The notes under the pieces are model-generated. The model was not told the DNA's origin. It saw nothing but the letters and a program-made list of their open reading frames with translations, and did no database searches. 64,000 bases of DNA from Chryseobacterium sp. VAUSW3 (GTDB taxonomy: Bacteria; Bacteroidota; Bacteroidia; Flavobacteriales; Weeksellaceae). Position 1 is the stretch's first letter. Each line of letters opens with the position of its first letter. The position numbers were made by a program, and so were the translations under genes. Below, one piece after another: positions 1 to 64,000 of the stretch. Location of the stretch: contig NZ_NIUY01000001.1 in assembly GCF_002205795.1 (NCBI RefSeq), positions 434,001 through 498,000 of the forward strand, written 5' to 3'.

Positions 1-200
1 TGCCTCCGTCCATTGAAGAGCTGGAGCGAAGACTGGTTTCACGCGCCACCGATGATCCGGAAACCATCAAAACCAGAGTCGCTAAAGCTTCTGAAGAAAT
101 GACGTATAAAGACCAGTTCGATGCAATCATCGTCAATAACGATCTTGACGAAGCGAAAAATACAACAGAAAATATCATGAAAAACTTCCTTCATTCATGA
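1..200 (+). CDS. gmk: Guanylate kinase, C-terminal part (cut by window edge)
   Basis: The reading frame that starts at base 3 is open from the edge and gives the last 65 residues of a protein. It begins PPSIEELERRLVSRATD, matching the segment of guanylate kinase just after the nucleotide-binding core (lid region, then the C-terminal helices ending near NIMKNFLHS). The enzyme phosphorylates GMP to GDP in the cytoplasm. The P-loop lies outside the window, so the call rests on the C-terminal third only. Its stop codon (198-200) overlaps the start codon of the next gene (197-199) in an ATGA arrangement, which suggests translational coupling. Confidence 0.8.
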   Translation, partial: PPSIEELERRLVSRATDDPETIKTRVAKASEEMTYKDQFDAIIVNNDLDEAKNTTENIMKNFLHS

Positions 201-928
201 AAATTGCCATTATCGGCTGCGGATGGTTAGGCAAAAGGTTGGCGAAACATCTTACCGGCCGGAATCATCACGTCATCGTGACGACTACTTCTCCTGAAAA
301 AGTTGAGGAGTTGAAGGAAGTTGCGGCAGAAGTTCATGTGCTCGATTTCAGTAAAGATTTTGACGCAGATTTCCTGAATTCTGCCGAAGTTGCTATTTTC
401 AGCATGCCTGTTTCCCGCCATTCATGGTTTGAAGGTTTTAAAAAATTGGGAACTCAGTTCAGAAAATCCCTGTTTTTCAGCTCTACCGGAATTTACCCTC
501 AGCAAAACGGAATCTTTACCGAAGAACATCGTGAAAATCTTCGCGGAGATCTTCTGGCTTCAGAGCAATTGGTTAAAACCAAATATCCTGAAACCATTAT
601 TCTGCGTTTGGGTGGTTTGATGGGTGACGAAAGATCCCTGAAGAATTTTTATGCAGACAGACAACCGCCTGAGCCCGAAAAAAAAGTAAATTACATCCAT
701 TACGGAGATATTTCAGCAATGGTAGAACTTTTGCTCTCTGCAGACCATCACAATAAACTTTATAATATCGTTGCACCGGAACATCCTACGGTTCTTGAGG
801 TATTAAACGGTGATAAAGAAGCAGGCAAATCCAGTATAAATGAAGACGGCGACCGAATCATCTCGTCTAATCTTTTCATTAAAGAATTTAATTATAAATT
901 TATACATCCGAATCCTAAATATTTTTAA
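197..928 (+). CDS. NAD(P)-binding Rossmann-fold protein, YeeZ-like
   Basis: This 243-residue protein begins with a Rossmann dinucleotide-binding loop, IIGCGWLG at residues 5-12. The body has the pattern of atypical short-chain dehydrogenase/epimerases of the YeeZ type: a strand after the first helix (HVIVTTTS), SSTGIYP near residue 95, and LRLGGLMG near residue 137, where the family usually keeps a G/P-rich substrate-pocket segment. The classical YxxxK catalytic pair is not obvious, so catalysis may be weak or different. The substrate is unknown. The gene overlaps gmk by 4 bp and sits 2 bp before nadA, so the three are probably cotranscribed. Confidence 0.75.
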   Translation: MKIAIIGCGWLGKRLAKHLTGRNHHVIVTTTSPEKVEELKEVAAEVHVLDFSKDFDADFLNSAEVAIFSMPVSRHSWFEGFKKLGTQFRKSLFFSSTGIYPQQNGIFTEEHRENLRGDLLASEQLVKTKYPETIILRLGGLMGDERSLKNFYADRQPPEPEKKVNYIHYGDISAMVELLLSADHHNKLYNIVAPEHPTVLEVLNGDKEAGKSSINEDGDRIISSNLFIKEFNYKFIHPNPKYF

Positions 929-930
929 TC

Positions 931-1950
931 ATGAGTACAGCGAATTTAGATAAAGCAAAATCGAATCTTCCGGTAAGGGGATTCTTAAAAATAGATGATC
1001 TTGTAATTCCTCAGGGCGAAGAACTGGTACAGGCCATTTTGGATCTTAAAAAGGAAAAAAATGCAGTAATCCTTGCACATTATTACCAGCCGCCAGCCAT
1101 TCAGGATATCGCAGATTTCCTGGGAGATTCCCTTCAGTTGGCACGTCAGGCAAAGGAAACCGATGCCGACATGATCGCGTTCTGTGGGGTACATTTCATG
1201 GCCGAAGCTGCCAAAATCCTGAATCCTACAAAAAAAGTAGTCCTTCCGGATACCCAGGCAGGCTGCTCACTGGCCGACGGCTGCAGCGGTGAAGGTCTCC
1301 GGGCCATGCGCGCAAAACATCCCAATGCGCTTATCGCCACCTACATCAACTGTAACGCGGAGACGAAAGCAGAATCTGATATTATTGTAACCAGCTCCAA
1401 TGCGGAAACCATTATTAAATCACTGCCCGAAGACCGCCCGATCATCTTCGCACCCGATAAAAACCTTGGTGCTTATTTAGCAAAAAAAACCGGCCGCGAA
1501 ATGATTCTGTGGGACGGAAGCTGCATCGTACACGAAGCCTTCTCCATGGAAAGAATCGCAAAACAGTTGGCAGAACATCCCGATGCCAAACTGATTGCGC
1601 ATCCTGAAAGCGAATCTGCTGTCCTCGATCTTGCGCATTTTGTGGGCTCCACCTCAGCATTACTCAATTACGTGGAAAAAGATGACTGCCAGAGATTCAT
1701 CGTGGCGACTGAAGAAGGAATTCTGCACGAGATGAAAAAACGTGCACCACATAAAGAACTGATTCCTGCTTTGGTTTTTGATGAAAGCTGCAACTGTTCG
1801 GAATGTTTTTACATGAAGAGAAACACGATGGAAAAACTGTACCTCTGCATGAAATACGAGTTGCCCGAGATTTTAATTGATGAGGAACTTCGCCTGAAAG
1901 CCCTGAAACCCATCGAAGCCATGCTTGAACTGAGCAAGACGATAAAATAA
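931..1950 (+). CDS. nadA: Quinolinate synthase NadA
   Basis: NadA condenses iminoaspartate with dihydroxyacetone phosphate to quinolinate, the precursor of NAD, using an oxygen-sensitive [4Fe-4S] cluster. The 339-residue length is normal. Visible family motifs are the substrate segment ILAHYYQPP near residue 48 and the cluster cysteines: C112 (in QAGCSLADGC), C198 (in DGSCIVHE) and the C-terminal cysteine group at 287, 289 and 292 (SCNCSEC). The start follows the upstream stop by 2 bp. nadB and nadC are not in this window, so the rest of the pathway is encoded elsewhere. Just after the stop lies a long palindrome (1960-1992). Confidence 0.96.
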   Translation: MSTANLDKAKSNLPVRGFLKIDDLVIPQGEELVQAILDLKKEKNAVILAHYYQPPAIQDIADFLGDSLQLARQAKETDADMIAFCGVHFMAEAAKILNPTKKVVLPDTQAGCSLADGCSGEGLRAMRAKHPNALIATYINCNAETKAESDIIVTSSNAETIIKSLPEDRPIIFAPDKNLGAYLAKKTGREMILWDGSCIVHEAFSMERIAKQLAEHPDAKLIAHPESESAVLDLAHFVGSTSALLNYVEKDDCQRFIVATEEGILHEMKKRAPHKELIPALVFDESCNCSECFYMKRNTMEKLYLCMKYELPEILIDEELRLKALKPIEAMLELSKTIK

Positions 1951-1959
1951 TAAATTAAA

Positions 1960-1992
1960 AGCGTTGTTAGGGCTCAGAGCCCTAACAGCGCT
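1960..1992. repeat. 33-bp palindrome between nadA and folB
   Basis: Two arms of 16 bases (1960-1975 and 1977-1992) are complementary at 15 of 16 positions around a single base, so RNA from either strand can form a GC-rich hairpin. No run of T follows on either strand, so it is not a standard intrinsic terminator. It resembles the REP-like palindromes dispersed between Bacteroidota genes, but that relation is inferred; the window holds no second identical copy. Confidence 0.6.
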
Positions 1993-2003
1993 ATGTGTAA
2001 AAT

Positions 2004-2363
2004 ATGACTTCAAAAATCATTTTCGATAACTTAAAAATCTACGCCTATCATGGCGTTCTTCCCGAAGAAACCATTATCGGAACCTATTTCATCCTGAATG
2101 TTGAAATTCACGCTGATGTTTGGAAAGCGACGGAAACTGATGATCTGCACGACACCATCAACTATGCAGAAATCAATGCGTTGATTCATGAGGAAATGAA
2201 AATTCCGTCGCAGCTGATGGAACATGTCTGTGGCAGGATCATGCGGAAAATTAAAGACACCTTCCCGCAGATCACCTTTCTTTCATTAAAAATGACGAAA
2301 ACAAATCCGCCAATGCAGGGGGAAATGGACGGTGTATCGGTGTATTTTGAAAAGAAATTCTAA
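2004..2363 (+). CDS. folB: Dihydroneopterin aldolase FolB
   Basis: FolB cleaves 7,8-dihydroneopterin to 6-hydroxymethyl-dihydropterin and glycolaldehyde in folate synthesis. The 119-residue length is typical of this octameric tunnelling-fold family. Near the N terminus, YAYHGVLPEE (13-22) carries the pterin-anchoring glutamate E22. Near residue 100, LKMTKTNPP contains the conserved lysine that takes part in catalysis. folE, which makes the upstream pterin, is also in this window (58727-59392) but is unlinked. The gene lies between two palindromic elements (1960-1992 and 2400-2440), so it may be expressed with nadA only partly. Confidence 0.95.
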   Translation: MTSKIIFDNLKIYAYHGVLPEETIIGTYFILNVEIHADVWKATETDDLHDTINYAEINALIHEEMKIPSQLMEHVCGRIMRKIKDTFPQITFLSLKMTKTNPPMQGEMDGVSVYFEKKF

Positions 2364-2399
2364 GGGGAATTAAATCAGATTTAAGAAAACATGAATAGC

Positions 2400-2440
2400 A
2401 GCGGGCTTCAGCCCGCTTATCTTTTGTCCCAACGCGTGGG
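2400..2440. repeat. REP-like double hairpin downstream of folB
   Basis: A perfect 7-bp GC-rich stem with loop TTCA occupies 2400-2417. It is followed at 2428-2440 by a second small palindrome centred on ACGCG (CCCA...TGGG). No T-run follows directly. The compact GC-rich double hairpin in an AT-rich intergenic space resembles REP/RAYT-type palindromes of Bacteroidota; no RAYT transposase gene is present here. Confidence 0.55.
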
Positions 2441-2506
2441 CTTTAGATAAAACATAAATCCTAAAAATCTGCGACCTTTATCAGATTGGCGGAAGTTCCT
2501 GCAGCC

Positions 2507-2535
2507 TTGATCCCAAAATATTTTCAGTAAATTTG
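2507..2535 (+). promoter_or_regulatory. Promoter for lnt (Bacteroidota type)
   Basis: TTG at 2507-2509 is followed after 18 bases by TAAATTTG (2528-2535), matching the Bacteroidota TTG/TAnnTTTG consensus. It lies 53 bp before the lnt start codon, giving a leader of about 45 nt. Confidence 0.6.
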
Positions 2536-2588
2536 TGCGGCCACAAAATTTTTCAGGCCCGTACCATCTCAAATAAAGACAACATTCA

Positions 2589-4220
2589 ATGAAATATATT
2601 GTACTTTCATTAATCTCTGCCATGCTCCTCAGCATTTCGTGGCCCACCTACGGAATCCCGTTCTTCATCTTTGTCGCCCTCGTTCCTCTGCTGATGATGG
2701 AACACGACATTTCGAAATTTTCGGGAATCAAAAACAAAGGCAGTCTTGTTTTCGGACTTTCCTATATCTGCTTTCTGATCTGGAACATCGTAACCACAGG
2801 CTGGCTCTACGGGTCGAAGAATCCAGACGGAACCCACTCGCTTTTTGCAGTCGCTGTTCCTGTCATCCTCAATTCGCTGTTCTACTCCTTCATCTTTCAG
2901 CTCTATCACTGGTACAAAAATGCGCAGGGCACCTATTGGGGGCTTACTTTTTTTGTCGCCATCTGGATGTGTTTCGAGAAATTTCACCTCAGCTGGGAAC
3001 TGACCTGGCCGTGGCTGAATTTGGGCAATGTGTTCGCAGATTACCCGAAAATCATTCAGTGGTACGATACACTGGGCGCTACGGGTGGAAGTTTCTGGAT
3101 TTTACTCATCAATGTGTATGCTTTCTATACGCTAAGAATCTGGGAAGCCGGCCGCAAAAGAAAATCTTTAATCATCAATTCCGCGGTTTTAGTCATTGGC
3201 ATCGCCGTTCCGATGCTGATTTCTTTGGTGAAGTACAATAATTTCGATGAAAAACCAATCGAGTCCGTGAATGTACTCATGCTGCAGCCCGAACTTGATC
3301 CTTACACCGAAAAATATTCGAAAGACAGTTTAACCATTCTGAATGATTTACTCACGCTGGCGGAAACAAATTCCAAGGGACAGATCGATTATTACATCGG
3401 TCCGGAAACCTCAATTCCCGGCTTTGGTTCCATTTCTGAAAACGGTTTTGAGCAGAGCATGCTTTTGAATACGGTAAAAGGTTTTCTTGCCCAACATCCA
3501 AAATCGGTGTTTGCGACAGGCATTTCATCTCACCGTTTTTATACCGATGAAAATGAAAAATCTGAAACCGCTTACCAAACTTCACAGGGTATGTATGTTG
3601 ACAGCTATAATTCTGCCGTTCAGATTATTCCGAATCAGAAAGTAGAAGTTTACCACAAAGGGAAACTGGTTCCCGGCGTTGAAATTTTCCCATATATCAA
3701 CGTACTGAAACCGCTTTTAGGCGATGCCATGCTGAATCTTGGCGGCACCACGGCTTCTTTAGGAATTGATAAAGAGAGAATCGCATTCACCAACCCTTAC
3801 AATCCCGGAAAACTGGCTCCAATCATCTGTTATGAAAGTATTTATGGAGAATTCGTAACGGATTATGTAAAAAAAGGTGCCAACTTTCTGGCCATCATGA
3901 CCAACGATTCCTGGTGGGGCGTTACCCAGGGCCACCAGCAGCTCATGGCGTATGCGAGACTGCGCGCGATTGAAACCCGCCGCGAAATCGCCCGTTCCGC
4001 AAACAGTGGAATTTCTGCCCACATTAATGCCAGAGGAGATGTACTGGCTGATACGCTGTACGGCGACAAAACGACGCTCTTCGCCAAAATTAATCTTTAT
4101 GACGGCATGACTTTTTACAGCAGAGCCGGCGACTTGCTGTCAAGAATTTCTGTTTTTGTCTTGGGATTTCTCGTTTTTTACACGCTGATTAAGAAATTCC
4201 AGAACAGGAAGAAAGGTTAA
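2589..4220 (+). CDS. lnt: Apolipoprotein N-acyltransferase
   Basis: Lnt adds the third acyl chain to the N-terminal cysteine of lipoproteins at the periplasmic face of the inner membrane. The 543-residue protein has the family layout: several N-terminal membrane helices (about residues 1-215), a periplasmic carbon-nitrogen hydrolase domain (about 225-495), and one last helix. The catalytic triad is visible: Glu near 275 (IGPETSIPG), Lys near 357 (YHKGKLVPGVE) and Cys near 413 (IICYESIYGEF). It has its own promoter after the folB-side repeats and is convergent with the helicase gene, whose stop is only 7 bp away. Confidence 0.95.
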   Translation: MKYIVLSLISAMLLSISWPTYGIPFFIFVALVPLLMMEHDISKFSGIKNKGSLVFGLSYICFLIWNIVTTGWLYGSKNPDGTHSLFAVAVPVILNSLFYSFIFQLYHWYKNAQGTYWGLTFFVAIWMCFEKFHLSWELTWPWLNLGNVFADYPKIIQWYDTLGATGGSFWILLINVYAFYTLRIWEAGRKRKSLIINSAVLVIGIAVPMLISLVKYNNFDEKPIESVNVLMLQPELDPYTEKYSKDSLTILNDLLTLAETNSKGQIDYYIGPETSIPGFGSISENGFEQSMLLNTVKGFLAQHPKSVFATGISSHRFYTDENEKSETAYQTSQGMYVDSYNSAVQIIPNQKVEVYHKGKLVPGVEIFPYINVLKPLLGDAMLNLGGTTASLGIDKERIAFTNPYNPGKLAPIICYESIYGEFVTDYVKKGANFLAIMTNDSWWGVTQGHQQLMAYARLRAIETRREIARSANSGISAHINARGDVLADTLYGDKTTLFAKINLYDGMTFYSRAGDLLSRISVFVLGFLVFYTLIKKFQNRKKG

Positions 4221-4227
4221 AGTTAGG

Positions 4228-6354
4228 TTAAGAATTTTTCCTGAAATTGTAATGGTTCATCAGAATCCGGATTTCGTTGAATTCAAAATCATTTGGCAGG
4301 ATTTTCTTCCAGTCGGATAAGGTTTCGGCGCTGCTGTTTTTTTTGAATTCTTTTTCGAAGGTTTTAATCTTTTCTTTATCGAAAACCCTCGTAAGATCGA
4401 GCAAACCCTGATCTGCGAATTTGGCCAGATGGCCGTAAATGGTTTCGGTCACCAACCCGCGTTCTCTGGCAATTTCCGGGATGGTTTTGCCCTCCTCAAA
4501 AAACTGGAAGGTGAGGATGTGCGACGGAATTTTCGCAATTTTAGTCGTCACTTTCACATCATTCTCGGGATCGAAAAGCTGCGTTTCCAGCAGATGAAGG
4601 TCTTTCAAACCATTCAGATAATCTTCCAGATCATCCAGAAAAACCCGGAAGTCTTCGTTATACTGTTTCAGCCCTTTCACGCCTTTACTTTCGGCATAAA
4701 ATTCTTTCAGCGGACTGAAAATCTTCGCATTTACATTCGTAAAAAAGAAATTCACCGCCCCTTTTGCCTTGGCTTCAATCTCACTCCATTCCTCTTCGCC
4801 ACTAATGAATTTGCGTGTTTTCTGCTGAATGATTTTTTCGAATTTCTCGCAGACTGACGCAAATTTTTCGATTTCGGGTTTGATGCCGTGATAAAGAAAT
4901 TTTACTTTCTCTTTATCCAGCATTTTGCTGTGATTCGCTGAATTATGCCATAGCTGCAACGCAGGAAGAATCCATTTACAGTCGATCCTGCTGATGATTT
5001 TATGGATGCTGTAATCGTATTTTTCAGTATTCAAAATTTCTTCGATGCGGTTATTGGCATTCGTTTCATCCTGAAATTTCGAAACCCTACGGTCGGAAAA
5101 AATAACATCAGGAGTAATTTTAGATTTCAGGACGATTCCTTCCAAAGTCCGGCAGCGGGAAAGTGCGACATATACCTGGCCGGAAGCAAAAGATTTTCCG
5201 GCATCGATGATGAGCCGGTCGAAAGTAAGGCCCTGAGATTTATGGATCGTAACCGCCCACGCAAGCCGTACCGGATACTGTTTGAAACTTCCCAGCACCT
5301 CTTCCTGAATGCTTTTGTCTTCACCCAAAGAATAGCGTTTCTGCTCCCAGGTTTCTTTCTTGAGTTTATAAATTTCGTCTTCACCATCGATGATGACGCT
5401 GATTTCCTTTTCGTCAACTTCAACCACTTCTGCAAGTTTACCGTTGAAATATCTTTTTTCGCCGCTGGCATCGTTTCGGATGAACATAATCTGCGCACCG
5501 ACTTTCAGCTCCAGGATTTCGTCATTCGGAAATTGGTTTTCATTAAAATTTCCGATGATTTCCGCATGATAAAAACGTGCTTTCCCCGGAAGTGCCGCCA
5601 ATTTTTTCTGATTGATTTCATCGGCCATCCTGTTGTGCGAAGTGAGATAAACATAAGGTTCATCTTTGGGTTCGAAATCCGGCAGATATCTTTTGTTAAG
5701 CGTCTCGAAATCGATGTCGCCCACTTCTCCGTCTCGGATTTCGTTCAGTATTTCGAGGAATTTCTCATCTTTCTGCCGGTAAACGGTGGTAAGTTCAAGC
5801 GTGATGAGCGGAAGTTCCTTCAACGCATAGCTGTCGAAGAAAAACGGTGAACTGTAATACTGTTTCAGAACATATTCGTCGCGTACCACCGGCGGTAACT
5901 GATAAAGATCGCCGATAAAAAGCATCTGCACACCACCAAATTTCTGCTGGTTCCGGCGCACATGCCTCAGCGAAAAATCCATCATATCCAGAACATCGGC
6001 TCTTAACATTGAAACCTCATCAATGATAATCATTTCAATTTCGCGCAGCAGTTTCAGTTTGTCTTTGCGGTATTTGAAATGATGCATGAGATCGGCAATA
6101 TTGTTGGCCAGATTACTGTCGACCCTCTCTGTGGTCGGAAGAAAAGTACGCAGCGGCAATCCGAACATCGAATGAATTGTAACCCCGCCGGCATTAATTG
6201 CAGCAATTCCGGTAGGCGCAACCACGATATGTTTCTTGCGGGTTTTGCGCACAAAATCGTTCAGAAAAGTGGTTTTTCCCGTTCCCGCTTTTCCGGTGAG
6301 AAAAATACTGCGGCTGGTATGTTCTGCCAAATTGAAGAGAGATTCATTCATCAT
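4228..6354 (-). CDS. PIF1-like superfamily 1 helicase with C-terminal helix-turn-helix domain
   Basis: This 708-residue ATPase has Walker A GKAGTGKTT at residues 21-29, the PIF1-type sequence APTGIAAINAGG just after it, Walker B IIIDEVSML near residue 110, and motif VI-like VALSRCRTLEG near residue 405. These place it with PIF1/RecD-like 5'-3' DNA helicases, which unwind replication or recombination intermediates and G-quadruplexes. After residue 450 comes a long helical region. Near residues 610-640 lies FEEGKTIPEIARERGL followed by TETIYGHLAKF, which matches the HTH_40-type domain found at the C terminus of some RecQ helicases. The start MMNESLF is chosen because the P-loop lies very close to the N terminus, as usual. 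It stands alone, convergent with lnt. Confidence 0.88.
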   Translation of the reverse strand: MMNESLFNLAEHTSRSIFLTGKAGTGKTTFLNDFVRKTRKKHIVVAPTGIAAINAGGVTIHSMFGLPLRTFLPTTERVDSNLANNIADLMHHFKYRKDKLKLLREIEMIIIDEVSMLRADVLDMMDFSLRHVRRNQQKFGGVQMLFIGDLYQLPPVVRDEYVLKQYYSSPFFFDSYALKELPLITLELTTVYRQKDEKFLEILNEIRDGEVGDIDFETLNKRYLPDFEPKDEPYVYLTSHNRMADEINQKKLAALPGKARFYHAEIIGNFNENQFPNDEILELKVGAQIMFIRNDASGEKRYFNGKLAEVVEVDEKEISVIIDGEDEIYKLKKETWEQKRYSLGEDKSIQEEVLGSFKQYPVRLAWAVTIHKSQGLTFDRLIIDAGKSFASGQVYVALSRCRTLEGIVLKSKITPDVIFSDRRVSKFQDETNANNRIEEILNTEKYDYSIHKIISRIDCKWILPALQLWHNSANHSKMLDKEKVKFLYHGIKPEIEKFASVCEKFEKIIQQKTRKFISGEEEWSEIEAKAKGAVNFFFTNVNAKIFSPLKEFYAESKGVKGLKQYNEDFRVFLDDLEDYLNGLKDLHLLETQLFDPENDVKVTTKIAKIPSHILTFQFFEEGKTIPEIARERGLVTETIYGHLAKFADQGLLDLTRVFDKEKIKTFEKEFKKNSSAETLSDWKKILPNDFEFNEIRILMNHYNFRKNS

Positions 6355-6453
6355 CCAAATTTAAAGAAAATCATTAATCTTTCAACAAACCAGACAGATT
6401 AAATAAGTTCTGTATTTTAGAGTTCAAAGCTGTGTAGTCTCGGGAAAAGGCAA

Positions 6454-6461
6454 TATTTTTG
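6454..6461 (+). promoter_or_regulatory. Possible -7 element before the 6479 lipoprotein gene
   Basis: TATTTTTG fits TAnnTTTG and ends 17 bp before the start codon. The upstream TTG element is not clear, so this is weak. Confidence 0.35.
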
Positions 6462-6478
6462 CTTTAGCATTATAAATT

Positions 6479-6940
6479 ATGAAAATGAAAAACATATTCA
6501 TCATCGGAATCGCTTTACTTTCACTCGTTTCGTGCAAAACAAAAAAATCTGCAGAAAACACCGATACCCTTCCCAAAGACATCTCGCTGAAACCTGAAAA
6601 CAATATGGCCCAGCAGGAAGATCGACAGCAATTAACTTCCCTAATGAGAGAAATCGATGCCTTTATTGCGCTGCAACCGTGCACCAATCCTGCTGATTGG
6701 AAATTTACAGCCATCGGCGCAAAACCCTGTGGCGGTCCGAGTTCGTATATTGCTTATCCCACAAAACTTGAAGCGCAGATTCTTCCAAAAATTGAACATT
6801 TCACCCAGATGCAGTCGGCTTTCAATAAAAAATACAATTTAATGTCGGACTGTGCGATGGTAATGCCTCCTTCTGAAATAAGATGCGAAAATGGAAAGGC
6901 GGTTTTGGTGAGAGATTCCGGAGTTACGGCAATCCAGTAA
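6479..6940 (+). CDS. Small lipoprotein of unknown function
   Basis: The 153-residue protein starts with a lipoprotein signal peptide: a charged MKMK, a hydrophobic stretch, then the lipobox LVSC with the acylated cysteine at C19, followed by Lys-rich residues. The mature part has a short helical region and the pattern QPCTNPADWKFTAIGAKPCG near residues 62-81, in which the two cysteines may form a disulfide, plus a C-terminal cysteine pair (DCAMV, IRCENG). I do not recognise the family. Its stop codon touches the stop of the convergent YihY gene (6940/6941), so the two transcripts must overlap at their 3' ends. Confidence 0.75.
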   Translation: MKMKNIFIIGIALLSLVSCKTKKSAENTDTLPKDISLKPENNMAQQEDRQQLTSLMREIDAFIALQPCTNPADWKFTAIGAKPCGGPSSYIAYPTKLEAQILPKIEHFTQMQSAFNKKYNLMSDCAMVMPPSEIRCENGKAVLVRDSGVTAIQ

Positions 6941-7876
6941 TCAGCCAACGCTCTGGTTGCTGTCGGTTTTATGCATGGTGTCCTTCAGTAATTTTGCGGC
7001 GCTCCATTTTGCATGTTTTGAAGGCCTGATGTTGTGGTTCATTTTGTTTGCATACACTTTGGTAAATTCCGCACCGAAGAACACCAGCTGGCAAGAGTAA
7101 TTCACCCACATCATAAGGAGAATAATTGTTCCGGCGGCTCCAAAAATTGATGTAGGTTTCGAAATTTCAAAATAAAAACCGAGAAGGAATTTTCCGATAT
7201 TAAAAAGCAACGCAGTGACGAAAGCGCCCATCCAGACCGACCGCCAGGAAATTTCAACGTCGGGTAACACCTTGAACATCAGCGCAAAAAGCACAACAAT
7301 CACGGCAAAACTTAAAACAAAGTTGAGGACCTGAACCATTAAAAAGGTTTCGAGGCCAAAATGTCGTGTAATCCATTCATTGGCCAATCCAAGCATCGAT
7401 GATAAAATAAGGCTGGTTAACAGTAAAAAGGCGATAATGAGAATCATCCCCAGCGAGTTGGCACGGTCGAGTACATATTTCTGAAAGGCTTTTTTAGGAG
7501 CCGCTTCCACATCCCACAGCGTATTTAGACTGTGCTGCATCTGAAAAAACAACGTGGTTGCCCCAAAAATAAGCGTCAGAATTCCGAAGATTTTCATCAA
7601 GACATTCTGGTTGTCCCATACGGCACTGGCAATCATGGTCTGCAGACTGTCGGCAATTTCTTTGCCGGCAATTCCGCTAGCCTGCGCCGTAATCTGTCCC
7701 TGCACGGCTTCGTTACCGAAAAAGATTCCGGCAATCCAGATGACAATAATGAGCAATCCCGGCAGCGAAAAAATCGCGTAATAGGCAAGACTTGCCGAAT
7801 CGCGTGACGCATTGCCGCTGTTCCATTCCGTAAAGGTTTCTTTCAGAAGCTGCCAGGTGAATTTTAGGTATTTCAT
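6941..7876 (-). CDS. YihY/BrkB family inner-membrane protein
   Basis: The protein has at least six hydrophobic segments and the conserved YihY-family core: a start like MKYLKFTWQLLKETFTEW, ASLAYYAIFSLPGLLIIVIW, IFGAAGTIILLMMWVNYSCQLVFFGAEFT and a charged tail. The family is widespread; early suggestions of ribonuclease or serum-resistance roles are not supported, and its molecular function is unknown. An upstream in-frame ATG at 7898-7900 would add eight hydrophobic residues. I prefer the ATG at 7874-7876 because it gives the usual family N terminus. The gene is monocistronic and convergent with the small lipoprotein gene. Confidence 0.88.
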   Translation of the reverse strand: MKYLKFTWQLLKETFTEWNSGNASRDSASLAYYAIFSLPGLLIIVIWIAGIFFGNEAVQGQITAQASGIAGKEIADSLQTMIASAVWDNQNVLMKIFGILTLIFGATTLFFQMQHSLNTLWDVEAAPKKAFQKYVLDRANSLGMILIIAFLLLTSLILSSMLGLANEWITRHFGLETFLMVQVLNFVLSFAVIVVLFALMFKVLPDVEISWRSVWMGAFVTALLFNIGKFLLGFYFEISKPTSIFGAAGTIILLMMWVNYSCQLVFFGAEFTKVYANKMNHNIRPSKHAKWSAAKLLKDTMHKTDSNQSVG

Positions 7877-8062
7877 AACGAATTTTAAGATCAAAAACAT
7901 TCACCCTCCATGAGAGCCCGTTTCGAAGGTGATTTGGATGAATATTTTTTATCTTTCTTCAAAATTCGTTCCTACTTTTCTGGAGCGGCGTTGTCAGATC
8001 TTAAAATCACACAGATATTTTAGGCCCATTTTCAGAACACATGGAAACGTAATATAAATGAA

Positions 8063-8251
8063 TCAATGCAAATGCACAAAATTCATCCAGGTTTTCTGCA
8101 TCCAAAAAAGGTAGAATATCAGAAGTAATACACAAATGATGATGACATAATTTCTGGCGCTGTTGTATCTGAATCGGTAATACAGTCCAAATATGGCGGA
8201 TAATGGAATTGCAACAAAAATTAAGATTACAAGAGCAAAGAATCCAATCAT
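8063..8251 (-). CDS. Small two-helix membrane protein, unknown function
   Basis: The 62-residue protein has two predicted membrane helices (about residues 4-24 and 33-52) separated by a short basic loop YYRFRYNSARN. Its ATG (8249-8251) directly follows the stop codon of the gamma-carbonic anhydrase gene (8252-8254), so it would be translated from the same transcript. The good fit to that junction and its membrane-protein character support a real gene, but I recognise no family. The 160 bp beyond it (7901-8062) holds nothing I can identify. Confidence 0.6.
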   Translation of the reverse strand: MIGFFALVILIFVAIPLSAIFGLYYRFRYNSARNYVIIICVLLLIFYLFWMQKTWMNFVHLH

Positions 8252-8767
8252 TTATTCCTTATACCAACCAGAATATTTTACGTAGTTGTTGGCGATACGG
8301 TTTACTTCGCCTTCCAGCAGTTCCGATGAAATATCCTTGATTTTTCTCGCCGGAATTCCTCCCCAGACTTCACCCGATTTTATATGGGTGCCCTGCGTGA
8401 CAACAGAACCTGCGCCTACAATGGAATTGCTTTCAACCAGGCAGTCATCCATCACAATGGCGCCCATACCGATCAGCACGTTGTCTTTGATAGTACAGCC
8501 GTGAACAATAGCATTATGCCCGATGGAAACATTATTGCCGATGATGAGAGGGAATTTCTCGAAAGTACAGTGCAGCATGGCATTATCCTGAACGTTTACC
8601 TGATCTCCCATTTTTATAAAGTGCACATCGCCGCGAATCACTGCGTTATACCAAATGCTGCAGTCTCTGCCCATCGTTACGTCACCAATTACGGTTGCGG
8701 TTTCCGCGAGAAATGTATTCTCGCCAATTTGTGGGGTCTTTCCTAAAAGTTCTTTAATTAATGCCAT
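8252..8767 (-). CDS. Gamma-carbonic anhydrase-like hexapeptide-repeat protein
   Basis: The 171-residue protein is a left-handed beta-helix of the YrdA/PaaY gamma-class carbonic anhydrase family: imperfect hexapeptide repeats run from GENTFLAETATVIGDV to SNSIVGAGSVV, followed by a C-terminal helix. The three metal-binding histidines expected of the class can be placed in the stretch from VQDNAMLHC to SIGHNAIVHGC. Such proteins bind Zn or Fe as trimers; activity on CO2 is not proven for many members. I start at the ATG at 8765-8767 (MALIKELLGK), because the 34 residues further upstream in the same frame do not look like the family and cover the likely regulatory region. Confidence 0.88.
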   Translation of the reverse strand: MALIKELLGKTPQIGENTFLAETATVIGDVTMGRDCSIWYNAVIRGDVHFIKMGDQVNVQDNAMLHCTFEKFPLIIGNNVSIGHNAIVHGCTIKDNVLIGMGAIVMDDCLVESNSIVGAGSVVTQGTHIKSGEVWGGIPARKIKDISSELLEGEVNRIANNYVKYSGWYKE

Positions 8768-8857
8768 TTTCTTTCTTGCGCTAGCGTTATTGATAATTGA
8801 TTTTTCCCGGATTGAAAATATCTTAATTTCAGATTCCCAAAGCCGGTTTATAATCCG

Positions 8858-8865
8858 TATTTTTG
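8858..8865 (+). promoter_or_regulatory. Possible -7 element for the NifU-family gene
   Basis: TATTTTTG (TAnnTTTG) ends 23 bp before the ATG at 8889. No convincing TTG element lies at the proper distance. Confidence 0.35.
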
Positions 8866-8888
8866 TCATCCAAAATTAACGAAATAAA

Positions 8889-9767
8889 ATGAGATCAATA
8901 CTTATAGAGCCTACCGAAAATCCAAAAGTGATGAAGTTTGTCGCCGATTATAACCTGATTCCCGGATCGCTGGAGCTCGACCGAAATTCTGATATTTCGG
9001 AAATTCCGTTGGCACAAGAACTCTTCAATTACCCTTTTATAGAAAGAATTTTCATCACCGCCAATTTTATTGCAGTTGCAAAACAAGATACCGTAGAATG
9101 GGAATTTGTAACCGACAGTTTAAAGAATATCATTGAAGACCAGCTGCTTGCAAATCCAAGAGTTTACAGACAGAAAACAGCAGAAGCCCATCCGGTTTTT
9201 GCGGAAATGACTCCGAATCCAATGGTAATGAAATTCGTTTCAGGAAAACAGCTGCTTGAGGGTTTTGTAGAGGTAAAATCGAGAGAAGAAGCCGCAGAAA
9301 TACCTTTGGCAAAGGCGATTTTTGATGAATTTGAATTCGCCAAAGAAGTTTTTATTTCTGATAATTTCGTGGCCGTCACCAAAAATGTTTCTGTGGAATG
9401 GCATGAAGTGATGGTTCCGGTGCGCGCGTTCATTACAGAATATCTGGAAAACGGTGGAAAAATTTCAAATATCTCACCCCAGAAACATTCAAGTCCGGTA
9501 GAAAGCATCATCAACAGGGATTACACCGAAAACGAGCAGAAAATTTCGGATATTTTAAATGAATACGTTGCTCCTGCCGTTGAAGGCGATGGCGGAAAAA
9601 TCTCGCTCATCGGATATGACGAAGATACCAAGACTGCAAAAATGCTGCTTCAGGGCGCATGCTCGGGCTGCCCAAGTTCTACAGCGACCTTAAAAGGCGG
9701 CATCGAAAACCTCCTGAAACAGTTTGTTCCGGATTTGGTGCAGAATGTAGAAGCTGTAAACGGATAA
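8889..9767 (+). CDS. NifU-family iron-sulfur scaffold with two tandem Nfu N-domains
   Basis: The 292-residue protein carries two copies of the Nfu N-terminal domain, about residues 1-92 and 106-200. They share the patterns PTENPKVMKFV / MTPNPMVMKFV, IPLAQELF / IPLAKAIF and NFIAVAK / NFVAVTK, each ending in VEWEFV or VEWHEV. A linker leads to a C-terminal NifU domain with the cluster-binding cysteines C258 and C261 in GACSGCPSST. Nfu proteins carry [4Fe-4S] clusters to target enzymes such as quinolinate synthase or lipoyl synthase; nadA in this window is a plausible client. The domain duplication makes the protein longer than the common Nfu. The downstream neighbour is hemH, so two iron-handling genes lie together. 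Confidence 0.9.
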   Translation: MRSILIEPTENPKVMKFVADYNLIPGSLELDRNSDISEIPLAQELFNYPFIERIFITANFIAVAKQDTVEWEFVTDSLKNIIEDQLLANPRVYRQKTAEAHPVFAEMTPNPMVMKFVSGKQLLEGFVEVKSREEAAEIPLAKAIFDEFEFAKEVFISDNFVAVTKNVSVEWHEVMVPVRAFITEYLENGGKISNISPQKHSSPVESIINRDYTENEQKISDILNEYVAPAVEGDGGKISLIGYDEDTKTAKMLLQGACSGCPSSTATLKGGIENLLKQFVPDLVQNVEAVNG

Positions 9768-9775
9768 AAAATATA

Positions 9776-9814
9776 GCGACGGGTAACGCGAAAGCAATAC
9801 ATTACCCATTTCGC
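9776..9814 (+). promoter_or_regulatory. Hairpin in the NifU-hemH spacer
   Basis: GGGTAA (9781-9786) pairs with TTACCC (9802-9807), and GCGA (9776-9779) with TCGC (9811-9814), closing a 39-nt hairpin that ends 20 bp before the hemH start. No T-run follows, so it is not a simple terminator. It could be a processing or translational element. Confidence 0.4.
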
Positions 9815-9834
9815 AGCACGCATTATTTATTTTT

Positions 9835-10857
9835 ATGAAAGGAATTTTATTAGTCAATCTCGGGTCTCCGAAATCAACAGATGTAAAAGACGTTAAAGAA
9901 TATCTCGACGAGTTTTTAATGGATGAAAAAGTGATCGATTACCGATGGTTTTTCCGGTCGCTTCTGGTACAGGGCATCATTCTGAATACCCGTCCGCCGA
10001 AATCTGCAGCGGCCTATAAAACCGTGTGGACTCCCGAAGGTTCGCCTTTGATTGTCATCACGAAACAGATTCAGACGAAATTACAGAAACTGGTCGACGT
10101 GCCTGTAGAAATCGGGATGCGATACGCTGAACCCAGCATCGAAAACGGAATCCGTAAACTTACCGAACAGGGCGTTACCGAAATTGTGCTGTTTCCTCTT
10201 TATCCGCAATATGCGATGAGCACAACAGAAACGGTGATTGACAAAGCCGAGGAAGTGCGCAAAAAATTCTTTCCCGAGGTGAAAATCAATTATGTACAGC
10301 CATTCTACAACCGCGAAATTTACATCGACTGTTTAGCGGAAAGCATCCGGGAGAAACTGCCTGAAAACTTCGATGCGCTGCAGTTTTCTTATCATGGCGT
10401 TCCGGAGAGACACATCTACAAAACCGATCCTACAAAAACCTGTAATCTCAACGACTGCTGCTCCCGCGACCAGAATCCGAGCCATCAGTTCTGTTACCGC
10501 CATCAGTGTTTTAAGACTACAGAACTTGTAATTCAGAAACTGAATATTCCAAAAGAAAAAACGGTAATTTCTTTCCAGTCCCGCCTCGGAAAAGACAAAT
10601 GGATGGAACCTTACACTGATGAAACCTTAGAAAACTTACCAAATAAAGGCGTGAAAAATCTGGCCATCGTTTGTCCGGCGTTTGTATCAGACTGTCTTGA
10701 AACGTTGGAAGAAATCTCTGTTGAAGGGCGTGAAGAGTTTCTTCATGCAGGCGGTGAAAATTTCCACTATATCCCATGTCTGAATGATGAAGACCGATGG
10801 ATTGAAGTGGTGAAGACTTTATGTGAAGAAAAACTCGGGGAATTTTATCTGGTTTAG
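9835..10857 (+). CDS. hemH: Ferrochelatase
   Basis: HemH inserts Fe2+ into a porphyrin in the last steps of heme synthesis. The 340-residue protein has the family start GILLVNLGSPKS, the catalytic histidine motif FSYHGVPERH near residue 185, FQSRLGKDKWMEPYTDETL near 243, and CPAFVSDCLETLEEI near 281 with the second catalytic region. Between residues about 203 and 224 lies a segment with five cysteines (TCNLNDCC, then QFCYRHQC). Ferrochelatases with an internal [2Fe-2S] cluster are known, and this segment could be such a site; that is inference. It may be transcribed with the NifU-family gene 67 bp upstream. Confidence 0.96.
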   Translation: MKGILLVNLGSPKSTDVKDVKEYLDEFLMDEKVIDYRWFFRSLLVQGIILNTRPPKSAAAYKTVWTPEGSPLIVITKQIQTKLQKLVDVPVEIGMRYAEPSIENGIRKLTEQGVTEIVLFPLYPQYAMSTTETVIDKAEEVRKKFFPEVKINYVQPFYNREIYIDCLAESIREKLPENFDALQFSYHGVPERHIYKTDPTKTCNLNDCCSRDQNPSHQFCYRHQCFKTTELVIQKLNIPKEKTVISFQSRLGKDKWMEPYTDETLENLPNKGVKNLAIVCPAFVSDCLETLEEISVEGREEFLHAGGENFHYIPCLNDEDRWIEVVKTLCEEKLGEFYLV

Positions 10858-10884
10858 GACCGAATTAAATTTTACAACGTTTCC

Positions 10885-10965
10885 GCTAGCCCCGATAGGA
10901 GCGGCATCCTTTTGTGATGAGGCACGAAGAGCAAAAGATACAGTGGATAGCGGGAAAAAGCTCCT
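10885..10965. repeat. Structured intergenic element after hemH, probably a dispersed repeat
   Basis: This 81-bp segment has nested complementary arms: AGGAGC (10897-10902) with GCTCCT (10960-10965), and CTTTTG (10909-10914) with CAAAAG (10932-10937). It also holds the words CCCCGATAG and GGATAGCGGG near its two sides. Similar intergenic segments are in my memory of Flavobacteriia genomes, but only one copy is present here, so the repeat nature is inference. It lies between two convergent genes and contains no ORF. Confidence 0.45.
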
Positions 10966-10971
10966 GAAATA

Positions 10972-12183
10972 CTACCTTACCGGTTTTCGGAATTCGCCGT
11001 AGCCTATTAATCCATCGTAGTTGCGGCCGAAAGGTCTGTAGTAAAGATAGGCCTGATAAAGATTTTCTGTCTGCCAGAAACTGCCGTTGATTTCACCGAA
11101 ATTCAGACTTCCGTCTGTGTTTTTAGTAGCCAGGATATAATTGTAGAACCCCTGTTTCAGGTAGATTTTTGCGATATATTTCTTGGCGGTTTCATCGTAA
11201 AACATTTGGTTTTCTTTGGTGGGAATAAAATCATTGAAACCACCCAGCACATAGATTTCTTTATCTGTTTTTTCGGAATCGAGCGCAAAATACACCCAGG
11301 AGTAATCGGCTTCTTTATCAGCCACGCGCTCAATTCCCAAATCGTTTCTTCGGAAATAAAAGGCGCCGTTTACATCGGGCTGGTACTGGTAATTCAGCGG
11401 AAACGCCCAAACCGGATATAAATACGTGTAATTGATTCCTTCTACCGTTTCTGCGCCGGCAACCATATCGAAAGCCTGGTTCATGTTCTTGTTGTCGAAA
11501 TAATAAAACTCATTATTCCCCGGAAAAGTGAGACTCATCTGCTGAAACAGAATTTTGTTTCCAAGGGAAGAACTTGGCCGCTGGTTGTACACCGCCGTGT
11601 TCCAGTTGTTGTTTTGGATTACATTCAGGCTTACCGAATTGATGTTCTGCGACAGTGCGGCATTATTGCCAATGGCCTGCACCTCAACGCGCTGGTTAAC
11701 CTGTGGTCTCCGTGCATCGGTAGTGCGGCTGATATTCAGGGCAACATTAGCCCCGTCTTCTACGACAGAAAATCTTTTACTGAACAGCGGTTTGCTTTGG
11801 GAATCTTTATAGACGATAATCTCGAAATTTCCGGAGATCTTCGGCTGGATTTTATCATTCGGAAATGCCAGCGTATAGTTGGTATAAGGCTGTAAAGTAT
11901 TGAAAGAATACTGAAAATTATCGATGAGACCGTTCAGGCTTCCGTTGGCGTATTCGGTAAAAAATAGCCCGTCATCCTGCCAGTTTCTGTCGAAATGCTT
12001 GAGGGTATACCGGTAAACTGTACTGGAATTCGATAAGTCATCAAATTTAAGAATCAGCTGTTCGTTAAAGCCGATCACGGGAGTTTCGTCATTGGTCTGC
12101 GGATTAAACAGCTGAATGCTGCGGATATCCTGACCCAAAACAAATGACGAGAGCGCGATAAAAAAGAGAGATAAAAAATTCAT
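10972..12183 (-). CDS. Type IX secretion Plug-like protein (DUF5103)
   Basis: The 403-residue protein has a Sec signal peptide (MNFLSLFFIALSSFVLGQ) and the DUF5103 architecture: an N-terminal immunoglobulin-like domain with PVIGFNEQLILKFDDLS and YRYTLKHFDRNWQ, then a second domain containing FYYFDNKNMNQAFDMV, and a C-terminal part with YVLGGFNDF and KIYLKQGFYNYIL. In Flavobacterium johnsoniae a protein of this family, called Plug, closes the periplasmic side of the SprA pore of the type IX secretion system. The partial sprA in this window (59537-64000) would be its partner, though the genes are far apart. Signal peptide and length are normal for the family. Monocistronic. Confidence 0.85.
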   Translation of the reverse strand: MNFLSLFFIALSSFVLGQDIRSIQLFNPQTNDETPVIGFNEQLILKFDDLSNSSTVYRYTLKHFDRNWQDDGLFFTEYANGSLNGLIDNFQYSFNTLQPYTNYTLAFPNDKIQPKISGNFEIIVYKDSQSKPLFSKRFSVVEDGANVALNISRTTDARRPQVNQRVEVQAIGNNAALSQNINSVSLNVIQNNNWNTAVYNQRPSSSLGNKILFQQMSLTFPGNNEFYYFDNKNMNQAFDMVAGAETVEGINYTYLYPVWAFPLNYQYQPDVNGAFYFRRNDLGIERVADKEADYSWVYFALDSEKTDKEIYVLGGFNDFIPTKENQMFYDETAKKYIAKIYLKQGFYNYILATKNTDGSLNFGEINGSFWQTENLYQAYLYYRPFGRNYDGLIGYGEFRKPVR

Positions 12184-12250
12184 TCGTACGAAGTTAACGA
12201 AATTTACGCCAATTTGTTGTAACCATTCTGCACAGTTCTCCGTAAAAACG

Positions 12251-12258
12251 TATTTTTG
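12251..12258 (+). promoter_or_regulatory. Possible -7 element for the MBL-fold gene
   Basis: TATTTTTG fits TAnnTTTG and ends 18 bp before the ATG at 12277. The TTG within it makes an upstream in-frame start possible but unlikely. No good TTG at -33. Confidence 0.4.
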
Positions 12259-12276
12259 AAACTTAATTTGCTTCCT

Positions 12277-12912
12277 ATGTTACAGATAAGATCATTCGTT
12301 TTCAATCCTTTTTCGGAGAATACGTATGTGGTTTATAATGACCATAAAAATGCATTCATCATCGATCCGGGAAACTTCAGCACTGAAGAAACCAGGCTTT
12401 TGCAGAATTTTATTGAAGAAAATGGTTTAAAAATCCAGAATATTCTCCTCACCCATGCCCACATCGACCATGTGTTGGGTTTACAGACGGTTTACAACCT
12501 TTACAATGTTCCTGTACTGCTTCACGAGACTGAAAAGGAAATACTCGACAGAAATCCCATGGATGCCAACCGGTTCGGGTTTTTCTTTAAACCTTTTGAA
12601 GGCGAAATCCAGTTCTTGAAAGAAAATGAAGTATTGAAACTTGACGAAGATGAATTTAAAATCCTGCATGTACCGGGACACTCTCCGGGACATATCGCCT
12701 TCCACAACGAAGCGCAGAAATTTGTAGTTTCCGGTGATGTGCTGTTTGAAGGAAGCATCGGACGCACCGATCTTTACAAAGGAAACCACGAGCAGTTACT
12801 CGAAAGCATCAGAACGAAACTATTTATTCTGGATGGCGATACCAAAGTGTATAACGGACATGGTAACCCGACAACGATTGGTTTTGAAAAAGATTATAAT
12901 CCCTTCTTCTAA
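12277..12912 (+). CDS. MBL-fold metallo-hydrolase (glyoxalase II-like)
   Basis: The 211-residue protein has the metallo-beta-lactamase signature THAHIDH with H60, H62, D64 and H65, then HVPGHSPGH (about 137-145), SGDVLFEGSIGRTDL (about 157) supplying the bridging Asp, and NGHGNPTTIG (about 194). This fits the small glyoxalase II-like/YcbL hydrolases, which hydrolyse thioesters such as S-D-lactoylglutathione or related compounds; the physiological substrate is not known. I start at the ATG at 12277 (MLQIRSFVFNPF), because the in-frame TTG at 12256 is part of a -7 promoter element. A bidirectional terminator follows. Confidence 0.88.
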   Translation: MLQIRSFVFNPFSENTYVVYNDHKNAFIIDPGNFSTEETRLLQNFIEENGLKIQNILLTHAHIDHVLGLQTVYNLYNVPVLLHETEKEILDRNPMDANRFGFFFKPFEGEIQFLKENEVLKLDEDEFKILHVPGHSPGHIAFHNEAQKFVVSGDVLFEGSIGRTDLYKGNHEQLLESIRTKLFILDGDTKVYNGHGNPTTIGFEKDYNPFF

Positions 12913-12929
12913 AATAAAAAGATAAAAAT

Positions 12930-12967
12930 AAAAAGAGCCAGGTCTATCAAACACCTGGCTCTTTTTA
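12930..12967. terminator. Bidirectional intrinsic terminator
   Basis: A 10-bp stem (12934-12943 with 12953-12962) is followed by T5 on the plus strand and A-runs on the other side, so it can stop both the MBL gene and the convergent thioredoxin-family gene. Confidence 0.88.
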
Positions 12968-12997
12968 CTTTTTACATGCCGCTTTATCTTGCTCTTA

Positions 12998-13558
12998 TTA
13001 AGACTTCCACTTGATATTGCAGCCTAAGCTTGGTCTTTGGAATTCTTCCTGAGGTGCTCCTGCAAGAAGATTTTCGAAAGCGATAATTAAATCTTCGCCG
13101 GTAATTTCTTTTTGATTTCCGGGTCTGGAATCATCCATCTGGCCGCGGTAAATTAAGTCGAGTTTTTCATCGAAAAAGTAGAAATCAGGGGTGCAGGCAG
13201 CATCATAAGCTTTGGCAACCGCCTGGCTTTCGTCGTAGAGATACGGAAAATCAAATTTACGTTCTACCTGAAATTCCACCATTTTCTCCGGGGAATCTGC
13301 CGGGTATTTCTCCACATCATTAGCATTGATTGCGATGAACTCGATGCCTTTATCGCTGTAATCTTCATACAATTCCGTCAGTTTATCGATCACATGAAGC
13401 ACAAACGGGCAATGATTGCACATGAAGATCACCAGCGTTCCTTTTTCACCTTTCAGCTCTTCAAGCGACTGAATTTCGTTGCTGTGCGAAGGATTGGGAA
13501 GTTCGAAAAAGGGAGCTTTTGTTCCCAACTCGAGCATATTTGAAGGAGTATCTGCCAT
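12998..13558 (-). CDS. Thioredoxin/redoxin-family protein
   Basis: This 186-residue cytoplasmic protein (no signal peptide) has the AhpC/TSA-like thioredoxin fold: PFFELPNP near residue 16, then VIFMCNHCPFVLHV with the CxxC pair C47 and C50, and PDFYFFDEKLDLIYRGQMDD near residue 124 with the cis-proline region. The CNHCP active site is typical of a redoxin subfamily common in Bacteroidota, whose partners are not known. The stop codon of the upstream miaA (13560) is 1 bp from its start, so it is cotranscribed with miaA. Confidence 0.85.
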   Translation of the reverse strand: MADTPSNMLELGTKAPFFELPNPSHSNEIQSLEELKGEKGTLVIFMCNHCPFVLHVIDKLTELYEDYSDKGIEFIAINANDVEKYPADSPEKMVEFQVERKFDFPYLYDESQAVAKAYDAACTPDFYFFDEKLDLIYRGQMDDSRPGNQKEITGEDLIIAFENLLAGAPQEEFQRPSLGCNIKWKS

Positions 13559-13559
13559 T

Positions 13560-14477
13560 TTATTGATTTTTAGGTTTAATATTTAAGTTGCTGAGCAAAG
13601 ATAAGGATTCCTGAACTGAATTTTCAAAATTAACCCAGTGGATATCTGTTTCTTTACGGTACCAGGTCAGCTGTCTTTTTGCGAAACGGCGCGAATTCTT
13701 TTTTATTTCCTCCACGGCAAAATCCAGCGTCCATTCGCCATCGAAATATCTAAAGAGTTCGGTATAGCCAACGGTACGCAGGGAAATAAGATTCCGGTAA
13801 GGCAGCAGGGATTTCACTTCTTCAGCAAGACCTTGTTCCAGCATTTTATCAACGCGCAGATTAATCCTTTCGTAAATAGTTTCGCGCGGTGCTTCGATTC
13901 CAATTCTGATGACTTCGAAATCCCGCTTTTTTACCTGCTCCGAAATATTTTCGGTGTAGGTTTTACCGGTCTGCCAGATGATGTCGATGGCGCGGAACAG
14001 TCTTCGGGGATTATCCCGGTCTACGATATTAAAATATTCAGGATCAAGATTTTCCAGGATTTTCTGCAGTGCTTCAATGCCTTCTTCACGAAACATTTTT
14101 TCCAGTTTCTGCTGGTTTTCTTCGTTGGCTTCGGGAAGTTCGTTGAGTCCTTCGATGACGGCTTTTTCGTACATCATGCTTCCGCCGACCAAAATCACAA
14201 CTTCATGGTGTGTAAAGAGTCTCTCCATTTTCTGGATTGCATCTTTTTCAAACTGACCGATTGAGTAGTAATCCTGCACGGATAGATTTCCGATAAATTG
14301 ATGGGGGACCTCTGCCAGTTCTTCTGCTGAAGGTGTTGCGGTGCCGATCTTCATCTCTCTGAAAAACTGCCGCGAGTCACAGGAAATAATTTCGGTCCCG
14401 AAATGCTTCGCCAGTTCGATGGCGAGTTTTGTTTTGCCGATGCCCGTAGTGCCGATAATGGAAATGAGTTTTTTCAC
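13560..14477 (-). CDS. miaA: tRNA dimethylallyltransferase MiaA
   Basis: MiaA transfers the dimethylallyl group to N6 of A37 in tRNAs that read UNN codons. Motifs: P-loop IGTTGIGKT (residues 8-16 from the start I use), ISCDSRQFFREMKIGTATPS (substrate and Mg site), VGGSMMYEKAV (about 100), RDNPRRLFRAID and the C-terminal QLTWYRKETDIHW. The frame is open to an ATG at 14552, but the first 25 residues there are unlike the family. I use the GTG at 14475-14477, which gives VKKLISIIG and 305 residues, the usual length. The start is the least certain point. Confidence 0.93.
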   Translation of the reverse strand: MKKLISIIGTTGIGKTKLAIELAKHFGTEIISCDSRQFFREMKIGTATPSAEELAEVPHQFIGNLSVQDYYSIGQFEKDAIQKMERLFTHHEVVILVGGSMMYEKAVIEGLNELPEANEENQQKLEKMFREEGIEALQKILENLDPEYFNIVDRDNPRRLFRAIDIIWQTGKTYTENISEQVKKRDFEVIRIGIEAPRETIYERINLRVDKMLEQGLAEEVKSLLPYRNLISLRTVGYTELFRYFDGEWTLDFAVEEIKKNSRRFAKRQLTWYRKETDIHWVNFENSVQESLSLLSNLNIKPKNQ

Positions 14478-14660
14478 GGCGCTAATTTCCTGATTTTTTC
14501 TGAGATGTACTAAACGGATATTTAAAGAAACATTTAGAGCAGAAAACAACAAAAGAAAGGATTGATAAATACGGAATCTTATTAAGTTTGACAGTCATCT
14601 GATAATTGACTGACATTGCCAACACCTTCCTTTGACTTTGCTATGGTTTCAATTTCTGCC

Positions 14661-14692
14661 AAAAAAAACCGCTCAAATTTCTGAACGGTTTG
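14661..14692 (-). terminator. Intrinsic terminator downstream of the DUF1232 gene
   Basis: The stem AAACCG/CGGTTT, extended over one mismatch, is followed on the minus strand by T8. It ends the DUF1232 transcript. The rest of the 14478-14712 spacer has no gene I can support. Confidence 0.85.
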
Positions 14693-14712
14693 TGTTATAA
14701 ATTTTTTAATAA

Positions 14713-15051
14713 TTATTTGATGATTTCTGCATCGATGACTTTTGAATCAGCTTTCTGGGAAGCTTCCCATTCCACAAATTTTTCAGCTTCGGCAATCAGC
14801 ATCGGAATAGCGAATGCCAGCAGCGCCAAATCATCGAAGACGCCGATTACAGGCAGCCAATCCGGAATAATATCCAGCGGAGAAATCAGATAAAGCAGCA
14901 CCAGTCCCGGAAGGATGATGTTCTTAAACTGAGGTTTATAACCGCTTTTACCCATGATGGATTTAATCATCCGGATGATTACGGGGATTTTCTGTATCAA
15001 TCCTTTGTGTTTGAAAGCTTCTTTAGCCAGTGCAATTTTTGATAATTTCAT
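14713..15051 (-). CDS. DUF1232 (YkvA-like) small membrane protein
   Basis: The 112-residue protein has the DUF1232 core: a hydrophobic helix ending YLISPLDIIPDWLPVIGVFDD, followed by LALLAFAIPMLIAEAEKF. This SPxDxIPDxxPxxGxxDD signature is the family hallmark; the function is unknown, with a membrane-associated role assumed. I start at the ATG at 15049-15051 (MKLSKIALAKEAF) rather than 13 residues upstream, because the extra stretch is not conserved in type. It has its own terminator. Confidence 0.85.
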   Translation of the reverse strand: MKLSKIALAKEAFKHKGLIQKIPVIIRMIKSIMGKSGYKPQFKNIILPGLVLLYLISPLDIIPDWLPVIGVFDDLALLAFAIPMLIAEAEKFVEWEASQKADSKVIDAEIIK

Positions 15052-15127
15052 TTTCGTGTTTTGATTTTTTAGAAACGGAATAAATTTCACAAATTCTGTA
15101 CCATTAAATATTAATTATTAGTTAAAG

Positions 15128-15679
15128 TTATTGGGTCACATTATCGATGAAATCGTTAACAGATTTGCTGTTCCAGTCTTTCGAGGCATCCTCTTTCAGC
15201 AGAATTCTTCCGTTTTTATCGAGCAGAAAAGTGGTGGGAAAAGATTTGGGCAAAATATTTTTGGAAACCGGGCTTTGGGCGATGTACACCGGTGCCGTGT
15301 AGCCTTTCTCTTTCATAAATTTCACCACATCCTCTTCCTTGTCCTGCATGGCGATGAGCACAAAATCGATTTTATCTTTTCGGGCCTCATAAAGATCCTG
15401 AATCGTGGGCCACTCTTCTCTGCACGGTGCACACCAGGTTCCCCAGAAATTTAAAAATACGAGTTTGTTTCCTTTCAGGTTTTTAAGATTTGTGCTCGGC
15501 ACATTGATGCCTTTCAGCTGCACATCATAATCCTCATCCTGAAGGGTTACCGCACTTTCTATGGCAGCCACAGGAAGGAAAAGCTCTTTAAGTTTCGTCT
15601 GTACAGACGGGAAAAGAAATACCACCGCCACCAGGGCAATGACGATTAAATACAATGCATTTTTCTTAAAAAACGTCAT
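15128..15679 (-). CDS. TlpA/ResA-like membrane-anchored thiol-disulfide reductase
   Basis: The 183-residue protein has one N-terminal membrane anchor (residues 8-24) and a periplasmic thioredoxin domain with FWGTWCAPCREEWP, active-site cysteines C83 and C86. The cis-proline lies in SFPTTFLLDKNG near residue 150. TlpA/ResA-type proteins reduce apocytochrome c or other exported thiols. It starts 1 bp after the stop of the 15681 gene, and the three genes aroC, 15681 and this one read as one operon. The partner substrates are unknown. Confidence 0.9.
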   Translation of the reverse strand: MTFFKKNALYLIVIALVAVVFLFPSVQTKLKELFLPVAAIESAVTLQDEDYDVQLKGINVPSTNLKNLKGNKLVFLNFWGTWCAPCREEWPTIQDLYEARKDKIDFVLIAMQDKEEDVVKFMKEKGYTAPVYIAQSPVSKNILPKSFPTTFLLDKNGRILLKEDASKDWNSKSVNDFIDNVTQ

Positions 15680-15680
15680 A

Positions 15681-16241
15681 CTAAATTAAGTTTATAATTT
15701 CCTCAATGGCGTCTGCACCACGGTTTTTGGCATAATACACCTGCAAATCGTTGTAAAAATCTTCGCGCGGATAAGTCTCTGGATTTTCCTTGAATTTCTT
15801 CAGCAGTTCCATTCCGTATTTCGGTCTTGGTCCCCAAACATTTTTCACGGTTAAATCTTCGTTCAGAATCAACACTTTAGGAATCGACTGTGTGCCGTCG
15901 GTTAAAAACTGATTGATCAGCGAATGGTCTTCATCTCTCAGAAATATTCTTACTTCATTACCGGCAGCTTCGAAAAATCTGGATACTGCAGGTACGGTTG
16001 CACTGGCGTCGCCACACCAGGGCTCAGAAATAATCAGGATTTTTCCTCCGAAATTTTTTGATTTTAAACTTTCCAGAGTTTCGGCATTAACTTTAAAAGT
16101 TTTCAGCGTACGCTCCATTCTCTGGAGACCCAGCTCATAATACTCATTGTGATCATCGCCATCTGCAGGATTTTCAACCCGGTCTTTGGCTACTGCCATA
16201 TACGCTTCGAAACTGATTGATTTGTCCCAGTACTTTTTCAT
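15681..16241 (-). CDS. Thioredoxin-like protein with single active-site cysteine (Thioredoxin_9 type)
   Basis: The 186-residue cytoplasmic protein has a thioredoxin fold with the active-site segment SEPWCGDASATVPAVSRFF: C76 is present, but the resolving position holds A79 (WCGDAS). The cis-proline segment is SIPKVLILNEDL, followed by VWGPRPKYG. This matches the Thioredoxin_9 group, in which WCGD replaces the CxxC; such proteins cannot form an intramolecular disulfide and may act by a one-cysteine mechanism with a low-molecular-weight thiol. It lies between aroC and the TlpA-like gene in one transcript. Confidence 0.82.
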   Translation of the reverse strand: MKKYWDKSISFEAYMAVAKDRVENPADGDDHNEYYELGLQRMERTLKTFKVNAETLESLKSKNFGGKILIISEPWCGDASATVPAVSRFFEAAGNEVRIFLRDEDHSLINQFLTDGTQSIPKVLILNEDLTVKNVWGPRPKYGMELLKKFKENPETYPREDFYNDLQVYYAKNRGADAIEEIINLI

Positions 16242-16270
16242 ATTTTTAGCTTGAATTGATTTATGTATAA

Positions 16271-17332
16271 TTAAACTCTGCGTAATTTGTTGATCAGGTA
16301 CAGATCTGCCAACACGAAAGCAGACAGATTTTCAACCACCGGAACCGCGCGGGGCAAAACACAGGGATCGTGCCTTCCCTTACCTTCTACAATAACCGGA
16401 TTTCCGTCTTTATCCATACTTTCCTGAGGACGAAGAATGGTTGCTACCGGTTTGAACGCCACACGGAAGTAAACATCCATTCCGTTGGAAATCCCTCCCT
16501 GGATTCCGCCGGAAAGATTAGTTTTGGTAGAAAAATCTTCATTGAAGAGATCGTTGTGATCTTTGCCTGTCATTTTTGCACCGCAAAATCCGCTGCCATA
16601 TTCAAAACCTTTGCACGCATTGATGTTGAGCATGGCTTTGGCGAGTTCTGCCTGTAGTTTTCCGAAAACGGGTTCGCCGATTCCCACGGGAAGGTTTCTG
16701 ATGACGCAGGTTATCGTTCCGCCGATGGTATTTCCTTCTTTTTTGATTTCCTTTATTTTCGAAATCATTTTTTCGGCTGTTTCAGGGTCTGGGCAGCGTA
16801 CATCGTTGGACTCCGTCTTAGAAAAATCAAGATCCTGATAAGGTTTTTCACAGAAAATTTCGCCCACAGAAGACACATAAGCATTGATTTCTACATTTTG
16901 TGGGAGCAGCTGTTTCGCCAGGCTACCGGCAACCACCCAGTTTACGGTTTCGCGTGCTGATGATTTCCCCCCACCACGGTAATCGCGGTGTCCGAATTTC
17001 TGGTCGTAGGTAAAATCTGCATGGCTGGGGCGATACGCTTTTGAAATATGGTCGTAATCTTTGGATTTCTGATTTTCGTTTTCAATGGTAAATCCAATGG
17101 GGGTTCCCGTAGTTTTCCCATCAAAAATACCGGAAAGGAATTTTACGGTATCGCTTTCTTTTCTCTGGGTAACAATGGCCGACTGGCCGGGTTTTCTGCG
17201 GTCCAGCTCCTGCTGAATCTTATCTAAATCCACTGCCAACCCCGCAGGAAAATTATTGATAATGCCGCCGTAAGCAGCGCCGTGACTTTCACCAAAGGTG
17301 GAAAGGGTAAGAAAATTTCCTAAATCGAACAT
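16271..17332 (-). CDS. aroC: Chorismate synthase
   Basis: AroC converts EPSP to chorismate with reduced FMN, the last step of the shikimate pathway. The 353-residue length is normal. Signatures: [24 protein letters not shown] at the N terminus (ESHG is a family signature), [16 protein letters not shown] near 115, and the C-terminal [18 protein letters not shown] with [26 protein letters not shown] element (17337-17344, minus strand) lies only 5 bp upstream of the ATG, so the transcript may have almost no leader. It heads an operon with two thioredoxin-like genes. Confidence 0.97.
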
Positions 17333-17392
17333 AGGACAAAGTTAATCAAAAGTTATGAGGTAAACACGCAGAAAACTTTAACGGAGAGGATT

Positions 17393-19027
17393 TCAGTCAT
17401 GTTTTTCAGCAGCCCATTCGTCCAGGATCTTCTGAATCTGAATTTTTTCTTCTTCTGAAATATTACGCCAAATAAAGCCTTCTTTTAAGGTTTTTCCTTT
17501 CAACTGCGGAAAGATTCCGGCATCCAGATCCTCCTGAATAAACTGGGGCGAAATAGCAGGCAGAGGCGTATCGAAACTGAACGGATAATTCTGCACTACG
17601 TTGAAACGGAGATTTCCTACCTGATAGGTTTTAAATTTTTCGAGTTTAAAGGTTGAGGGTTTATACAGTTGGTCAAATTTGAAACCTGTCATGAAGTTTC
17701 CCGGCCGGAAAGTCGGGAAAGCGGTTTTAAGAACATTGGGAAACGAGAGAAACACGCCCAGTAAAACCGACAGTACAGCGAAAATCATTAAAGAATTTTT
17801 TTGAGAACATTTCTGATAAAAAAGGACAAACAGGATCACAAAAAACACATCAATAAAAAACCGGTATTGGGCTGAAAAGAGCAGCACCAATACACTTTTT
17901 ATAAAAACCGCAATGAACAGCAGCCAAATGAGTTTGGATTTCTTCTTAACCGCGAAGATGAGAAATACGACGAGACTGATGATAAATAGCTGATGTATTT
18001 TACCTTTAATTCCCGCTAAAAACAGCCAGTTTTTCAGGTGATCAATGAACGAGAATTTTTGAATTTCAGCAGCGGTAAACTGCATGTCATACGTTTTCTG
18101 AACTGCCATTTCAGAAGAGTTTTTCATAAGTTCTGCATTGGGCTTCCATGGCAATCCCAAATCCAGCACCTGTACCGGAAAAACAGGATAACCAAAAGTC
18201 CAGAAAGTTTTGAACAGAAAAATACAGAGCAAGATAATTCCCGGAAGAAAAACCTTAAGGCTTAATTTTGAAATAAATACCATGTGAAGTACAACAAAAA
18301 TAGGCAGCCAAATGATTGTTGGTTTTATGGCAAAAACCAATACCGAAATGGTAAATAGAAGCCCGGGATTTCTATTTCCTCTAAATAATTCTGTAAGGAT
18401 GATGAAGGAAAATACCATTGCAGGAAATTCGGGACTTGGCGACTGGATGAAGAGCAATAAAAAAGGCAGGAAAACCAGATGAATCCACACTTTTTTCTCG
18501 CAAATGTACATCAGGAAGGCAATGGCAGCAACCAGATTTAAGCGCAGAAAAGGGTCTGAAAAATTAGAGAAGCCCGCCTGCAAAATATGCCAGACAGACA
18601 TTTGCCCCAGTAATAAATCAAGATTTGAAATCCCGCGAACCAGGCCTACTTCCGCAATCCATTTTATTGTCGGGACGTAATACCCGAAATGGTCGAGAAT
18701 AAAAGGCGCAAAGGATGCGAAGAAAATTGCCGCGAGTGTGGGCAGCCAAAAAGAAATTTTAACGCTGCTGAGAAACTTCCAGAGCTGATGGTAAGTTCCG
18801 TAAGAGAAAAATGCCAGCAAACCCACTGAAACAGTAGAAAGTTCGATGGCGATATTCAGTGGTGTGAAAAAGGAGAAGACCGTCCAGATCACGGAAACCG
18901 TCAGCATTCCTGTGACTATTTTTGCCGAAATTCCAAAGGAAAACTTTCCAAATGTACTTTGAAAAATTTCTCCGAAACCTGTAAAAACAGGAATCAGAAC
19001 GATAAGGGAAAACAGTAGATAAAGCAT
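17393..19027 (-). CDS. Large multi-pass membrane protein of unknown function
   Basis: The 544-residue protein has about twelve hydrophobic segments up to residue 430 and a soluble C-terminal part. Charged or Pro-rich loops such as DHFGYYVPTIKWIAEVGLVRGI (after helix 4) and QSPSPEFPAMVF (after helix 8) resemble the extracytoplasmic loops of GT-C-type membrane glycosyltransferases, but no catalytic motif is certain. It may belong to the poorly known LIC_10190-type membrane family; that is from memory and weak. Its ATG follows directly the terminator hairpin of the upstream glycine-zipper gene, so expression must come from read-through or from a promoter within that hairpin region. Confidence 0.7.
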   Translation of the reverse strand: MLYLLFSLIVLIPVFTGFGEIFQSTFGKFSFGISAKIVTGMLTVSVIWTVFSFFTPLNIAIELSTVSVGLLAFFSYGTYHQLWKFLSSVKISFWLPTLAAIFFASFAPFILDHFGYYVPTIKWIAEVGLVRGISNLDLLLGQMSVWHILQAGFSNFSDPFLRLNLVAAIAFLMYICEKKVWIHLVFLPFLLLFIQSPSPEFPAMVFSFIILTELFRGNRNPGLLFTISVLVFAIKPTIIWLPIFVVLHMVFISKLSLKVFLPGIILLCIFLFKTFWTFGYPVFPVQVLDLGLPWKPNAELMKNSSEMAVQKTYDMQFTAAEIQKFSFIDHLKNWLFLAGIKGKIHQLFIISLVVFLIFAVKKKSKLIWLLFIAVFIKSVLVLLFSAQYRFFIDVFFVILFVLFYQKCSQKNSLMIFAVLSVLLGVFLSFPNVLKTAFPTFRPGNFMTGFKFDQLYKPSTFKLEKFKTYQVGNLRFNVVQNYPFSFDTPLPAISPQFIQEDLDAGIFPQLKGKTLKEGFIWRNISEEEKIQIQKILDEWAAEKHD

Positions 19028-19028
19028 A

Positions 19029-19059
19029 AAAAAGATTGCTTAAAATTAAGCAATCTTTT
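19029..19059 (-). terminator. Intrinsic terminator of the glycine-zipper lipoprotein gene
   Basis: The palindrome GCTTAA-AA-TTAAGC, extended by AAAAGATT/AATCTTTT, is followed on the minus strand by T6 that runs into the ATG of the next gene (19025-19027). Confidence 0.82.
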
Positions 19060-19086
19060 CTTTATATGCATGTGAAATTTGGTCTT

Positions 19087-19626
19087 CTACTGTACTCTAC
19101 CGTCTTTTCTGTCGCCGGCTCTACCAATGGTATATCCTGTTGCACCACCAATAATTCCTCCGATTACTGCACCGGCTGCACGGTTCTTCTTGTTAATAAT
19201 TGCACCTGCTGCTGCACCACCTACCGTACCGATAATGGTACCTTTTGCGGCTTTACTCATCCCCTGTTTTTGGGTTGTACCCTGTGTGGTACCTGCGTAC
19301 GTTTCAGAGTTTGAAACTGAAGAACTGGATGAACTTCTTGGCGTATTGTTAACATACACGGTTTTCGTTTCACGAATTACTTGTGGTCTTGCGGCTACGG
19401 CCTGAGCTTTAGCTTTCTTATCTTCTTCAATACTGTCCAGCTTTTTCTGTGTTTCATACGCCATTTTTTCTTTCTCGATGGCGAGTTTCTGTTTCTCAAT
19501 TTCCAGCTGTCTTGCCTGGAATTCCATTTTCTGCTGTTCCAGAGATTTTTCTGCTACAGAGTTATCCTTTGTACAGGCTGTCATTAATAGAACTGACATA
19601 AATCCTGCTGTGAGTATATTTTTCAT
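19087..19626 (-). CDS. Glycine-zipper (YMGG-type) lipoprotein
   Basis: The 179-residue protein has a lipoprotein signal with the lipobox LLMTAC (C18). A charged coiled-coil stretch follows, rich in Glu, Lys and Gln (about 25-75; KQKLAIEKEKMAYETQKKL). After a Ser-rich linker comes a C-terminal glycine-zipper, GTIIGTVGGAAAGAIINKK and AGAVIGGIIGGATGY, whose GxxxG repeats are typical of YMGG/OmpA-like glycine-zipper domains that insert in or line membranes. The role is unknown, probably in envelope integrity. Monocistronic with its own terminator. Confidence 0.85.
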   Translation of the reverse strand: MKNILTAGFMSVLLMTACTKDNSVAEKSLEQQKMEFQARQLEIEKQKLAIEKEKMAYETQKKLDSIEEDKKAKAQAVAARPQVIRETKTVYVNNTPRSSSSSSVSNSETYAGTTQGTTQKQGMSKAAKGTIIGTVGGAAAGAIINKKNRAAGAVIGGIIGGATGYTIGRAGDRKDGRVQ

Positions 19627-19720
19627 AATCTTTCTTTTTAGTTCATATTATTTTCCTCTATAAGCCAAAAACGAAACCATTATTGTGTTAACGGAATGTT
19701 AAAAATGTTAAAGTTTCCTA

Positions 19721-19758
19721 AAAAATAAAAGCAAGTCACTGTAAAACAGAAACTTGCT
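19721..19758 (-). terminator. Intrinsic terminator after tRNA-Cys
   Basis: AGCAAGT (minus, 19752-19758) pairs with ACTTGCT (19730-19736) around an inner CTGT/ACAG stem, followed by T-rich sequence (TTTTATTTTTT). Confidence 0.85.
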
Positions 19759-19764
19759 CATTGG

Positions 19765-19835
19765 AGGTTCCTAGCGGATTCGAACCGCTGTAGATGGTGT
19801 TGCAGACCACTGCCTAACCACTCGGCCAAAGAACC
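19765..19835 (-). tRNA. tRNA-Cys (GCA)
   Basis: A full cloverleaf can be drawn: acceptor GGTTCTT/AGGAACC with one G-U, D-arm GCC...GGC, anticodon arm with loop CTGCAAC giving anticodon GCA, and T-arm AGCGG TTCGAAT CCGCT. The discriminator base is U. CCA is not encoded. It stands alone with its own -7 element (19847-19854) and terminator. Confidence 0.95.
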
Positions 19836-19846
19836 ATTTGGGTTTG

Positions 19847-19854
19847 CAAATATA
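19847..19854 (-). promoter_or_regulatory. -7 element of the tRNA-Cys promoter
   Basis: TATATTTG on the minus strand ends 11 bp before the tRNA 5' end, as expected for a tRNA transcription unit. The -33 TTG is not at a good distance. Confidence 0.55.
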
Positions 19855-19898
19855 GAAAATTTTTTAAAATGTAAAGAAACAAAATTCAAAAAAAGCAT

Positions 19899-21272
19899 TT
19901 ACATCCCCTGTACCTGAAGTTTCAGCTGTGCTTCCGTATCGATTATGACGGTAATGCCAGATGGATTTAGAATAATTTGCGACGGTTTGAGGTCGAATAC
20001 TTTTCCCTGCATTTTCAGACCTTTAAAATATTCTTTATTAAAAGTTTCTTCGATACTTTTCCGCGATGCATCCTCCAGATCAGCGGTTGGGATGCCATAT
20101 TCCTCTTCAATCATCTTCACTATTTTCCCCTGAAAAAGCAGCGTGGCGGTCTTGTGAAGAACGTTCTTCGTTTTCAGTTTAAACTTCGTATCGGTTAAAA
20201 CAATCTTCCTTTTCTGTTCGTCATACACCGGAATTCCCGAGATATACGAAATACCATTCACCATTCCTTCTGTTTTTGCTTCAATCATCACTCTTCCATC
20301 CTCGCCATAAACTTTTATGGAAGTAATTTTAATTTTTGACTTGCCTTCCCGTAAATCAAATTCTTTACCTAAAAACATAGTTTCAGCAATTTTTGTGGCC
20401 TCCGTAAATGGAATATTGGCGGTAGTCTGAAGCAAAAACTTTTGCGGTAAAGCCTGAACTGAATTAAAATTGGCTATGGTTTTTATTAAAGATGCGGACA
20501 CCGGTTTGTTCCCTGTAAAAGTTTCGGAAAAAGTATCGATACCGATATTGGCTTCAATCTGGTTTCCGTAAAACACCAGCGGGGAAATATTGATACTTAA
20601 CGGCGTTATTTTCAACCAGGTGCTGAACTCTTCTGAAATATTGAAGGGTTCGGCAAACTGATTCCAGGCCATTACCGCATACTTCTGAAAATTAAGCTGA
20701 GAACGCATCATTTCATCAATGGTTTTGGAAAAATCTGCCTGTTGCTGTCTCAGGCTGGTTTCGACCAGGGAAGTAATGGGAACTTTAATTTTACCGTAAT
20801 CGAGCACGGGTTTCACTACCCATTTAAAACCCATCGGCGATGTTTTTGTCGTCACCGTCCAGTTATTATTGAAGGTAAGCTGGGTATTGAAGTACATCAC
20901 GGTTTCGAAAGTCGTGTTTTGGTAAGAATAGATACCGAGCGTGCCGATTCCTTTTTCCGCCCATATTTTCAGCGGAACTTCGATGAGCAGATTCTGTTTT
21001 GTTCCCCCAACCAGACGTATAGGCCTGGTTTTCCAGACTTTTACTTTAAACTGGTCGTTATTGTTATCGGTATAGGAATTATCTTCAAAAATTAAATTCT
21101 GCACCGAAGCGTTAATCAGGTTCCCAATCTCAGAAAGCGGTATTTTCACCGGCATGGTGACCGAAGACTTTATCCTCGGAAAACCGGAAACCTCCGTAAC
21201 AGAGATCGTATTTTGCTGAGAAAACAAACTTAAAGTAAAGGTCAACAGCAGGAGCGTAAGGAATTTTCGCAC
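19899..21272 (-). CDS. DUF4403 family secreted or outer-envelope protein
   Basis: The 457-residue protein has a Sec signal peptide ending FSQQ at about residue 20. It then shows the DUF4403 pattern: an N-terminal domain with SSVTMPVKIPLSEIGNLIN, LRLVGG-like RLVGGTKQNLLIEVPLKIWAEKG, the central PVLDYGKIKVPITSLVE, and a repeat of the same beta-rich fold in the second half (NIPFTEATKIAETMFLGKEF). Such proteins resemble lipid-binding TULIP/SMP-like or LEA-type beta domains, but their function is not known. No lipobox is present. It stands alone upstream of tRNA-Cys. Confidence 0.82.
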   Translation of the reverse strand: MRKFLTLLLLTFTLSLFSQQNTISVTEVSGFPRIKSSVTMPVKIPLSEIGNLINASVQNLIFEDNSYTDNNNDQFKVKVWKTRPIRLVGGTKQNLLIEVPLKIWAEKGIGTLGIYSYQNTTFETVMYFNTQLTFNNNWTVTTKTSPMGFKWVVKPVLDYGKIKVPITSLVETSLRQQQADFSKTIDEMMRSQLNFQKYAVMAWNQFAEPFNISEEFSTWLKITPLSINISPLVFYGNQIEANIGIDTFSETFTGNKPVSASLIKTIANFNSVQALPQKFLLQTTANIPFTEATKIAETMFLGKEFDLREGKSKIKITSIKVYGEDGRVMIEAKTEGMVNGISYISGIPVYDEQKRKIVLTDTKFKLKTKNVLHKTATLLFQGKIVKMIEEEYGIPTADLEDASRKSIEETFNKEYFKGLKMQGKVFDLKPSQIILNPSGITVIIDTEAQLKLQVQGM

Positions 21273-21385
21273 GTTTTAATTTTCATTGAAACGCAAATTT
21301 CCACAAAATTTTATACATCGTTAAAAAAAATGCCGGCAATTTGTTTTAAGTATCAGCAAAATTATATTTAAAGGTTTAAAGGCCG

Positions 21386-21393
21386 TATTTTTG
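21386..21393 (+). promoter_or_regulatory. Possible -7 element for the LLM oxidoreductase gene
   Basis: TATTTTTG (TAnnTTTG) ends 23 bp before the ATG at 21417. The -33 element is weak. Confidence 0.4.
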
Positions 21394-21416
21394 AAGTCAT
21401 ATTTAAAAGGATTTAC

Positions 21417-22418
21417 ATGAAAAAATTCGAATTGTCTGTACTGGATTTAGCTCCGGTGAAACAGAACAAAACCATACACGATACCTTTAACGAAAGCCTG
21501 GAACTTGCAAGATTTGCAGAGCAATTAAATTATAAAAGATTCTGGCTTGCCGAACACCACAATATGGCAAGCATTGCAAGTTCTGCAACCTCTGTATTAA
21601 TCGGCTTTATCGCCAACGGAACCGAAAAAATCCGTGTTGGGTCTGGCGGTGTAATGCTCCCCAATCATAGTTCACTCGTTATTGCCGAACAATTCGGAAC
21701 TCTGGAAAGTTTATTCCCCGGAAGAATCGATCTCGGCGTTGGGAGAGCACCCGGAACGGATGGTTTAACAGCCAAAGCTTTAGGGAGAAATCCAATGATC
21801 ATCAATGAACAATTTCCCCGACAAATACAGGAATTGCAACAATATTTCTCGGTAGAAAATGCCACGAGTTTGGTAAGAGCCATCCCCGGTGAAGGTTGCG
21901 ATATCCCGATTTATCTTTTGGGATCGAGCACCGACAGCGCCTGGCTGGCGGCGGAAATGGGTTTACCTTATGCATTCGCCGGGCATTTCGCACCGGATAT
22001 GATGGTTCATGCATTTCAGATTTATAGAGAAAATTACAAACCGAGCGAGAAATTCCCGGAACCCTATATCATTGCATGCGTGAACGGAATTGCCGCGGAA
22101 ACCGACGAAGAAGCGAAGAAATTAGCAACAACACTTTATCAAGCTTTCCTCAATATTATCAGAAACGACAGAAGGCCTTATTCACCGCCAGTAGAAGACA
22201 TCGACGAGGTATGGAACCCGATGGAAAAAGCACACGTTTTGAAAATGTTGCATTACAGTTTTATTGGAAGCGAAGAAACGATAAAAACCCAGCTGCTAAA
22301 CTTTCAGCAAGCCTTTCAGGTAGATGAATTGATGATTACCGCCCATATTTACGAACAGGAAGCGCGTCTTAAATCTTATGAAATATTTAAAAATGTCGTA
22401 GACGGAATGTTCGAATGA
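21417..22418 (+). CDS. LLM-class flavin-dependent oxidoreductase
   Basis: The 333-residue protein has the bacterial luciferase-like fold: FELSVLDLAPVKQNKT at the start, RFWLAEHHNMASIASSA near residue 41, the segment VGSGGVMLPNHSSLVIAEQF near 84, and FPGRIDLGVGRAPGTD near 108. These features match the one-component group often annotated as MsnO8-like. The true substrate is unknown. It is monocistronic as far as I can see; no strong terminator follows, only a hairpin at 22521-22545 without a T-run. Confidence 0.88.
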   Translation: MKKFELSVLDLAPVKQNKTIHDTFNESLELARFAEQLNYKRFWLAEHHNMASIASSATSVLIGFIANGTEKIRVGSGGVMLPNHSSLVIAEQFGTLESLFPGRIDLGVGRAPGTDGLTAKALGRNPMIINEQFPRQIQELQQYFSVENATSLVRAIPGEGCDIPIYLLGSSTDSAWLAAEMGLPYAFAGHFAPDMMVHAFQIYRENYKPSEKFPEPYIIACVNGIAAETDEEAKKLATTLYQAFLNIIRNDRRPYSPPVEDIDEVWNPMEKAHVLKMLHYSFIGSEETIKTQLLNFQQAFQVDELMITAHIYEQEARLKSYEIFKNVVDGMFE

Positions 22419-22443
22419 TTACCTGATTTGCTGATTGATTACT

Positions 22444-22593
22444 TTATTTCATCTGCTGAATTATAAAATTCTCCGCGGTTTTTAAAGATTTGTTTTTTCG
22501 ATATTTTAGGAATAAGAATAACAGCGCAAGGGCAAAAAACGCTGTCCAAATAATCGTTGCCGAATTTCTTAATTCTAAGTATCTTTGCGCCAT
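22444..22593 (-). CDS. Putative 49-residue membrane protein, divergent from ribB
   Basis: On the minus strand an ATG at 22591-22593 opens a 49-codon frame ending at TAA 22444-22446. It encodes MAQRYLELRNSATIIWTAF, then a single hydrophobic helix (about residues 14-31), the basic KYRKNKS, and a short tail. The topology (short N terminus, one helix, positive residues after it) is that of small single-pass proteins. The start codon overlaps the ribB promoter region, and its own promoter is not clear. No family is recognised. It may also be chance coding. Confidence 0.4.
   Translation of the reverse strand: MAQRYLELRNSATIIWTAFFALALLFLFLKYRKNKSLKTAENFIIQQMK
22557..22587 (+). promoter_or_regulatory. 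Promoter for ribB
   Basis: TTG (22557-22559), a 20-base spacer, then TATCTTTG (22580-22587) match the Bacteroidota consensus. The predicted start lies about 14 nt before the ATG, leaving no room for an FMN riboswitch. Confidence 0.7.
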
Positions 22594-22606
22594 CTAAAAA
22601 AGTAAA

Positions 22607-23728
22607 ATGTCAGATATTCAACTTAATACTATTCCCGAAGCAATAGAAGACCTGAGAAACGGAAAAATAATCATCGTAGTAGATGACGAAAACCGTGAAA
22701 ACGAGGGCGATTTTTTATCCGCAGCAGAATTGACCACTCCGGAAATCATCAACTTCATGACGATCTACGGAAGAGGGCTTATTTGTACTCCACTTCCTGA
22801 AAAAAGATGCGACGAATTAGGGCTTGACGTCATGGTGACCCGAAGCAGCGACCCGAAAGAAACCGCATTTACAGTCTCTGTAGATCTTTTAGGAGAAGGC
22901 GTTTCTACAGGTATTTCGGCAAGCGACCGCAGCAAAACCATTTTAGCATTGATGGACGAAAATACAAAACCAACCGATTTCATGAGGCCCGGTCATATTT
23001 TCCCGTTGAGAGCAAAAAAAGGTGGCGTACTGAAAAGAGCAGGCCACACCGAAGCCGCGATTGACCTCACCAAATTAGCAGGCCTGAAAGAAGGAGGCGT
23101 CATTTGTGAAATCATGAACGATGATGGATCAATGGCTCGTCTTCCGGAATTGGTAGAATTGGCAAAAAAACATGATTTGAAAATTATTTCCATCGAGGAT
23201 CTTATTCATTATCAGCTGAAAAAAGGCGATTTGATCGAACGTATCGAAGAGCGAAAAGTGAAAACCTTCTATGGTGACTACGATTTCTATGCATTTAAAG
23301 AAACCAGCACCGACCAGATTCATTTTGCTTTAACGAAAGGCACCTGGGTTGCAAATGAACCAGTTTTGGTGCGGGTGCAGGCATCTAATTCTTATTTTGA
23401 TGTGCTAAACAGACTTTCTTCCGGTGAAAAACCTTTGCTGGAAAAAATCACCAAAATGATTAATGACGAGGGAAAAGGTGCAATCATATTCATCAACAAT
23501 GTATCGAACGCTGAAAACACCTTGAGAAAGTTGCAACAGTTTATCGATTTCCAAGATGGGCAGGAGAAAAGACCTACTTTAGCTTCTAATTTCCACGATT
23601 ACGGAATTGGAACCCAGATCTTAAAGAATTTAGGAATTACCAAATTCCGCGTGATCACTCAAAACGTAAATCAAAAACCATTGGTCGGTGGATACGATGT
23701 GGAAGTTACGGAGATGGTTCCACTTTAA
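22607..23728 (+). CDS. ribB: 3,4-dihydroxy-2-butanone 4-phosphate synthase with degenerate GTP cyclohydrolase II domain
   Basis: The N-terminal half (about 1-205) is a complete RibB that makes the four-carbon precursor of riboflavin from ribulose 5-phosphate: [11 protein letters not shown] (26-36), [25 protein letters not shown] (about 126-150), and [19 protein letters not shown] (about 164). The C-terminal half follows the GTP cyclohydrolase II layout, but the Zn-site segment, normally a His-Ser-Glu-Cys stretch ending in a Cys-Asp-Cys pattern, is replaced by [16 protein letters not shown] (253-268) with no cysteine. So it cannot bind Zn as RibA does and probably lacks that activity. The 373-residue length is short for RibBA. 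A strong terminator follows. Confidence 0.9.
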
Positions 23729-23752
23729 GACCCCTCTTCGACAACCAATTAT

Positions 23753-23778
23753 TCCCATCTTCGGATGGGATTTTTTTT
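23753..23778 (+). terminator. Intrinsic terminator of ribB
   Basis: A perfect 7-bp stem (23753-23759 with 23764-23770) capped by the stable TTCG tetraloop is followed by T8. Confidence 0.92.
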
Positions 23779-23815
23779 GAAAAATAATTCAAATTTAGTT
23801 ATCGAAAAACTACTC

Positions 23816-23842
23816 TTGTTCATCATTTTTTTATTAAATTTG
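23816..23842 (+). promoter_or_regulatory. Promoter for the radical-SAM cassette
   Basis: TTG (23816-23818) and TAAATTTG (23835-23842) are 16 bases apart, slightly shorter than usual. The -7 element ends 23 bp before the ATG. Confidence 0.5.
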
Positions 23843-23865
23843 TTTGTTTAATTTAACATAATATA

Positions 23866-25122
23866 ATGGATTTCTCACGCATTCAGGAAAAGTTGGAAAT
23901 ACTTGCAGATGCTGCAAAGTACGATGTTTCCTGCTCTTCCAGTGGCGGAAACCGGAAAAACAATGGTGGTTTAGGAAATAGCCATGCTTCCGGTATTTGC
24001 CATTCCTACACCGAAGATGGGAGATGCGTTTCCTTGCTTAAAATTTTGTTGACAAATCACTGTATTTTTGATTGTGCATATTGTGTTTCCCGAAAATCAA
24101 ACGACATTAAACGTGCCGCTTTCACGGTGGAAGAAGTTGTGGATTTAACCATCAATTTTTACCGCAGAAATTATATTGAAGGTCTTTTTTTAAGTTCAGG
24201 AATCTTCAAAGATGCAGACACCACCATGGAGCGCCTGGTTCGTGTTGCCAAGAAATTACGTACCGAGCATCGTTTCAATGGTTATATCCATCTAAAATCA
24301 ATTCCTGGAGCTAGCGAAGAGCTGATGAAGGAGGCAGGCCTATATGCAGACCGCCTGTCCATTAACATCGAAATTCCGACTGAACAAGGGCTCAAACTAT
24401 TGGCTCCCGACAAATCCCACGCAGAAATGATAAAGCCGATGGATTTTGTTAAAAATGAATTGATTTTGTATAAAGACGAAAGAAAAATATTTAAAAAAAT
24501 TCCGAAATTCGCACCTGCCGGGCAATCTACACAGATGATCGTGGGAGCCACCAACGAAACCGATTTAAAAATCATAAAGGTAGCCAATCATTTTTACCAA
24601 AACTTTAATCTAAAACGCGTTTATTATTCAGGCTATGTACCGGTTTTGGAAGACAGCCGCCTTCCTTCTATTCATTCGCAGGTTCCAATTCTCCGGGAAA
24701 ACCGCTTATACCAAGCGGATTGGCTGATGCGTTTCTATGGATTTGGTGCCGATGAAATTTTAGATAAAAATAATCCGTTTCTTGATCTGGAAGTGGATCC
24801 AAAACTAGCATGGGCGCTAAGAAATCGCGAGAATTTCCCTGTGAACATCAACACCGCGCCGAAAGAGATGATTTTGCGCGTGCCCGGAATTGGAACAAAA
24901 TCGACCGGTAAAATTTTGATGGCCAGAAAATTCCAGAAACTTACTTTGGAACATCTCCAAAAAATGGGGGTTGCTGTAAACAGAGCCAAATATTTTGTGG
25001 AGGTTGAAAGCGAAAATATTTTCAACCGCTTGATTGATGAGCAAAATTTGAGAAAAATTTTACTTTCCGGTATGAAGTCCAAATTTCAAAATCCATTTTC
25101 TCAACAGCTTAGTTTATTTTAA
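23866..25122 (+). CDS. Radical SAM protein, putative DNA modification/repair type (TIGR03916-like)
   Basis: The 418-residue protein has a radical-SAM cluster motif CIFDCAYC (C66, C70, C73) preceded by the conserved Cys-rich N terminus DVSCSSSGG and GICHSYTEDGRCVSLLK, which may bind a second cluster or metal. LFLSSGIFKDAD (about 108) and YIHLKSIPGAS (about 142) follow. Near residue 339, LRVPGIGTKSTGKILMARKF is a helix-hairpin-helix motif typical of DNA-binding proteins. These features fit the TIGR03916 family, described as putative DNA modification/repair radical SAM proteins. The DUF4130-type partner follows after 3 bp, so the two form a cassette. The substrate is unknown. Confidence 0.88.
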   Translation: MDFSRIQEKLEILADAAKYDVSCSSSGGNRKNNGGLGNSHASGICHSYTEDGRCVSLLKILLTNHCIFDCAYCVSRKSNDIKRAAFTVEEVVDLTINFYRRNYIEGLFLSSGIFKDADTTMERLVRVAKKLRTEHRFNGYIHLKSIPGASEELMKEAGLYADRLSINIEIPTEQGLKLLAPDKSHAEMIKPMDFVKNELILYKDERKIFKKIPKFAPAGQSTQMIVGATNETDLKIIKVANHFYQNFNLKRVYYSGYVPVLEDSRLPSIHSQVPILRENRLYQADWLMRFYGFGADEILDKNNPFLDLEVDPKLAWALRNRENFPVNINTAPKEMILRVPGIGTKSTGKILMARKFQKLTLEHLQKMGVAVNRAKYFVEVESENIFNRLIDEQNLRKILLSGMKSKFQNPFSQQLSLF

Positions 25123-25125
25123 AAT

Positions 25126-25890
25126 ATGAACATCCTGCTTTATGATGGAAGTTTTGAAGGTTTGCTGACGGCTATTTTCGAAATTTTCGAATATAAATTT
25201 AAGGACGCAGAAATCATCAGTTCATCAAACTATCAACAGGAAAATTTCTTCGCTGAAGTGCAAGAAGTGATTGCCCAAAACGATAAAGCGGACCGCGTTC
25301 TGCAAAAATTGGAGAAAAATTTAGGCAAGGAGGGCATCAAAAATTTACTATGGGTTTACCTTTCCGAAAGAAAAGACCGTGAAAGACTGATTCTAAGTGC
25401 GGTGAAACACTCACTGAAATATCCTAATGAAAATGTGCTGCAGGATTATGGAAACCCGGATATTTTAGAAATTTCTAAAATATGTAAAAGTGTGGGCAGG
25501 GAAAAACACCGGATGACAGCCTTTGTCCGTTTTGAGAAGTTAAAGGATGATGTTTATTTTTCGAAAGTAGAGCCAGATTTTAATGTATTGCCTTTGGTTT
25601 TAAATCATTTTAAAAACCGATATCAAGATCAGAAATGGATGATTTTTGATTTGAAACGAAATTACGGAATCTTCTATGACATGGTAAACGCAGATTTTTT
25701 TTATCCGGAAGAAGATCAAATTTTAATGATGAAAAATTCGCAAAATCTCCACCATGACGAAGAAAAGAAATACCAAAAATTATGGCAACGCTATTTTTTC
25801 AAAACCAATATTGTGGAAAGAAAAAACATAAAACTCCACGTTCAGTGGTTGCCCAAACGCTACTGGAAGTATTTAACTGAAAAGTTCTAA
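25126..25890 (+). CDS. DUF4130/TIGR03915-type partner of the radical SAM protein
   Basis: The 254-residue protein begins ILLYDGSFEGLLTAIFEIF, the family start, and has the middle signature ICKSVGREKHRMTAFVRFEKL (about residues 120-140) and MIFDLKRNYGIFYD (about 173). It ends with IVERKNIKLHVQWLPKRYW, the C-terminal signature. In other genomes this family is fused to a uracil-DNA glycosylase-like domain or stands next to the TIGR03916 radical SAM protein; here it has no glycosylase domain. Its start follows the partner stop by 3 bp, so the two are certainly cotranscribed. The reaction is unknown, with a role in nucleic-acid repair or modification inferred. Confidence 0.85.
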   Translation: MNILLYDGSFEGLLTAIFEIFEYKFKDAEIISSSNYQQENFFAEVQEVIAQNDKADRVLQKLEKNLGKEGIKNLLWVYLSERKDRERLILSAVKHSLKYPNENVLQDYGNPDILEISKICKSVGREKHRMTAFVRFEKLKDDVYFSKVEPDFNVLPLVLNHFKNRYQDQKWMIFDLKRNYGIFYDMVNADFFYPEEDQILMMKNSQNLHHDEEKKYQKLWQRYFFKTNIVERKNIKLHVQWLPKRYWKYLTEKF

Positions 25891-26020
25891 TGCTGAGAAT
25901 TTACATCGCAATGGTAGCGCGTGCTAAGTTTGAGAAGGGTTTCTATTTCAAATTATTGACCATTTCCAACAGCGCCCTTTTACGAAAATTTAATTATTAT
26001 CCATCAACATTTCAATTGGC

Positions 26021-26049
26021 AAAAAAAATCCCAACTGTGAAGTTGGGAT
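26021..26049 (-). terminator. Intrinsic terminator of the rpoBC-DUF3467 unit
   Basis: A perfect 9-bp stem (26028-26036 with 26041-26049) is followed on the minus strand by T8. It lies 24 bp past the DUF3467 stop. Confidence 0.93.
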
Positions 26050-26073
26050 CTGTATTTTACAAAACGCTTTGGC

Positions 26074-26385
26074 TTATGCCTGAACGTTATTTTGACCTAC
26101 TACGAAAGGCTCAACCTCTTTAATTTCGCCAAATTGCTGTTCATAGTTCGCAACATTTTGTTGTAATGCATTCAATACTCTTTTTGCGTGCAAAGGTGCC
26201 AAGATTACTCTTGAACGAACGTTAGCTTGTTGCACACCCGGCATCAATTGGATAAAATCTACTACGAATTCTGATGGTGAGTGGTTTACTAACGCAAGGT
26301 TACAGTAAACACCAGCAGCGATCATTTCGTTAAGGTTGATGTTGATGTTGTTTGGATCGTTGTTTTGGTTTTGGTTGTTGTCCAT
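26074..26385 (-). CDS. DUF3467 domain protein
   Basis: The 103-residue cytoplasmic protein has an Asn/Gln-rich start and the DUF3467 core: AGVYCNLALVNHSPSEFVVDF, then VRSRVILAPLHAKRVLNAL and a helical end. The family is small, found mostly in bacteria with a Bacteroidota bias, and has no known function. Its place directly after rpoC, inside the same terminator-bounded unit, suggests a role linked to transcription, but that is inference. A 16-bp inverted repeat (26431-26470) separates it from rpoC. Confidence 0.9.
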   Translation of the reverse strand: MDNNQNQNNDPNNININLNEMIAAGVYCNLALVNHSPSEFVVDFIQLMPGVQQANVRSRVILAPLHAKRVLNALQQNVANYEQQFGEIKEVEPFVVGQNNVQA

Positions 26386-26430
26386 GTTTTTTTGAATATT
26401 TTAAATTATAAATTTTGGATTTTAAAAGGA

Positions 26431-26470
26431 TTTTAGACTATGAATTCAATTTAAAATTCATAATCTAAAA
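26431..26470 (-). repeat. AT-rich inverted repeat between rpoC and DUF3467
   Basis: Two 16-base arms (26431-26446 and 26455-26470) match at 15 of 16 positions around an 8-base loop. No T-run follows, so it may be an RNA processing or stability hairpin. Confidence 0.55.
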
Positions 26471-26481
26471 CCTATAATTAC

Positions 26482-29400
26482 TTAATTGATGTCTTCGAAC
26501 TCTTTTTTAGAGCCTACGATTACATTTTGGTAGTCTTTAAGTCCTGTACCTGCAGGAATTCTGTGTCCTACAATTACATTTTCTTTCAGACCTGTAAGAT
26601 AATCAACTTTTCCGGAAACTGCTGCTTCGTTAAGAACTTTTGTAGTTTCCTGGAACGAAGCTGCCGACATGAAGGACTTGGTTTGAAGTGCTGCTCTTGT
26701 AATCCCCTGTAATACCGGTGTTGCGGTTGCAGGAAGTGCTTCGCGAACTTCTACCAAAGCTAAATCTTCACGCTTCAATTTAGAATTCTCGTCTCTCAAT
26801 TCTCTTGCAGTAATCATCTGACCTGGTTTGAATACCTTGGAATCGCCAGCTTCAGTAACTACTTTCAGTCCGAATACTCTATTGTTTTCTTCGAGGAAAT
26901 CGAATTTATGTTCCAGCGCACCTTCCAGGAACTGGGTGTCGCCACCATCAACGATCGATACTTTCGTCATCATCTGTCTTACGATGATTTCGAAGTGCTT
27001 ATCATCAATTTTTACCCCCTGAAGACGGTAAACTTCCTGAATTTCGTTTACCAGATATTCCTGAACGGCTGTTGGGCCTTTGATTTTAAGGATATCATCC
27101 GGAGTAATAGATCCGTCGGAAAGCGGCGCACCTGCTACGACGAAGTCATTTTCCTGAACAAGAATCTGGTTCGAAAGTTTTACTAAATATTTAGAGATTT
27201 CTCCGGTTTTCGCTTCTACGATCAATTCGCGGTTACCACGCTTGATTTTTCCGTAAGAAACTACACCGTCGATTTCTGTTACTACTGCTGGGTTTGAAGG
27301 GTTACGCGCTTCGAAAAGTTCGGTAACTCTTGGAAGACCACCCGTGATATCCCCTGATTTAGCAGATTTTCTTGGGATCTTGATCAAGACTTTACCCGCC
27401 TTAATTTTCTCACCATCGTTCACCATCAAGTGGGCACCAACCGGTAAGTTGTATGCTTTCTGCTCAACTCCTTTGGAATCTACTACTTTCAGCGTAGGTA
27501 CGGCTTTTTTGTTTCTTGATTCAGAGATTACTTTCTCTTCGAAACCAGTCTGCTCATCGATTTCCAACTGGAATGAAATACCCTGGATGATATCCTCGTA
27601 CTCTACCTTACCGGCAGATTCAGCAATAATTACCGCGTTATATGGATCCCATTTCGCAATAACATCACCTTTTTTCACTTTATCACCCGGCTTCACCAAT
27701 AGCTCTGAACCATAAGGTACATTTGCCACCATAAGCGGTGTACGTGCTGCATTGTCTGCAACCAAACGGAATTCCGTAGAACGTGATACCAGGATTTCTG
27801 CTTTTTTACCTTCGTCGTTTTCTGAAGTTACTGTTCTTACTTCATCCATTTCCACGATACCGTCGCGACGTGCAACAATCGATGGATTTTCTGAAATATT
27901 CCCTGCAGTACCCCCTTGGTGGAAGGTTCTCAGCGTAAGCTGGGTTCCAGGTTCACCAATAGACTGTGCTGCGATAACTCCAACTGCCTCACCCATGTGA
28001 ATTGGTTTACCTGTTGCCAGGTTTCTACCATAACATTTCGCACAGATTCCTTTTTTGGTTTCACAGGTAAGCGGAGAGCGTACTTCTACTGCTTCAATAC
28101 CTGCAGCTTCGATTTTCTTGGCTAATGCCTCGTTGATCAGTTCGTCTGCATTGGCGATCACTTCATCAGTATCCGGATCGTAAACGTTGTGAAGAGAAAC
28201 TCTACCTAAAATTCTCTCGGAAAGTCTTTCTACGATTTCGTCGTTTTTCTTCAGCGGAGTAATTTCTGTTCCTCTTAAAGTTCCACAGTCGTTTTCGGTA
28301 ATGATCACGTCCTGAGCAACGTCTACCAGTCTTCTGGTTAAGTAACCAGCATCGGCAGTTTTAAGAGCGGTATCTGCAAGACCTTTACGAGCACCGTGAG
28401 TGGAGATAAAGTATTCAAGGATCGAAAGACCTTCTTTAAAGTTTGCTACAATCGGGTTTTCAATAATCTCAGCACCTGTAGAACCTGCTTTTTGTGGTTT
28501 TGCCATCAAACCTCTCATTCCTGAAAGCTGACGGATCTGTTCTTTGGAACCCCTTGCACCGGAATCAAGCATCATATACACTGAATTGAACCCACCTTGG
28601 TCGGTTTTCATTCTGCTCATAATCATTTCCGTTAATCCTGCGTTGGTATTTGTCCAAACGTCGATTACCTGGTTATAACGTTCTGTATCGGTGATAAGAC
28701 CCATGTTATAGTTCGCCTTGATCTCGTCAACGCTTTCTACCGCCTGAGCGATCATGGTTTTCTTCTCCGCCGGAATTACGATATCACCTAAACTAAATGA
28801 TAAACCTCCTTTGAATGCGTTTGAATAACCTAAGTTCTTCATATCATCAAGGAATTTTACAGTGGTTGGGAAATCGGTATCTGCCAATACTCTACCAATA
28901 ACATTTCGCAATGATTTCTTGGTTAAAAGTTCATTGATATATCCTGATTCTTTAGGTACAATCTGGTTGAATAAAATTCTTCCAACGGTAGTTTCGGTAA
29001 GTTTTGTGGTGATTACGCCATCTTCTTTGATTGGCAATCTACATCTTACTTTAGCATTCAAAGAAACCTGTCCTTCTGCGTAAGCAATTTCCACTTCTTC
29101 AGGGGAATAGAATGCAAGACCTTCGCCTTTAATCTTCACTTCATCAGTTGAATGTGCTTCTTTGGTCATAAAATACAGACCCAAAACCATGTCCTGAGAA
29201 GGTACGGTGATTGGTGAGCCGTTTGCCGGGTTCAAGATGTTCTGAGAACCTAACATCAAAAGCTGTGCTTCTAATATAGCCTCAGGACCTAATGGTAAGT
29301 GAACTGCCATCTGGTCACCATCGAAATCCGCGTTGAATGCCGTAGTAACCAATGGGTGAAGCTGGATTGCCTTACCTTCGATCATTTTTGGCTGGAACGC

Positions 29401-30747
29401 CTGGATACCCAATCTGTGAAGGGTAGGTGCCCTGTTCAGAAGAACCGGGTGACCTTTCATCACGTTTTCGAGGATATCATAAACAACAGGTTCTTTTCTG
29501 TCGATGATTCTTTTTGCTGATTTTACGGTTTTTACGATACCTCTTTCAATCAGTTTTCTGATAATGAACGGTTTATAAAGTTCCGCAGCCATATCTTTCG
29601 GGATACCACATTCGTGAAGCTGAAGGTTTGGACCTACAACAATTACCGAACGGGCTGAATAATCCACACGCTTACCAAGTAAGTTCTGACGGAAACGACC
29701 TTGCTTACCTTTCAATGAATCTGAAAGTGATTTCAATGGTCTGTTTGATTCAGATTTTACTGCTGAAGATTTTCTTGTATTATCGAATAGTGAATCTACA
29801 GATTCCTGAAGCATACGCTTCTCGTTTCTAAGGATTACTTCCGGAGCTTTGATCTCTAAAAGTCTCTTTAAACGGTTGTTTCTGATGATTACTCTTCGGT
29901 AAAGGTCATTTAAATCTGAAGTCGCAAATCTACCTCCATCCAATGGAACCAATGGTCTCAGTTCTGGTGGAATTACAGGCAGCACACGCATAATCATCCA
30001 TTCCGGACGGTTGATCATTCTGGTGTTGGCACCACGGATGGCTTCAACAACATTTAATCTTTTTAATGCTTCGGTTCTTCTTTGTTTTGAAGATTCGTTG
30101 TGTGCTTTGTGACGAAGATCGAAGGATAAAGTATCCAGATCGATTCTCTTTAATAATTCTTCTACCGCTTCTGCTCCCATTTTGGCAACAAATTTATTCG
30201 GATCAGAATCATCAAGATATTGGTTTTCCGCAGGAAGTGTATCCATAATGTCGAGATACTCTTCTTCGGTAAGGAATTCTTTGTCCTCAAAATCTGAACC
30301 GTCGGCTTTTTTAGCAATACCTGCCTGGATTACGACATATCTTTCGTAGTAGATAATCATATCCAGTTTTTTGGATGGCAAGCCTAAAAGGTAACCGATT
30401 TTGTTCGGTAAAGAACGGAAGTACCAGATATGCGCCACAGGAACAACCAGACCGATGTGTCCGATTCTTTCTCTACGCACTTTTTTCTCGGTAACTTCTA
30501 CCCCACAACGGTCGCAAACGATTCCTTTATAACGGATTCTCTTGTATTTACCGCAAGCACATTCGTAATCCTTCACAGGACCAAAGATTTTCTCGCAGAA
30601 CAACCCGTCTCTTTCCGGCTTGTGGGTTCTGTAGTTAATGGTTTCCGGTTTTAAAACTTCACCTCTTGAATCCTGAAGGATCGATTCGGGAGAAGCAAGA
30701 CCGATCGTAATTTTACTGAAATTACTTGTTTTATTTTTATTTGACAT
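26482..30747 (-). CDS. rpoC: DNA-directed RNA polymerase subunit beta prime
   Basis: The 1421-residue protein is the catalytic beta-prime subunit. The N-terminal zinc site [20 protein letters not shown], the active-site NADFDGD motif near residue 470 that holds the catalytic Mg2+, the bridge-helix and trigger-loop region, and the second zinc region [19 protein letters not shown] are all visible. I use the ATG at 30745-30747 ([21 protein letters not shown]), because the 26 residues upstream in the open frame are AT-rich spacer. It follows rpoB after a 99-bp spacer of repeated AT-rich words. Confidence 0.98.
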
Positions 30748-30846
30748 TTTTGAAATTTTAGATTTGAAATTTTTAGATTTTAGATTAATTATTAAACTGC
30801 TCCGGTATCGGTAACAATTCAACATTCATAATTTAAAATTTAAAAT
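30748..30846. repeat. AT-rich spacer with short tandem repeats between rpoB and rpoC
   Basis: The unit TTGAAATTTTTAGAT and close variants occur in tandem at about 30749-30780, and the other end of the spacer is built of AATTTAAAATTTAAAATTT. No promoter or terminator is clear in it. Confidence 0.5.
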
Positions 30847-33800
30847 TTATTCTTCAAGTCTTACATCAAGGCCGAGACCCTGTAACTCGTGAAGCAATAC
30901 GTTGAAAGATTCCGGAATACCTGGTTCAGGCATTGCTTCACCTTTTGCGATGGCTTCATAAGTTTTTGCTCTACCAATAACGTCATCGGACTTCACGGTA
31001 AGGATTTCTCTAAGGATATTGGATGCACCGAATGCTTCAAGTGCCCAAACCTCCATCTCACCGAAACGCTGACCACCGAACTGCGCTTTACCACCAAGTG
31101 GCTGCTGCGTGATCAATGAATAAGGTCCGATAGAACGTGCGTGCATTTTGTCATCAACCATGTGACCCAGTTTCAGCATGTAAATTACCCCAACGGTTGC
31201 CGGCTGAGAGAATCTCTCGCCTGTACCACCATCATAAAGATAAGTTGAACCGAATTCCGGAAGGCCTGCCTGATTGGTGTATTCAGTAATCTGGTCGATA
31301 TTCGCGCCATCGAAAATTGGCGTTGCGAAAGTCATTCCCAATTTCTGACCAGCCCAACCAAGAACGGTTTCGTAAATCTGCCCAATGTTCATACGCGAAG
31401 GTACCCCAAGTGGGTTCAACACGATATCAACAGGAGTTCCGTCTTCCAGGAACGGCATATCTTCTTCGCGAACGATTCTTGATACAATACCTTTGTTACC
31501 GTGACGACCTGCCATTTTATCACCTACGTTCAGTTTACGTTTCTTAGCAACATAAACTTTCGCAAGTTTGATAATTCCTGCAGGAAGTTCATCACCAATT
31601 GAGATTGCAAATTTCTCACGGTTTTTAACACCCTGAATATCGTTGAACTTGATTTTGTAATTGTGAATCAACTGCTTGATCAATTCATTTTTATCAGAAT
31701 CAACAGTCCAGTCAGCTCCGCTTACGTTTACATAATCTTCAACACTTTGAAGTAATTTGGTTGTAAACTTCACTCCTTTTCCAATGATTTCTTCATCAAG
31801 GTCGTTTTTCACCCCCTGAGAAGTTTTGCCATTAACAAGAGTTCCAAGTTTTTCAAGGAGCGTGTTTCTTAATTCATCGAATTTCGCTTTGTAGGTATTT
31901 TCGATTTCTTCAAGTTTCAGTTTCTCTTCAGTTCTTTTCTTTTTGTCTTTGATGTTTCTTGAGAAGAGTTTTTTGTTGATTACAACACCTCTTAACGAAG
32001 AATCTGCTTTTAATGAAGCATCTTTTACATCACCAGCTTTATCACCGAAGATCGCACGAAGCAATTTCTCTTCAGGAGTTGGGTCAGATTCACCTTTTGG
32101 AGTGATTTTACCAATCATGATGTCTCCAGGCTTCACATCAGCACCGATACGGATCATACCGTTTTCGTCAAGATCTTTTGTAGCCTCTTCAGAAACGTTA
32201 GGAATATCAGCAGTCAGTTCTTCCATACCTAATTTGGTATCACGAACTTCCAATGAATATTCATCAACGTGGATCGAAGTAAACCAGTCTTCACGAACAA
32301 CTTTTTCGTTAATTACGATCGCATCCTCAAAGTTATACCCTTTCCAAGGCATGAAGGCTACCACAAGGTTTCTACCTAATGCCAACTCTCCGTTTTCAGT
32401 TGCGTAACCGTCGCAAAGTACTTGCCCTTTCTGCACTTTATCACCTACTCTTACGTTTGGTCTCAAAGTGATGGTTGTACTCTGGTTGGTTTTTCTGAAC
32501 TTGGTCAGTTTATAAGTTTTCGTCGCAGATTCGAATGATACTAAATCATCGTCTTCGCTTCTTTCGTATTTAATGGTAATTTTATCAGCATCTACGTACT
32601 CTACCGTACCGTTTCCTTCAGCATTAATCAAAATTCTGGAGTCTTTAGCAACTTGTTGTTCCAAGCCAGTACCTACGATTGGAGCTTGTGGCTTCAACAA
32701 AGGAACAGCTTGACGCATCATGTTGGATCCCATCAATGCACGGTTCGCATCATCATGCTCTAGAAACGGAATTAATGAAGCAGAAATACCGGAAATCTGG
32801 TTTGGCGCTACATCGATCAAGTCAACTTGTTGTGGCTCAACTACCGGATAATCACCATCAAGACGTGCAATAACTCTGTCGGTAGAAATAGTACCGTCGT
32901 CGTTCATTTCCACGTTTGCTTGTGCGATTACTTTATCTTCCTCATCTTCAGCATTTAAGAAAACCGCAGGAGTTTTCAAATCTACTTTTCCGTTGCTTAC
33001 TTTTCGATAAGGAGTTTCGATGAAACCTAAGTTGTTGATTTTCGCATAGATTCCCAACGAAGAAATCAAACCAATGTTTGGTCCTTCAGGAGTTTCGATC
33101 GGACAAATACGGCCATAATGAGTATGGTGAACGTCACGCACCTCGAAACCTGCTCTTTCTCTTGATAAACCACCAGGTCCTAATGCAGAAAGACGACGCT
33201 TGTGCGTGATTTCTGACAGTGGGTTGGTTTGGTCCATAAACTGAGAAAGCTGGTTGGTACCGAAGAATGAGTTAATAACCGATGTTAAAGTTTTCGCGTT
33301 AACAAGATCAATAGGAGTAAAGATTTCATTATCTCTAACATTCATTCTCTCACGAATTGTTCTTGCAATTCTTGAAAGACCTACACCGAACTGCCCCGCT
33401 AATTGCTCACCGACAGTCTTAATTCTTCTGTTAGATAAGTGATCAATATCATCCACTTCTGCTTTTGAGTTGACCAACTCAATTAAATGTCTAACGATCG
33501 AAATGATATCTTCTTTGGTTAAAACCTCAGTTTTTTCAGGAATATTTAATCCTAATTTCTTGTTCAATCTGTAACGACCAACTTCTCCTAATGAATAACG
33601 CTGTTCTGAGAAGAATAATTTTTCGATAATTCCTCTTGCAGTTTCCTCATCTGGTGGATCTGCGTTACGCAACTGACGGTAGATATACTCTACCGCTTCT
33701 TTTTCTGAGTTGGTAGGGTCTTTTTGTAAAGTATTCTGGATGATAGAAAATTCGTTTGAATTTTCTTTGTGAATCAAGATTGATTTCACACCAGCATCCA

Positions 33801-34674
33801 AAATTAGGTCTAAATGTTCTTTTTCAAGAATAGTTTCACGATCAAGGATGATTTCGTTTCTCTCGATAGAAACAACTTCACCTGTGTCTTCGTCCACGAA
33901 ATCTTCAAACCAAGTGTTCAAAACTCTCGCAGCCAAAGTTCTACCTTCTACTTTTTTCAATGCTGCTTTAGAAACTTTCACTTCTTCCGCAAGGTCAAAA
34001 ATCTGAAGGATATCTTTATCGGATTCATACCCGATTGCTCTCAATAAAGTTGTTAACGGTAATTTTTTCTTACGGTCGATGTAAGCGTACATTACGTTAT
34101 TGATGTCGGTTGTAAATTCCATCCAAGATCCCTTAAACGGGATAATTCTGGAATAATACAACTTGGTTCCGTTGGCATGGTAAGTTTGACCAAAGAATAC
34201 CCCCGGAGAACGGTGCAACTGAGTTACGATCACACGCTCTGCACCATTAATAATAAATGAACCAGAAGGCGTCATATAAGGAACCGGACCTAAATACACA
34301 TCTTGTACAACGGTCTGAAAATCTTCATGTTCAGGGTCAGTACAATACAATTTAAGTCGGGCTTTCAAAGGAACTGAATAGGTCAGTCCTCTTTCCACAC
34401 ACTCGTCGATCGAGTAGCGCGGTGAATCAACCAAATAATCCAAAAACTCCAGTACAAACTGGTTTCTGGAATCGGTAATTGGGAAATTTTCTTCAAAGGT
34501 TTTGTAAAGAGTTTCGTTTACTCTCTGCTCCGGAAGGGTGTCCAACTGGAAAAATTCTTTGAAAGATTGGATCTGAATGTCCAAAAAGTCAGGCGTTTCA
34601 ATTTTTCCTTTTGCTGCGGAGAAATTGATTCTTTCGTTTCCCTGAGTTTTAGCGACTGCTTTAGATTTACTCAT
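30847..34674 (-). CDS. rpoB: DNA-directed RNA polymerase subunit beta
   Basis: The 1275-residue protein is the beta subunit. Rifampicin-pocket sequences are visible: [45 protein letters not shown] in the middle of the protein, with residues Q, D, H, R and S at the wild-type positions, so no classic rifampicin-resistance change is seen. The C-terminal clamp segment [22 protein letters not shown] is complete. It has its own promoter and a long structured leader. The ATG at 34672-34674 gives the usual short N-terminal tail. Confidence 0.98.
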
Positions 34675-34762
34675 AAAAATTTTAAAGAATGAGGGGTTAA
34701 AAAATATTTTGTTTAAAAAATATCAGAAAAAACCTTTTGAGAGTAAGAGAAACAAGAAGATA

Positions 34763-34969
34763 GGCGCTAACAAATAGACTTGGCTCTTATCAAAAATGGG
34801 CTTATTCTAACTGCAACGCCGGTATATCTTTTCACGGAGTAGTGCAAAATACTTTTTGATCTTTCAACGCTAAACAATAGTGAAATCTGTAAATAGAGAA
34901 AAGCTGCTTTCAGAAACAGAAAGAGCTGATTTACAATATTTTAGTGATTTATGTACAATGGTTAGCGCC
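34763..34969 (-). promoter_or_regulatory. Structured leader RNA of rpoBC (candidate regulatory RNA)
   Basis: Read on the minus strand, this part of the rpoB leader has nested complementary arms. P1: GGCGCTAAC (34961-34969) with GTTAGCGCC (34763-34771), 9 perfect pairs that close the domain. P2: TGTAAAT (34929-34935) with ATTTACA (34888-34894), capped by AGCTCTTTC (34919-34927) with GAAAGCAGCT (34902-34911). P3: ATCAAAAA (34853-34860) with TTTTTGAT (34789-34796), capped by GTATTTTGCAC (34842-34852) with GTGAAAAGATATAC (34822-34835). An alternative arm TTAGCG (34868-34873) can compete for the 5' side of P1. No terminator follows. The function is inferred. Confidence 0.6.
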
Positions 34970-34979
34970 AAAAGGAGTG

Positions 34980-35010
34980 CAAATTTACTCAAAATAAAGC
35001 ACTTACACAA
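34980..35010 (-). promoter_or_regulatory. Promoter of rpoBC
   Basis: On the minus strand, TTG (35008-35010), a 20-base spacer and TAAATTTG (34980-34987) match the Bacteroidota consensus. The predicted start near 34973 gives a leader of about 300 nt. Confidence 0.75.
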
Positions 35011-35094
35011 ATTTTGCGAGGTGACTAAAGAGTTGGAACTGTTATAAAATTTTGTTAAAACAACGTATTTTATGTAATTAAAGATGGAGGATAA

Positions 35095-35124
35095 AATAAA
35101 AAAACCTCACAAAAAGTGAGGTTT
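35095..35124 (-). terminator. Intrinsic terminator of the rplKAJL unit
   Basis: A 9-bp stem (35102-35110 with 35116-35124, loop of five bases) with T7 after it on the minus strand ends transcription after rplL, so rpoBC depends on its own promoter and on any read-through. Confidence 0.92.
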
Positions 35125-35145
35125 CAATATTTGGGTGTAAACGAA

Positions 35146-35514
35146 TTACTTCAATTCTACTTCAGCACCAGCTTCTTCAAGTTGCTTCTTAAGAGCTTCA
35201 GCCTCATCTTTAGATACACCTTGCTTGATTGGAGCAGGAGCACCATCTACCATATCTTTAGCTTCTTTAAGACCAGCACCAGTTAAATCTTTTACCAATT
35301 TAACAACAGCTAATTTAGAAGCACCAGCTGATTTAAGGATTACATCGAATTCTGTTTTTTCTTCAGCAGCATCAGCAGCACCACCTGCAGCCATAACTAC
35401 AGCAGCAGCAGCTGGCTCGATTCCGTACTCATCCTTAAGGATAGCAGCTAATTCATTTACGTCTTTTACGGTTAAGTTTACTAGCGTTTCAGCTAAATTT
35501 TTTAAATCTGACAT
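35146..35514 (-). CDS. rplL: Ribosomal protein L7/L12
   Basis: The 122-residue protein forms the ribosomal stalk that recruits translation factors. The N-terminal dimer domain ([20 protein letters not shown]) is joined by an Ala-rich hinge to the C-terminal domain with [27 protein letters not shown], the elongation factor contact. The order rplJ-rplL is the standard one, and the length is normal. Confidence 0.98.
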
Positions 35515-35567
35515 TTTGTAATGTTTTAATTTGTTGAACGATTTATTTTGATTTTTTTTGAGTCTAA

Positions 35568-36164
35568 TTACTCTGCACTAGGTGCGTCAGTAGCGTCAGC
35601 GCTAGCTTCTGGAGCCGCAGTTTCTTCTACTTTGGTTTCTTCAGCATCTGGAGCAGCAGTTTCTTCGGCTTTTGCTTCTACAGTCTCCGGCTTGTTTTGA
35701 AGAGCAGAAAGTACGTTTCTGATTGGTGATTGAAGCAATCCGATGATTTCTCCGATCATTTCTTCTCTTGACTTGATGTTTACAAGCGTTGCTAAGTTCT
35801 CGTCACCTACGTAGAAAGTTTCCTGCAGGTAAGCAGACTTTAATGCAGGGATTTCAGCTTTTTTTCTGAAGTTCTGGATCAGTTTAGCCGGAGCGTTTGC
35901 TGTTTCAGAAATCATCAGTGCAGAATTTCCTTTGAAAGTCTGGAACATTTCAGAGTAATCTACTCCTTCAATCTGCTCCATTGCTTTTTGCAAAAGGGTA
36001 TTTTTTACAACTTTAAGGCTGATATTTTGTTTAAATGCCTGTCTTCTGAAATCTGAAGTTGCAGCAGCATTCATTCCTTCAAGACTTGCTACATAAACTA
36101 CTTTCGCGTCCTGTAACAGATCTTTTAATTCTTGTATTACTAATACTTTATCTTCTTTTGTCAT
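35568..36164 (-). CDS. rplJ: Ribosomal protein L10 with acidic C-terminal tail
   Basis: The 198-residue protein anchors L7/L12 dimers to 23S rRNA. The N-terminal globular part (about 1-130) contains [22 protein letters not shown] and [18 protein letters not shown]. The L12-binding helix comes next (about 130-160). The last ~35 residues are low-complexity Glu/Ala/Thr ([17 protein letters not shown] and so on) and have no counterpart in E. coli L10. The tail is a lineage-specific extension; its function is unknown. Confidence 0.97.
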
Positions 36165-36177
36165 TGTCTTACAGATT

Positions 36178-36870
36178 TTAGTTTACAGATTTAGTATCAA
36201 TTGCAATACCCGGGCTCATTGTAGAAGACATATAGATGCTTTTTACATACGTACCTTTAGCGGCAGTTGGCTTAAGCTTAATTAAAGTCTGCACTAATTC
36301 CTGAGCGTTTTCTTTAATTTTAGCAGCATCGAAAGATACTTTACCAATACCAGCGTGGATGATACCGTATTTATCAACTTTGAAATCGATTTTACCGGCT
36401 TTCACCTCTGCTACTGCTTTACCAACTTCCATGGTTACAGTACCAGATTTTGGGTTTGGCATTAATCCTCTTGGACCTAATACTCTACCTAATGGACCTA
36501 ATTTACCCATTACTGCAGGCATGGTAACGATAACGTCAACATCTGTCCAACCATCTTTAATTTTCTGTAAGTACTCATCAAGACCTACGTAATCTGCACC
36601 AGCTTCTTTAGCTTCTGCCTCCTTGTCTGGAGTTACAAGCGCCAAAACTTTTACATCTTTACCGGTACCGTGAGGAAGAGATACAACTCCTCTTACCATT
36701 TGGTTAGCTTTTCTTGGATCTACACCCAATCTAACTGCGATATCTACAGAAGCGTCAAATTTTGCAAAGTTTACTTCTTTTACCAAAGCAGAAGCTTCGT
36801 CAAGGCTGTAAATTTTGTTTTTTTCTATTTTGCTTAAAGCTTCTTTTTGCTTTTTAGTTAATTTTGCCAT
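36178..36870 (-). CDS. rplA: Ribosomal protein L1
   Basis: The 230-residue L1 binds 23S rRNA at the E-site stalk and in many bacteria represses its own operon. It shows [43 protein letters not shown] and the C-terminal [16 protein letters not shown]. The start lies 11 bp after the rplK stop and 13 bp separate its own stop from rplJ, consistent with one transcript. Confidence 0.98.
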
Positions 36871-36881
36871 TTCTATTCGTA

Positions 36882-37325
36882 TTAAGCGTTAGTTGGTTTA
36901 GTTCCTGTTACTCTCAATCCCATAGATCTTGCAGTTCCCGCGACCATAGATAGTGCAGAATCAACTGTAAAACAGTTAAGGTCTGCCATTTTATCTTCCG
37001 CTATTTTTTGAACCTGAGCCCAAGATACACTTCCTACTTTAGCTCTGTTGGGCTCGCCTGAACCTTTCTTCACTTTAGAAGCTTCCATCAACTGGATTGC
37101 GACGGGTGGAGTTTTAATTACGAATTCAAAAGATTTGTCTTCGTAAACTGTAATTACTACAGGTAAAACTTGTCCCGGCTTATCTTGCGTTCTTCCGTTA
37201 AATTGTTTACAAAACTCCATGATGTTCACACCTGCAGAACCCAAAGCTGGACCTACTGGTGGAGACGGGTTAGCAGCGCCACCCTTCACCTGAAGTTTAA
37301 CCATTTTAAAGACTTTTTTAGCCAT
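36882..37325 (-). CDS. rplK: Ribosomal protein L11
   Basis: The 147-residue L11 forms the GTPase-associated centre with 23S rRNA. It shows [35 protein letters not shown] and the C-terminal [28 protein letters not shown]. It heads the rplKAJL unit, which has its own strong promoter (37422-37451), so it does not depend on the beta-barrel gene in front of it. Confidence 0.98.
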
Positions 37326-37384
37326 TTTTGTTTTTTAAAAAATTAAGAAATTTATGAATGTGGAAGCATTTATAAATCTGCAAA

Positions 37385-37405
37385 GCTGTAGTCTCACCAT
37401 ACAAC
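37385..37405 (-). promoter_or_regulatory. Hairpin in the rplK leader, possible L1-type operator
   Basis: On the minus strand GTTGTA (37400-37405) pairs with TACAGC (37385-37390), including one G-U, around a nine-base loop TGGTGAGAC. It lies about 15 nt downstream of the predicted start of the rplK mRNA. The position fits an autogenous site, but there is no direct match to a known L1 site. Confidence 0.35.
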
Positions 37406-37421
37406 TTTACATTTCGGACTG

Positions 37422-37451
37422 CAAAATTAAGAATTTATTTTGATTCTGCAA
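37422..37451 (-). promoter_or_regulatory. Promoter of rplKAJL
   Basis: On the minus strand, TTG (37449-37451), a 19-base spacer and TAATTTTG (37422-37429) form one of the best promoter matches in the window. Confidence 0.8.
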
Positions 37452-37515
37452 GTGTAAGATACTGATTTTTAGAAAGAATTTTTGAGTGTATATCGACTCG
37501 GCAAGCGAAAACCTA

Positions 37516-38697
37516 TTAGAATATGTTATATTTCAACGAAACTCCAAAACCGGTGTTGCGAATGTTTCGAATTCGTTTGGTAGTCTGAAAACCATATCTT
37601 TCATACTGCATTTCTGCCATCAACTTTCTGTATCTGTACCCCAGGCCTACGTGAAAACTTCCTACACCGCCCGCAGCAAGATCGTATTCAAGCGTATTCA
37701 CCTGCATTGTAGATTCCAAAGTATTATTTAGTACATATGCGAACGATAAAAATAATGCATTGTTACCATTAAAGTAATTATAATACCGGAATCCCACGGG
37801 GATCTCCAGGATTGAGGCATCGATCGCCACCGTTTGCGTGTGCGGATCGACAGGATATTCACGAACAAGATCATTCTTGTACCGGTAATATTTAGGAGCC
37901 GTAAAAACTGAAAATGAATTGCCAAGCATAGGCAGGACATACTCCAATTCAACACCTATTTTTGCAACCTGTTTTGGGTTCATTTCAATATCATCCAAGT
38001 AATATTCGTTGGAGTTGGCTGTGGTTGAAATCATGTTACCTTCAGCAAGTATATGCACCCTGATTTTCGTTTTAGTCTTTGTACTCTGCTTTGGTTCAAC
38101 GCAACCATTATTGAAGGTCCCTATCAATTTAGTAAGGGCATCCGTTTTATAATCTACATTGTTCAAATTGATATGTGGGCAGTTAATCAGTTGCGAAAGT
38201 TGAGTCTGATACGTTCTGTTTTTCTGCAGATCATTGTTACTATTATAATATCTTTTGTACCATAACTGCGTTGGGGTTTCTCTATCTTTACCAATGAAAA
38301 ACTTGGTGGTTCCACGGTGATAGGAGTACAGACTCAGCGCACCTGCGGTCAGTTGTTTTAAAAATACAGTCTGCGTTTGAGGACTAAAATCCGGATTGGA
38401 ATCAATTTTACTGAGATCATCTTCATAATGTGCAACTGGAAGGGTAAATTTTCTAAAGGTAATACCGTTTTCCAAACCAAACTCATCAATCTCACTAAGG
38501 CCTTCAGCGGATTCTTTTCCTGTACTTTTGTCTTTAATAATGATAGTCGTAGGACTCTCTACCCAGCCCTCGTTCTTAATCTGTACATGTCTTTTATTTC
38601 GCTTGGAATCAATCACGTAGCCATTTTCGAAAAACATCTGTGACATCAAGGGCAGTGGGAGCAACATTGTTACCAAAAGGATAAAAATTTTCTTCAT
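37516..38697 (-). CDS. Predicted outer-membrane beta-barrel protein inserted between nusG and rplK
   Basis: The 393-residue protein has a Sec signal peptide (MKKIFILLVTMLLPLPLMSQ). The first half is mixed, with FRKFTLPVAHYEDDLSK, a cysteine in LINCPHIN and another in FNNGCVEPKQ. The second half shows alternating strands ending in an aromatic residue, typical of an outer-membrane barrel: KIGVELEYVLPML, SVFTAPKYYRYKNDL, LEIPVGFRYYNYFNGNNALFLSFAYVL, and FGVSLKYNIF at the C terminus, which ends in Phe. I do not recognise the family beyond the PorT-like barrel style. It has a terminator in front (38727-38754) and the rplK promoter behind, so it is an independent unit placed in a normally constant ribosomal operon. 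Confidence 0.78.
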   Translation of the reverse strand: MKKIFILLVTMLLPLPLMSQMFFENGYVIDSKRNKRHVQIKNEGWVESPTTIIIKDKSTGKESAEGLSEIDEFGLENGITFRKFTLPVAHYEDDLSKIDSNPDFSPQTQTVFLKQLTAGALSLYSYHRGTTKFFIGKDRETPTQLWYKRYYNSNNDLQKNRTYQTQLSQLINCPHINLNNVDYKTDALTKLIGTFNNGCVEPKQSTKTKTKIRVHILAEGNMISTTANSNEYYLDDIEMNPKQVAKIGVELEYVLPMLGNSFSVFTAPKYYRYKNDLVREYPVDPHTQTVAIDASILEIPVGFRYYNYFNGNNALFLSFAYVLNNTLESTMQVNTLEYDLAAGGVGSFHVGLGYRYRKLMAEMQYERYGFQTTKRIRNIRNTGFGVSLKYNIF

Positions 38698-38726
38698 AGA
38701 TAGGGTTTAAATTTGTGAATCAGAAT

Positions 38727-38754
38727 TAAAAAACCGCCCATTACTGAGCGGTTT
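38727..38754 (-). terminator. Intrinsic terminator of nusG
   Basis: AAACCGC (38731-38737) pairs with GCGGTTT (38748-38754), followed on the minus strand by T6. It isolates nusG from the downstream beta-barrel gene. Confidence 0.85.
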
Positions 38755-38775
38755 CGATTTATTATAATAATATCT

Positions 38776-39318
38776 TTATACTTTTTCTACCTGCATATAG
38801 TTGAGTTCCATTGGTGTTTTCCTTCCGAAAATCATTACTGAAACTTCGATTTTCTTTTTGTCTTCAAAGATCTTCTCTACAGTTCCGTTGAATCCGTTAA
38901 AAGGTCCGTCGATTACTTTTACATTTTCACCAACCACGAACGGAATACTGGCTTCCACAGCAAATTCTGAAAGTTCATCCATTCTGCCAAGCATTCTGTT
39001 AACCTCAGATTTTCTCATCGGTACAGGATCGCCGCCTTTGGTTAAACTGAGAAATGAAATTACGCCGGGAATATTCTTAATGATGTGCGGAATTTCACCT
39101 ACAAGATTCGCTTCAACCATTAAATAACCAGGATAATAAGGTTTTTCTTTCGGAACTTTTTTACCGTTCCTCATCTGGATTACCTTTTCCATAGGAATGA
39201 CTACCTGTGTTACGAAAGATTCGAAACCAAGATGCTTCATTTCGTTCTCAATATAGGTTTTCACCTTATTTTCCTGTCCACTGATGGATTTCAGAACATA
39301 CCACTTCAAGTCACTCAT
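38776..39318 (-). CDS. nusG: Transcription termination/antitermination factor NusG
   Basis: The 180-residue NusG binds RNA polymerase and, in other bacteria, Rho or ribosomal protein S10. The N-terminal NGN domain begins WYVLKSISGQENKVKTYIENEM, and the C-terminal KOW domain contains FVVGENVKVIDGPFNGFNGTVEKI. The length is normal. secE lies 14 bp upstream, the classic pair. Confidence 0.97.
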   Translation of the reverse strand: MSDLKWYVLKSISGQENKVKTYIENEMKHLGFESFVTQVVIPMEKVIQMRNGKKVPKEKPYYPGYLMVEANLVGEIPHIIKNIPGVISFLSLTKGGDPVPMRKSEVNRMLGRMDELSEFAVEASIPFVVGENVKVIDGPFNGFNGTVEKIFEDKKKIEVSVMIFGRKTPMELNYMQVEKV

Positions 39319-39332
39319 TTTGGAAAATAATT

Positions 39333-39536
39333 TTAATTGAACAGGTTGATGAAAATTGATATTACATTCGCAATAGATTTACTGAACAGTGAATCTATCC
39401 CAAAGGTAAACAAAGCCAAGATAATGGTTGCAATGGTAACCACAATTGTAGATGACTGTAAGTCTGGCCATTTTGGCCATTCTACTTTATCTTTGAATTC
39501 GGTATAAGAACCTTTTAAAAAATCAACTAAGCTCAT
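39333..39536 (-). CDS. secE: Preprotein translocase subunit SecE
   Basis: The 67-residue SecE has one membrane helix (about 28-48) after the amphipathic segment FLKGSYTEFKDKVEWPKWPDLQ, the typical short form that stabilises SecY. It follows tRNA-Trp and precedes nusG, as in most bacteria. Confidence 0.96.
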   Translation of the reverse strand: MSLVDFLKGSYTEFKDKVEWPKWPDLQSSTIVVTIATIILALFTFGIDSLFSKSIANVISIFINLFN

Positions 39537-39549
39537 TATTTATTTTTTG

Positions 39550-39620
39550 CACGGGCACAAGGATTCGAACCCTGATCAACGGTTTTGGAGACCGGTATCC
39601 TACCATTGGACGATGCCCGT
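39550..39620 (-). tRNA. tRNA-Trp (CCA)
   Basis: Acceptor ACGGGCA/TGCCCGT, D-arm, anticodon loop CTCCAAA with anticodon CCA, T-arm with GGTTCGAATCC. Discriminator G; CCA end not encoded. It lies between the tuf terminator and secE, the same place as in many bacteria. Confidence 0.96.
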
Positions 39621-39625
39621 AGATT

Positions 39626-39659
39626 AAAAAAGTCCCGTAAGTTTCCCTACGGAACTTTT
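39626..39659 (-). terminator. Intrinsic terminator of tuf
   Basis: A long stem (39628-39641 with 39646-39659) with few mismatches has T6 on the minus strand. tRNA-Trp starts only 6 bp later with no promoter visible between, so tRNA-Trp, secE and nusG seem to depend on read-through. Confidence 0.85.
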
Positions 39660-39673
39660 ATATTTATTAGATA

Positions 39674-40861
39674 TTAATCTAAGATTTCAGTTACCTGACC
39701 TGCACCAACTGTTCTACCACCTTCTCTGATCGCAAATCTAAGACCTACGTTAAGAGCGATTGGCTGTAACAATTCTACAGTAATAGAGATGTTATCACCT
39801 GGCATTACCATTTCTACACCTTCTGGCAAGAAGATCTCACCTGTAACGTCTGTAGTTCTTACATAGAACTGAGGACGGTATTTGTTGTGGAATGGAGTGT
39901 GACGACCACCTTCTTCTTTAGAAAGGATATAAACCTCTGCTTTGAATTTTTTGTGTGGTTTAACAGAATCTTTCTTAGCGATAACCATACCTCTCTTGAT
40001 GTCGGTTTTTTCAATACCTCTCAACAATAGACCTACGTTATCACCAGCTTCACCTCTGTCAAGGATTTTACGGAACATCTCAACTCCTGTAATAGTAGAA
40101 GTAAGTTTCTCATCACCCATACCTACGATATCAACTGGATCACCAGTGTTGATAACACCAGCCTCGATTCTACCAGTTGCTACAGTACCTCTACCTGTAA
40201 TAGAGAATACGTCTTCGATTGGCATAAGGAATGGCTTATCCTGGTCTCTTACCGGAAGTTCGATCCAAGTATCAACAGCATCCATAAGTGCTTCTACCGT
40301 AGCAACCCATTTTGGCTCTCCGTTAAGAGCTCCAAGAGCTGAACCTTGAATTACTGGAGTGTTATCACCATCGTAATCATAAGAAGAAAGAAGGTCTCTT
40401 ACTTCTAATTCTACTAATTCTAACAATTCTGGATCATCAACCATATCCACTTTATTCATGAATACCAATACGTTAGGTACGTTTACCTGACGACAAAGAA
40501 GGATGTGCTCTCTTGTTTGAGGCATTGGTCCGTCAGTTGCAGCTACTACAAGGATAGCTCCGTCCATCTGTGCAGCACCAGTTACCATGTTCTTAACATA
40601 GTCGGCGTGACCTGGACAGTCTACGTGAGCGTAGTGTCTGTTAGCAGTTTCGTACTCAATGTGTGCAGTGTTGATAGTAATACCTCTTTCTTTTTCTTCT
40701 GGTGCAGAGTCGATAGAAGAGAAATCTCTTGCAGTACCGAATCCCTTATCAGATAATACTTTACTGATTGCTGCAGTAAGAGTAGTTTTACCATGGTCTA
40801 CGTGACCGATGGTACCAATGTTCAAGTGTGGTTTGTTACGATTAAACGTTTCCTTTGCCAT
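39674..40861 (-). CDS. tuf: Elongation factor Tu
   Basis: The 395-residue EF-Tu delivers aminoacyl-tRNA to the ribosome. The GTPase motifs are G1 GHVDHGKT (19-26), [12 protein letters not shown] (G3) and NKVDMVD (G4), followed by the beta-barrel domains II and III ending [11 protein letters not shown]. Only one tuf is in this window. It follows tRNA-Thr(GGT) as in E. coli tufB, but a terminator (41142-41172) lies between. Confidence 0.99.
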
Positions 40862-41141
40862 GATTTAATTATTTATTTAATTATTATTTAAATTTTCGGT
40901 GCGCAAATATAGTGAAATTTTGTATATTGAAAATCTTTTTTTAACAAAAATCCTCAACTTACAAATTTCGCAGCTTACGGCGCCATTTTCCAATTAAAAT
41001 ATTGGACTGCAAATTTAGGAAAAATTATTTATTTATAAAAGAGTGAATAATTAATTTACAGAATATTAACGCGGTGCACTCTTTTTTCAAATATAACATT
41101 GGATCAACATCAACACAAATCAACAAGCACAGCTTTAAAAT
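40862..41141 (-). other. tuf leader/spacer region with two -7-like elements
   Basis: The 280-bp spacer between the tRNA terminator and tuf has no coding frame I can support. On the minus strand it holds TATATTTG (40904-40911) about 40 bp before tuf, and TAAATTTG (41010-41017) further upstream. Neither has a clear TTG at the proper distance. One or both probably serve tuf. Confidence 0.5.
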
Positions 41142-41172
41142 AAAAAAAATCTCCTTTTTAGAAAGGAGATTT
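41142..41172 (-). terminator. Intrinsic terminator after tRNA-Thr(GGT)
   Basis: An 11-bp perfect stem (41147-41157 with 41162-41172, loop of four bases) with T8 after it on the minus strand separates the tRNA cluster from tuf. Confidence 0.92.
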
Positions 41173-41178
41173 CAACAG

Positions 41179-41250
41179 AGCCAACTATGAGATTTGAACT
41201 CACGACCTCTTCCTTACCAAGGAAGCGCTCTACCCCTGAGCTAAGTCGGC
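41179..41250 (-). tRNA. tRNA-Thr (GGT)
   Basis: Acceptor GCCGACT/AGTTGGC, D-arm GCTC...GAGC, anticodon arm CTTCC TTGGTAA GGAAG (anticodon GGT), T-arm GTGAG TTCAAAT CTCAT. 72 nt. Discriminator U. Confidence 0.97.
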
Positions 41251-41257
41251 AAAATTT

Positions 41258-41293
41258 TAAAAAAAAATCACAAGCCGTTGTTGGTTGTGATTT
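41258..41293 (-). terminator. Intrinsic terminator inside the tRNA cluster
   Basis: AAATCACAA pairs with TTGTGATTT (41265-41273 with 41285-41293), followed on the minus strand by T9-10. It lies between tRNA-Gly and tRNA-Thr(GGT), so the last tRNA needs read-through. Confidence 0.88.
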
Positions 41294-41298
41294 CTTTG

Positions 41299-41371
41299 AG
41301 CGGAAGACGAGGGTCGAACTCGCGACATTCAGCTTGGAAGGCTGACGCTCTACCAACTGAGCTACTTCCGC
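41299..41371 (-). tRNA. tRNA-Gly (TCC)
   Basis: Acceptor GCGGAAG/CTTCCGC, D-arm with GCTCAGTTGGTAGAGC, anticodon loop CTTCCAA (anticodon TCC), T-arm with GAGTTCGACCCTC. 73 nt. A promoter of its own lies just upstream (41406-41435). Confidence 0.97.
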
Positions 41372-41405
41372 ATTTTTGTTTCCAAAATTGTTGGTAAACG
41401 GTTTG

Positions 41406-41435
41406 CAAATTTAAAACAAATTTTTAAACCAGCAA
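41406..41435 (-). promoter_or_regulatory. Internal promoter for tRNA-Gly
   Basis: On the minus strand, TTG (41433-41435), a 19-base spacer and TAAATTTG (41406-41413) lie in the 82-bp gap between tRNA-Tyr and tRNA-Gly. Confidence 0.65.
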
Positions 41436-41453
41436 AACGTTTTTTATAAAATG

Positions 41454-41536
41454 TGGGGAGAGCAGGATTCGAACCTGCGAAGTCGTAAGACAGCAGAGTT
41501 ACAGTCTGATCCATTTGGCCACTCTGGAATCTCCCC
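41454..41536 (-). tRNA. tRNA-Tyr (GTA)
   Basis: A class II tRNA of 83 nt with acceptor GGGGAGA/TCTCCCC, anticodon GTA in loop CTGTAAC, a long variable arm, and T-arm GCAGG TTCGAAT CCTGC. Discriminator A. Confidence 0.97.
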
Positions 41537-41554
41537 AATTTTACAAAAATAATG

Positions 41555-41628
41555 AGCCTCCAGAGGGACTCGAACCCACGACCTGCTGATTACAAATCAG
41601 CTGCTCTAGCCAACTGAGCTATGGAGGC
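41555..41628 (-). tRNA. tRNA-Thr (TGT)
   Basis: Acceptor GCCTCCA/TGGAGGC, D-arm GCTCAGTTGGCTAGAGC, anticodon arm GCTGA TTTGTAA TCAGC (anticodon TGT), T-arm GTGGG TTCGAGT CCCTC with one mismatch. 74 nt. First tRNA of the cluster. Confidence 0.97.
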
Positions 41629-41668
41629 AAATAGATTTCAAAAGAACGCTTATCTCTTTTTGCGAGTG

Positions 41669-41700
41669 CAAATATAAGGGAGTTTTTTTGAAATCTACAA
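41669..41700 (-). promoter_or_regulatory. Promoter of the tRNA-Thr/Tyr cluster
   Basis: On the minus strand, TTG (41698-41700), a 21-base spacer and TATATTTG (41669-41676). The predicted start lies about 35 nt before tRNA-Thr(TGT). Confidence 0.75.
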
Positions 41701-41730
41701 ATTATTTTGCTAAAATTTTGAATATTTTTT

Positions 41731-42021
41731 TTACGCCAATTCTTTTTTCTTGATTAGCAGCTTCTTAGCAACTTCAGCACATTGATCCAAACTTTCTTCA
41801 AAGCTGGCAGTTGTCTTCTTTACCACGATGTCGTCACCCGGAACCGCAAGAATGATCTCTGCAGTTTTATTTTCTTTGTCTGATTTGTTCTCAACTTTAA
41901 GGTAAACTTTGCATTCTACGATTTTATCATAATAGTTTTCTAGTTTGTTTAATTTCTTTTCAATATGTTCTTCGAGCGGTGCGTGTGGAGTCAATCCCAT
42001 TGACTGTACTGAAATTTTCAT
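41731..42021 (-). CDS. hpf: Ribosome hibernation factor HPF/RaiA (short form)
   Basis: The 96-residue protein matches the short HPF/RaiA family that binds the decoding centre of idle ribosomes in stationary phase: MKISVQSMGLTPHAPLEEHIEKKLNKLENYYD, KVYLKVENKSDKENKTAEI, and DDIVVKKTTASFEESLDQC. No C-terminal dimerisation extension is present, so it is not the long form. Its ATG overlaps the xer stop by 4 bp, giving a translationally coupled pair. Confidence 0.92.
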   Translation of the reverse strand: MKISVQSMGLTPHAPLEEHIEKKLNKLENYYDKIVECKVYLKVENKSDKENKTAEIILAVPGDDIVVKKTTASFEESLDQCAEVAKKLLIKKKELA

Positions 42022-42908
42022 AAATCTACATTTTTTTTGGCTCTAGGATGAGCACTGTTAAACACTTTTTTTAACTGTTCTATATTGGCACAGGTGTAAA
42101 CCTGTGTGGAAGCTAATGATGAGTGCCCCATAATCATCTTCACTTTAGAAATTTCAGCCCCATATTCCAAAACGTGAGTTGCAAAACTGTGTCTTAAAAT
42201 ATGAGGGCTTTTTTTCTTCTTCGAAGTTACAAGACTAAGATAAGTATTAACTGTAGAATAAACAAATTTATCGTTCAGTTTTTTACCTTTCGTGTTGATG
42301 AAGAAGTATATCTTATCCGCCTCCAGCGGCTTTCTTATAAGCAAATATTCTGCCATCAGAGAAGAAAGTTTCTCCGAAATCGGAATCACTCTTGCCTTAT
42401 TTCCTTTACCTATTACTTTCATTTCTCTCTTGCTGAAATCAACATTCTCCAACAAAAGATTTACGAGTTCTGCACGCCTGATTCCGGTTTGGTAAAGTGT
42501 TTCCACAATAAGTTCTTTCAACAGGCTTTTTTTCGCCGGTTTATTTGCTTCGAGCTGCTGATTAGCCATTTCCTCTTCAGAAAACGGAATCTGTTTTTCA
42601 GCATAAAATTTCAACGACTGAATGCTTTCCAGCGGAGAATTTTTGATCTCGCCGACTTTCAGCAAAAAAAGATAGAAACTGCGAAGTGTAGAAAGTTTGC
42701 GATTAATTGACCGTTTGGCGATTTTTTTTTCACCCAGATGCACCATAAAATTCCGGATGATTTTTTTATCAACCTTCACCAGGTCCTGATGAGCTTCAGT
42801 TTCCAAAAGAAAAAACGAAAAATCCTCCAGATCTTTTCTGTAACTTATAAGCGTGTTGGGAGAATACCGTTTTTCGACAGCAATATATTCTAGAAATCTT
42901 TCTAACAT
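42018..42908 (-). CDS. Tyrosine recombinase XerC/XerD type
   Basis: The 296-residue protein has a SAM-like N-terminal core-binding domain (about 1-85) and a C-terminal catalytic domain with the complete active site: R144 (TGIRRAEL), the beta-hairpin lysine in GKGNKAR (168-173), H236 and R239 (HILRHSFATH), H262 (GHSSLASTQVY) and the nucleophile Y271. It probably resolves chromosome dimers at dif or does similar site-specific recombination; XerC and XerD cannot be told apart from sequence alone. I start at the ATG at 42906-42908 (MLERFLEYI). It overlaps hpf by 4 bp. Confidence 0.92.
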   Translation of the reverse strand: MLERFLEYIAVEKRYSPNTLISYRKDLEDFSFFLLETEAHQDLVKVDKKIIRNFMVHLGEKKIAKRSINRKLSTLRSFYLFLLKVGEIKNSPLESIQSLKFYAEKQIPFSEEEMANQQLEANKPAKKSLLKELIVETLYQTGIRRAELVNLLLENVDFSKREMKVIGKGNKARVIPISEKLSSLMAEYLLIRKPLEADKIYFFINTKGKKLNDKFVYSTVNTYLSLVTSKKKKSPHILRHSFATHVLEYGAEISKVKMIMGHSSLASTQVYTCANIEQLKKVFNSAHPRAKKNVDL

Positions 42909-42919
42909 TATGGTATAAA

Positions 42920-42962
42920 ACAAAAAATCACTTTCCAAATATAACTATTTGAAAAGTGATTT
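42920..42962 (-). terminator. Intrinsic terminator of rpsU
   Basis: A long stem of about 17 bp (42925-42941 with 42946-42962, two mismatches) with T6 after it on the minus strand. The same segment contains TATATTTG (42936-42943, minus), a possible -7 element for xer. Confidence 0.85.
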
Positions 42963-42986
42963 AGGTATTTCTTAAAGAAAAATTGT

Positions 42987-43184
42987 TTATGCCTGCTCTT
43001 CGCGGCTTGCATTTTTCTGCTTATAAGCAGCTTTCAGCTTTGCCTGTCTTGAAGTTACCGACGGTTTTAGGAACTGCTGTCTGCTTCTTAAAGCTCTTAC
43101 AACTCCGGTTTTATCAAATTTTCTTTTGTATTTTTTTAACGCTCTGTCGATGGCTTCACCATCTTTTACTGGGATAATTAACAT
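42987..43184 (-). CDS. rpsU: Ribosomal protein S21
   Basis: The 65-residue S21 is a very basic small-subunit protein: LIIPVKDGEAIDRALKKYKRKFDKTGVVRALRSRQQFLKPS. The length is normal. In Bacteroidota S21 has been linked to sequestering the anti-Shine-Dalgarno end of 16S rRNA together with bS18 and bS6, which fits the lack of Shine-Dalgarno sites in this window; that is established for the phylum but not shown here. Own promoter and terminator. Confidence 0.97.
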   Translation of the reverse strand: MLIIPVKDGEAIDRALKKYKRKFDKTGVVRALRSRQQFLKPSVTSRQAKLKAAYKQKNASREEQA

Positions 43185-43207
43185 AATTTACATCTCATTT
43201 TGGATTG

Positions 43208-43237
43208 CAAAAGTAAGATTTTATTTTGGAATGACAA
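43208..43237 (-). promoter_or_regulatory. Promoter of rpsU
   Basis: On the minus strand, TTG (43235-43237), a 19-base spacer and TACTTTTG (43208-43215). Confidence 0.75.
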
Positions 43238-43270
43238 ATTTTTTATTACTTTTAAAGATATTTATTTCTT

Positions 43271-46200
43271 ATGCAGCAAAAAAATTACAGAGTCATCAAT
43301 GCTTCCGCGGGTTCGGGCAAAACCTATGCATTGGTTCAGAATCTGCTAGCGATCTGTCTGAAACATCCTTCCCAGCCCGATAAAATAGGTAATATTCTGG
43401 CGCTGACCTTCACCAATAAAGCTGCCAATGAAATGAAACACCGGATTATTGACTGGTTGAAAAAATTTTCGATGCCGGGCTATGAAACCAATCAGGACTT
43501 GATCAATATGCGGGAGAAACTGCAAAACGATGGCTATCATCTTACACTGGAAGATATTCATTTTCGGTCCAAAAAAATTCTGGATTATGTTCTCCATCAC
43601 TACTCTACTCTGAATATTGGCACTATTGATAAATTTAATTCCCGCTTGGTGAGAAGTTTTTCTTATGAACTTGGATTGGCACAAAACTTTAACCTCGAAA
43701 TCAATTCTGAACCTTTTCTGATAGAAGCTGTTGAGAAGATGCTCGAAGACATCGGTGCGGAAAATGAGATTTCTGAAGCCTTTATGGATTACGTAAACTA
43801 CAGTCTGGACAATGATGAAAGGGTGAACCTGAATAAAACACTCTATACTTCCGCTAAAGAATATGTGCAGGATAAACATTATTTCCGGCTGGATCAAAAC
43901 AAAGATTTCGATTGGCTTTCCTACGAAAAATCTAAGAAAAACCTCTGGGAAGACCTTAAAAACCTCAGAACGGATTCTATCAATATTATTGAAGAAGTCA
44001 ACCAGCTTTTAAAGGAAAAAAATCTTGAAGTTGCAGATTTTGCAGGCGGAAACAGCAACAGTATCGCAAAATTTTTCAATGAAGCCCGAAAGTATTATCA
44101 TAAAGAAAGACCAGATTTCCCTATTCCTGCAAATGAGGAGCGCGCACTGATTAAATTTCAGGCCGGCGCATCGGGTTCGGGCAAAAGCAGACAAAGCGAT
44201 ATTTTAGAGATTCTTGATTATTTAATCAATCAGCGGCAAAAACTCTTTCAAAATTATATTCTCACAAAGAAAAAAGAGAAAATACTGCAGGCAATTTTAC
44301 CGCTGAAAGTGAACAAAGATATTCAGGATAAACTTGCGCAAATAGAAGAAGAAAATGATGTTGTACTTCTCTCAAAATTCAACATTCTGATTCATGAAAA
44401 TCTTCGGGAAGAACCTTCATCATTCATTTATGAGAAAGTAGGAACCAAATTCAGCCATTATTTCTTTGATGAATTTCAGGACACCTCATTTCTGCAGTGG
44501 CAAAATTTTATTCCGCTGCGCGATCACGCGACCTCTTCGCAGGACATGAGTTTTACTTTGGTTGGCGACCCCAAACAGAGCATTTACCGTTTCCGGGGCG
44601 GAGACTCGCAGCTCATGCTCGATATCATCAACAAAAAAGAAAAATCACTTGTTCATGCGGAATTAGAAAATCTGGAAAACAACTGGCGAAGTGCCAAAAA
44701 CATTGTTGATTTCAATAACCAACTGTATCTTTTCCTTTCCGGCAACACCCAGGCCGAGCATTGTGAGATCTTCGGAAGCGGATCCCAGCAGACTGCAAAA
44801 TCGAAACTGGAAGGCAAAGTGCGGATCAACTTAATTGAAAACACTACGAAGAAAGTTTTCTACGAAGAAGTTGCCGAAAAAATGCGGGAAGACATACAAC
44901 GTTGCATTGATAAGGGCTTCAAACTTTCGGATATTACCATTCTTTGCCGCGGAAATTTCGATATTTTCAGTTTTTCGCAGCTTTTAGGAAACGCAAAAAT
45001 CACATATCAGGGAAAAGAAGATTACATAAAAACGATTTCAGAATCGGGCTTAACGCTTAATTTGTCATCAACTCTGCTGGCGCTGACAGAATTTCTAAGA
45101 TGGGAACAGAACCCTAAAAATTATCAGTTTCCGGTGAAAATGCTGTATTATCTGAAAGTTTTAGGAAGAATACATGTTAAAGACTTCAGTGCTGAAATGA
45201 TGGAAATGCTTACGCTGAAAAACAAAGCCGAAATGCAGGAATTCATCGCCAAAAAATATGATTTACAATTGAGCAGCAAAAACTTACTGCAGCTGAATCT
45301 TTATAATTTTGTCGAACATTTTCTGCAGGAATTTTCCGTACAGAATAAGGAGACCGATTTTCTTTTCAATTATTTGGAAATGCTTTACGCCTATTCGCAA
45401 AACGCCGCTTCTACACTGAAAGATTTTATCCGCTATTGGGACGAAGAAGCAAATGCCACCACAATTCAGGCTTCCGAAAATCTGGATGCAGTAAAGCTCA
45501 TGACGATTCACAAAGCAAAAGGTTTGGAGTTTCCCGTGGTTTTTCTTCCAATGAAAAACGAACATAAAGATGCAAAATTCAGCAATTGGCTTGATATTGA
45601 CACTGAAAACGGCCTTTCGTCGGTAAATATCAATCCGTTCGGAAGAGAACTTGAAGCTTATGATGAAAACATGGCAAAGTTTAATCAGGAAAATATTTAT
45701 CAGAATAAAATCGACCGCTACTGCCTGCAATATGTGGCTACGACGCGGGCGGTTGAAGAACTGTTCTTTTATATCGAAAAGCCCAACAAGACAAGTAACA
45801 ACCTTGAAATTTACGAATTTCTGGAGCCAAAAATCCCCAGGAATGAAAACGGCGAACCTCTTTCTTCTTTTGATTTATATAAAGTCGCTGACGAAAACCA
45901 ACAAAGTAGGCAGAACGTTACAGGTAATGAAAACAGTACGAAACCCATTCTTTTTAAAAGCGGACAAAAAAGCAATCCGGACGCTATAAAAATTGCGACT
46001 CCCTCCAAGAATTACCAGAACAGGGTTGAAAAAGTGCGCACGGGGATTTTTACGCACGAAATTTTATCCAGAATTAATTCAGAACAAGACGTGGATCGCA
46101 CCCTCGAATCCTATGTGTTGGAAGGAATTATTACCCTGGAAGAAAAAGAAGAGATTCATCACCGGATTTTAAGCATCATTAAAAACGAGAATTATTCGAA

Positions 46201-46435
46201 ATACTTCACCGAAAATCAGGTTGTTATTAACGAAAAAGACATGATGATTTCTGAAAACGGCGAGTCGAAGATTTACCGGCCAGACCGGCTGATCGATACC
46301 GGGAACGGTTACATCATTATCGATTTTAAGACCGGCGCTGAGCAGGAAAAACATCTTGTGCAAATAAACGAATACAAATCTATACTCGAAAAACTCGGTA
46401 AAAAAGTTCTGGAAACCCAACTGATTTATGTATAA
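43271..46435 (+). CDS. UvrD-family helicase with C-terminal RecB-like nuclease (AddA type)
   Basis: The 1054-residue protein has Walker A NASAGSGKTYAL (residues 10-21), FTNKAANEMK (about 57-66), Walker B FFDEFQDTS (about D400), GDPKQSIYRFRGGDS (about 434) and LMTIHKAKGLEFPVVFLP (about 745). The C-terminal PD-(D/E)xK nuclease shows IYRPDRLI, then IIDFKTG with D1018, and QINEYKSIL. This matches AddA, the helicase-nuclease subunit of double-strand break repair. No AddB is in this window. Between motifs I and II (residues 299-306) a second Walker A-like GASGSGKS appears in a region not expected to bind ATP. It is divergent from rpsU and convergent with the DUF3857 pair. Confidence 0.9.
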   Translation: MQQKNYRVINASAGSGKTYALVQNLLAICLKHPSQPDKIGNILALTFTNKAANEMKHRIIDWLKKFSMPGYETNQDLINMREKLQNDGYHLTLEDIHFRSKKILDYVLHHYSTLNIGTIDKFNSRLVRSFSYELGLAQNFNLEINSEPFLIEAVEKMLEDIGAENEISEAFMDYVNYSLDNDERVNLNKTLYTSAKEYVQDKHYFRLDQNKDFDWLSYEKSKKNLWEDLKNLRTDSINIIEEVNQLLKEKNLEVADFAGGNSNSIAKFFNEARKYYHKERPDFPIPANEERALIKFQAGASGSGKSRQSDILEILDYLINQRQKLFQNYILTKKKEKILQAILPLKVNKDIQDKLAQIEEENDVVLLSKFNILIHENLREEPSSFIYEKVGTKFSHYFFDEFQDTSFLQWQNFIPLRDHATSSQDMSFTLVGDPKQSIYRFRGGDSQLMLDIINKKEKSLVHAELENLENNWRSAKNIVDFNNQLYLFLSGNTQAEHCEIFGSGSQQTAKSKLEGKVRINLIENTTKKVFYEEVAEKMREDIQRCIDKGFKLSDITILCRGNFDIFSFSQLLGNAKITYQGKEDYIKTISESGLTLNLSSTLLALTEFLRWEQNPKNYQFPVKMLYYLKVLGRIHVKDFSAEMMEMLTLKNKAEMQEFIAKKYDLQLSSKNLLQLNLYNFVEHFLQEFSVQNKETDFLFNYLEMLYAYSQNAASTLKDFIRYWDEEANATTIQASENLDAVKLMTIHKAKGLEFPVVFLPMKNEHKDAKFSNWLDIDTENGLSSVNINPFGRELEAYDENMAKFNQENIYQNKIDRYCLQYVATTRAVEELFFYIEKPNKTSNNLEIYEFLEPKIPRNENGEPLSSFDLYKVADENQQSRQNVTGNENSTKPILFKSGQKSNPDAIKIATPSKNYQNRVEKVRTGIFTHEILSRINSEQDVDRTLESYVLEGIITLEEKEEIHHRILSIIKNENYSKYFTENQVVINEKDMMISENGESKIYRPDRLIDTGNGYIIIDFKTGAEQEKHLVQINEYKSILEKLGKKVLETQLIYV

Positions 46436-46470
46436 AAAATCCTGTCTCAGAAAGCGAGACAGGATTTTAT
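46432..46470. terminator. Bidirectional intrinsic terminator
   Basis: An 11-bp stem (46438-46448 with 46456-46466) is flanked by T-rich sequence on the plus side and A6 on the other side. It serves the AddA gene and the convergent DUF3857 gene. Confidence 0.9.
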
Positions 46471-46483
46471 TTACATCTAAAAA

Positions 46484-48412
46484 TTACTTCTTTACCGCAG
46501 TTATCACCTGTGCTTCCTGTTTGGTGATATTATCGAAAATCTGCGTAAATGCTGGATAATATTCTTTCGGGAATACTGAATCGTCAACCTGAGTCGTGGT
46601 CTCAACTGTCAACTTATTTCCGTTTTGCGTAACCTGATACGTGTATTGGAGTGCATTATCCTCTGTACGAAATTTCTTCGATTTGGGCACATTTTCAAAA
46701 ACATAGCCATCCGGGAGGGTAATCGTTACCTTTTTAATTCTGTCGTAAGCTGAGTAAAACTCAAGAGGTGCAATTCGCGGCTCTTTTTGGTCGAAGTTAT
46801 GTGTCTGGGAATAAAGAAAAAGCAAAGGATTAAATACCATTTTCCCACCCAACACATCAACAAAAGTATCTGAACTGAAATCGAAACTGGTTTCAAAATC
46901 GTTATTTTCCTGAAGGCCGTGTTTTAAATTCGTAAAATTGAAACGGTAATCGTCTTTATAGGATTTTGCAAATTTTTCTTTGTCCTCCGTAAATCTTTGG
47001 TTGACCACCATTGAATACAGTTTTGTGTCCCGGTCCGAAAATTTACCTTCGAAAGTGCCATCCGGTAAAAGTTTGGCATCAACTGTAAGCAAAGTTTTAC
47101 TGGTTTCAGGGTAAAGGATATTAATTTGCTGTGCAGTTTTTTCACCCATAACAATTCCATAATAATTCAGTGCTTTAGGTGCTACCATATTAATTTCGCT
47201 CTGTTTTACAGTACCATCGGCAAGGTAAATTTTATCCTTATCTTTAAATGAGGCCAAAACATAGTTCAACTGAGCTATTGATGGGTTATAAGCAAGCAAA
47301 ATTCCCTGATTTACAGTGGAAAGTACTACAGGATCCGCACTAATGCCCGCACTTTGGAAAAGCATAGTCAAAAGAAGGTTAATTTCTGCAGAATTTCCAA
47401 CTTTAGTATTGATTAGGTTTTTGATTCCTTTGTCGCAGAACACTGCATCTTCTTTATTCCAGGTATAATTCTTATGAACATATTTCAGGATTGCATCTGC
47501 CCGCTGAAGCGTTACCGGAATCGATTTAATTTCCTGTGGAAGAAGGTCTTTCACCAAGTTGGTTTTCTTTAGTTCTGCACCAAAATCATCGTTTGCATAC
47601 AGTCTTTCCTGAATATCCTTCCAAGTGTTTGCATATGACTTATATACGTTATTAAAAAGCGTGGAATTAAGTTCTGCCTTAATGGAAGTTTTGTAATTGT
47701 CGTTATTCAAAACATATTTCTCTTCTTTATATGGCGCAACCTTCTCATAAGCAAATCTATACGTTTGATATTCATTACCATAAAGCGGTTTTTTCTCTAC
47801 CAACCTGTGAGTCGGGTTTAGACTTCCTTTATAATTAATCGTATAACCTAGTGGGACAGGGGCATCCAGAACATATTCTACATAACGGATCGGGATTTCC
47901 TCCTCAATAATAATCCGGGGCATAGATCCCAGGAATGGAGTGATAATGGTGTAAGAATATTCAACAACAGACCCGTTTTTCACATTCGCAAAAGCAAATT
48001 TGGTAATATCGTAGTTTCGGTCTTCGGTGGATTTGTATTTTTCGTCCTTAGCGATTTTTGTGCTTACTGTTTTTCCATTTTCGTGGTTATAAGTATTTGC
48101 TTTGAGGTCGGCTAAAGTTTCGCGAGTACCTCGGCGGTCATCATAAATACTTACCTTGTGATCCAGATAATCTGAGGCATTGTCTTTATTATAAATTTTA
48201 ATCCTGCTGAATACCTTCTGATGCAGTGTTCCGTCATAGTCAATCCGGAAATGTACGGACCGGTAAAGGATTTCTGCGGGTGCATCTGAAACTTGTGTAG
48301 ATTTTTCGCTTTTCAGATCTTCATCTGAAAGTTTTGGATAAGTTAGGAATTTATGTTGTGCACCCAACAGTCCTGTTACTGAGAATGCAAAACAAAGTAG
48401 AATTTTCTTCAT
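46484..48412 (-). CDS. DUF3857 protein with inactive transglutaminase-like domain
   Basis: The 642-residue protein has a Sec signal peptide (MKKILLCFAFSVTGLLGAQ), a DUF3857 beta domain (about 60-210), a transglutaminase-like fold (about 290-410) and a C-terminal beta domain. In the transglutaminase fold the catalytic Cys position is S341 (KVGNSAEINLL) and the His position is Y384 (LNYVLASF). The 43-residue spacing between them equals that of C324 and H367 in the neighbouring paralogue, so the alignment is safe. The protein is probably a binding or structural homologue rather than an enzyme. It is coupled to the upstream paralogue by TAATG. Confidence 0.88.
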   Translation of the reverse strand: MKKILLCFAFSVTGLLGAQHKFLTYPKLSDEDLKSEKSTQVSDAPAEILYRSVHFRIDYDGTLHQKVFSRIKIYNKDNASDYLDHKVSIYDDRRGTRETLADLKANTYNHENGKTVSTKIAKDEKYKSTEDRNYDITKFAFANVKNGSVVEYSYTIITPFLGSMPRIIIEEEIPIRYVEYVLDAPVPLGYTINYKGSLNPTHRLVEKKPLYGNEYQTYRFAYEKVAPYKEEKYVLNNDNYKTSIKAELNSTLFNNVYKSYANTWKDIQERLYANDDFGAELKKTNLVKDLLPQEIKSIPVTLQRADAILKYVHKNYTWNKEDAVFCDKGIKNLINTKVGNSAEINLLLTMLFQSAGISADPVVLSTVNQGILLAYNPSIAQLNYVLASFKDKDKIYLADGTVKQSEINMVAPKALNYYGIVMGEKTAQQINILYPETSKTLLTVDAKLLPDGTFEGKFSDRDTKLYSMVVNQRFTEDKEKFAKSYKDDYRFNFTNLKHGLQENNDFETSFDFSSDTFVDVLGGKMVFNPLLFLYSQTHNFDQKEPRIAPLEFYSAYDRIKKVTITLPDGYVFENVPKSKKFRTEDNALQYTYQVTQNGNKLTVETTTQVDDSVFPKEYYPAFTQIFDNITKQEAQVITAVKK

Positions 48413-50298
48413 TATTGTTTTGTTAGTAAGATTTTAGTATTGTCGCGGCTGGCTGTCTGTTTGCGGAACGCCAGGTATTCTTTGTATTTTTCTTTTGGAT
48501 AGAGTCCTTTGTTGATCGTTAAAACTCTTTTTACAAGCAGTTTACCATCTTTCGTTGTGAAATCAATGGTGTAAGAGCCAAACTCAGTTGTAATTGAAGA
48601 TGATTTTGGGATTTCAGCAAAAATATAGCCTGCCGGAATAATGTATTCAATTTCATAATCATCCTGGAAGGGAAATGAATTCTCGAAGGGAAGTTTCCTT
48701 TCATCATTTGAACTGAACATTACCGCCTCATAAAACGGCATCACCGGAAAGAAAAGATCATTGCCAATTTTTTTTGAGAATCCGTTAGCTTTCAGGGAAA
48801 GGTCGTAACCGATTTTGCCTTCATCTCTGTCGTTTTTCAGGTTATTCACCTTCAAATCATCAATTTTTAAATTGTAATGACGATTTTTAAGAGCTTCCTG
48901 GATTTCATCGTTTTTTAAACCTAAAAGCCTCAGATTGCTGTCATACTGTCCGCCGGAAAATTCAAACCTTACATCCGAAGAAATTGTTCCATCGGTCCCA
49001 AGGTGAATTTTTGCGTTGAGTTTTTCCATGCTCTGCTCTGGCTTGTAAACTGGAGTATCTACAATCTGAATTCCGTCTTCCTTCACCGCCAGAACATTGC
49101 GGTGATGAGAAGTGAAACTCAAATGATTAAATGCATGTTGCTGCGAGGTATTTTCGAGCCAAATGGTTTCTTTCTCTGTTGGAACCATTAAAATCGCATG
49201 ATTACCCGACATTCTCGGGAAATCTTTATCGAAAGTGATTACAGAATGATCATCATAAATCACCGAAAAATAAGAATTAATTCCTGCCGCAGAAAGCAGC
49301 GTACGCATATAATTGGTAAGTGCCTTGCAGTCGCCATATCCTTTTTTGCTCACTTCTGCAGCCGGCATCGGTTGCCAACCGCCTATTCCCATAGCGATCA
49401 GAACATAACGGGTTTTGTTCTGCATATACTGATAAATGGTTTTTACTTTATCAGAAGTGGTTCCCGATAGATTCAAGGCCTGCACTTCTGCCCTGATTTC
49501 CGGTGTAATTTCTGATACTGGATTAATAAGCTGGGTGTAGTACCATTTTCCAAAGCTGTTCCAGTCGGTCATATTACCCTCTTTACCTTCAAGTGTAAAC
49601 TTTTCCGGCGAAAACTCCACCTGAGGAACTAAATAACTGATACTCGGTGCCAGATCTTCGTGCTTAATGGCTGGGATATTCTCGTAAGAATATTTCATTA
49701 CATTTCCTTCCGTGGAGTGTGTGAGTTTCGCCAGAGGCCGATCGGTAACCTTTGTACGTATATTGATTCCAGAAGTATTATGCACGGTGAATGTTGATTT
49801 TTCAACCGACATGTCGTACGAAGTTACCGGCCTGAAATAATTCAGATACACCGTATTGGAAGTTGTAGTTTCATAATACGATTTTACGGTATAAGGATAT
49901 TGCGAAGACATTGGCCTTAAAACCAAAATCCTGTCATCTACATACAAAGCGGCGCTTGGATTATTGGTATAATCGTTGAAATCTTTTTTCGAATAGGTTT
50001 TGCTGAGTTTCCCTGCGGCATCATAAACCTCTACTTTAATACTCCCGACTTTAGTATTGGGATTGTATGGTATTAATACGGTGGAAAATTCATCTCCGGC
50101 ACTGTTGAGAATTGTAACAGCATGGGTTTGTTTAATATGCAGCTCTTTAACCGATTTCAGCACATAATCTTCAGCACTCTCACGAACAACCGCATTAGCA
50201 TTTTTTAGAAGATTTTCGGGAATTAGTGACGCATTATAATCCTGAGCAAGAAGGGTAACGTACAGCAGTGCACACCACAGAATGTAAAATTTTTTCAT
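48412..50298 (-). CDS. DUF3857/transglutaminase-like protein with intact catalytic residues
   Basis: The 628-residue protein has a signal peptide (MKKFYILWCALLYVTLLAQ), an N-terminal DUF3857 domain (TILNSAGDEFSTVLIPYNPN and following), and a transglutaminase-like domain with KKGYGDCKALTNYMRTLL (C324) and MSGNHAILMV (H367), the usual Cys-His pair. A C-terminal beta domain ends with LKVNNLKNDRDEGKIGYDLSLKANG and following strands. Such proteins act outside the inner membrane; substrates are unknown. Ferritin lies 17 bp upstream, so the order in the transcript is ferritin, this gene, then its inactive paralogue (overlap TAATG). Confidence 0.9.
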   Translation of the reverse strand: MKKFYILWCALLYVTLLAQDYNASLIPENLLKNANAVVRESAEDYVLKSVKELHIKQTHAVTILNSAGDEFSTVLIPYNPNTKVGSIKVEVYDAAGKLSKTYSKKDFNDYTNNPSAALYVDDRILVLRPMSSQYPYTVKSYYETTTSNTVYLNYFRPVTSYDMSVEKSTFTVHNTSGINIRTKVTDRPLAKLTHSTEGNVMKYSYENIPAIKHEDLAPSISYLVPQVEFSPEKFTLEGKEGNMTDWNSFGKWYYTQLINPVSEITPEIRAEVQALNLSGTTSDKVKTIYQYMQNKTRYVLIAMGIGGWQPMPAAEVSKKGYGDCKALTNYMRTLLSAAGINSYFSVIYDDHSVITFDKDFPRMSGNHAILMVPTEKETIWLENTSQQHAFNHLSFTSHHRNVLAVKEDGIQIVDTPVYKPEQSMEKLNAKIHLGTDGTISSDVRFEFSGGQYDSNLRLLGLKNDEIQEALKNRHYNLKIDDLKVNNLKNDRDEGKIGYDLSLKANGFSKKIGNDLFFPVMPFYEAVMFSSNDERKLPFENSFPFQDDYEIEYIIPAGYIFAEIPKSSSITTEFGSYTIDFTTKDGKLLVKRVLTINKGLYPKEKYKEYLAFRKQTASRDNTKILLTKQ

Positions 50299-50315
50299 TA
50301 AAAATTATTTTGTGA

Positions 50316-50825
50316 TTAATTCCCTGCATCCGGCACAAACACGCGCTGCTTAAGTTCCTGATCAAAAAGATACATCGCCGACGGATTATCGTACACCATT
50401 TTTATTTTGGTGACAAGCTGCGAGGCATTTGCTTCTTCTTCTACCTGCTCATTTACAAACCACTGCAAAAAGGAAACGGTTGCAAAATCACCTTCTTCAT
50501 TCGCGTTTTTCAGAATATTGAAAATACTTTTGGTCACAATTTTTTCATGCTCCAGTGCTTTTTCGAAAATTTCTTTTGCATCGGTAAATTCATGTGGTGG
50601 TTTTGGAATTTCGCCCAACACAATTTCTGCACCTACATCAATCATATAATCGAACATTTTATCTGCATGCATGAGTTCTTCTTTACTCTGAACGCGGAAA
50701 TAATTCGCAATACCATCCAGATCCCGGGCAGAAAACCATGCCGACATGGATAAATAATATTGAGCAGCATACTGTTCCTTAGCAATTTGGTCGTTTATTA
50801 ACGCACCAATTTTTGTACTTATCAT
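50316..50825 (-). CDS. ftnA: Bacterial non-heme ferritin
   Basis: The 169-residue ferritin oxidises Fe2+ and stores Fe3+ in a 24-mer shell. Ferroxidase residues are visible: E17 in QIAKEQYAAQYYLSM, EELMHADKMFDYM (E50, H53), and the C-terminal pattern FVNEQVEEEANASQLV. The length and the start MISTKIGALI are normal. A possible -7 element TATATTTG (50842-50849, minus strand) lies 17 bp upstream of the start. No Fur-box-like palindrome is clear. Confidence 0.95.
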   Translation of the reverse strand: MISTKIGALINDQIAKEQYAAQYYLSMSAWFSARDLDGIANYFRVQSKEELMHADKMFDYMIDVGAEIVLGEIPKPPHEFTDAKEIFEKALEHEKIVTKSIFNILKNANEEGDFATVSFLQWFVNEQVEEEANASQLVTKIKMVYDNPSAMYLFDQELKQRVFVPDAGN

Positions 50826-50841
50826 AATAATGTCTTTTTAC

Positions 50842-50849
50842 CAAATATA
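50842..50849 (-). promoter_or_regulatory. Possible -7 element for the ferritin-DUF3857 operon
   Basis: TATATTTG on the minus strand, ending 17 bp before the ferritin ATG. No clear TTG partner. Confidence 0.4.
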
Positions 50850-50871
50850 GATAATAAAAGCGTATGGACAT

Positions 50872-50904
50872 AAAAAAAGCGAAAAAAAATAAATTTTTCC
50901 GCTT
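50872..50904 (-). terminator. Intrinsic terminator of the 50928 gene
   Basis: AAGCG-A-rich and T-rich-CCGCTT arms pair with one mismatch, and T7 follows on the minus strand. Confidence 0.75.
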
Positions 50905-50927
50905 CCCTTAAAAATTAAAATTATGAA

Positions 50928-51341
50928 CTATTTTGTAGCAGACATTTTTTTCATTTGATGCTGCTGCATTTTCTGTCTTTTATTCTGCATGTTCTGCTGC
51001 TTTTTTGCTTCCCATTTTGTGTACTGTTCAGGGGTGAGTATTTTCCTCATTTCAGCATTCCATTGTTCCTGTCGGGCTTTCATAGCCTCCATTTTTGCTT
51101 TTCTTTGTTCCTGCATCTGTGAAGCATTTTGCTGTTTCTCTGCCATTTTTTTATCCTGCAGCGCTTTAATCTGAGCTACCTGTGCACTGGTAAGATTAAG
51201 TTCAGCCTGCATCATCTTCAGTTTTTCCTGTCTTTTCTGCTCCATTTCTGCTGGATCTTTTTTATTCATCATCGGCGTTTGCTGGGCCATTGCAAAAGTT
51301 CCCATCACTACGAAAGCTGCACTAAAAACAATTTTTTTCAT
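50928..51341 (-). CDS. Small secreted Spy/CpxP-like (LTxxQ) protein
   Basis: The 137-residue protein has a signal peptide ending FAMAQ (about residue 20). The mature part is helical and rich in Met, Gln and Lys. It has two LTxxQ signatures: LTSAQVAQIKAL (about 50) and ILTPEQYTKWE (about 104), which in Spy/CpxP form the chaperone cradle that senses envelope stress. It is short for the family but typical for Bacteroidota members of the DUF4890 kind. Next to the 52533 and 53187 genes, which share weaker features of the same kind. Confidence 0.8.
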   Translation of the reverse strand: MKKIVFSAAFVVMGTFAMAQQTPMMNKKDPAEMEQKRQEKLKMMQAELNLTSAQVAQIKALQDKKMAEKQQNASQMQEQRKAKMEAMKARQEQWNAEMRKILTPEQYTKWEAKKQQNMQNKRQKMQQHQMKKMSATK

Positions 51342-51407
51342 TTCGATATTTTTTGTTTGTTATTTGATGGTTTGATAAATTAAAACTGATCAGGTTAAAG
51401 ATTTTAA

Positions 51408-52412
51408 TCATAATTTTTTGTTAAAGCTTTCATAACCATACTTTTCTATTATATTTCTTATGATATATTCAGTTTCGTCAGGAAAAGAAATCTTAATAGG
51501 TTCAATGGAGGCTACCCAATTTTTTAATTTTTCCAGAAAGGTATTTTCTTTCCAAATAACGGGAACGCCGAGTTTCTCTAAAGCCAATGCATTGCACTGC
51601 TGTTCATATTGATGATGCATCGGCACTACAAGTAACTTTCTACCGAGATGCAGTGCTTCAGCCGGACCTTCGAAACCGCCACCGGTTAAGAGTCCTGCAC
51701 AGCTGGCTAATGATTCTTGAAACAAAGCATTATTTATTGGGAATACTTCCGCATTGTGTTTCCGGTAGTGCTGTTTTGAATGTTTTGAGAAAATCTGCCA
51801 GTTCGAACCTGGGACTTCTTTTACTTTATCGAGAATAAATTCATCGGAATAGGCCGGAAGATAAACGGTGTAATGACCTAAATTCTGTGGTTTCAGATTA
51901 CGTATTTCAGTTCTGATGACAGGAGTGTGGATATAGTCATCGTACCTTTCAAAATGAAATCCAATATAGTCTGTGGCTGGCGCGTAATGATCCATTATCA
52001 CTTTCCCCCAGTGAAAACCATTGATTTTCGGAGTTTTATATGACAAATACGCTGACTGATGGCTCATTCCCAAAGATTTTTTTCGGTAGAGTTTACAACT
52101 CCAGGCACATACCGGCTCAAAATCATTTATCACTAAATCGTATTCGCGTACCGGAAGATTTTTTACGTCTTTGATGAACAGTCTTAAATTAAAACGTTTC
52201 CACGTTTCGCGGAAGTCTACACCACCTTTACTTCCGAAAACAAAACCAAATCCATCAAATCTGTATTTTACTTCGGCATCGACATCAACCTCGGCCTGGG
52301 TTCCACTGATGAGTATATCTACTTCACCGTATTTTTTAAGATAAGGTATAATCTCTCGCGCACGGGTTACATGCCCGTTTCCTGTGCCCTGAATCGCATA
52401 TAAAATCTTCAT
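51408..52412 (-). CDS. MurG-like glycosyltransferase-family protein
   Basis: The 334-residue protein starts KILYAIQGTGNGHVTRAREIIPYL, the N-terminal GxGNGH motif of GT-B enzymes of the MurG/MJ1255 type. It ends with the donor-binding segment CAGLLTGGGFEGPAEALHLGRKLLVVPMHHQYEQQCNALALEKLG. This suggests transfer of a nucleotide-sugar to an unknown acceptor. No membrane helix is visible. The flanking genes are unrelated. Confidence 0.85.
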   Translation of the reverse strand: MKILYAIQGTGNGHVTRAREIIPYLKKYGEVDILISGTQAEVDVDAEVKYRFDGFGFVFGSKGGVDFRETWKRFNLRLFIKDVKNLPVREYDLVINDFEPVCAWSCKLYRKKSLGMSHQSAYLSYKTPKINGFHWGKVIMDHYAPATDYIGFHFERYDDYIHTPVIRTEIRNLKPQNLGHYTVYLPAYSDEFILDKVKEVPGSNWQIFSKHSKQHYRKHNAEVFPINNALFQESLASCAGLLTGGGFEGPAEALHLGRKLLVVPMHHQYEQQCNALALEKLGVPVIWKENTFLEKLKNWVASIEPIKISFPDETEYIIRNIIEKYGYESFNKKL

Positions 52413-52478
52413 CTAACAAATTTACAAGTAAATTAAATCCACGATGTTGAATTATGGTAAGTTCACAAATATTTAAAA

Positions 52479-52507
52479 CAAAAAAGAGCGCACATGCGTA
52501 CGCTCTT
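52479..52507 (-). terminator. Intrinsic terminator of the 52533 gene
   Basis: AAGAGCG (52484-52490) pairs with CGCTCTT (52501-52507); T6 follows on the minus strand. Confidence 0.85.
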
Positions 52508-52532
52508 CATTATATATGTAATCAGTATGACT

Positions 52533-53069
52533 TTACTTTGACTTTCCTTTTCCCTGCGAATTTCCTTTACCCTGCGAATTTCCTTTAACATAAAGGTGCG
52601 AACCGTCATTAAGTTTCTTTCTTCTTTCGTATTCCTTCATTGATTTGGTATTTACCCCATTATTTATAACCGGTTTTCTCGATTTAATAGTGTTATACTT
52701 CTTTACCTGCGTGCTTTTATAATTGTTTTTATTTCTGTTATAAACCGCTACAGGATTCTGACCTTTATAGTATTTGTTCTTGAATTTTTCATATTTCGCC
52801 GGTCCCATAATTCGTTCGATGGATCTGTAACGGTCGACTCTCCATTGGTCAGGGTTACTACCGTACGCGCGGTTCCATGAGTTATAATCCGAGTACTGAT
52901 TATTTAATGCAAATAAGTCTGCTTTTTGTTGCGGACTTAGCAATAAATTTGCTGCGACAGTCTGCCAGTTTACATCGGTAATACTTCTTCTGTAATCATT
53001 ATAATAATCTGACTGTGAATAACCCAGGGTAAATAAACCCAAGCTGAATATTGTGATAATCTTTTTCAT
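52533..53069 (-). CDS. Secreted protein of the 52533/53187 paralogous pair
   Basis: The 178-residue protein has a signal peptide (MKKIITIFSLGLFTLGYSQ). Residues 25-110 form a domain shared with the neighbouring 53187 gene: RSI-DVNW, LSPQQKADLFALNNQY, SWN, NPD-W, ERIMGP and YYKGQNPV. The LSPQQ site and the later ERIMGPAKYEKF recall the paired LTxxQ signatures of the 50928 protein, which would make it a divergent Spy/CpxP-like protein; that is inference. The C terminus is a low-complexity Gly/Ser/Gln/Lys tail encoded by an 18-bp tandem repeat. I start at the ATG at 53067-53069 because it opens a signal peptide. Function unknown. Confidence 0.75.
   Translation of the reverse strand: MKKIITIFSLGLFTLGYSQSDYYNDYRRSITDVNWQTVAANLLLSPQQKADLFALNNQYSDYNSWNRAYGSNPDQWRVDRYRSIERIMGPAKYEKFKNKYYKGQNPVAVYNRNKNNYKSTQVKKYNTIKSRKPVINNGVNTKSMKEYERRKKLNDGSHLYVKGNSQGKGNSQGKGKSK
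52543..52589 (-). repeat. 18-bp tandem repeat encoding the GNSQGK tail
   Basis: Two full 18-bp units (52543-52560 and 52561-52578) differ at one base, followed by a partial third. They encode the tail GNSQGKGNSQGKGKSK and could change in copy number. Confidence 0.8.
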
Positions 53070-53186
53070 TTTAAGAATTTTAATTTGTTGTGTCATAACT
53101 ATCTCCATTACTGTGCCAAAATAAAAAAAGGAGAGCCGCTCCTTTCGAAACCGCTCTCCCATCACTACTAACACTAAAAACTAAAA

Positions 53187-54131
53187 TTATAAAGAGGTAA
53201 ATCTCTGACCCGGGATTCGGGCTGTATTTCCCGGGGTTGCTGTTCCCGGAGTCCGATTTCTCAGACTTCCGGAATTACTTTCTATCTTTCTCTGTGGATC
53301 TGTATTTCTTATTCCGGAGTTATTGTCTCTGAACCCACCGTTATTTCGAGGTGTTTCAGTCTGTGGCCGGATCTCATTATTTCTTGTTGTACCGTTGGAA
53401 ATCCGTGGCGCAGTTCTCACCGGTGCCTCATTTCCGTTTCGGAAGCCGTTATTCTCTGTTCTTTTGTTTAAGTCTCCGTCATTTCTGAATCCTTCTTTCC
53501 TTTGCGCATTATTCCAGTTACCGTTTCCTGTTCGTGGGGAATTTTGGAAACCAATGTTCTGTCTCGGATTCGCCTGGTGATATTTCACTTTGTTAATTCT
53601 ATAACGGTTTACATTGATGTTTTTGTATCGGGGAACCACATAAACATGGGTTACATAATGTTGTCTTCTGTAGTTTTGCCAATAATTCACGGGATTGTAT
53701 CCGTTGTAATAATTATTCTGGTAAATTACATATACCTTAGGTCCTAAAATTCTTTCGAGTGCATAGAATCTGTCATAATACCATCGGTCGGGATTATATC
53801 GGTAATATGAATTCCATGAAGCGAATGTCGGAAACTGGTCATTCAACATTATGATCTGGCGGATCTGCCAGGACGAAAGGCGATACTGAGAGAAAAACCT
53901 GCTCCAGTTTACATCATAAATGCTTCGCTGGTAGTCTCTGTAATAACTCTGGTAGAGATCGTTTCTGTAATAATCAGATGGATATTCGTAATAATAATCT
54001 TCCGGAAAATAAAATTCATCATCGTAATCGTCGTAATAACCATTATTGTTGTTTGGATAATAATCCGGATAATTCTGTGCGGAAATCAATGTTGCAAAAA
54101 ACACCGAAAGTCCAAAAAGTATTTTTTTCAT
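53187..54131 (-). CDS. Secreted Tyr/Asn/Arg-rich protein, paralogue of the 52533 gene
   Basis: The 314-residue protein has a signal peptide (MKKILFGLSVFFATLISAQ), then an acidic Tyr/Asp-rich stretch (20-60), the shared domain (65-150, with RSIYDVNW, LSSWQIRQIIMLNDQF, SWNSYY, NPDRWYYD, ERILGP and YYNGYNPV), and a long Asn/Arg/Gly-rich tail (about 180-314) with RNGN, NNGF and RNN-type repeats. The composition is typical of extracellular or surface proteins. It lies head-to-tail with the 52533 gene (117 bp gap), so the two arose by tandem duplication and then diverged in their C-terminal tails. No known function. Confidence 0.72.
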   Translation of the reverse strand: MKKILFGLSVFFATLISAQNYPDYYPNNNNGYYDDYDDEFYFPEDYYYEYPSDYYRNDLYQSYYRDYQRSIYDVNWSRFFSQYRLSSWQIRQIIMLNDQFPTFASWNSYYRYNPDRWYYDRFYALERILGPKVYVIYQNNYYNGYNPVNYWQNYRRQHYVTHVYVVPRYKNINVNRYRINKVKYHQANPRQNIGFQNSPRTGNGNWNNAQRKEGFRNDGDLNKRTENNGFRNGNEAPVRTAPRISNGTTRNNEIRPQTETPRNNGGFRDNNSGIRNTDPQRKIESNSGSLRNRTPGTATPGNTARIPGQRFTSL

Positions 54132-54261
54132 TTTTTTTAAACTGTTTTTAAGCTGTTCACTACAACCTATTAGAAAAGCATGCCAACTTTTATGTTCAAA
54201 ATCCTTTCAAACGCCTTTAAACAGGGGTTTTACGGACTTTTCATATTCTTTTGATTAAAAT

Positions 54262-54298
54262 AAAAAAAAGAAGTTAAAGCAAAAACTCCAACTTCTTT
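54262..54298 (-). terminator. Intrinsic terminator downstream of malQ
   Basis: AAAGAAGTT (54267-54275) pairs with AACTTCTTT (54290-54298); T8 follows on the minus strand. It lies about 85 bp past the malQ stop. The remaining spacer to 54131 shows nothing else. Confidence 0.85.
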
Positions 54299-54383
54299 AA
54301 TAAATATTATAAAATTCTGATTTTCAACAGATAAAAGTTTTTTTTCTTTTCTGTCAAAAATTGTTATTTTTTTTAGAAAAAAT

Positions 54384-57041
54384 TTACGCCCGATTAGCAT
54401 CAGAAATCCAATCTGCGATTTTTCGGTTGAAACCTTCCTTATTCAAAAGGCTTTCTAAACTCAAGTGCATTCTGTACCGCCAGTAATGCGGAAATACAGC
54501 AGGATTATTAATTCTTTCCTCATCCATATTCGCATTAGTCAACTCATGATCAGTTGCCAGAAATTCCTGAATCGGAAAAATCGCTAACATCGCATCGTTA
54601 TAAAGATGCTGTTTCATAATGATTTCAGCGAGTTGTGGCTCAAGGTTCCATGGTGCAGTTCCCGGCTGACCTAACTGCTGGTTAAAATACTGTTGGGTTA
54701 AGTTACGGTCTTCGTGCCACCACTGGCGAAGCGTAGAACTGTCGTGCGAACTCGCCGTGACTACATTAAGATAAGAAGCATCTTTAGGATTATACCAAGG
54801 GATATTATCCGATGGCATTCGCTGTACTTTGAGGGCTGTAATTCCCAGTCTGTCCATCACCTGAGGAACAGATTCGGGCACCAATCCTAAATCTTCACCG
54901 CAAATCAGCATATCGGTGGCATTAAGAATTACGGGTAATTTCTCCATTGCTTTTTCATACCACAGCCCATCCTGTCTTTTGAAGAAATAATCAATATAAA
55001 GATCATAAACCGCCTGTTTTTCCCAATTTGGAAGATGACTAAATGACGAGGTTTTATCAATATTAAACCTCGGGTGATATACGGTTTCCCCGTAAGCATT
55101 CTCTTCAGGCAGGAAGAGCACATTGGCACATAGGGAAATCAATTTTTCTTCTGCCCAAGGATGCGGATTAGTTTTAAAATATTCTGTGAGTTTTCTTTGG
55201 GTATCAAATTCTTCCTTGAAAGAATAAGTACCGTCGAAATGATTATTCATAAACTGGTTATGAATGTTATCTCTTTCATCACCAAATTCATCCCAAAGAA
55301 TCTGATCATTGATGAAAGGCTTACAATACCGGTCGTAATAAAAAGGAATATGTCTGGCACTGAATTCATCCATCCTAACCGGAACAGCCGGATAGAAATA
55401 ACCCAAAATCCCCTGCGTTGCGCTCATCGGCATTCGCCAGATTCTGAAAAACCCAAGGATATGGTCAATCCTCATCGCATCAAAATACTGCTCCAGCGCT
55501 TTGAAACGGTTCTTCCACCAACGGTAACCGTCTGCTTTCATAGCTTCCCAGTTGTACGTCGGGAACTCCCAGTTCTGGCCCAGTTCGGTGAACTGATCTG
55601 GTGGTGCACCGGCCTGAAAATCCATTCCGAAAAGTTCCGGCTCGGTCCAGGCTTCCACAGAATATCTGTAGATTCCGATCGGTAAATCGCCTTTTACAGA
55701 AATACCGAGACTGTGAGTATAATCAATGGCATCTTTCAACTGAAGATGCAACTGATACTGTACCCATGCGTGCAGCATCGCCGACTCGAAATCCTTACTT
55801 TTTGGACTGAAAAACGGAGCGATTTTGCCTGCGATATATTTCTTATGCGTTTTCCAGAGGTTGAAATTTGGCGTTTTATATTTATCGCGCTGTACACAGA
55901 AAGCAGCGTAAGGCAAGAGCCAGTCCTCATTATCTTTTATAAATTTTTTGAAACTTCTGTCTTTCAGGATTTCAGTCTGATGAAGATTAAAAACTGCCTT
56001 AACAAACTTCCACTTCCCTGAAATCATTTTTTCATAATCGATGAGGCTTAATGAATTTAACTCTGTTTTTTCTTTCTCATATTCCTCAACGAGTTCTTTC
56101 GGCAAAGCATATTCTAAATTCTCAACAGAAAGATACTGCGGGTGGAGCGCGTAAACAGAGATCGCTGCGTAAGGATAAGAATCTGTCCACGAATAGTTTG
56201 CTGTGGTATCGTTGATCGGCAAAATCTGCAAAAGGGAAAGATTCGTTTTTTTCGCCCAGTCGGCAAGATTTTTTAAATCTGGAAATTCGCCTACACCGAA
56301 ACCGTTTTCTGTTCTGAGCGCAAACACCGGAACGGCAACGCCGGCTGCGTGGTACATCTCGAAAGATTTAAACCTGAAGAAATGATCGGCTTTAATCTGC
56401 AGAATATTTTTTTCCGGGTTTGGTACTGCCCATCGGTTATCTCCGTATTCCAGATCGAAAACCTCGCCGGAATGCCGGTCGCGGAGCCCGTATTTGTACT
56501 GAATCATCTGATCAGAAACAATTTCAACCGCTGCTTCCCAAATTCCGAAATCGGTTTGAGCCATGTTTACGGATCCATTTTTATCCCAGTTTCCGAGCGC
56601 GTCACAATTTCCAAGAAGTACAAGCTGCCAGTTCTGATGATAAATTGGAGCTTCTAACCGGAACAAATGGGTATGTCTCTTTAAAACTGCATTTTTTTCG
56701 GGTTTGAAACCGCTGAATGTATTTTTAAGAATTTTGTTGTTAAGATAATTCTCCGGAAAATTCTTCAAATTCCACACATCATAAATTACAAATTCGTCGT
56801 AGTTATGAGGTAAATTTAAACGGTGTAAAGAAAATTCTTCGTCCAGAACAGCCTGTGCTTCATCTACAAGCGTATATTTATAGGTAATACTTTTCGAAAA
56901 ATAATCAACCTCAGCGGTCCAGTTTCCGTTATCGGTGTATCTTAAAGGATAAATTTTATCTTCGGTTCCTTCTTCCATCACCAAAACCTGAAGATTTTCT
57001 CCCATTTTGGTGCGGAAATTAATATTGAAATACAGTTTCAT
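54384..57041 (-). CDS. malQ: 4-alpha-glucanotransferase with N-terminal starch-binding domains
   Basis: The 885-residue protein has two CBM20-like domains (about 1-100 and 125-225; LFRLEAPIYHQNWQLVLLGNCDALGNWD marks the second) and a C-terminal GH77 amylomaltase. Catalytic motifs: GDLPIGIYRYSVEAW, RIDHILGFFRIWRMP (nucleophile Asp), CGEDLGLVP (acid/base Glu) and SSHDSSTLRQWW (third Asp). The layout is that of DPE2-type enzymes, which transfer glucosyl units from maltose to glycogen or similar polymers. No other maltose or glycogen gene is next to it. Confidence 0.93.
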   Translation of the reverse strand: MKLYFNINFRTKMGENLQVLVMEEGTEDKIYPLRYTDNGNWTAEVDYFSKSITYKYTLVDEAQAVLDEEFSLHRLNLPHNYDEFVIYDVWNLKNFPENYLNNKILKNTFSGFKPEKNAVLKRHTHLFRLEAPIYHQNWQLVLLGNCDALGNWDKNGSVNMAQTDFGIWEAAVEIVSDQMIQYKYGLRDRHSGEVFDLEYGDNRWAVPNPEKNILQIKADHFFRFKSFEMYHAAGVAVPVFALRTENGFGVGEFPDLKNLADWAKKTNLSLLQILPINDTTANYSWTDSYPYAAISVYALHPQYLSVENLEYALPKELVEEYEKEKTELNSLSLIDYEKMISGKWKFVKAVFNLHQTEILKDRSFKKFIKDNEDWLLPYAAFCVQRDKYKTPNFNLWKTHKKYIAGKIAPFFSPKSKDFESAMLHAWVQYQLHLQLKDAIDYTHSLGISVKGDLPIGIYRYSVEAWTEPELFGMDFQAGAPPDQFTELGQNWEFPTYNWEAMKADGYRWWKNRFKALEQYFDAMRIDHILGFFRIWRMPMSATQGILGYFYPAVPVRMDEFSARHIPFYYDRYCKPFINDQILWDEFGDERDNIHNQFMNNHFDGTYSFKEEFDTQRKLTEYFKTNPHPWAEEKLISLCANVLFLPEENAYGETVYHPRFNIDKTSSFSHLPNWEKQAVYDLYIDYFFKRQDGLWYEKAMEKLPVILNATDMLICGEDLGLVPESVPQVMDRLGITALKVQRMPSDNIPWYNPKDASYLNVVTASSHDSSTLRQWWHEDRNLTQQYFNQQLGQPGTAPWNLEPQLAEIIMKQHLYNDAMLAIFPIQEFLATDHELTNANMDEERINNPAVFPHYWRYRMHLSLESLLNKEGFNRKIADWISDANRA

Positions 57042-57166
57042 AACATGGAATAATTTGATGACGCAATTTATGAAATTTCAATAATTTTTAAGGTCAAAAT
57101 CTTAAATATTTTCAAAGGCTTATATACTGAAAATCAAATCAATACAAACCTAAAGTTTCAAGAGAC

Positions 57167-57201
57167 AAAAAAACCTTTCCGGCGCTGAGCCAAAAAGGTT
57201 T
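57167..57201 (-). terminator. Intrinsic terminator of cysS
   Basis: AAACCTTT (57171-57178) pairs with AAAGGTTT (57194-57201); on the minus strand the stem is followed by T7. Confidence 0.85.
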
Positions 57202-57222
57202 ATAAACTGTATTTTTTTAGAA

Positions 57223-58689
57223 TTAATTCAGAGAATACGTCGTTCCGTCTCTTCCGTCTTTCAGTTCAATACCTTCGGCCAACAAGCGGTCACGGATCTG
57301 GTCCGAAAGTTCGAAATTTTTGGATTTTCTGGCCTGATTTCTAAGTTCAATTAAAACCTGCAAAGTTTGATCGAGTTTTTCATTGTTATTCTCCTCAACA
57401 TTCTGAAGTCCCAAAACATCAAACACAAAGCCGTTCATCAGCTGTTGAAGTTCTTTTAAATCAGCTTCATTAATGGTTTCTTTCTCATCTTTAAGTTTAA
57501 AGATAAAGTTCACCGCTTCGAATAGATATGAAATAAGAATCGGGGAGTTAAAATCATCCGTCAACGCTGCGTAGCATTTTTCTTTCCAGGCAGATATGTC
57601 GAAACTTGAAGAATCTGACATTTTAAACGCAAATCCTGAAACAATTTTCATGGCTTCCATCAATCGTTGAAAACCTTTTTCGCTTGCCACCATGGCTTCG
57701 TTGGATATATCGAGAACGCTGCGGTAATGCGCCTGTAAAAAATTAAAACGTACAATCGCCGGATGGAAAGGCTTTTCGAAAAAATCGTTTTTACCGGAAA
57801 CAAGTTCCATCGGGAGGATATAATTTCCTGTAGATTTACTCATCCGCTGTCCGTTCATTGTAAGCATATTCGCGTGTAACCAATAATTTACGGGTTCAGT
57901 ACCGTTGCAGGCTTTGCCTTGTGCCACTTCACATTCGTGGTGAGGAAATTTAAGATCCATGCCACCTCCGTGAATGTCGAATTTTTCACCTAAATACTTC
58001 GTCGACATGGCAGTACATTCCAGATGCCAGCCAGGAAAGCCTTCGCCCCAGGGAGAGTTCCAGCGCATGATATGTGCCGGAGAAGCAGCTTTCCAAAGTG
58101 CGAAATCCTGAGGATTTTTCTTTTCGTTCTGTCCATCCAGATCGCGGGTATTTGCAAAAAGTTCTTCAATATTTCGTCGTGAAAGTTCGCCGTAATTCAA
58201 GCCGCGGCTGTTATACTCCAAAACATCAAAATAAACAGAACCGTTGCTTTCGTACGCAAAACCTTTGTCCAGTAACTTCTGGGTCAGCTCAATCTGTTCC
58301 AGGATATGTCCTGTTGCTGTAGGCTCAATTGTTGGCGGAAGCAGATTGAAGGTATCTAAAACTTTATGAAAATCTACGGTATATTTCTGAACGATTTCCA
58401 TGGGTTCCAGCTTTTCGAGACGCGACTGTTTCACAAAACGGTCGTTATCTACATCGCCGTCGTCGGTTAAATGTCCTGCATCGGTAATATTTCTTACATA
58501 CCGAACTTTATAACCCAAATGAACAAGTGAGCGGTAAATAAAATCGAAAGACATAAAGGTACGCACATTTCCGAGGTGAACATTGCTGTAAACCGTAGGC
58601 CCGCAGACATACATCCCGACATTTTTATCGTGGATGGGTTTGAAGATTTCCTTTTCGCCGGAAAGTGAGTTGTATATTTTAAGTTCCAT
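57223..58689 (-). CDS. cysS: Cysteinyl-tRNA synthetase
   Basis: The 488-residue enzyme charges tRNA-Cys, the tRNA also encoded in this window. C29 and the HIGH-type motif HLGN (38-41) lie in [16 protein letters not shown], and the KMSKS-type motif is RMSKSTGN. Zn ligands C, C and H are visible in the segment with [10 protein letters not shown] and [15 protein letters not shown] start at the ATG at 58687-58689 ([10 protein letters not shown]); the 15 residues before it in the open frame are not like the family. It is 37 bp downstream of folE and probably cotranscribed. Confidence 0.97.
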
Positions 58690-58726
58690 TTTAAGAATGT
58701 GGTTTAAAAGGTAATATTTGAATCTG

Positions 58727-59392
58727 TTAATCAAATTTTGCGTGACTGCCTACGTAATGCAGGAACTCCTGTCTTGTAATCGGATTGGTTCTGAAAATTC
58801 CGCTGAGTTCTGCTGTAATCGTAGAACTTGCAGTGTCTTTAATACCGCGGCAATTCACACAAAGGTGTTTCGCGTCGATGATACAGGCTACATCCTTTGT
58901 TCCTAAAGCCGTTTTCAGGGCATCTACAATCTGCATTGTGAGTCGTTCCTGAACCTGCGGACGTTTGGAGTAATAATCTACAATCCTGTTGATTTTTGAC
59001 AGACCGATTACTTCGCCGTTCGAAATATAGGCAACATGCGCTTTCCCGATGATTGGCAGAAAATGATGTTCACAGAATGAATACACCGTAATGTCTTTCT
59101 CCACCAGCATCTGTCGGTACTTATACTTATTCGAAAAGGTAGAAATTCCGGGTTTGTTTTCCGGGAGCAGTCCACCGAAAATCTCATTCACATACATTTT
59201 GGCCACCCTTTTCGGGGAATCCTTCAGTGAATCGTCGTTCATATCCATTCCTAAAGTCTCCATAATCTGATGAAAATGGTGCTGAATGATTTCTATTTTT
59301 TCCTGTGGGGATTTTTCGAAAGCATCTGGCCGCAACGGCGTGTGATCTTTGCCCGTAAACAGGTCGTCGTCGTTATCTATATCGTGATTCAT
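58727..59392 (-). CDS. folE: GTP cyclohydrolase I
   Basis: FolE makes dihydroneopterin triphosphate from GTP, the first step of folate and pterin synthesis; FolB (2004-2363) acts later. The 221-residue protein has the Zn ligands C107 and H110 in [19 protein letters not shown] and a third Cys in KHLCVNCRG, and the usual [12 protein letters not shown] segment. I start at the ATG at 59390-59392 ([10 protein letters not shown]), not the GTG upstream. TAATTTTG (59410-59417, minus) is a possible -7 element. Confidence 0.97.
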
Positions 59393-59409
59393 AACTTTTA
59401 ATGAAACCA

Positions 59410-59417
59410 CAAAATTA
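59410..59417 (-). promoter_or_regulatory. Possible -7 element for folE-cysS
   Basis: TAATTTTG on the minus strand lies 17 bp upstream of the folE ATG. The -33 element is weak. Confidence 0.4.
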
Positions 59418-59496
59418 GGGATTTAATTTTTGATTTTTGTAATTAGTTTAACACCAGGCGCCACACCGATTTTCAATTATAGTTTAGATTTCTTTA

Positions 59497-59529
59497 AATA
59501 AAAAACTCAGAACCGTAATTCTGAGTTTT
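59497..59529 (-). terminator. Intrinsic terminator of sprA
   Basis: An 11-bp stem (59502-59512 with 59519-59529) with T-rich sequence after it on the minus strand ends the sprA transcript 8 bp past the stop codon. Confidence 0.9.
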
Positions 59530-59536
59530 AATCTTT

Positions 59537-62500
59537 TTAGAAACCGCCACCGCTTCCGGCAAAGGTAAATGTCGCCGTTAAACCGGCCCGTACCGTAGAC
59601 AGCGGGAAGGCTGTAGAGATTTTGTATTTGGTCAACAACTGGTCATAGAAGAATCTGATGTTGAAATTCTGCGACATGTTGTAATCCGCCGAAAGTTTGA
59701 TACTCATCATCCGTTGACCGCCTGTTACCTGCGAATCGTTCTGAAGGATATTGGTGATTCTGGTCTGGCTGTCTCTCAGGGAGAAATCTCCGCGGATGTT
59801 CAGGTCGCTTTTCAGGGTTCTTTCTTTTCCTTTAAAGTTCATCTTCATTTTAAGGTCTTTCAGGATATATCCAAATCCAAAAATATATTCGTTGCCCGCA
59901 TCTTCGGTAAGCGTATGGTTCACAAGACCTAACATAAACATACGGTCGCGGTTATACTGCGCACGGAACTGCATGTTGTTTCTCATGGTAACATCGGCTC
60001 CGATCAGCGGTGCGAAAGCTTCCACATAACCGACTTGCGAGAACGTATACGGGTTGAACTCGTTTCCGAAAGCATCAGTCTGCGGTGCTGTTGGATTATT
60101 CTGAACATTATAATAATCCACACTCGACTGGATTCCTGAAGCCGTGTAGGTAGAACTGTAACCGTGAAGGATATCGAATTTCGAGAACTGGCTGTTTACG
60201 AAAGGAATATTCTTCAGTCCGGAATACGTTACACGCCAGTTCGGCAGCGGGAAGCCAGATTTTTTTGGATCCGTAAGTTCTCCGTTCACCGTTTTGCCTT
60301 CTACGGCAGCCTGGAATGCAGGAATCAAAATATAGGCATCACCTAAACCTTTTCCGCTGGCAAAATCAACCGGATTGTATACGCCTCCCGTCTGCAAATA
60401 AATCTGTCTGGCGTTTTCGTACATGGTATCGTAAATACTTTTCCCGTCGGTAAATGCAGTTTTGAATGTCCACGCAGTTCTGGAATACGAAATCATATCG
60501 GTACCGAAAGAGAACTGGAATCCGTTCGCTGGGTTAGAATCTGCATCAACGTTATAACCGCCCTGGATGAAATTGCTGTTATAATTCTTCAGGAAATTCA
60601 CATCAATTCTGAAATCATTCACCGGCATAATCTGAACATTTGCAAGGAAATTTCGGTTCTTCAGCTGCGTGTACGGATCATTCATGTAAGGCGAATTCGA
60701 AAGCCAGCCGTTTTCAATCACTGTTCTGCGGATATCTGCCTGCGACCCAAGAAGGAAACCATAAGTCGGTCCACCCAAAGTCTGCCCGTAACCGTACCAG
60801 TTTGGTGCTGAAAGCAAGCCCGGAAGCACGGTTCCGTTGTTTTCGTTATAGGAAACATCAAGCTGCTTGATCGAAGTTAAAGCATAGGCAATGCTCTGAA
60901 CCGGATTCAGTTTATTCTTGAATTTATAAGACTTAAAGTTTCTTTTCGCGTTTTTCTTTTGCCAGGCCAAATTGTATACATTGTTCAGGGAATCGATTTC
61001 CTGTTTACGTTTCTGCATTTTGGTATTGATGTTCTGGAAATACTTGAACTTACCGAAGAATTTAGGAATATCAACGCTCGAAGTTGCTACAATATTATTG
61101 GTATTCTGGCCAATACTTCCCAAACTTTCGGTAACATTGGTTTCTGGGTTCACAAATCCTGTCATCACGGTACTTCTCGCATTCCAGTTATAGGTAAATC
61201 CGTAACCAAGCTCCGCGTTAATAAAGTCGAGATAAGGCAAATACTCGAATGGGAAACGGTAATTCAGCTGAACACGGTGGTTGTAAAGTACCGGTCTTCC
61301 GGCACGGAATGGGTCTGCGAAAATCGATTTGGTGTTCATGTCATTTACACTCAAATTGTCATTCAGCGTACGCATTGCTGAATTGATTTCCAGTTTTAAA
61401 GATTTCGTGAAATTAAATCCTAAACCGTATTGCCAGCCGAAATAGAAGTTTCTGTTTCTGATCACATCAAAATCCTGACCTGTATTTCCGTTAAGAATCG
61501 CTTCAATATTACGGAATTCAAGTTCGTTATAATTTCTGTCGATTTCAGTTCTGAACGAAAATCTTGTAGGAACCGGATTGAAGTTCACTTCTTTTATAAA
61601 TCGCAAATATTTATACGATTTCGCAGTGTCGCTCACTATTTTATTAAACGGTCTCAGCACCCACGGTTTGAAGTTATAATTGTAATCAATATAGCCTCTT
61701 AAATACTGGCGGTAATTTTTCTTCGTGTAAACATCTCGGTAATAATCATCGTTGTACACCGTAGTTAACGAAAGGTTTTCCACATCGTAAAACTTAGGTT
61801 TTTTGTTGGAATCCATTCTTTCTTTGCGCATGTTTACCACACCGATGCTTCTCTGCTGGGTATAAGTTCTTGCCACTTTCTTCAGCTGATCTTTGTTTGG
61901 TGCCTCTTCGAAAGTTACATCATTATCCAGCGGATTGTATTTCGGATCTTCGATGGTTTGGGTGTAAGAATAATTTACAGGAATCTTCATTCCCACTTTT
62001 TCAGGCAGGAATTTATCTACATTCACCGTCGTATTTACATTAAATGCTGACAGTGTAGACTGTGCCCTTTCGGCCGGTTTTTGTGAAATTCCGCCAAAAC
62101 CGATTGTAGAGTAAGAAGCATTTGCATTTACTAAAGCAAAATCCCCCAGGTTAAAGTTAACACTTGCATTCCCGGCATAACCGCCTTTGTTCTCGATTTC
62201 AGAAAGACGGATCTCATTCACCCAAAGTACAAGGTCTTTAGAATTCACCTCATCCTTGTTCCGCACACCGAGCATAATCGTGGTTACATTTCCTAAACTT
62301 GGCCGACCTTTAATGAAGATTTTCTTGTTAGGATCAAGAGCGGAATATTCAACATCCTCCGTTCTGTCATCAATCTGAATTTGAGAATTGCCGTCACGAC
62401 GAAGTTTCGCATCCACAAAATTCTGAATCAGAATATCCACTGAGTTTTCCGCTGGCCAGATTTCCATTGGCGAAGTTGCATTTTTCGGAGTGTAAGTTAG

Positions 62501-64000
62501 AGAGGTTTCGTATTCGTAATAGTTATCGGTCGCGTCACTACCGAAACGGATGAAGAATTTAGCGTTCGGGTCCAAACCGTTGCTCTGCGCACCTGCTCTT
62601 ACGTCCTCAGCATGTACAAAAAGTTCAAGATTTTTGTAGCGTCTCATATCTAAAGCCACATTTTTGAAAACCCCGCGAGCAGTCTTAGGCTCAATCGGCG
62701 CGGTTTTCATATAAAGCGACGCTTCATTTTGTCTTTGAGCACCCGCATTTCCACTTAAAACCTGTCTTTCGATTCCCGGAGGAAGTACGTAAGGCGGTTG
62801 GTTTAAACCGTTTTCCTCCAGGTTTACACTACCCACATCGAGGTTTTTGTTGTCTACAGGATTTACACCTTCAGTATCTGTAGTATTGGTTGCAATATCT
62901 TTGGTGTATTTTCTCCAGTCGCTTCTTACCAAATCCAAAGTTCCGAAACGGAGTGTTGCAGTTTGGTCAAATCCTGTTAAAAGCATTCTTGCAAAACGGA
63001 CATTGTTGAGGATTGAAAGGTCTTTTACGCCTCCTTCATTGGCTCCCTGATCAAACTGAGAAACCGGTACTCGGAAAAGATACCATTTATTGGATCCGGT
63101 TTGCCCGTTCTGGAATTTTACTTCCACCTCCTTTTCATCAACAATAAATTTCTGTCCTACAGCAAGGCTGGATTTGTCGAGGTTAATGGTGTATTGGGTA
63201 TAATTTTCGTTCTGATCTAAATTGTAATCGCGGTTTACATCTTCTGCATCAGGAGTCTGTGTGGCCACTTCCAAGGTGTTGCTCTGGGAGTTTCCTTCCG
63301 GATTACGGAAATATTTATAACGTTCCGTAAGCGAAGAAGCCTGTGCTCCCTGGAATTTATCTGAAAGGTAAAATACAAAATCATCGGAAGCCGGATCCGG
63401 AGTATTAAGTACAGGATTAAAGAAGGTGGTTCCGAATTTCGCTGCTTCACCCTGGGCATCCAAACCGTCGTAACCTAAATCCTGAGCGGTTCTTTCTTCA
63501 TTTTCAGTAGAAAAAGCGTACAGAATCGGGAATTGGTTCGGCTGATTTCCCCAGTTTGTTGTCGTTGTATTTGCCGGAACATTCGGAGTCGGCAAGCCGT
63601 TTTCGTACTGCAGTTTTCCGTCTTTAAGTACATCTTCTGACACGTTTCCTAACTGAAGCAAAAGTTTAGGATTTGCACCCAGATTGTTTCCGTCCGCATA
63701 AGGATCCATCATCCAGAATTCAACGTATTCAATGTTTGAGTTGATAAAATTGGATACCGAAATCGGACGCATCAATCCCGCCCATCGTTCTTGGGTGCTT
63801 TCGCTGTTCGGGTTTAAGTTATAAGGTCCTCTCTCGGTCGGGAAATAAGTAATATCGAACGTGTTGGTATAAAGCTGCTCGCCCGCAACGAAATCCCGCG
63901 AATTGTATAATTCCTGAGTCTGAACCCTTCTTGAAGCATGATTTGAAACCGCCTGAGCATTGATTCCGTTGGGTGCTTTGCCACCAATTCCGTAAAATCT
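59537..64000 (-). CDS. sprA: SprA, type IX secretion outer-membrane translocon, C-terminal part (cut by window edge)
   Basis: The frame is open from the right edge (64000), so only the C-terminal 1487 residues are present. The first residues visible include FPTERGPYNLNP, a conserved SprA segment. SprA is the very large beta-barrel (36 strands in F. johnsoniae) through which the type IX system exports folded proteins. The visible part is rich in Asn, Tyr and alternating strands and ends in an aromatic C terminus (TFAGSGGGF). The full gene should be about 2300-2400 codons, so roughly 850 codons lie outside. An in-frame TTG-ATG at 63770-63775 is inside the gene and is not the start. The Plug-like gene (10972-12183) encodes a known kind of partner. 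Confidence 0.95.
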   Translation of the reverse strand, partial: RFYGIGGKAPNGINAQAVSNHASRRVQTQELYNSRDFVAGEQLYTNTFDITYFPTERGPYNLNPNSESTQERWAGLMRPISVSNFINSNIEYVEFWMMDPYADGNNLGANPKLLLQLGNVSEDVLKDGKLQYENGLPTPNVPANTTTTNWGNQPNQFPILYAFSTENEERTAQDLGYDGLDAQGEAAKFGTTFFNPVLNTPDPASDDFVFYLSDKFQGAQASSLTERYKYFRNPEGNSQSNTLEVATQTPDAEDVNRDYNLDQNENYTQYTINLDKSSLAVGQKFIVDEKEVEVKFQNGQTGSNKWYLFRVPVSQFDQGANEGGVKDLSILNNVRFARMLLTGFDQTATLRFGTLDLVRSDWRKYTKDIATNTTDTEGVNPVDNKNLDVGSVNLEENGLNQPPYVLPPGIERQVLSGNAGAQRQNEASLYMKTAPIEPKTARGVFKNVALDMRRYKNLELFVHAEDVRAGAQSNGLDPNAKFFIRFGSDATDNYYEYETSLTYTPKNATSPMEIWPAENSVDILIQNFVDAKLRRDGNSQIQIDDRTEDVEYSALDPNKKIFIKGRPSLGNVTTIMLGVRNKDEVNSKDLVLWVNEIRLSEIENKGGYAGNASVNFNLGDFALVNANASYSTIGFGGISQKPAERAQSTLSAFNVNTTVNVDKFLPEKVGMKIPVNYSYTQTIEDPKYNPLDNDVTFEEAPNKDQLKKVARTYTQQRSIGVVNMRKERMDSNKKPKFYDVENLSLTTVYNDDYYRDVYTKKNYRQYLRGYIDYNYNFKPWVLRPFNKIVSDTAKSYKYLRFIKEVNFNPVPTRFSFRTEIDRNYNELEFRNIEAILNGNTGQDFDVIRNRNFYFGWQYGLGFNFTKSLKLEINSAMRTLNDNLSVNDMNTKSIFADPFRAGRPVLYNHRVQLNYRFPFEYLPYLDFINAELGYGFTYNWNARSTVMTGFVNPETNVTESLGSIGQNTNNIVATSSVDIPKFFGKFKYFQNINTKMQKRKQEIDSLNNVYNLAWQKKNAKRNFKSYKFKNKLNPVQSIAYALTSIKQLDVSYNENNGTVLPGLLSAPNWYGYGQTLGGPTYGFLLGSQADIRRTVIENGWLSNSPYMNDPYTQLKNRNFLANVQIMPVNDFRIDVNFLKNYNSNFIQGGYNVDADSNPANGFQFSFGTDMISYSRTAWTFKTAFTDGKSIYDTMYENARQIYLQTGGVYNPVDFASGKGLGDAYILIPAFQAAVEGKTVNGELTDPKKSGFPLPNWRVTYSGLKNIPFVNSQFSKFDILHGYSSTYTASGIQSSVDYYNVQNNPTAPQTDAFGNEFNPYTFSQVGYVEAFAPLIGADVTMRNNMQFRAQYNRDRMFMLGLVNHTLTEDAGNEYIFGFGYILKDLKMKMNFKGKERTLKSDLNIRGDFSLRDSQTRITNILQNDSQVTGGQRMMSIKLSADYNMSQNFNIRFFYDQLLTKYKISTAFPLSTVRAGLTATFTFAGSGGGF

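Follow-up and report, generated by a model that had tools for sequence, protein, structure and literature searches.

A radical SAM-DUF4130 gene pair with a putative sliding clamp-binding tail and a proposed role in DNA repair

The gene pair and its proteins

The pair lies in a 64-kb window, by which we mean the whole stretch of DNA analysed. It covers positions 434001-498000 on contig 1 of a 2.63-Mb genome that, judged by its named relatives in the rSAM tree described below, belongs to a Bacteroidota. Two adjacent genes are read from its forward strand: one for a 418-aa radical SAM protein (rSAM; 23866..25122, stop TAA at 25120-25122) and, after a gap of 3 bp (AAT), one for a 254-aa DUF4130 partner without a UdgX domain (25126..25890, ATG at 25126). 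An earlier sequence-only reading had given the same coordinates, frames and spacing and had named the families TIGR03916 and TIGR03915; Pfam and NCBIfam searches bear this out. TIGR03916 covers the full rSAM sequence at 691.1 bits (cut-off 343.5; model positions 1-415), and the partner matches TIGR03915 (264.2 bits, cut-off 112.25) and PF13566, the DUF4130 family (168.3 bits, cut-off 27). With the gene order, close spacing and full-length matches of the TIGR03916/TIGR03915 pair, the window pair is an ordinary, complete, unfused member of this widespread, known family pair. Nothing decisive sets it apart; it is unfused, as in the phylum samples described below, and no LexA box was seen.

Terminator-like stems bound the pair on both sides, as had been claimed. 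Upstream, a stem of the preceding gene matches the terminator consensus (23753..23770, forward strand); downstream, a terminator scan placed a two-way stem 3' of the pair (26026..26051, both strands). Between the upstream stem and the rSAM start codon, TAAATTTG (23835..23842, forward strand) is a candidate Bacteroidota -7 promoter element that fits the consensus TAnnTTTG. The same interval held no site in a sigma-70 scan and no match to the stricter pattern TTTG-N16-22-TAnnTTTG. A 77-aa open reading frame (25890-26123), whose ATG overlaps the partner's stop codon and which runs into an opposite-strand gene (26074-26385), is probably not a gene.

Residues 61-192 of the rSAM form a Radical_SAM domain (PF04055, 40.4 bits, cut-off 29.5) containing the cluster motif C66xxxC70xxC73 (24061..24084, forward strand), which was read correctly before and is evident in the sequence, the Pfam match and a 52-row alignment chosen from 82 rows. 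The helix-hairpin-helix (HhH) previously placed near residue 339 spans residues 325-355 (24838..24930, forward strand); its Pfam score is below the cut-off (20.6 bits against 27), and a family profile of the 52 rows matches HhH domains, among them ComEA and RuvA chains, with weak scores. The profile's other matches, likewise weak, fall on the core of HydE, ThiH and HydG type enzymes, and the nearest relatives of the profile and its 52 members are of the ThiH, HydE, HydG and CofH types. Single-sequence searching found no solved relative, and PHROGs returned one weak generic radical SAM match (E 0.0011).

Ahead of the cluster motif lies the extra Cys-rich N terminus that the sequence-only reading had noticed, consisting of C23, C45 and C54, together with a histidine, H46, that it had overlooked (23932..24027, forward strand). 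These four residues are invariant in 52/52 aligned rows, are likewise kept in seven proteobacterial rows, and by eye persist in L222-L230, a divergent branch in Bacillota where C23 lies one residue off. Together they probably form a second Fe-S or metal site. Two divergent rSAM proteins depart from this pattern: L217, on a Gemmatirosa plasmid (4001-4999; 302.7 bits, under the TIGR03916 cut-off), lacks all three N-terminal cysteines, and L231 (genome G195, 2286-3419) lacks C45 and H46 and keeps two cysteines. No TIGR03915 partner occurs in the 1.1-Mb record of L217 or in genome G195, and both proteins retain QL-type tails (QLSLW and QLSFI). Because these partnerless proteins are without C45-H46, the two cases suggest that this site and the DUF4130 partner belong together.

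The cysteine inventory bears on whether the rSAM is a direct-reversal enzyme of the spore photoproduct lyase (SplB) kind. An SPL-type mechanism needs a further Cys as hydrogen donor; the rSAM, by eye, has six cysteines in total (C23, C45, C54 and C66/C70/C73), all within the N-terminal set and CxxxCxxC, leaving none spare. SplB is, like the window rSAM as proposed here, a radical SAM protein tied to the SOS response and DNA repair. In their available portions, PMC3765255 calls the associated rSAM SplB-like and PMC8565304 links both proteins to SOS, although for the latter SplB (COG1533) is a gene of its own. The matches of the family profile and of the 52 sequences in it include no SPL family or structure, and the window rSAM also differs in its extra N-terminal Cys/His set, its HhH and its partner. 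We regard an SplB-like reaction as very improbable.

The WLPKRYW signature reported for the partner is present at residues 241-247, seven residues before its end (25846..25866, forward strand), and is conserved in the 52-row alignment. An AlphaFold model of the partner (mean pLDDT 94.9) has RecJ, Cdc45, NrnA-type and related chains as structural neighbours among the matches listed. Judged by this model, DUF4130 looks DHH/DHHA1-like in structure, a likeness that its sequence does not support. Its profile was no more similar to NrnA or RecJ than a control, and single-sequence structure searches gave chance-level matches only. By eye, the partner stretch NVLPLVLNHFKNR recalls the NrnA DHHA1 loop; we rejected this candidate, as its hhalign score of 9.4 was reached by 86/150 column shuffles. 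Because structural alignments scarcely pass residue 212, the fold reading leaves out the last 40 residues. PHROGs gave zero matches for the partner, and PADLOC none for the pair. The accessible part of PMC3765255 describes DUF4130 as a predicted mutagenesis-related enzyme linked to an SplB-like rSAM and UDGs.

These structural neighbours raise the option that DUF4130 is itself the catalyst, a DHH/DHHA1-type phosphoesterase or exonuclease whose substrate the rSAM prepares. The profile comparison with NrnA and RecJ tells against it, as do the positions of the first DHH motif, which read D7, S/T9 and D/E11 and not the full Asp set, and a length of 254 residues that is too short for large DHH-domain stretches. 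We find a catalytic DUF4130 of this type scarcely credible.

A clamp-type tail on the radical SAM protein

The rSAM ends in ...FSQQLSLF, and its last five residues (QLSLF, 414-418; 25105..25119, forward strand) are a predicted sliding clamp-binding motif. This tag is new here, having been overlooked in the sequence-only reading. The available text of PMC12309361 and PMC3716654 gives QL[S/D]LF, or QxxLF in its broader form, as the bacterial clamp-binding consensus, and QLSLF as the C terminus of B. subtilis PolC. The window rSAM thus ends in the same pentapeptide as this clamp client (PMC12309361), but it is no polymerase and its clamp binding is predicted only.

We counted tails at 81 loci: L149 plus the best 80 among 591 that were confirmed against a first sequence of Clostridia type, so that these 80 lean to Bacillota; L150 was left out as incomplete. 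The strict motif Q[LIM][SD]LF closes 45/81 tails, against a shuffle mean of 0.024 (max 1 in 500). A loose pattern, widened after an alignment had been inspected, fits 74/81 (tail shuffles mean 0.98, max 5 in 200 rounds); neither count is made up of independent cases, because there are close relatives among the loci. The seven failing tails include some six-residue forms, such as QLSLPF in L138, and L135, which has no such motif. Controls were nearly empty: the rSAM bodies held 0 strict and 1 loose match, 77 partners 0 and 1, and 240 neighbouring proteins 0 and 4. A second set, with 36 rows from Bacteroidota, plasmids and phages, contained 18 loose and 7 strict matches, with QLVLPGLF-like (Chlorobiaceae), QLSLGF, QLILPF, QLTLW and QLALL among its other tails; by eye, all 36 begin QL or QM and have L or I at position 4. 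Seven further rSAM tails from loci with a fused partner read QLSLF (2), QLALF, QLSLL (2), QLALI and QLSLI. Q414 is invariant in 52/52 aligned rows and F418 is kept in 47/52. Two Y-family polymerases of the same genome carry QLKIPF and QMNLF.

A tail motif this short can by itself occur without clamp binding. With its conserved, accessible terminal motif of the QL[S/D]LF type, the rSAM is, as far as its sequence indicates, a putative sliding clamp client. We know of no radical SAM enzyme demonstrated to work from the clamp. A literature search pairing the two terms returned, in the portions of papers available, none on a clamp-bound radical SAM enzyme.

The tail also weighs on whether the substrate is DNA. 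The pair might instead act on RNA, the nucleotide pool or a protein, with the tail, HhH and partner serving other ends: the usual substrates of radical SAM enzymes are small molecules, peptides or RNA, and the nearest relatives of this rSAM are cofactor-synthesis enzymes. The earlier statement that no reaction has been proven for the pair agrees with our literature search, which found neither a reaction nor a substrate in print. A tail motif far above chance in several phyla, the HhH, the UdgX fusion and the LexA boxes described below all argue for DNA, and we consider a different substrate quite improbable.

Pairing, UdgX fusion and SOS boxes across genomes

The sequence-only reading held that the two families always occur together. 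This is largely so: both are present in 41/45 Bacteroidota and 47/50 Bacillota genomes that have either gene, and lone genes of each kind exist. A sample of 148 Bacteroidota genomes (43 matching TIGR03915, 41 over the TIGR03916 cut-off) had both genes in 41, rSAM only in 2, partner only in 2 and neither in 103. A sample of 199 Bacillota genomes, the phylum of G148 (genome of the Heliobacterium locus L079), had both in 47, rSAM only in 3 and partner only in 0; here G240 counts as 'both' though both genes look broken, and 12/47 partners are under the TIGR03915 cut-off. Weak TIGR03916 rows are excluded from these counts (36 genomes in the first sample, E 1e-6 to 1e-3; 33 in the second). The rSAM-only genomes are G024 and G121, whose rSAM genes each lie at a contig end, and G191 (contig end), G195 and G291 (in pieces). 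In the partner-only genomes, G033 and G134, H161 and R165 are changed and the ends lack RYW (by eye). The lone altered gene of G033 (L153 4385-6640) has, by eye, a DUF72-like ORF ~0.5 kb away; a clamp-type motif was once reported for the DUF72 family too.

At 77 of the best 80 loci the partner lay in the fetched stretch, with short frames only at L071 and L089; at L079, L095 and L102 it is elsewhere in the same genome. The L102 rSAM copy may itself be unpaired, because that genome's partner adjoins a second rSAM copy, L221. Spacing varies: the genes are 1.2-1.7 kb apart in Hymenobacter, and the divergent branch L222-L230 has divergent, sub-cut-off partners adjacent. In a Chlorobiaceae-like genome (G052, L017 180-1486) the rSAM gene is broken up into two frames that overlap. 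We found neither a lack of co-occurrence nor a known non-nucleic-acid pathway that would claim the pair.

It had further been noted that the partner is often fused to a uracil-DNA glycosylase-like domain and that this domain is missing here. Pfam and NCBIfam searches found no glycosylase family in either protein, and TIGR03914 (UdgX) matched neither the partner nor anything in its own genome; the domain is indeed absent. We rejected its absence as a special trait: 0/148 and 0/199 genomes pass the TIGR03914 cut-off, so that the two-gene form is the rule, and fused rows form a single clade. Weaker TIGR03914 rows (E<=0.001, at most 174.6 bits) occur in 108/148 and 139/199 genomes, including genomes without the pair, and from their scores we read them as probable ordinary family-4 UDGs. 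The fusion itself is real at 8/8 scanned loci, all from Alpha- and Betaproteobacterial plasmid records and all over the TIGR03915 and TIGR03914 cut-offs, and it marks one proteobacterial clade. The species Caulobacter vibrioides matches all three family models (TIGR03916, TIGR03915 and TIGR03914) and is presumably of the fused type. In a tree of 119 rSAM rows, the 8 fused rows lie on one side of one branch (SH-aLRT 100). One late UdgX fusion is the simplest reading, short of proof because the midpoint root serves for drawing only and the fused rows were taken from plasmids only. Upstream of these DUF4130-UdgX proteins stands an rSAM with the same six cysteines, the histidine and a QL-type tail; the window pair differs in having a partner without UdgX and in falling outside the fused clade.

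The separate glycosylase suggested before is present solely in the shape of three UDG-superfamily genes of other types, none a UdgX. One encodes Ung (TIGR00628, 257.7 bits) and another a DNA-deoxyinosine glycosylase (TIGR04274, 181.3 bits); the product of the third, a 229-aa protein (L003 1366-2055), contains GINPSRHGAG, is encoded between two metabolic ORFs and has zero NCBIfam matches. The third is presumably SMUG2-like.

We scanned the 220 bp upstream of each rSAM gene for LexA boxes. The core consensus of the Gram-positive box, GAACN4GTTC, is exact in 32/81 regions and one mismatch away in 22 more, in a set that includes one duplicate and, because of its close relatives, is not independent. 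Random windows of the same loci gave a mean of 0.73 (max 4 in 200 rounds), shuffled upstream regions 0.15 (max 2 in 300) and eleven same-letter decoy palindromes 0 or 1. LexA boxes are also exact at 9/19 further Bacillota loci. CTGTN8ACAG is exact in both Betaproteobacteria examined (L215 and L216), and six Alphaproteobacteria have no exact CTGTN8ACAG or GTTCN7GTTC upstream of the rSAM. CTAAN5TTAG, a Bacteroidetes motif in the available text of PMC8565304, is exact in 6/22 Bacteroidota regions (three of them Hymenobacteraceae; Chlorobiaceae and others were left out), against 0.16 in shuffles (max 3 in 300) and 0-1 for decoys; with up to one mismatch the excess is weak (9/22, shuffle mean 3.2, max 9). 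The window copy has no exact LexA box: the closest matches to four boxes carry 2 mismatches, and that to the short GGAN5TCC carries 1. L231 has none. Because boxes are exact in many relatives and none is exact at the window copy, predicted SOS control is a property of those relatives and is not assigned to this copy.

We take the TIGR03916 protein to be COG4277 and the pair to be the COG4277 with COG1573 of the SOS literature. The SOS link of the operon, missed in the sequence-only reading, is partly published already: in their accessible portions, PMC8565304 places a two-gene COG1573-COG4277 operon in two Bacteroidetes SOS networks and PMC3828012 places the operon (CAC3343-CAC3344 in Clostridium acetobutylicum ATCC 824) in an SOS network. 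Elsewhere, again as far as the available text goes, Acinetobacter Tol 5 is reported to upregulate the rSAM gene at 8% humidity (PMC13130816), a LexA-regulated radical SAM protein is mentioned with its family unnamed (PMC7739468, PMC9380542), and the annotation is merely listed (PMC9611098, PMC9848294).

Gene neighbourhoods gave no further clue. Among the families listed (best 25 of 152 and best 25 of 178), drawn from 240 ORF translations (122 downstream and 118 upstream, hand-picked from 135 and 142), no family occurs in >3 members. Chaperonin-like neighbours (Cpn60 Pfam) reach 3 members: in L097, L098 and L106 (Bacilli/Erysipelotrichaceae) a gene encoding 502-521 aa either begins where the partner gene ends or overlaps that end. 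By eye, LigD-like ORFs lie near the pair in L098 and L106, and in Heliobacterium (L079 7622-9022) a photolyase-like ORF follows the rSAM, with DUF4130 elsewhere in the genome.

We also considered and set aside a phage system. Two 'Acinetobacter phage' contigs are no evidence for one, because glyQS and other bacterial genes surround the pair, and the '240-kb phage' record looks like a bacterial contig. The other phage matches comprise an annotated Bacteroides phage and eight or nine gut contigs that are short or lack annotation, and a search of viral contigs gave two loci. In the tree, the Acinetobacter copies L062 and L065 (plasmid and '240-kb phage' records) nest inside Bacteroidota rSAM rows, which suggests transfer between phyla.

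A proposed role at the replication fork

We propose, with a probability of roughly 0.6, that the two proteins form a radical enzyme pair that responds to DNA damage, is tethered to the clamp and works on DNA at the replication fork or behind it. The rSAM would be docked on the DnaN clamp by the QLSLF tag at its C terminus and would hold DNA with its HhH. Its CxxxCxxC [4Fe-4S] cluster would make a 5'-deoxyadenosyl radical that acts on a damaged or unwanted nucleotide, presumably in DNA, with the C23/C45/H46/C54 set probably carrying its second site. DUF4130, the near-obligate partner, would most likely recognise or present the nucleotide or DNA end. The UdgX uracil/abasic-site trap, added to the partner in one proteobacterial branch, would stand outside the core machine; its fusion suggests the formation of uracil or abasic sites during the reaction or close to it.

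The link to DNA repair suspected in the sequence-only reading gains from the UdgX fusion at 8/8 loci, the LexA boxes in relatives and the SOS papers, in the parts available (PMC8565304, PMC3828012); the tail motif, the HhH and the pairing also count for it. Counting against it are the 7/81 failing tails, the fit of no more than 18/36 rows of the second set to the loose pattern, the missing LexA box at the window copy, the six Alphaproteobacteria and the many Bacteroidota rows (most of them) without a box, and the lack of conserved neighbours. The clamp tag and HhH would serve equally well for a DNA-modifying enzyme, one that the clamp puts on new DNA and that installs or erases a base modification there, and the NCBI family name leaves both options open. 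Damage is favoured, however, by the UdgX fusion and by the LexA boxes of many relatives, and no methylase- or restriction-like family recurs among the best 25 neighbour families listed. We judge DNA modification unlikely.

Building on the damage-response reading, one could imagine a new repair route in which an SOS-type, clamp-tethered radical enzyme is fed nucleotides or ends at stalled forks by a shrunken and repurposed RecJ/Cdc45-like (DHH/DHHA1) partner, with C45-H46 found only where that partner exists; we offer this tentatively and think it doubtful. New here are the clamp tag, the measured extent to which relatives have LexA boxes, the finding that fused rows make up one clade, the invariant histidine and a structural lead for DUF4130. 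Both genes occur in about a quarter of the sampled genomes (41/148 Bacteroidota and 47/199 Bacillota). For this family, the clamp tag and LexA control in relatives narrow the question to the task of a radical enzyme on DNA at the fork, and the tag provides a testable handle on the repair role.
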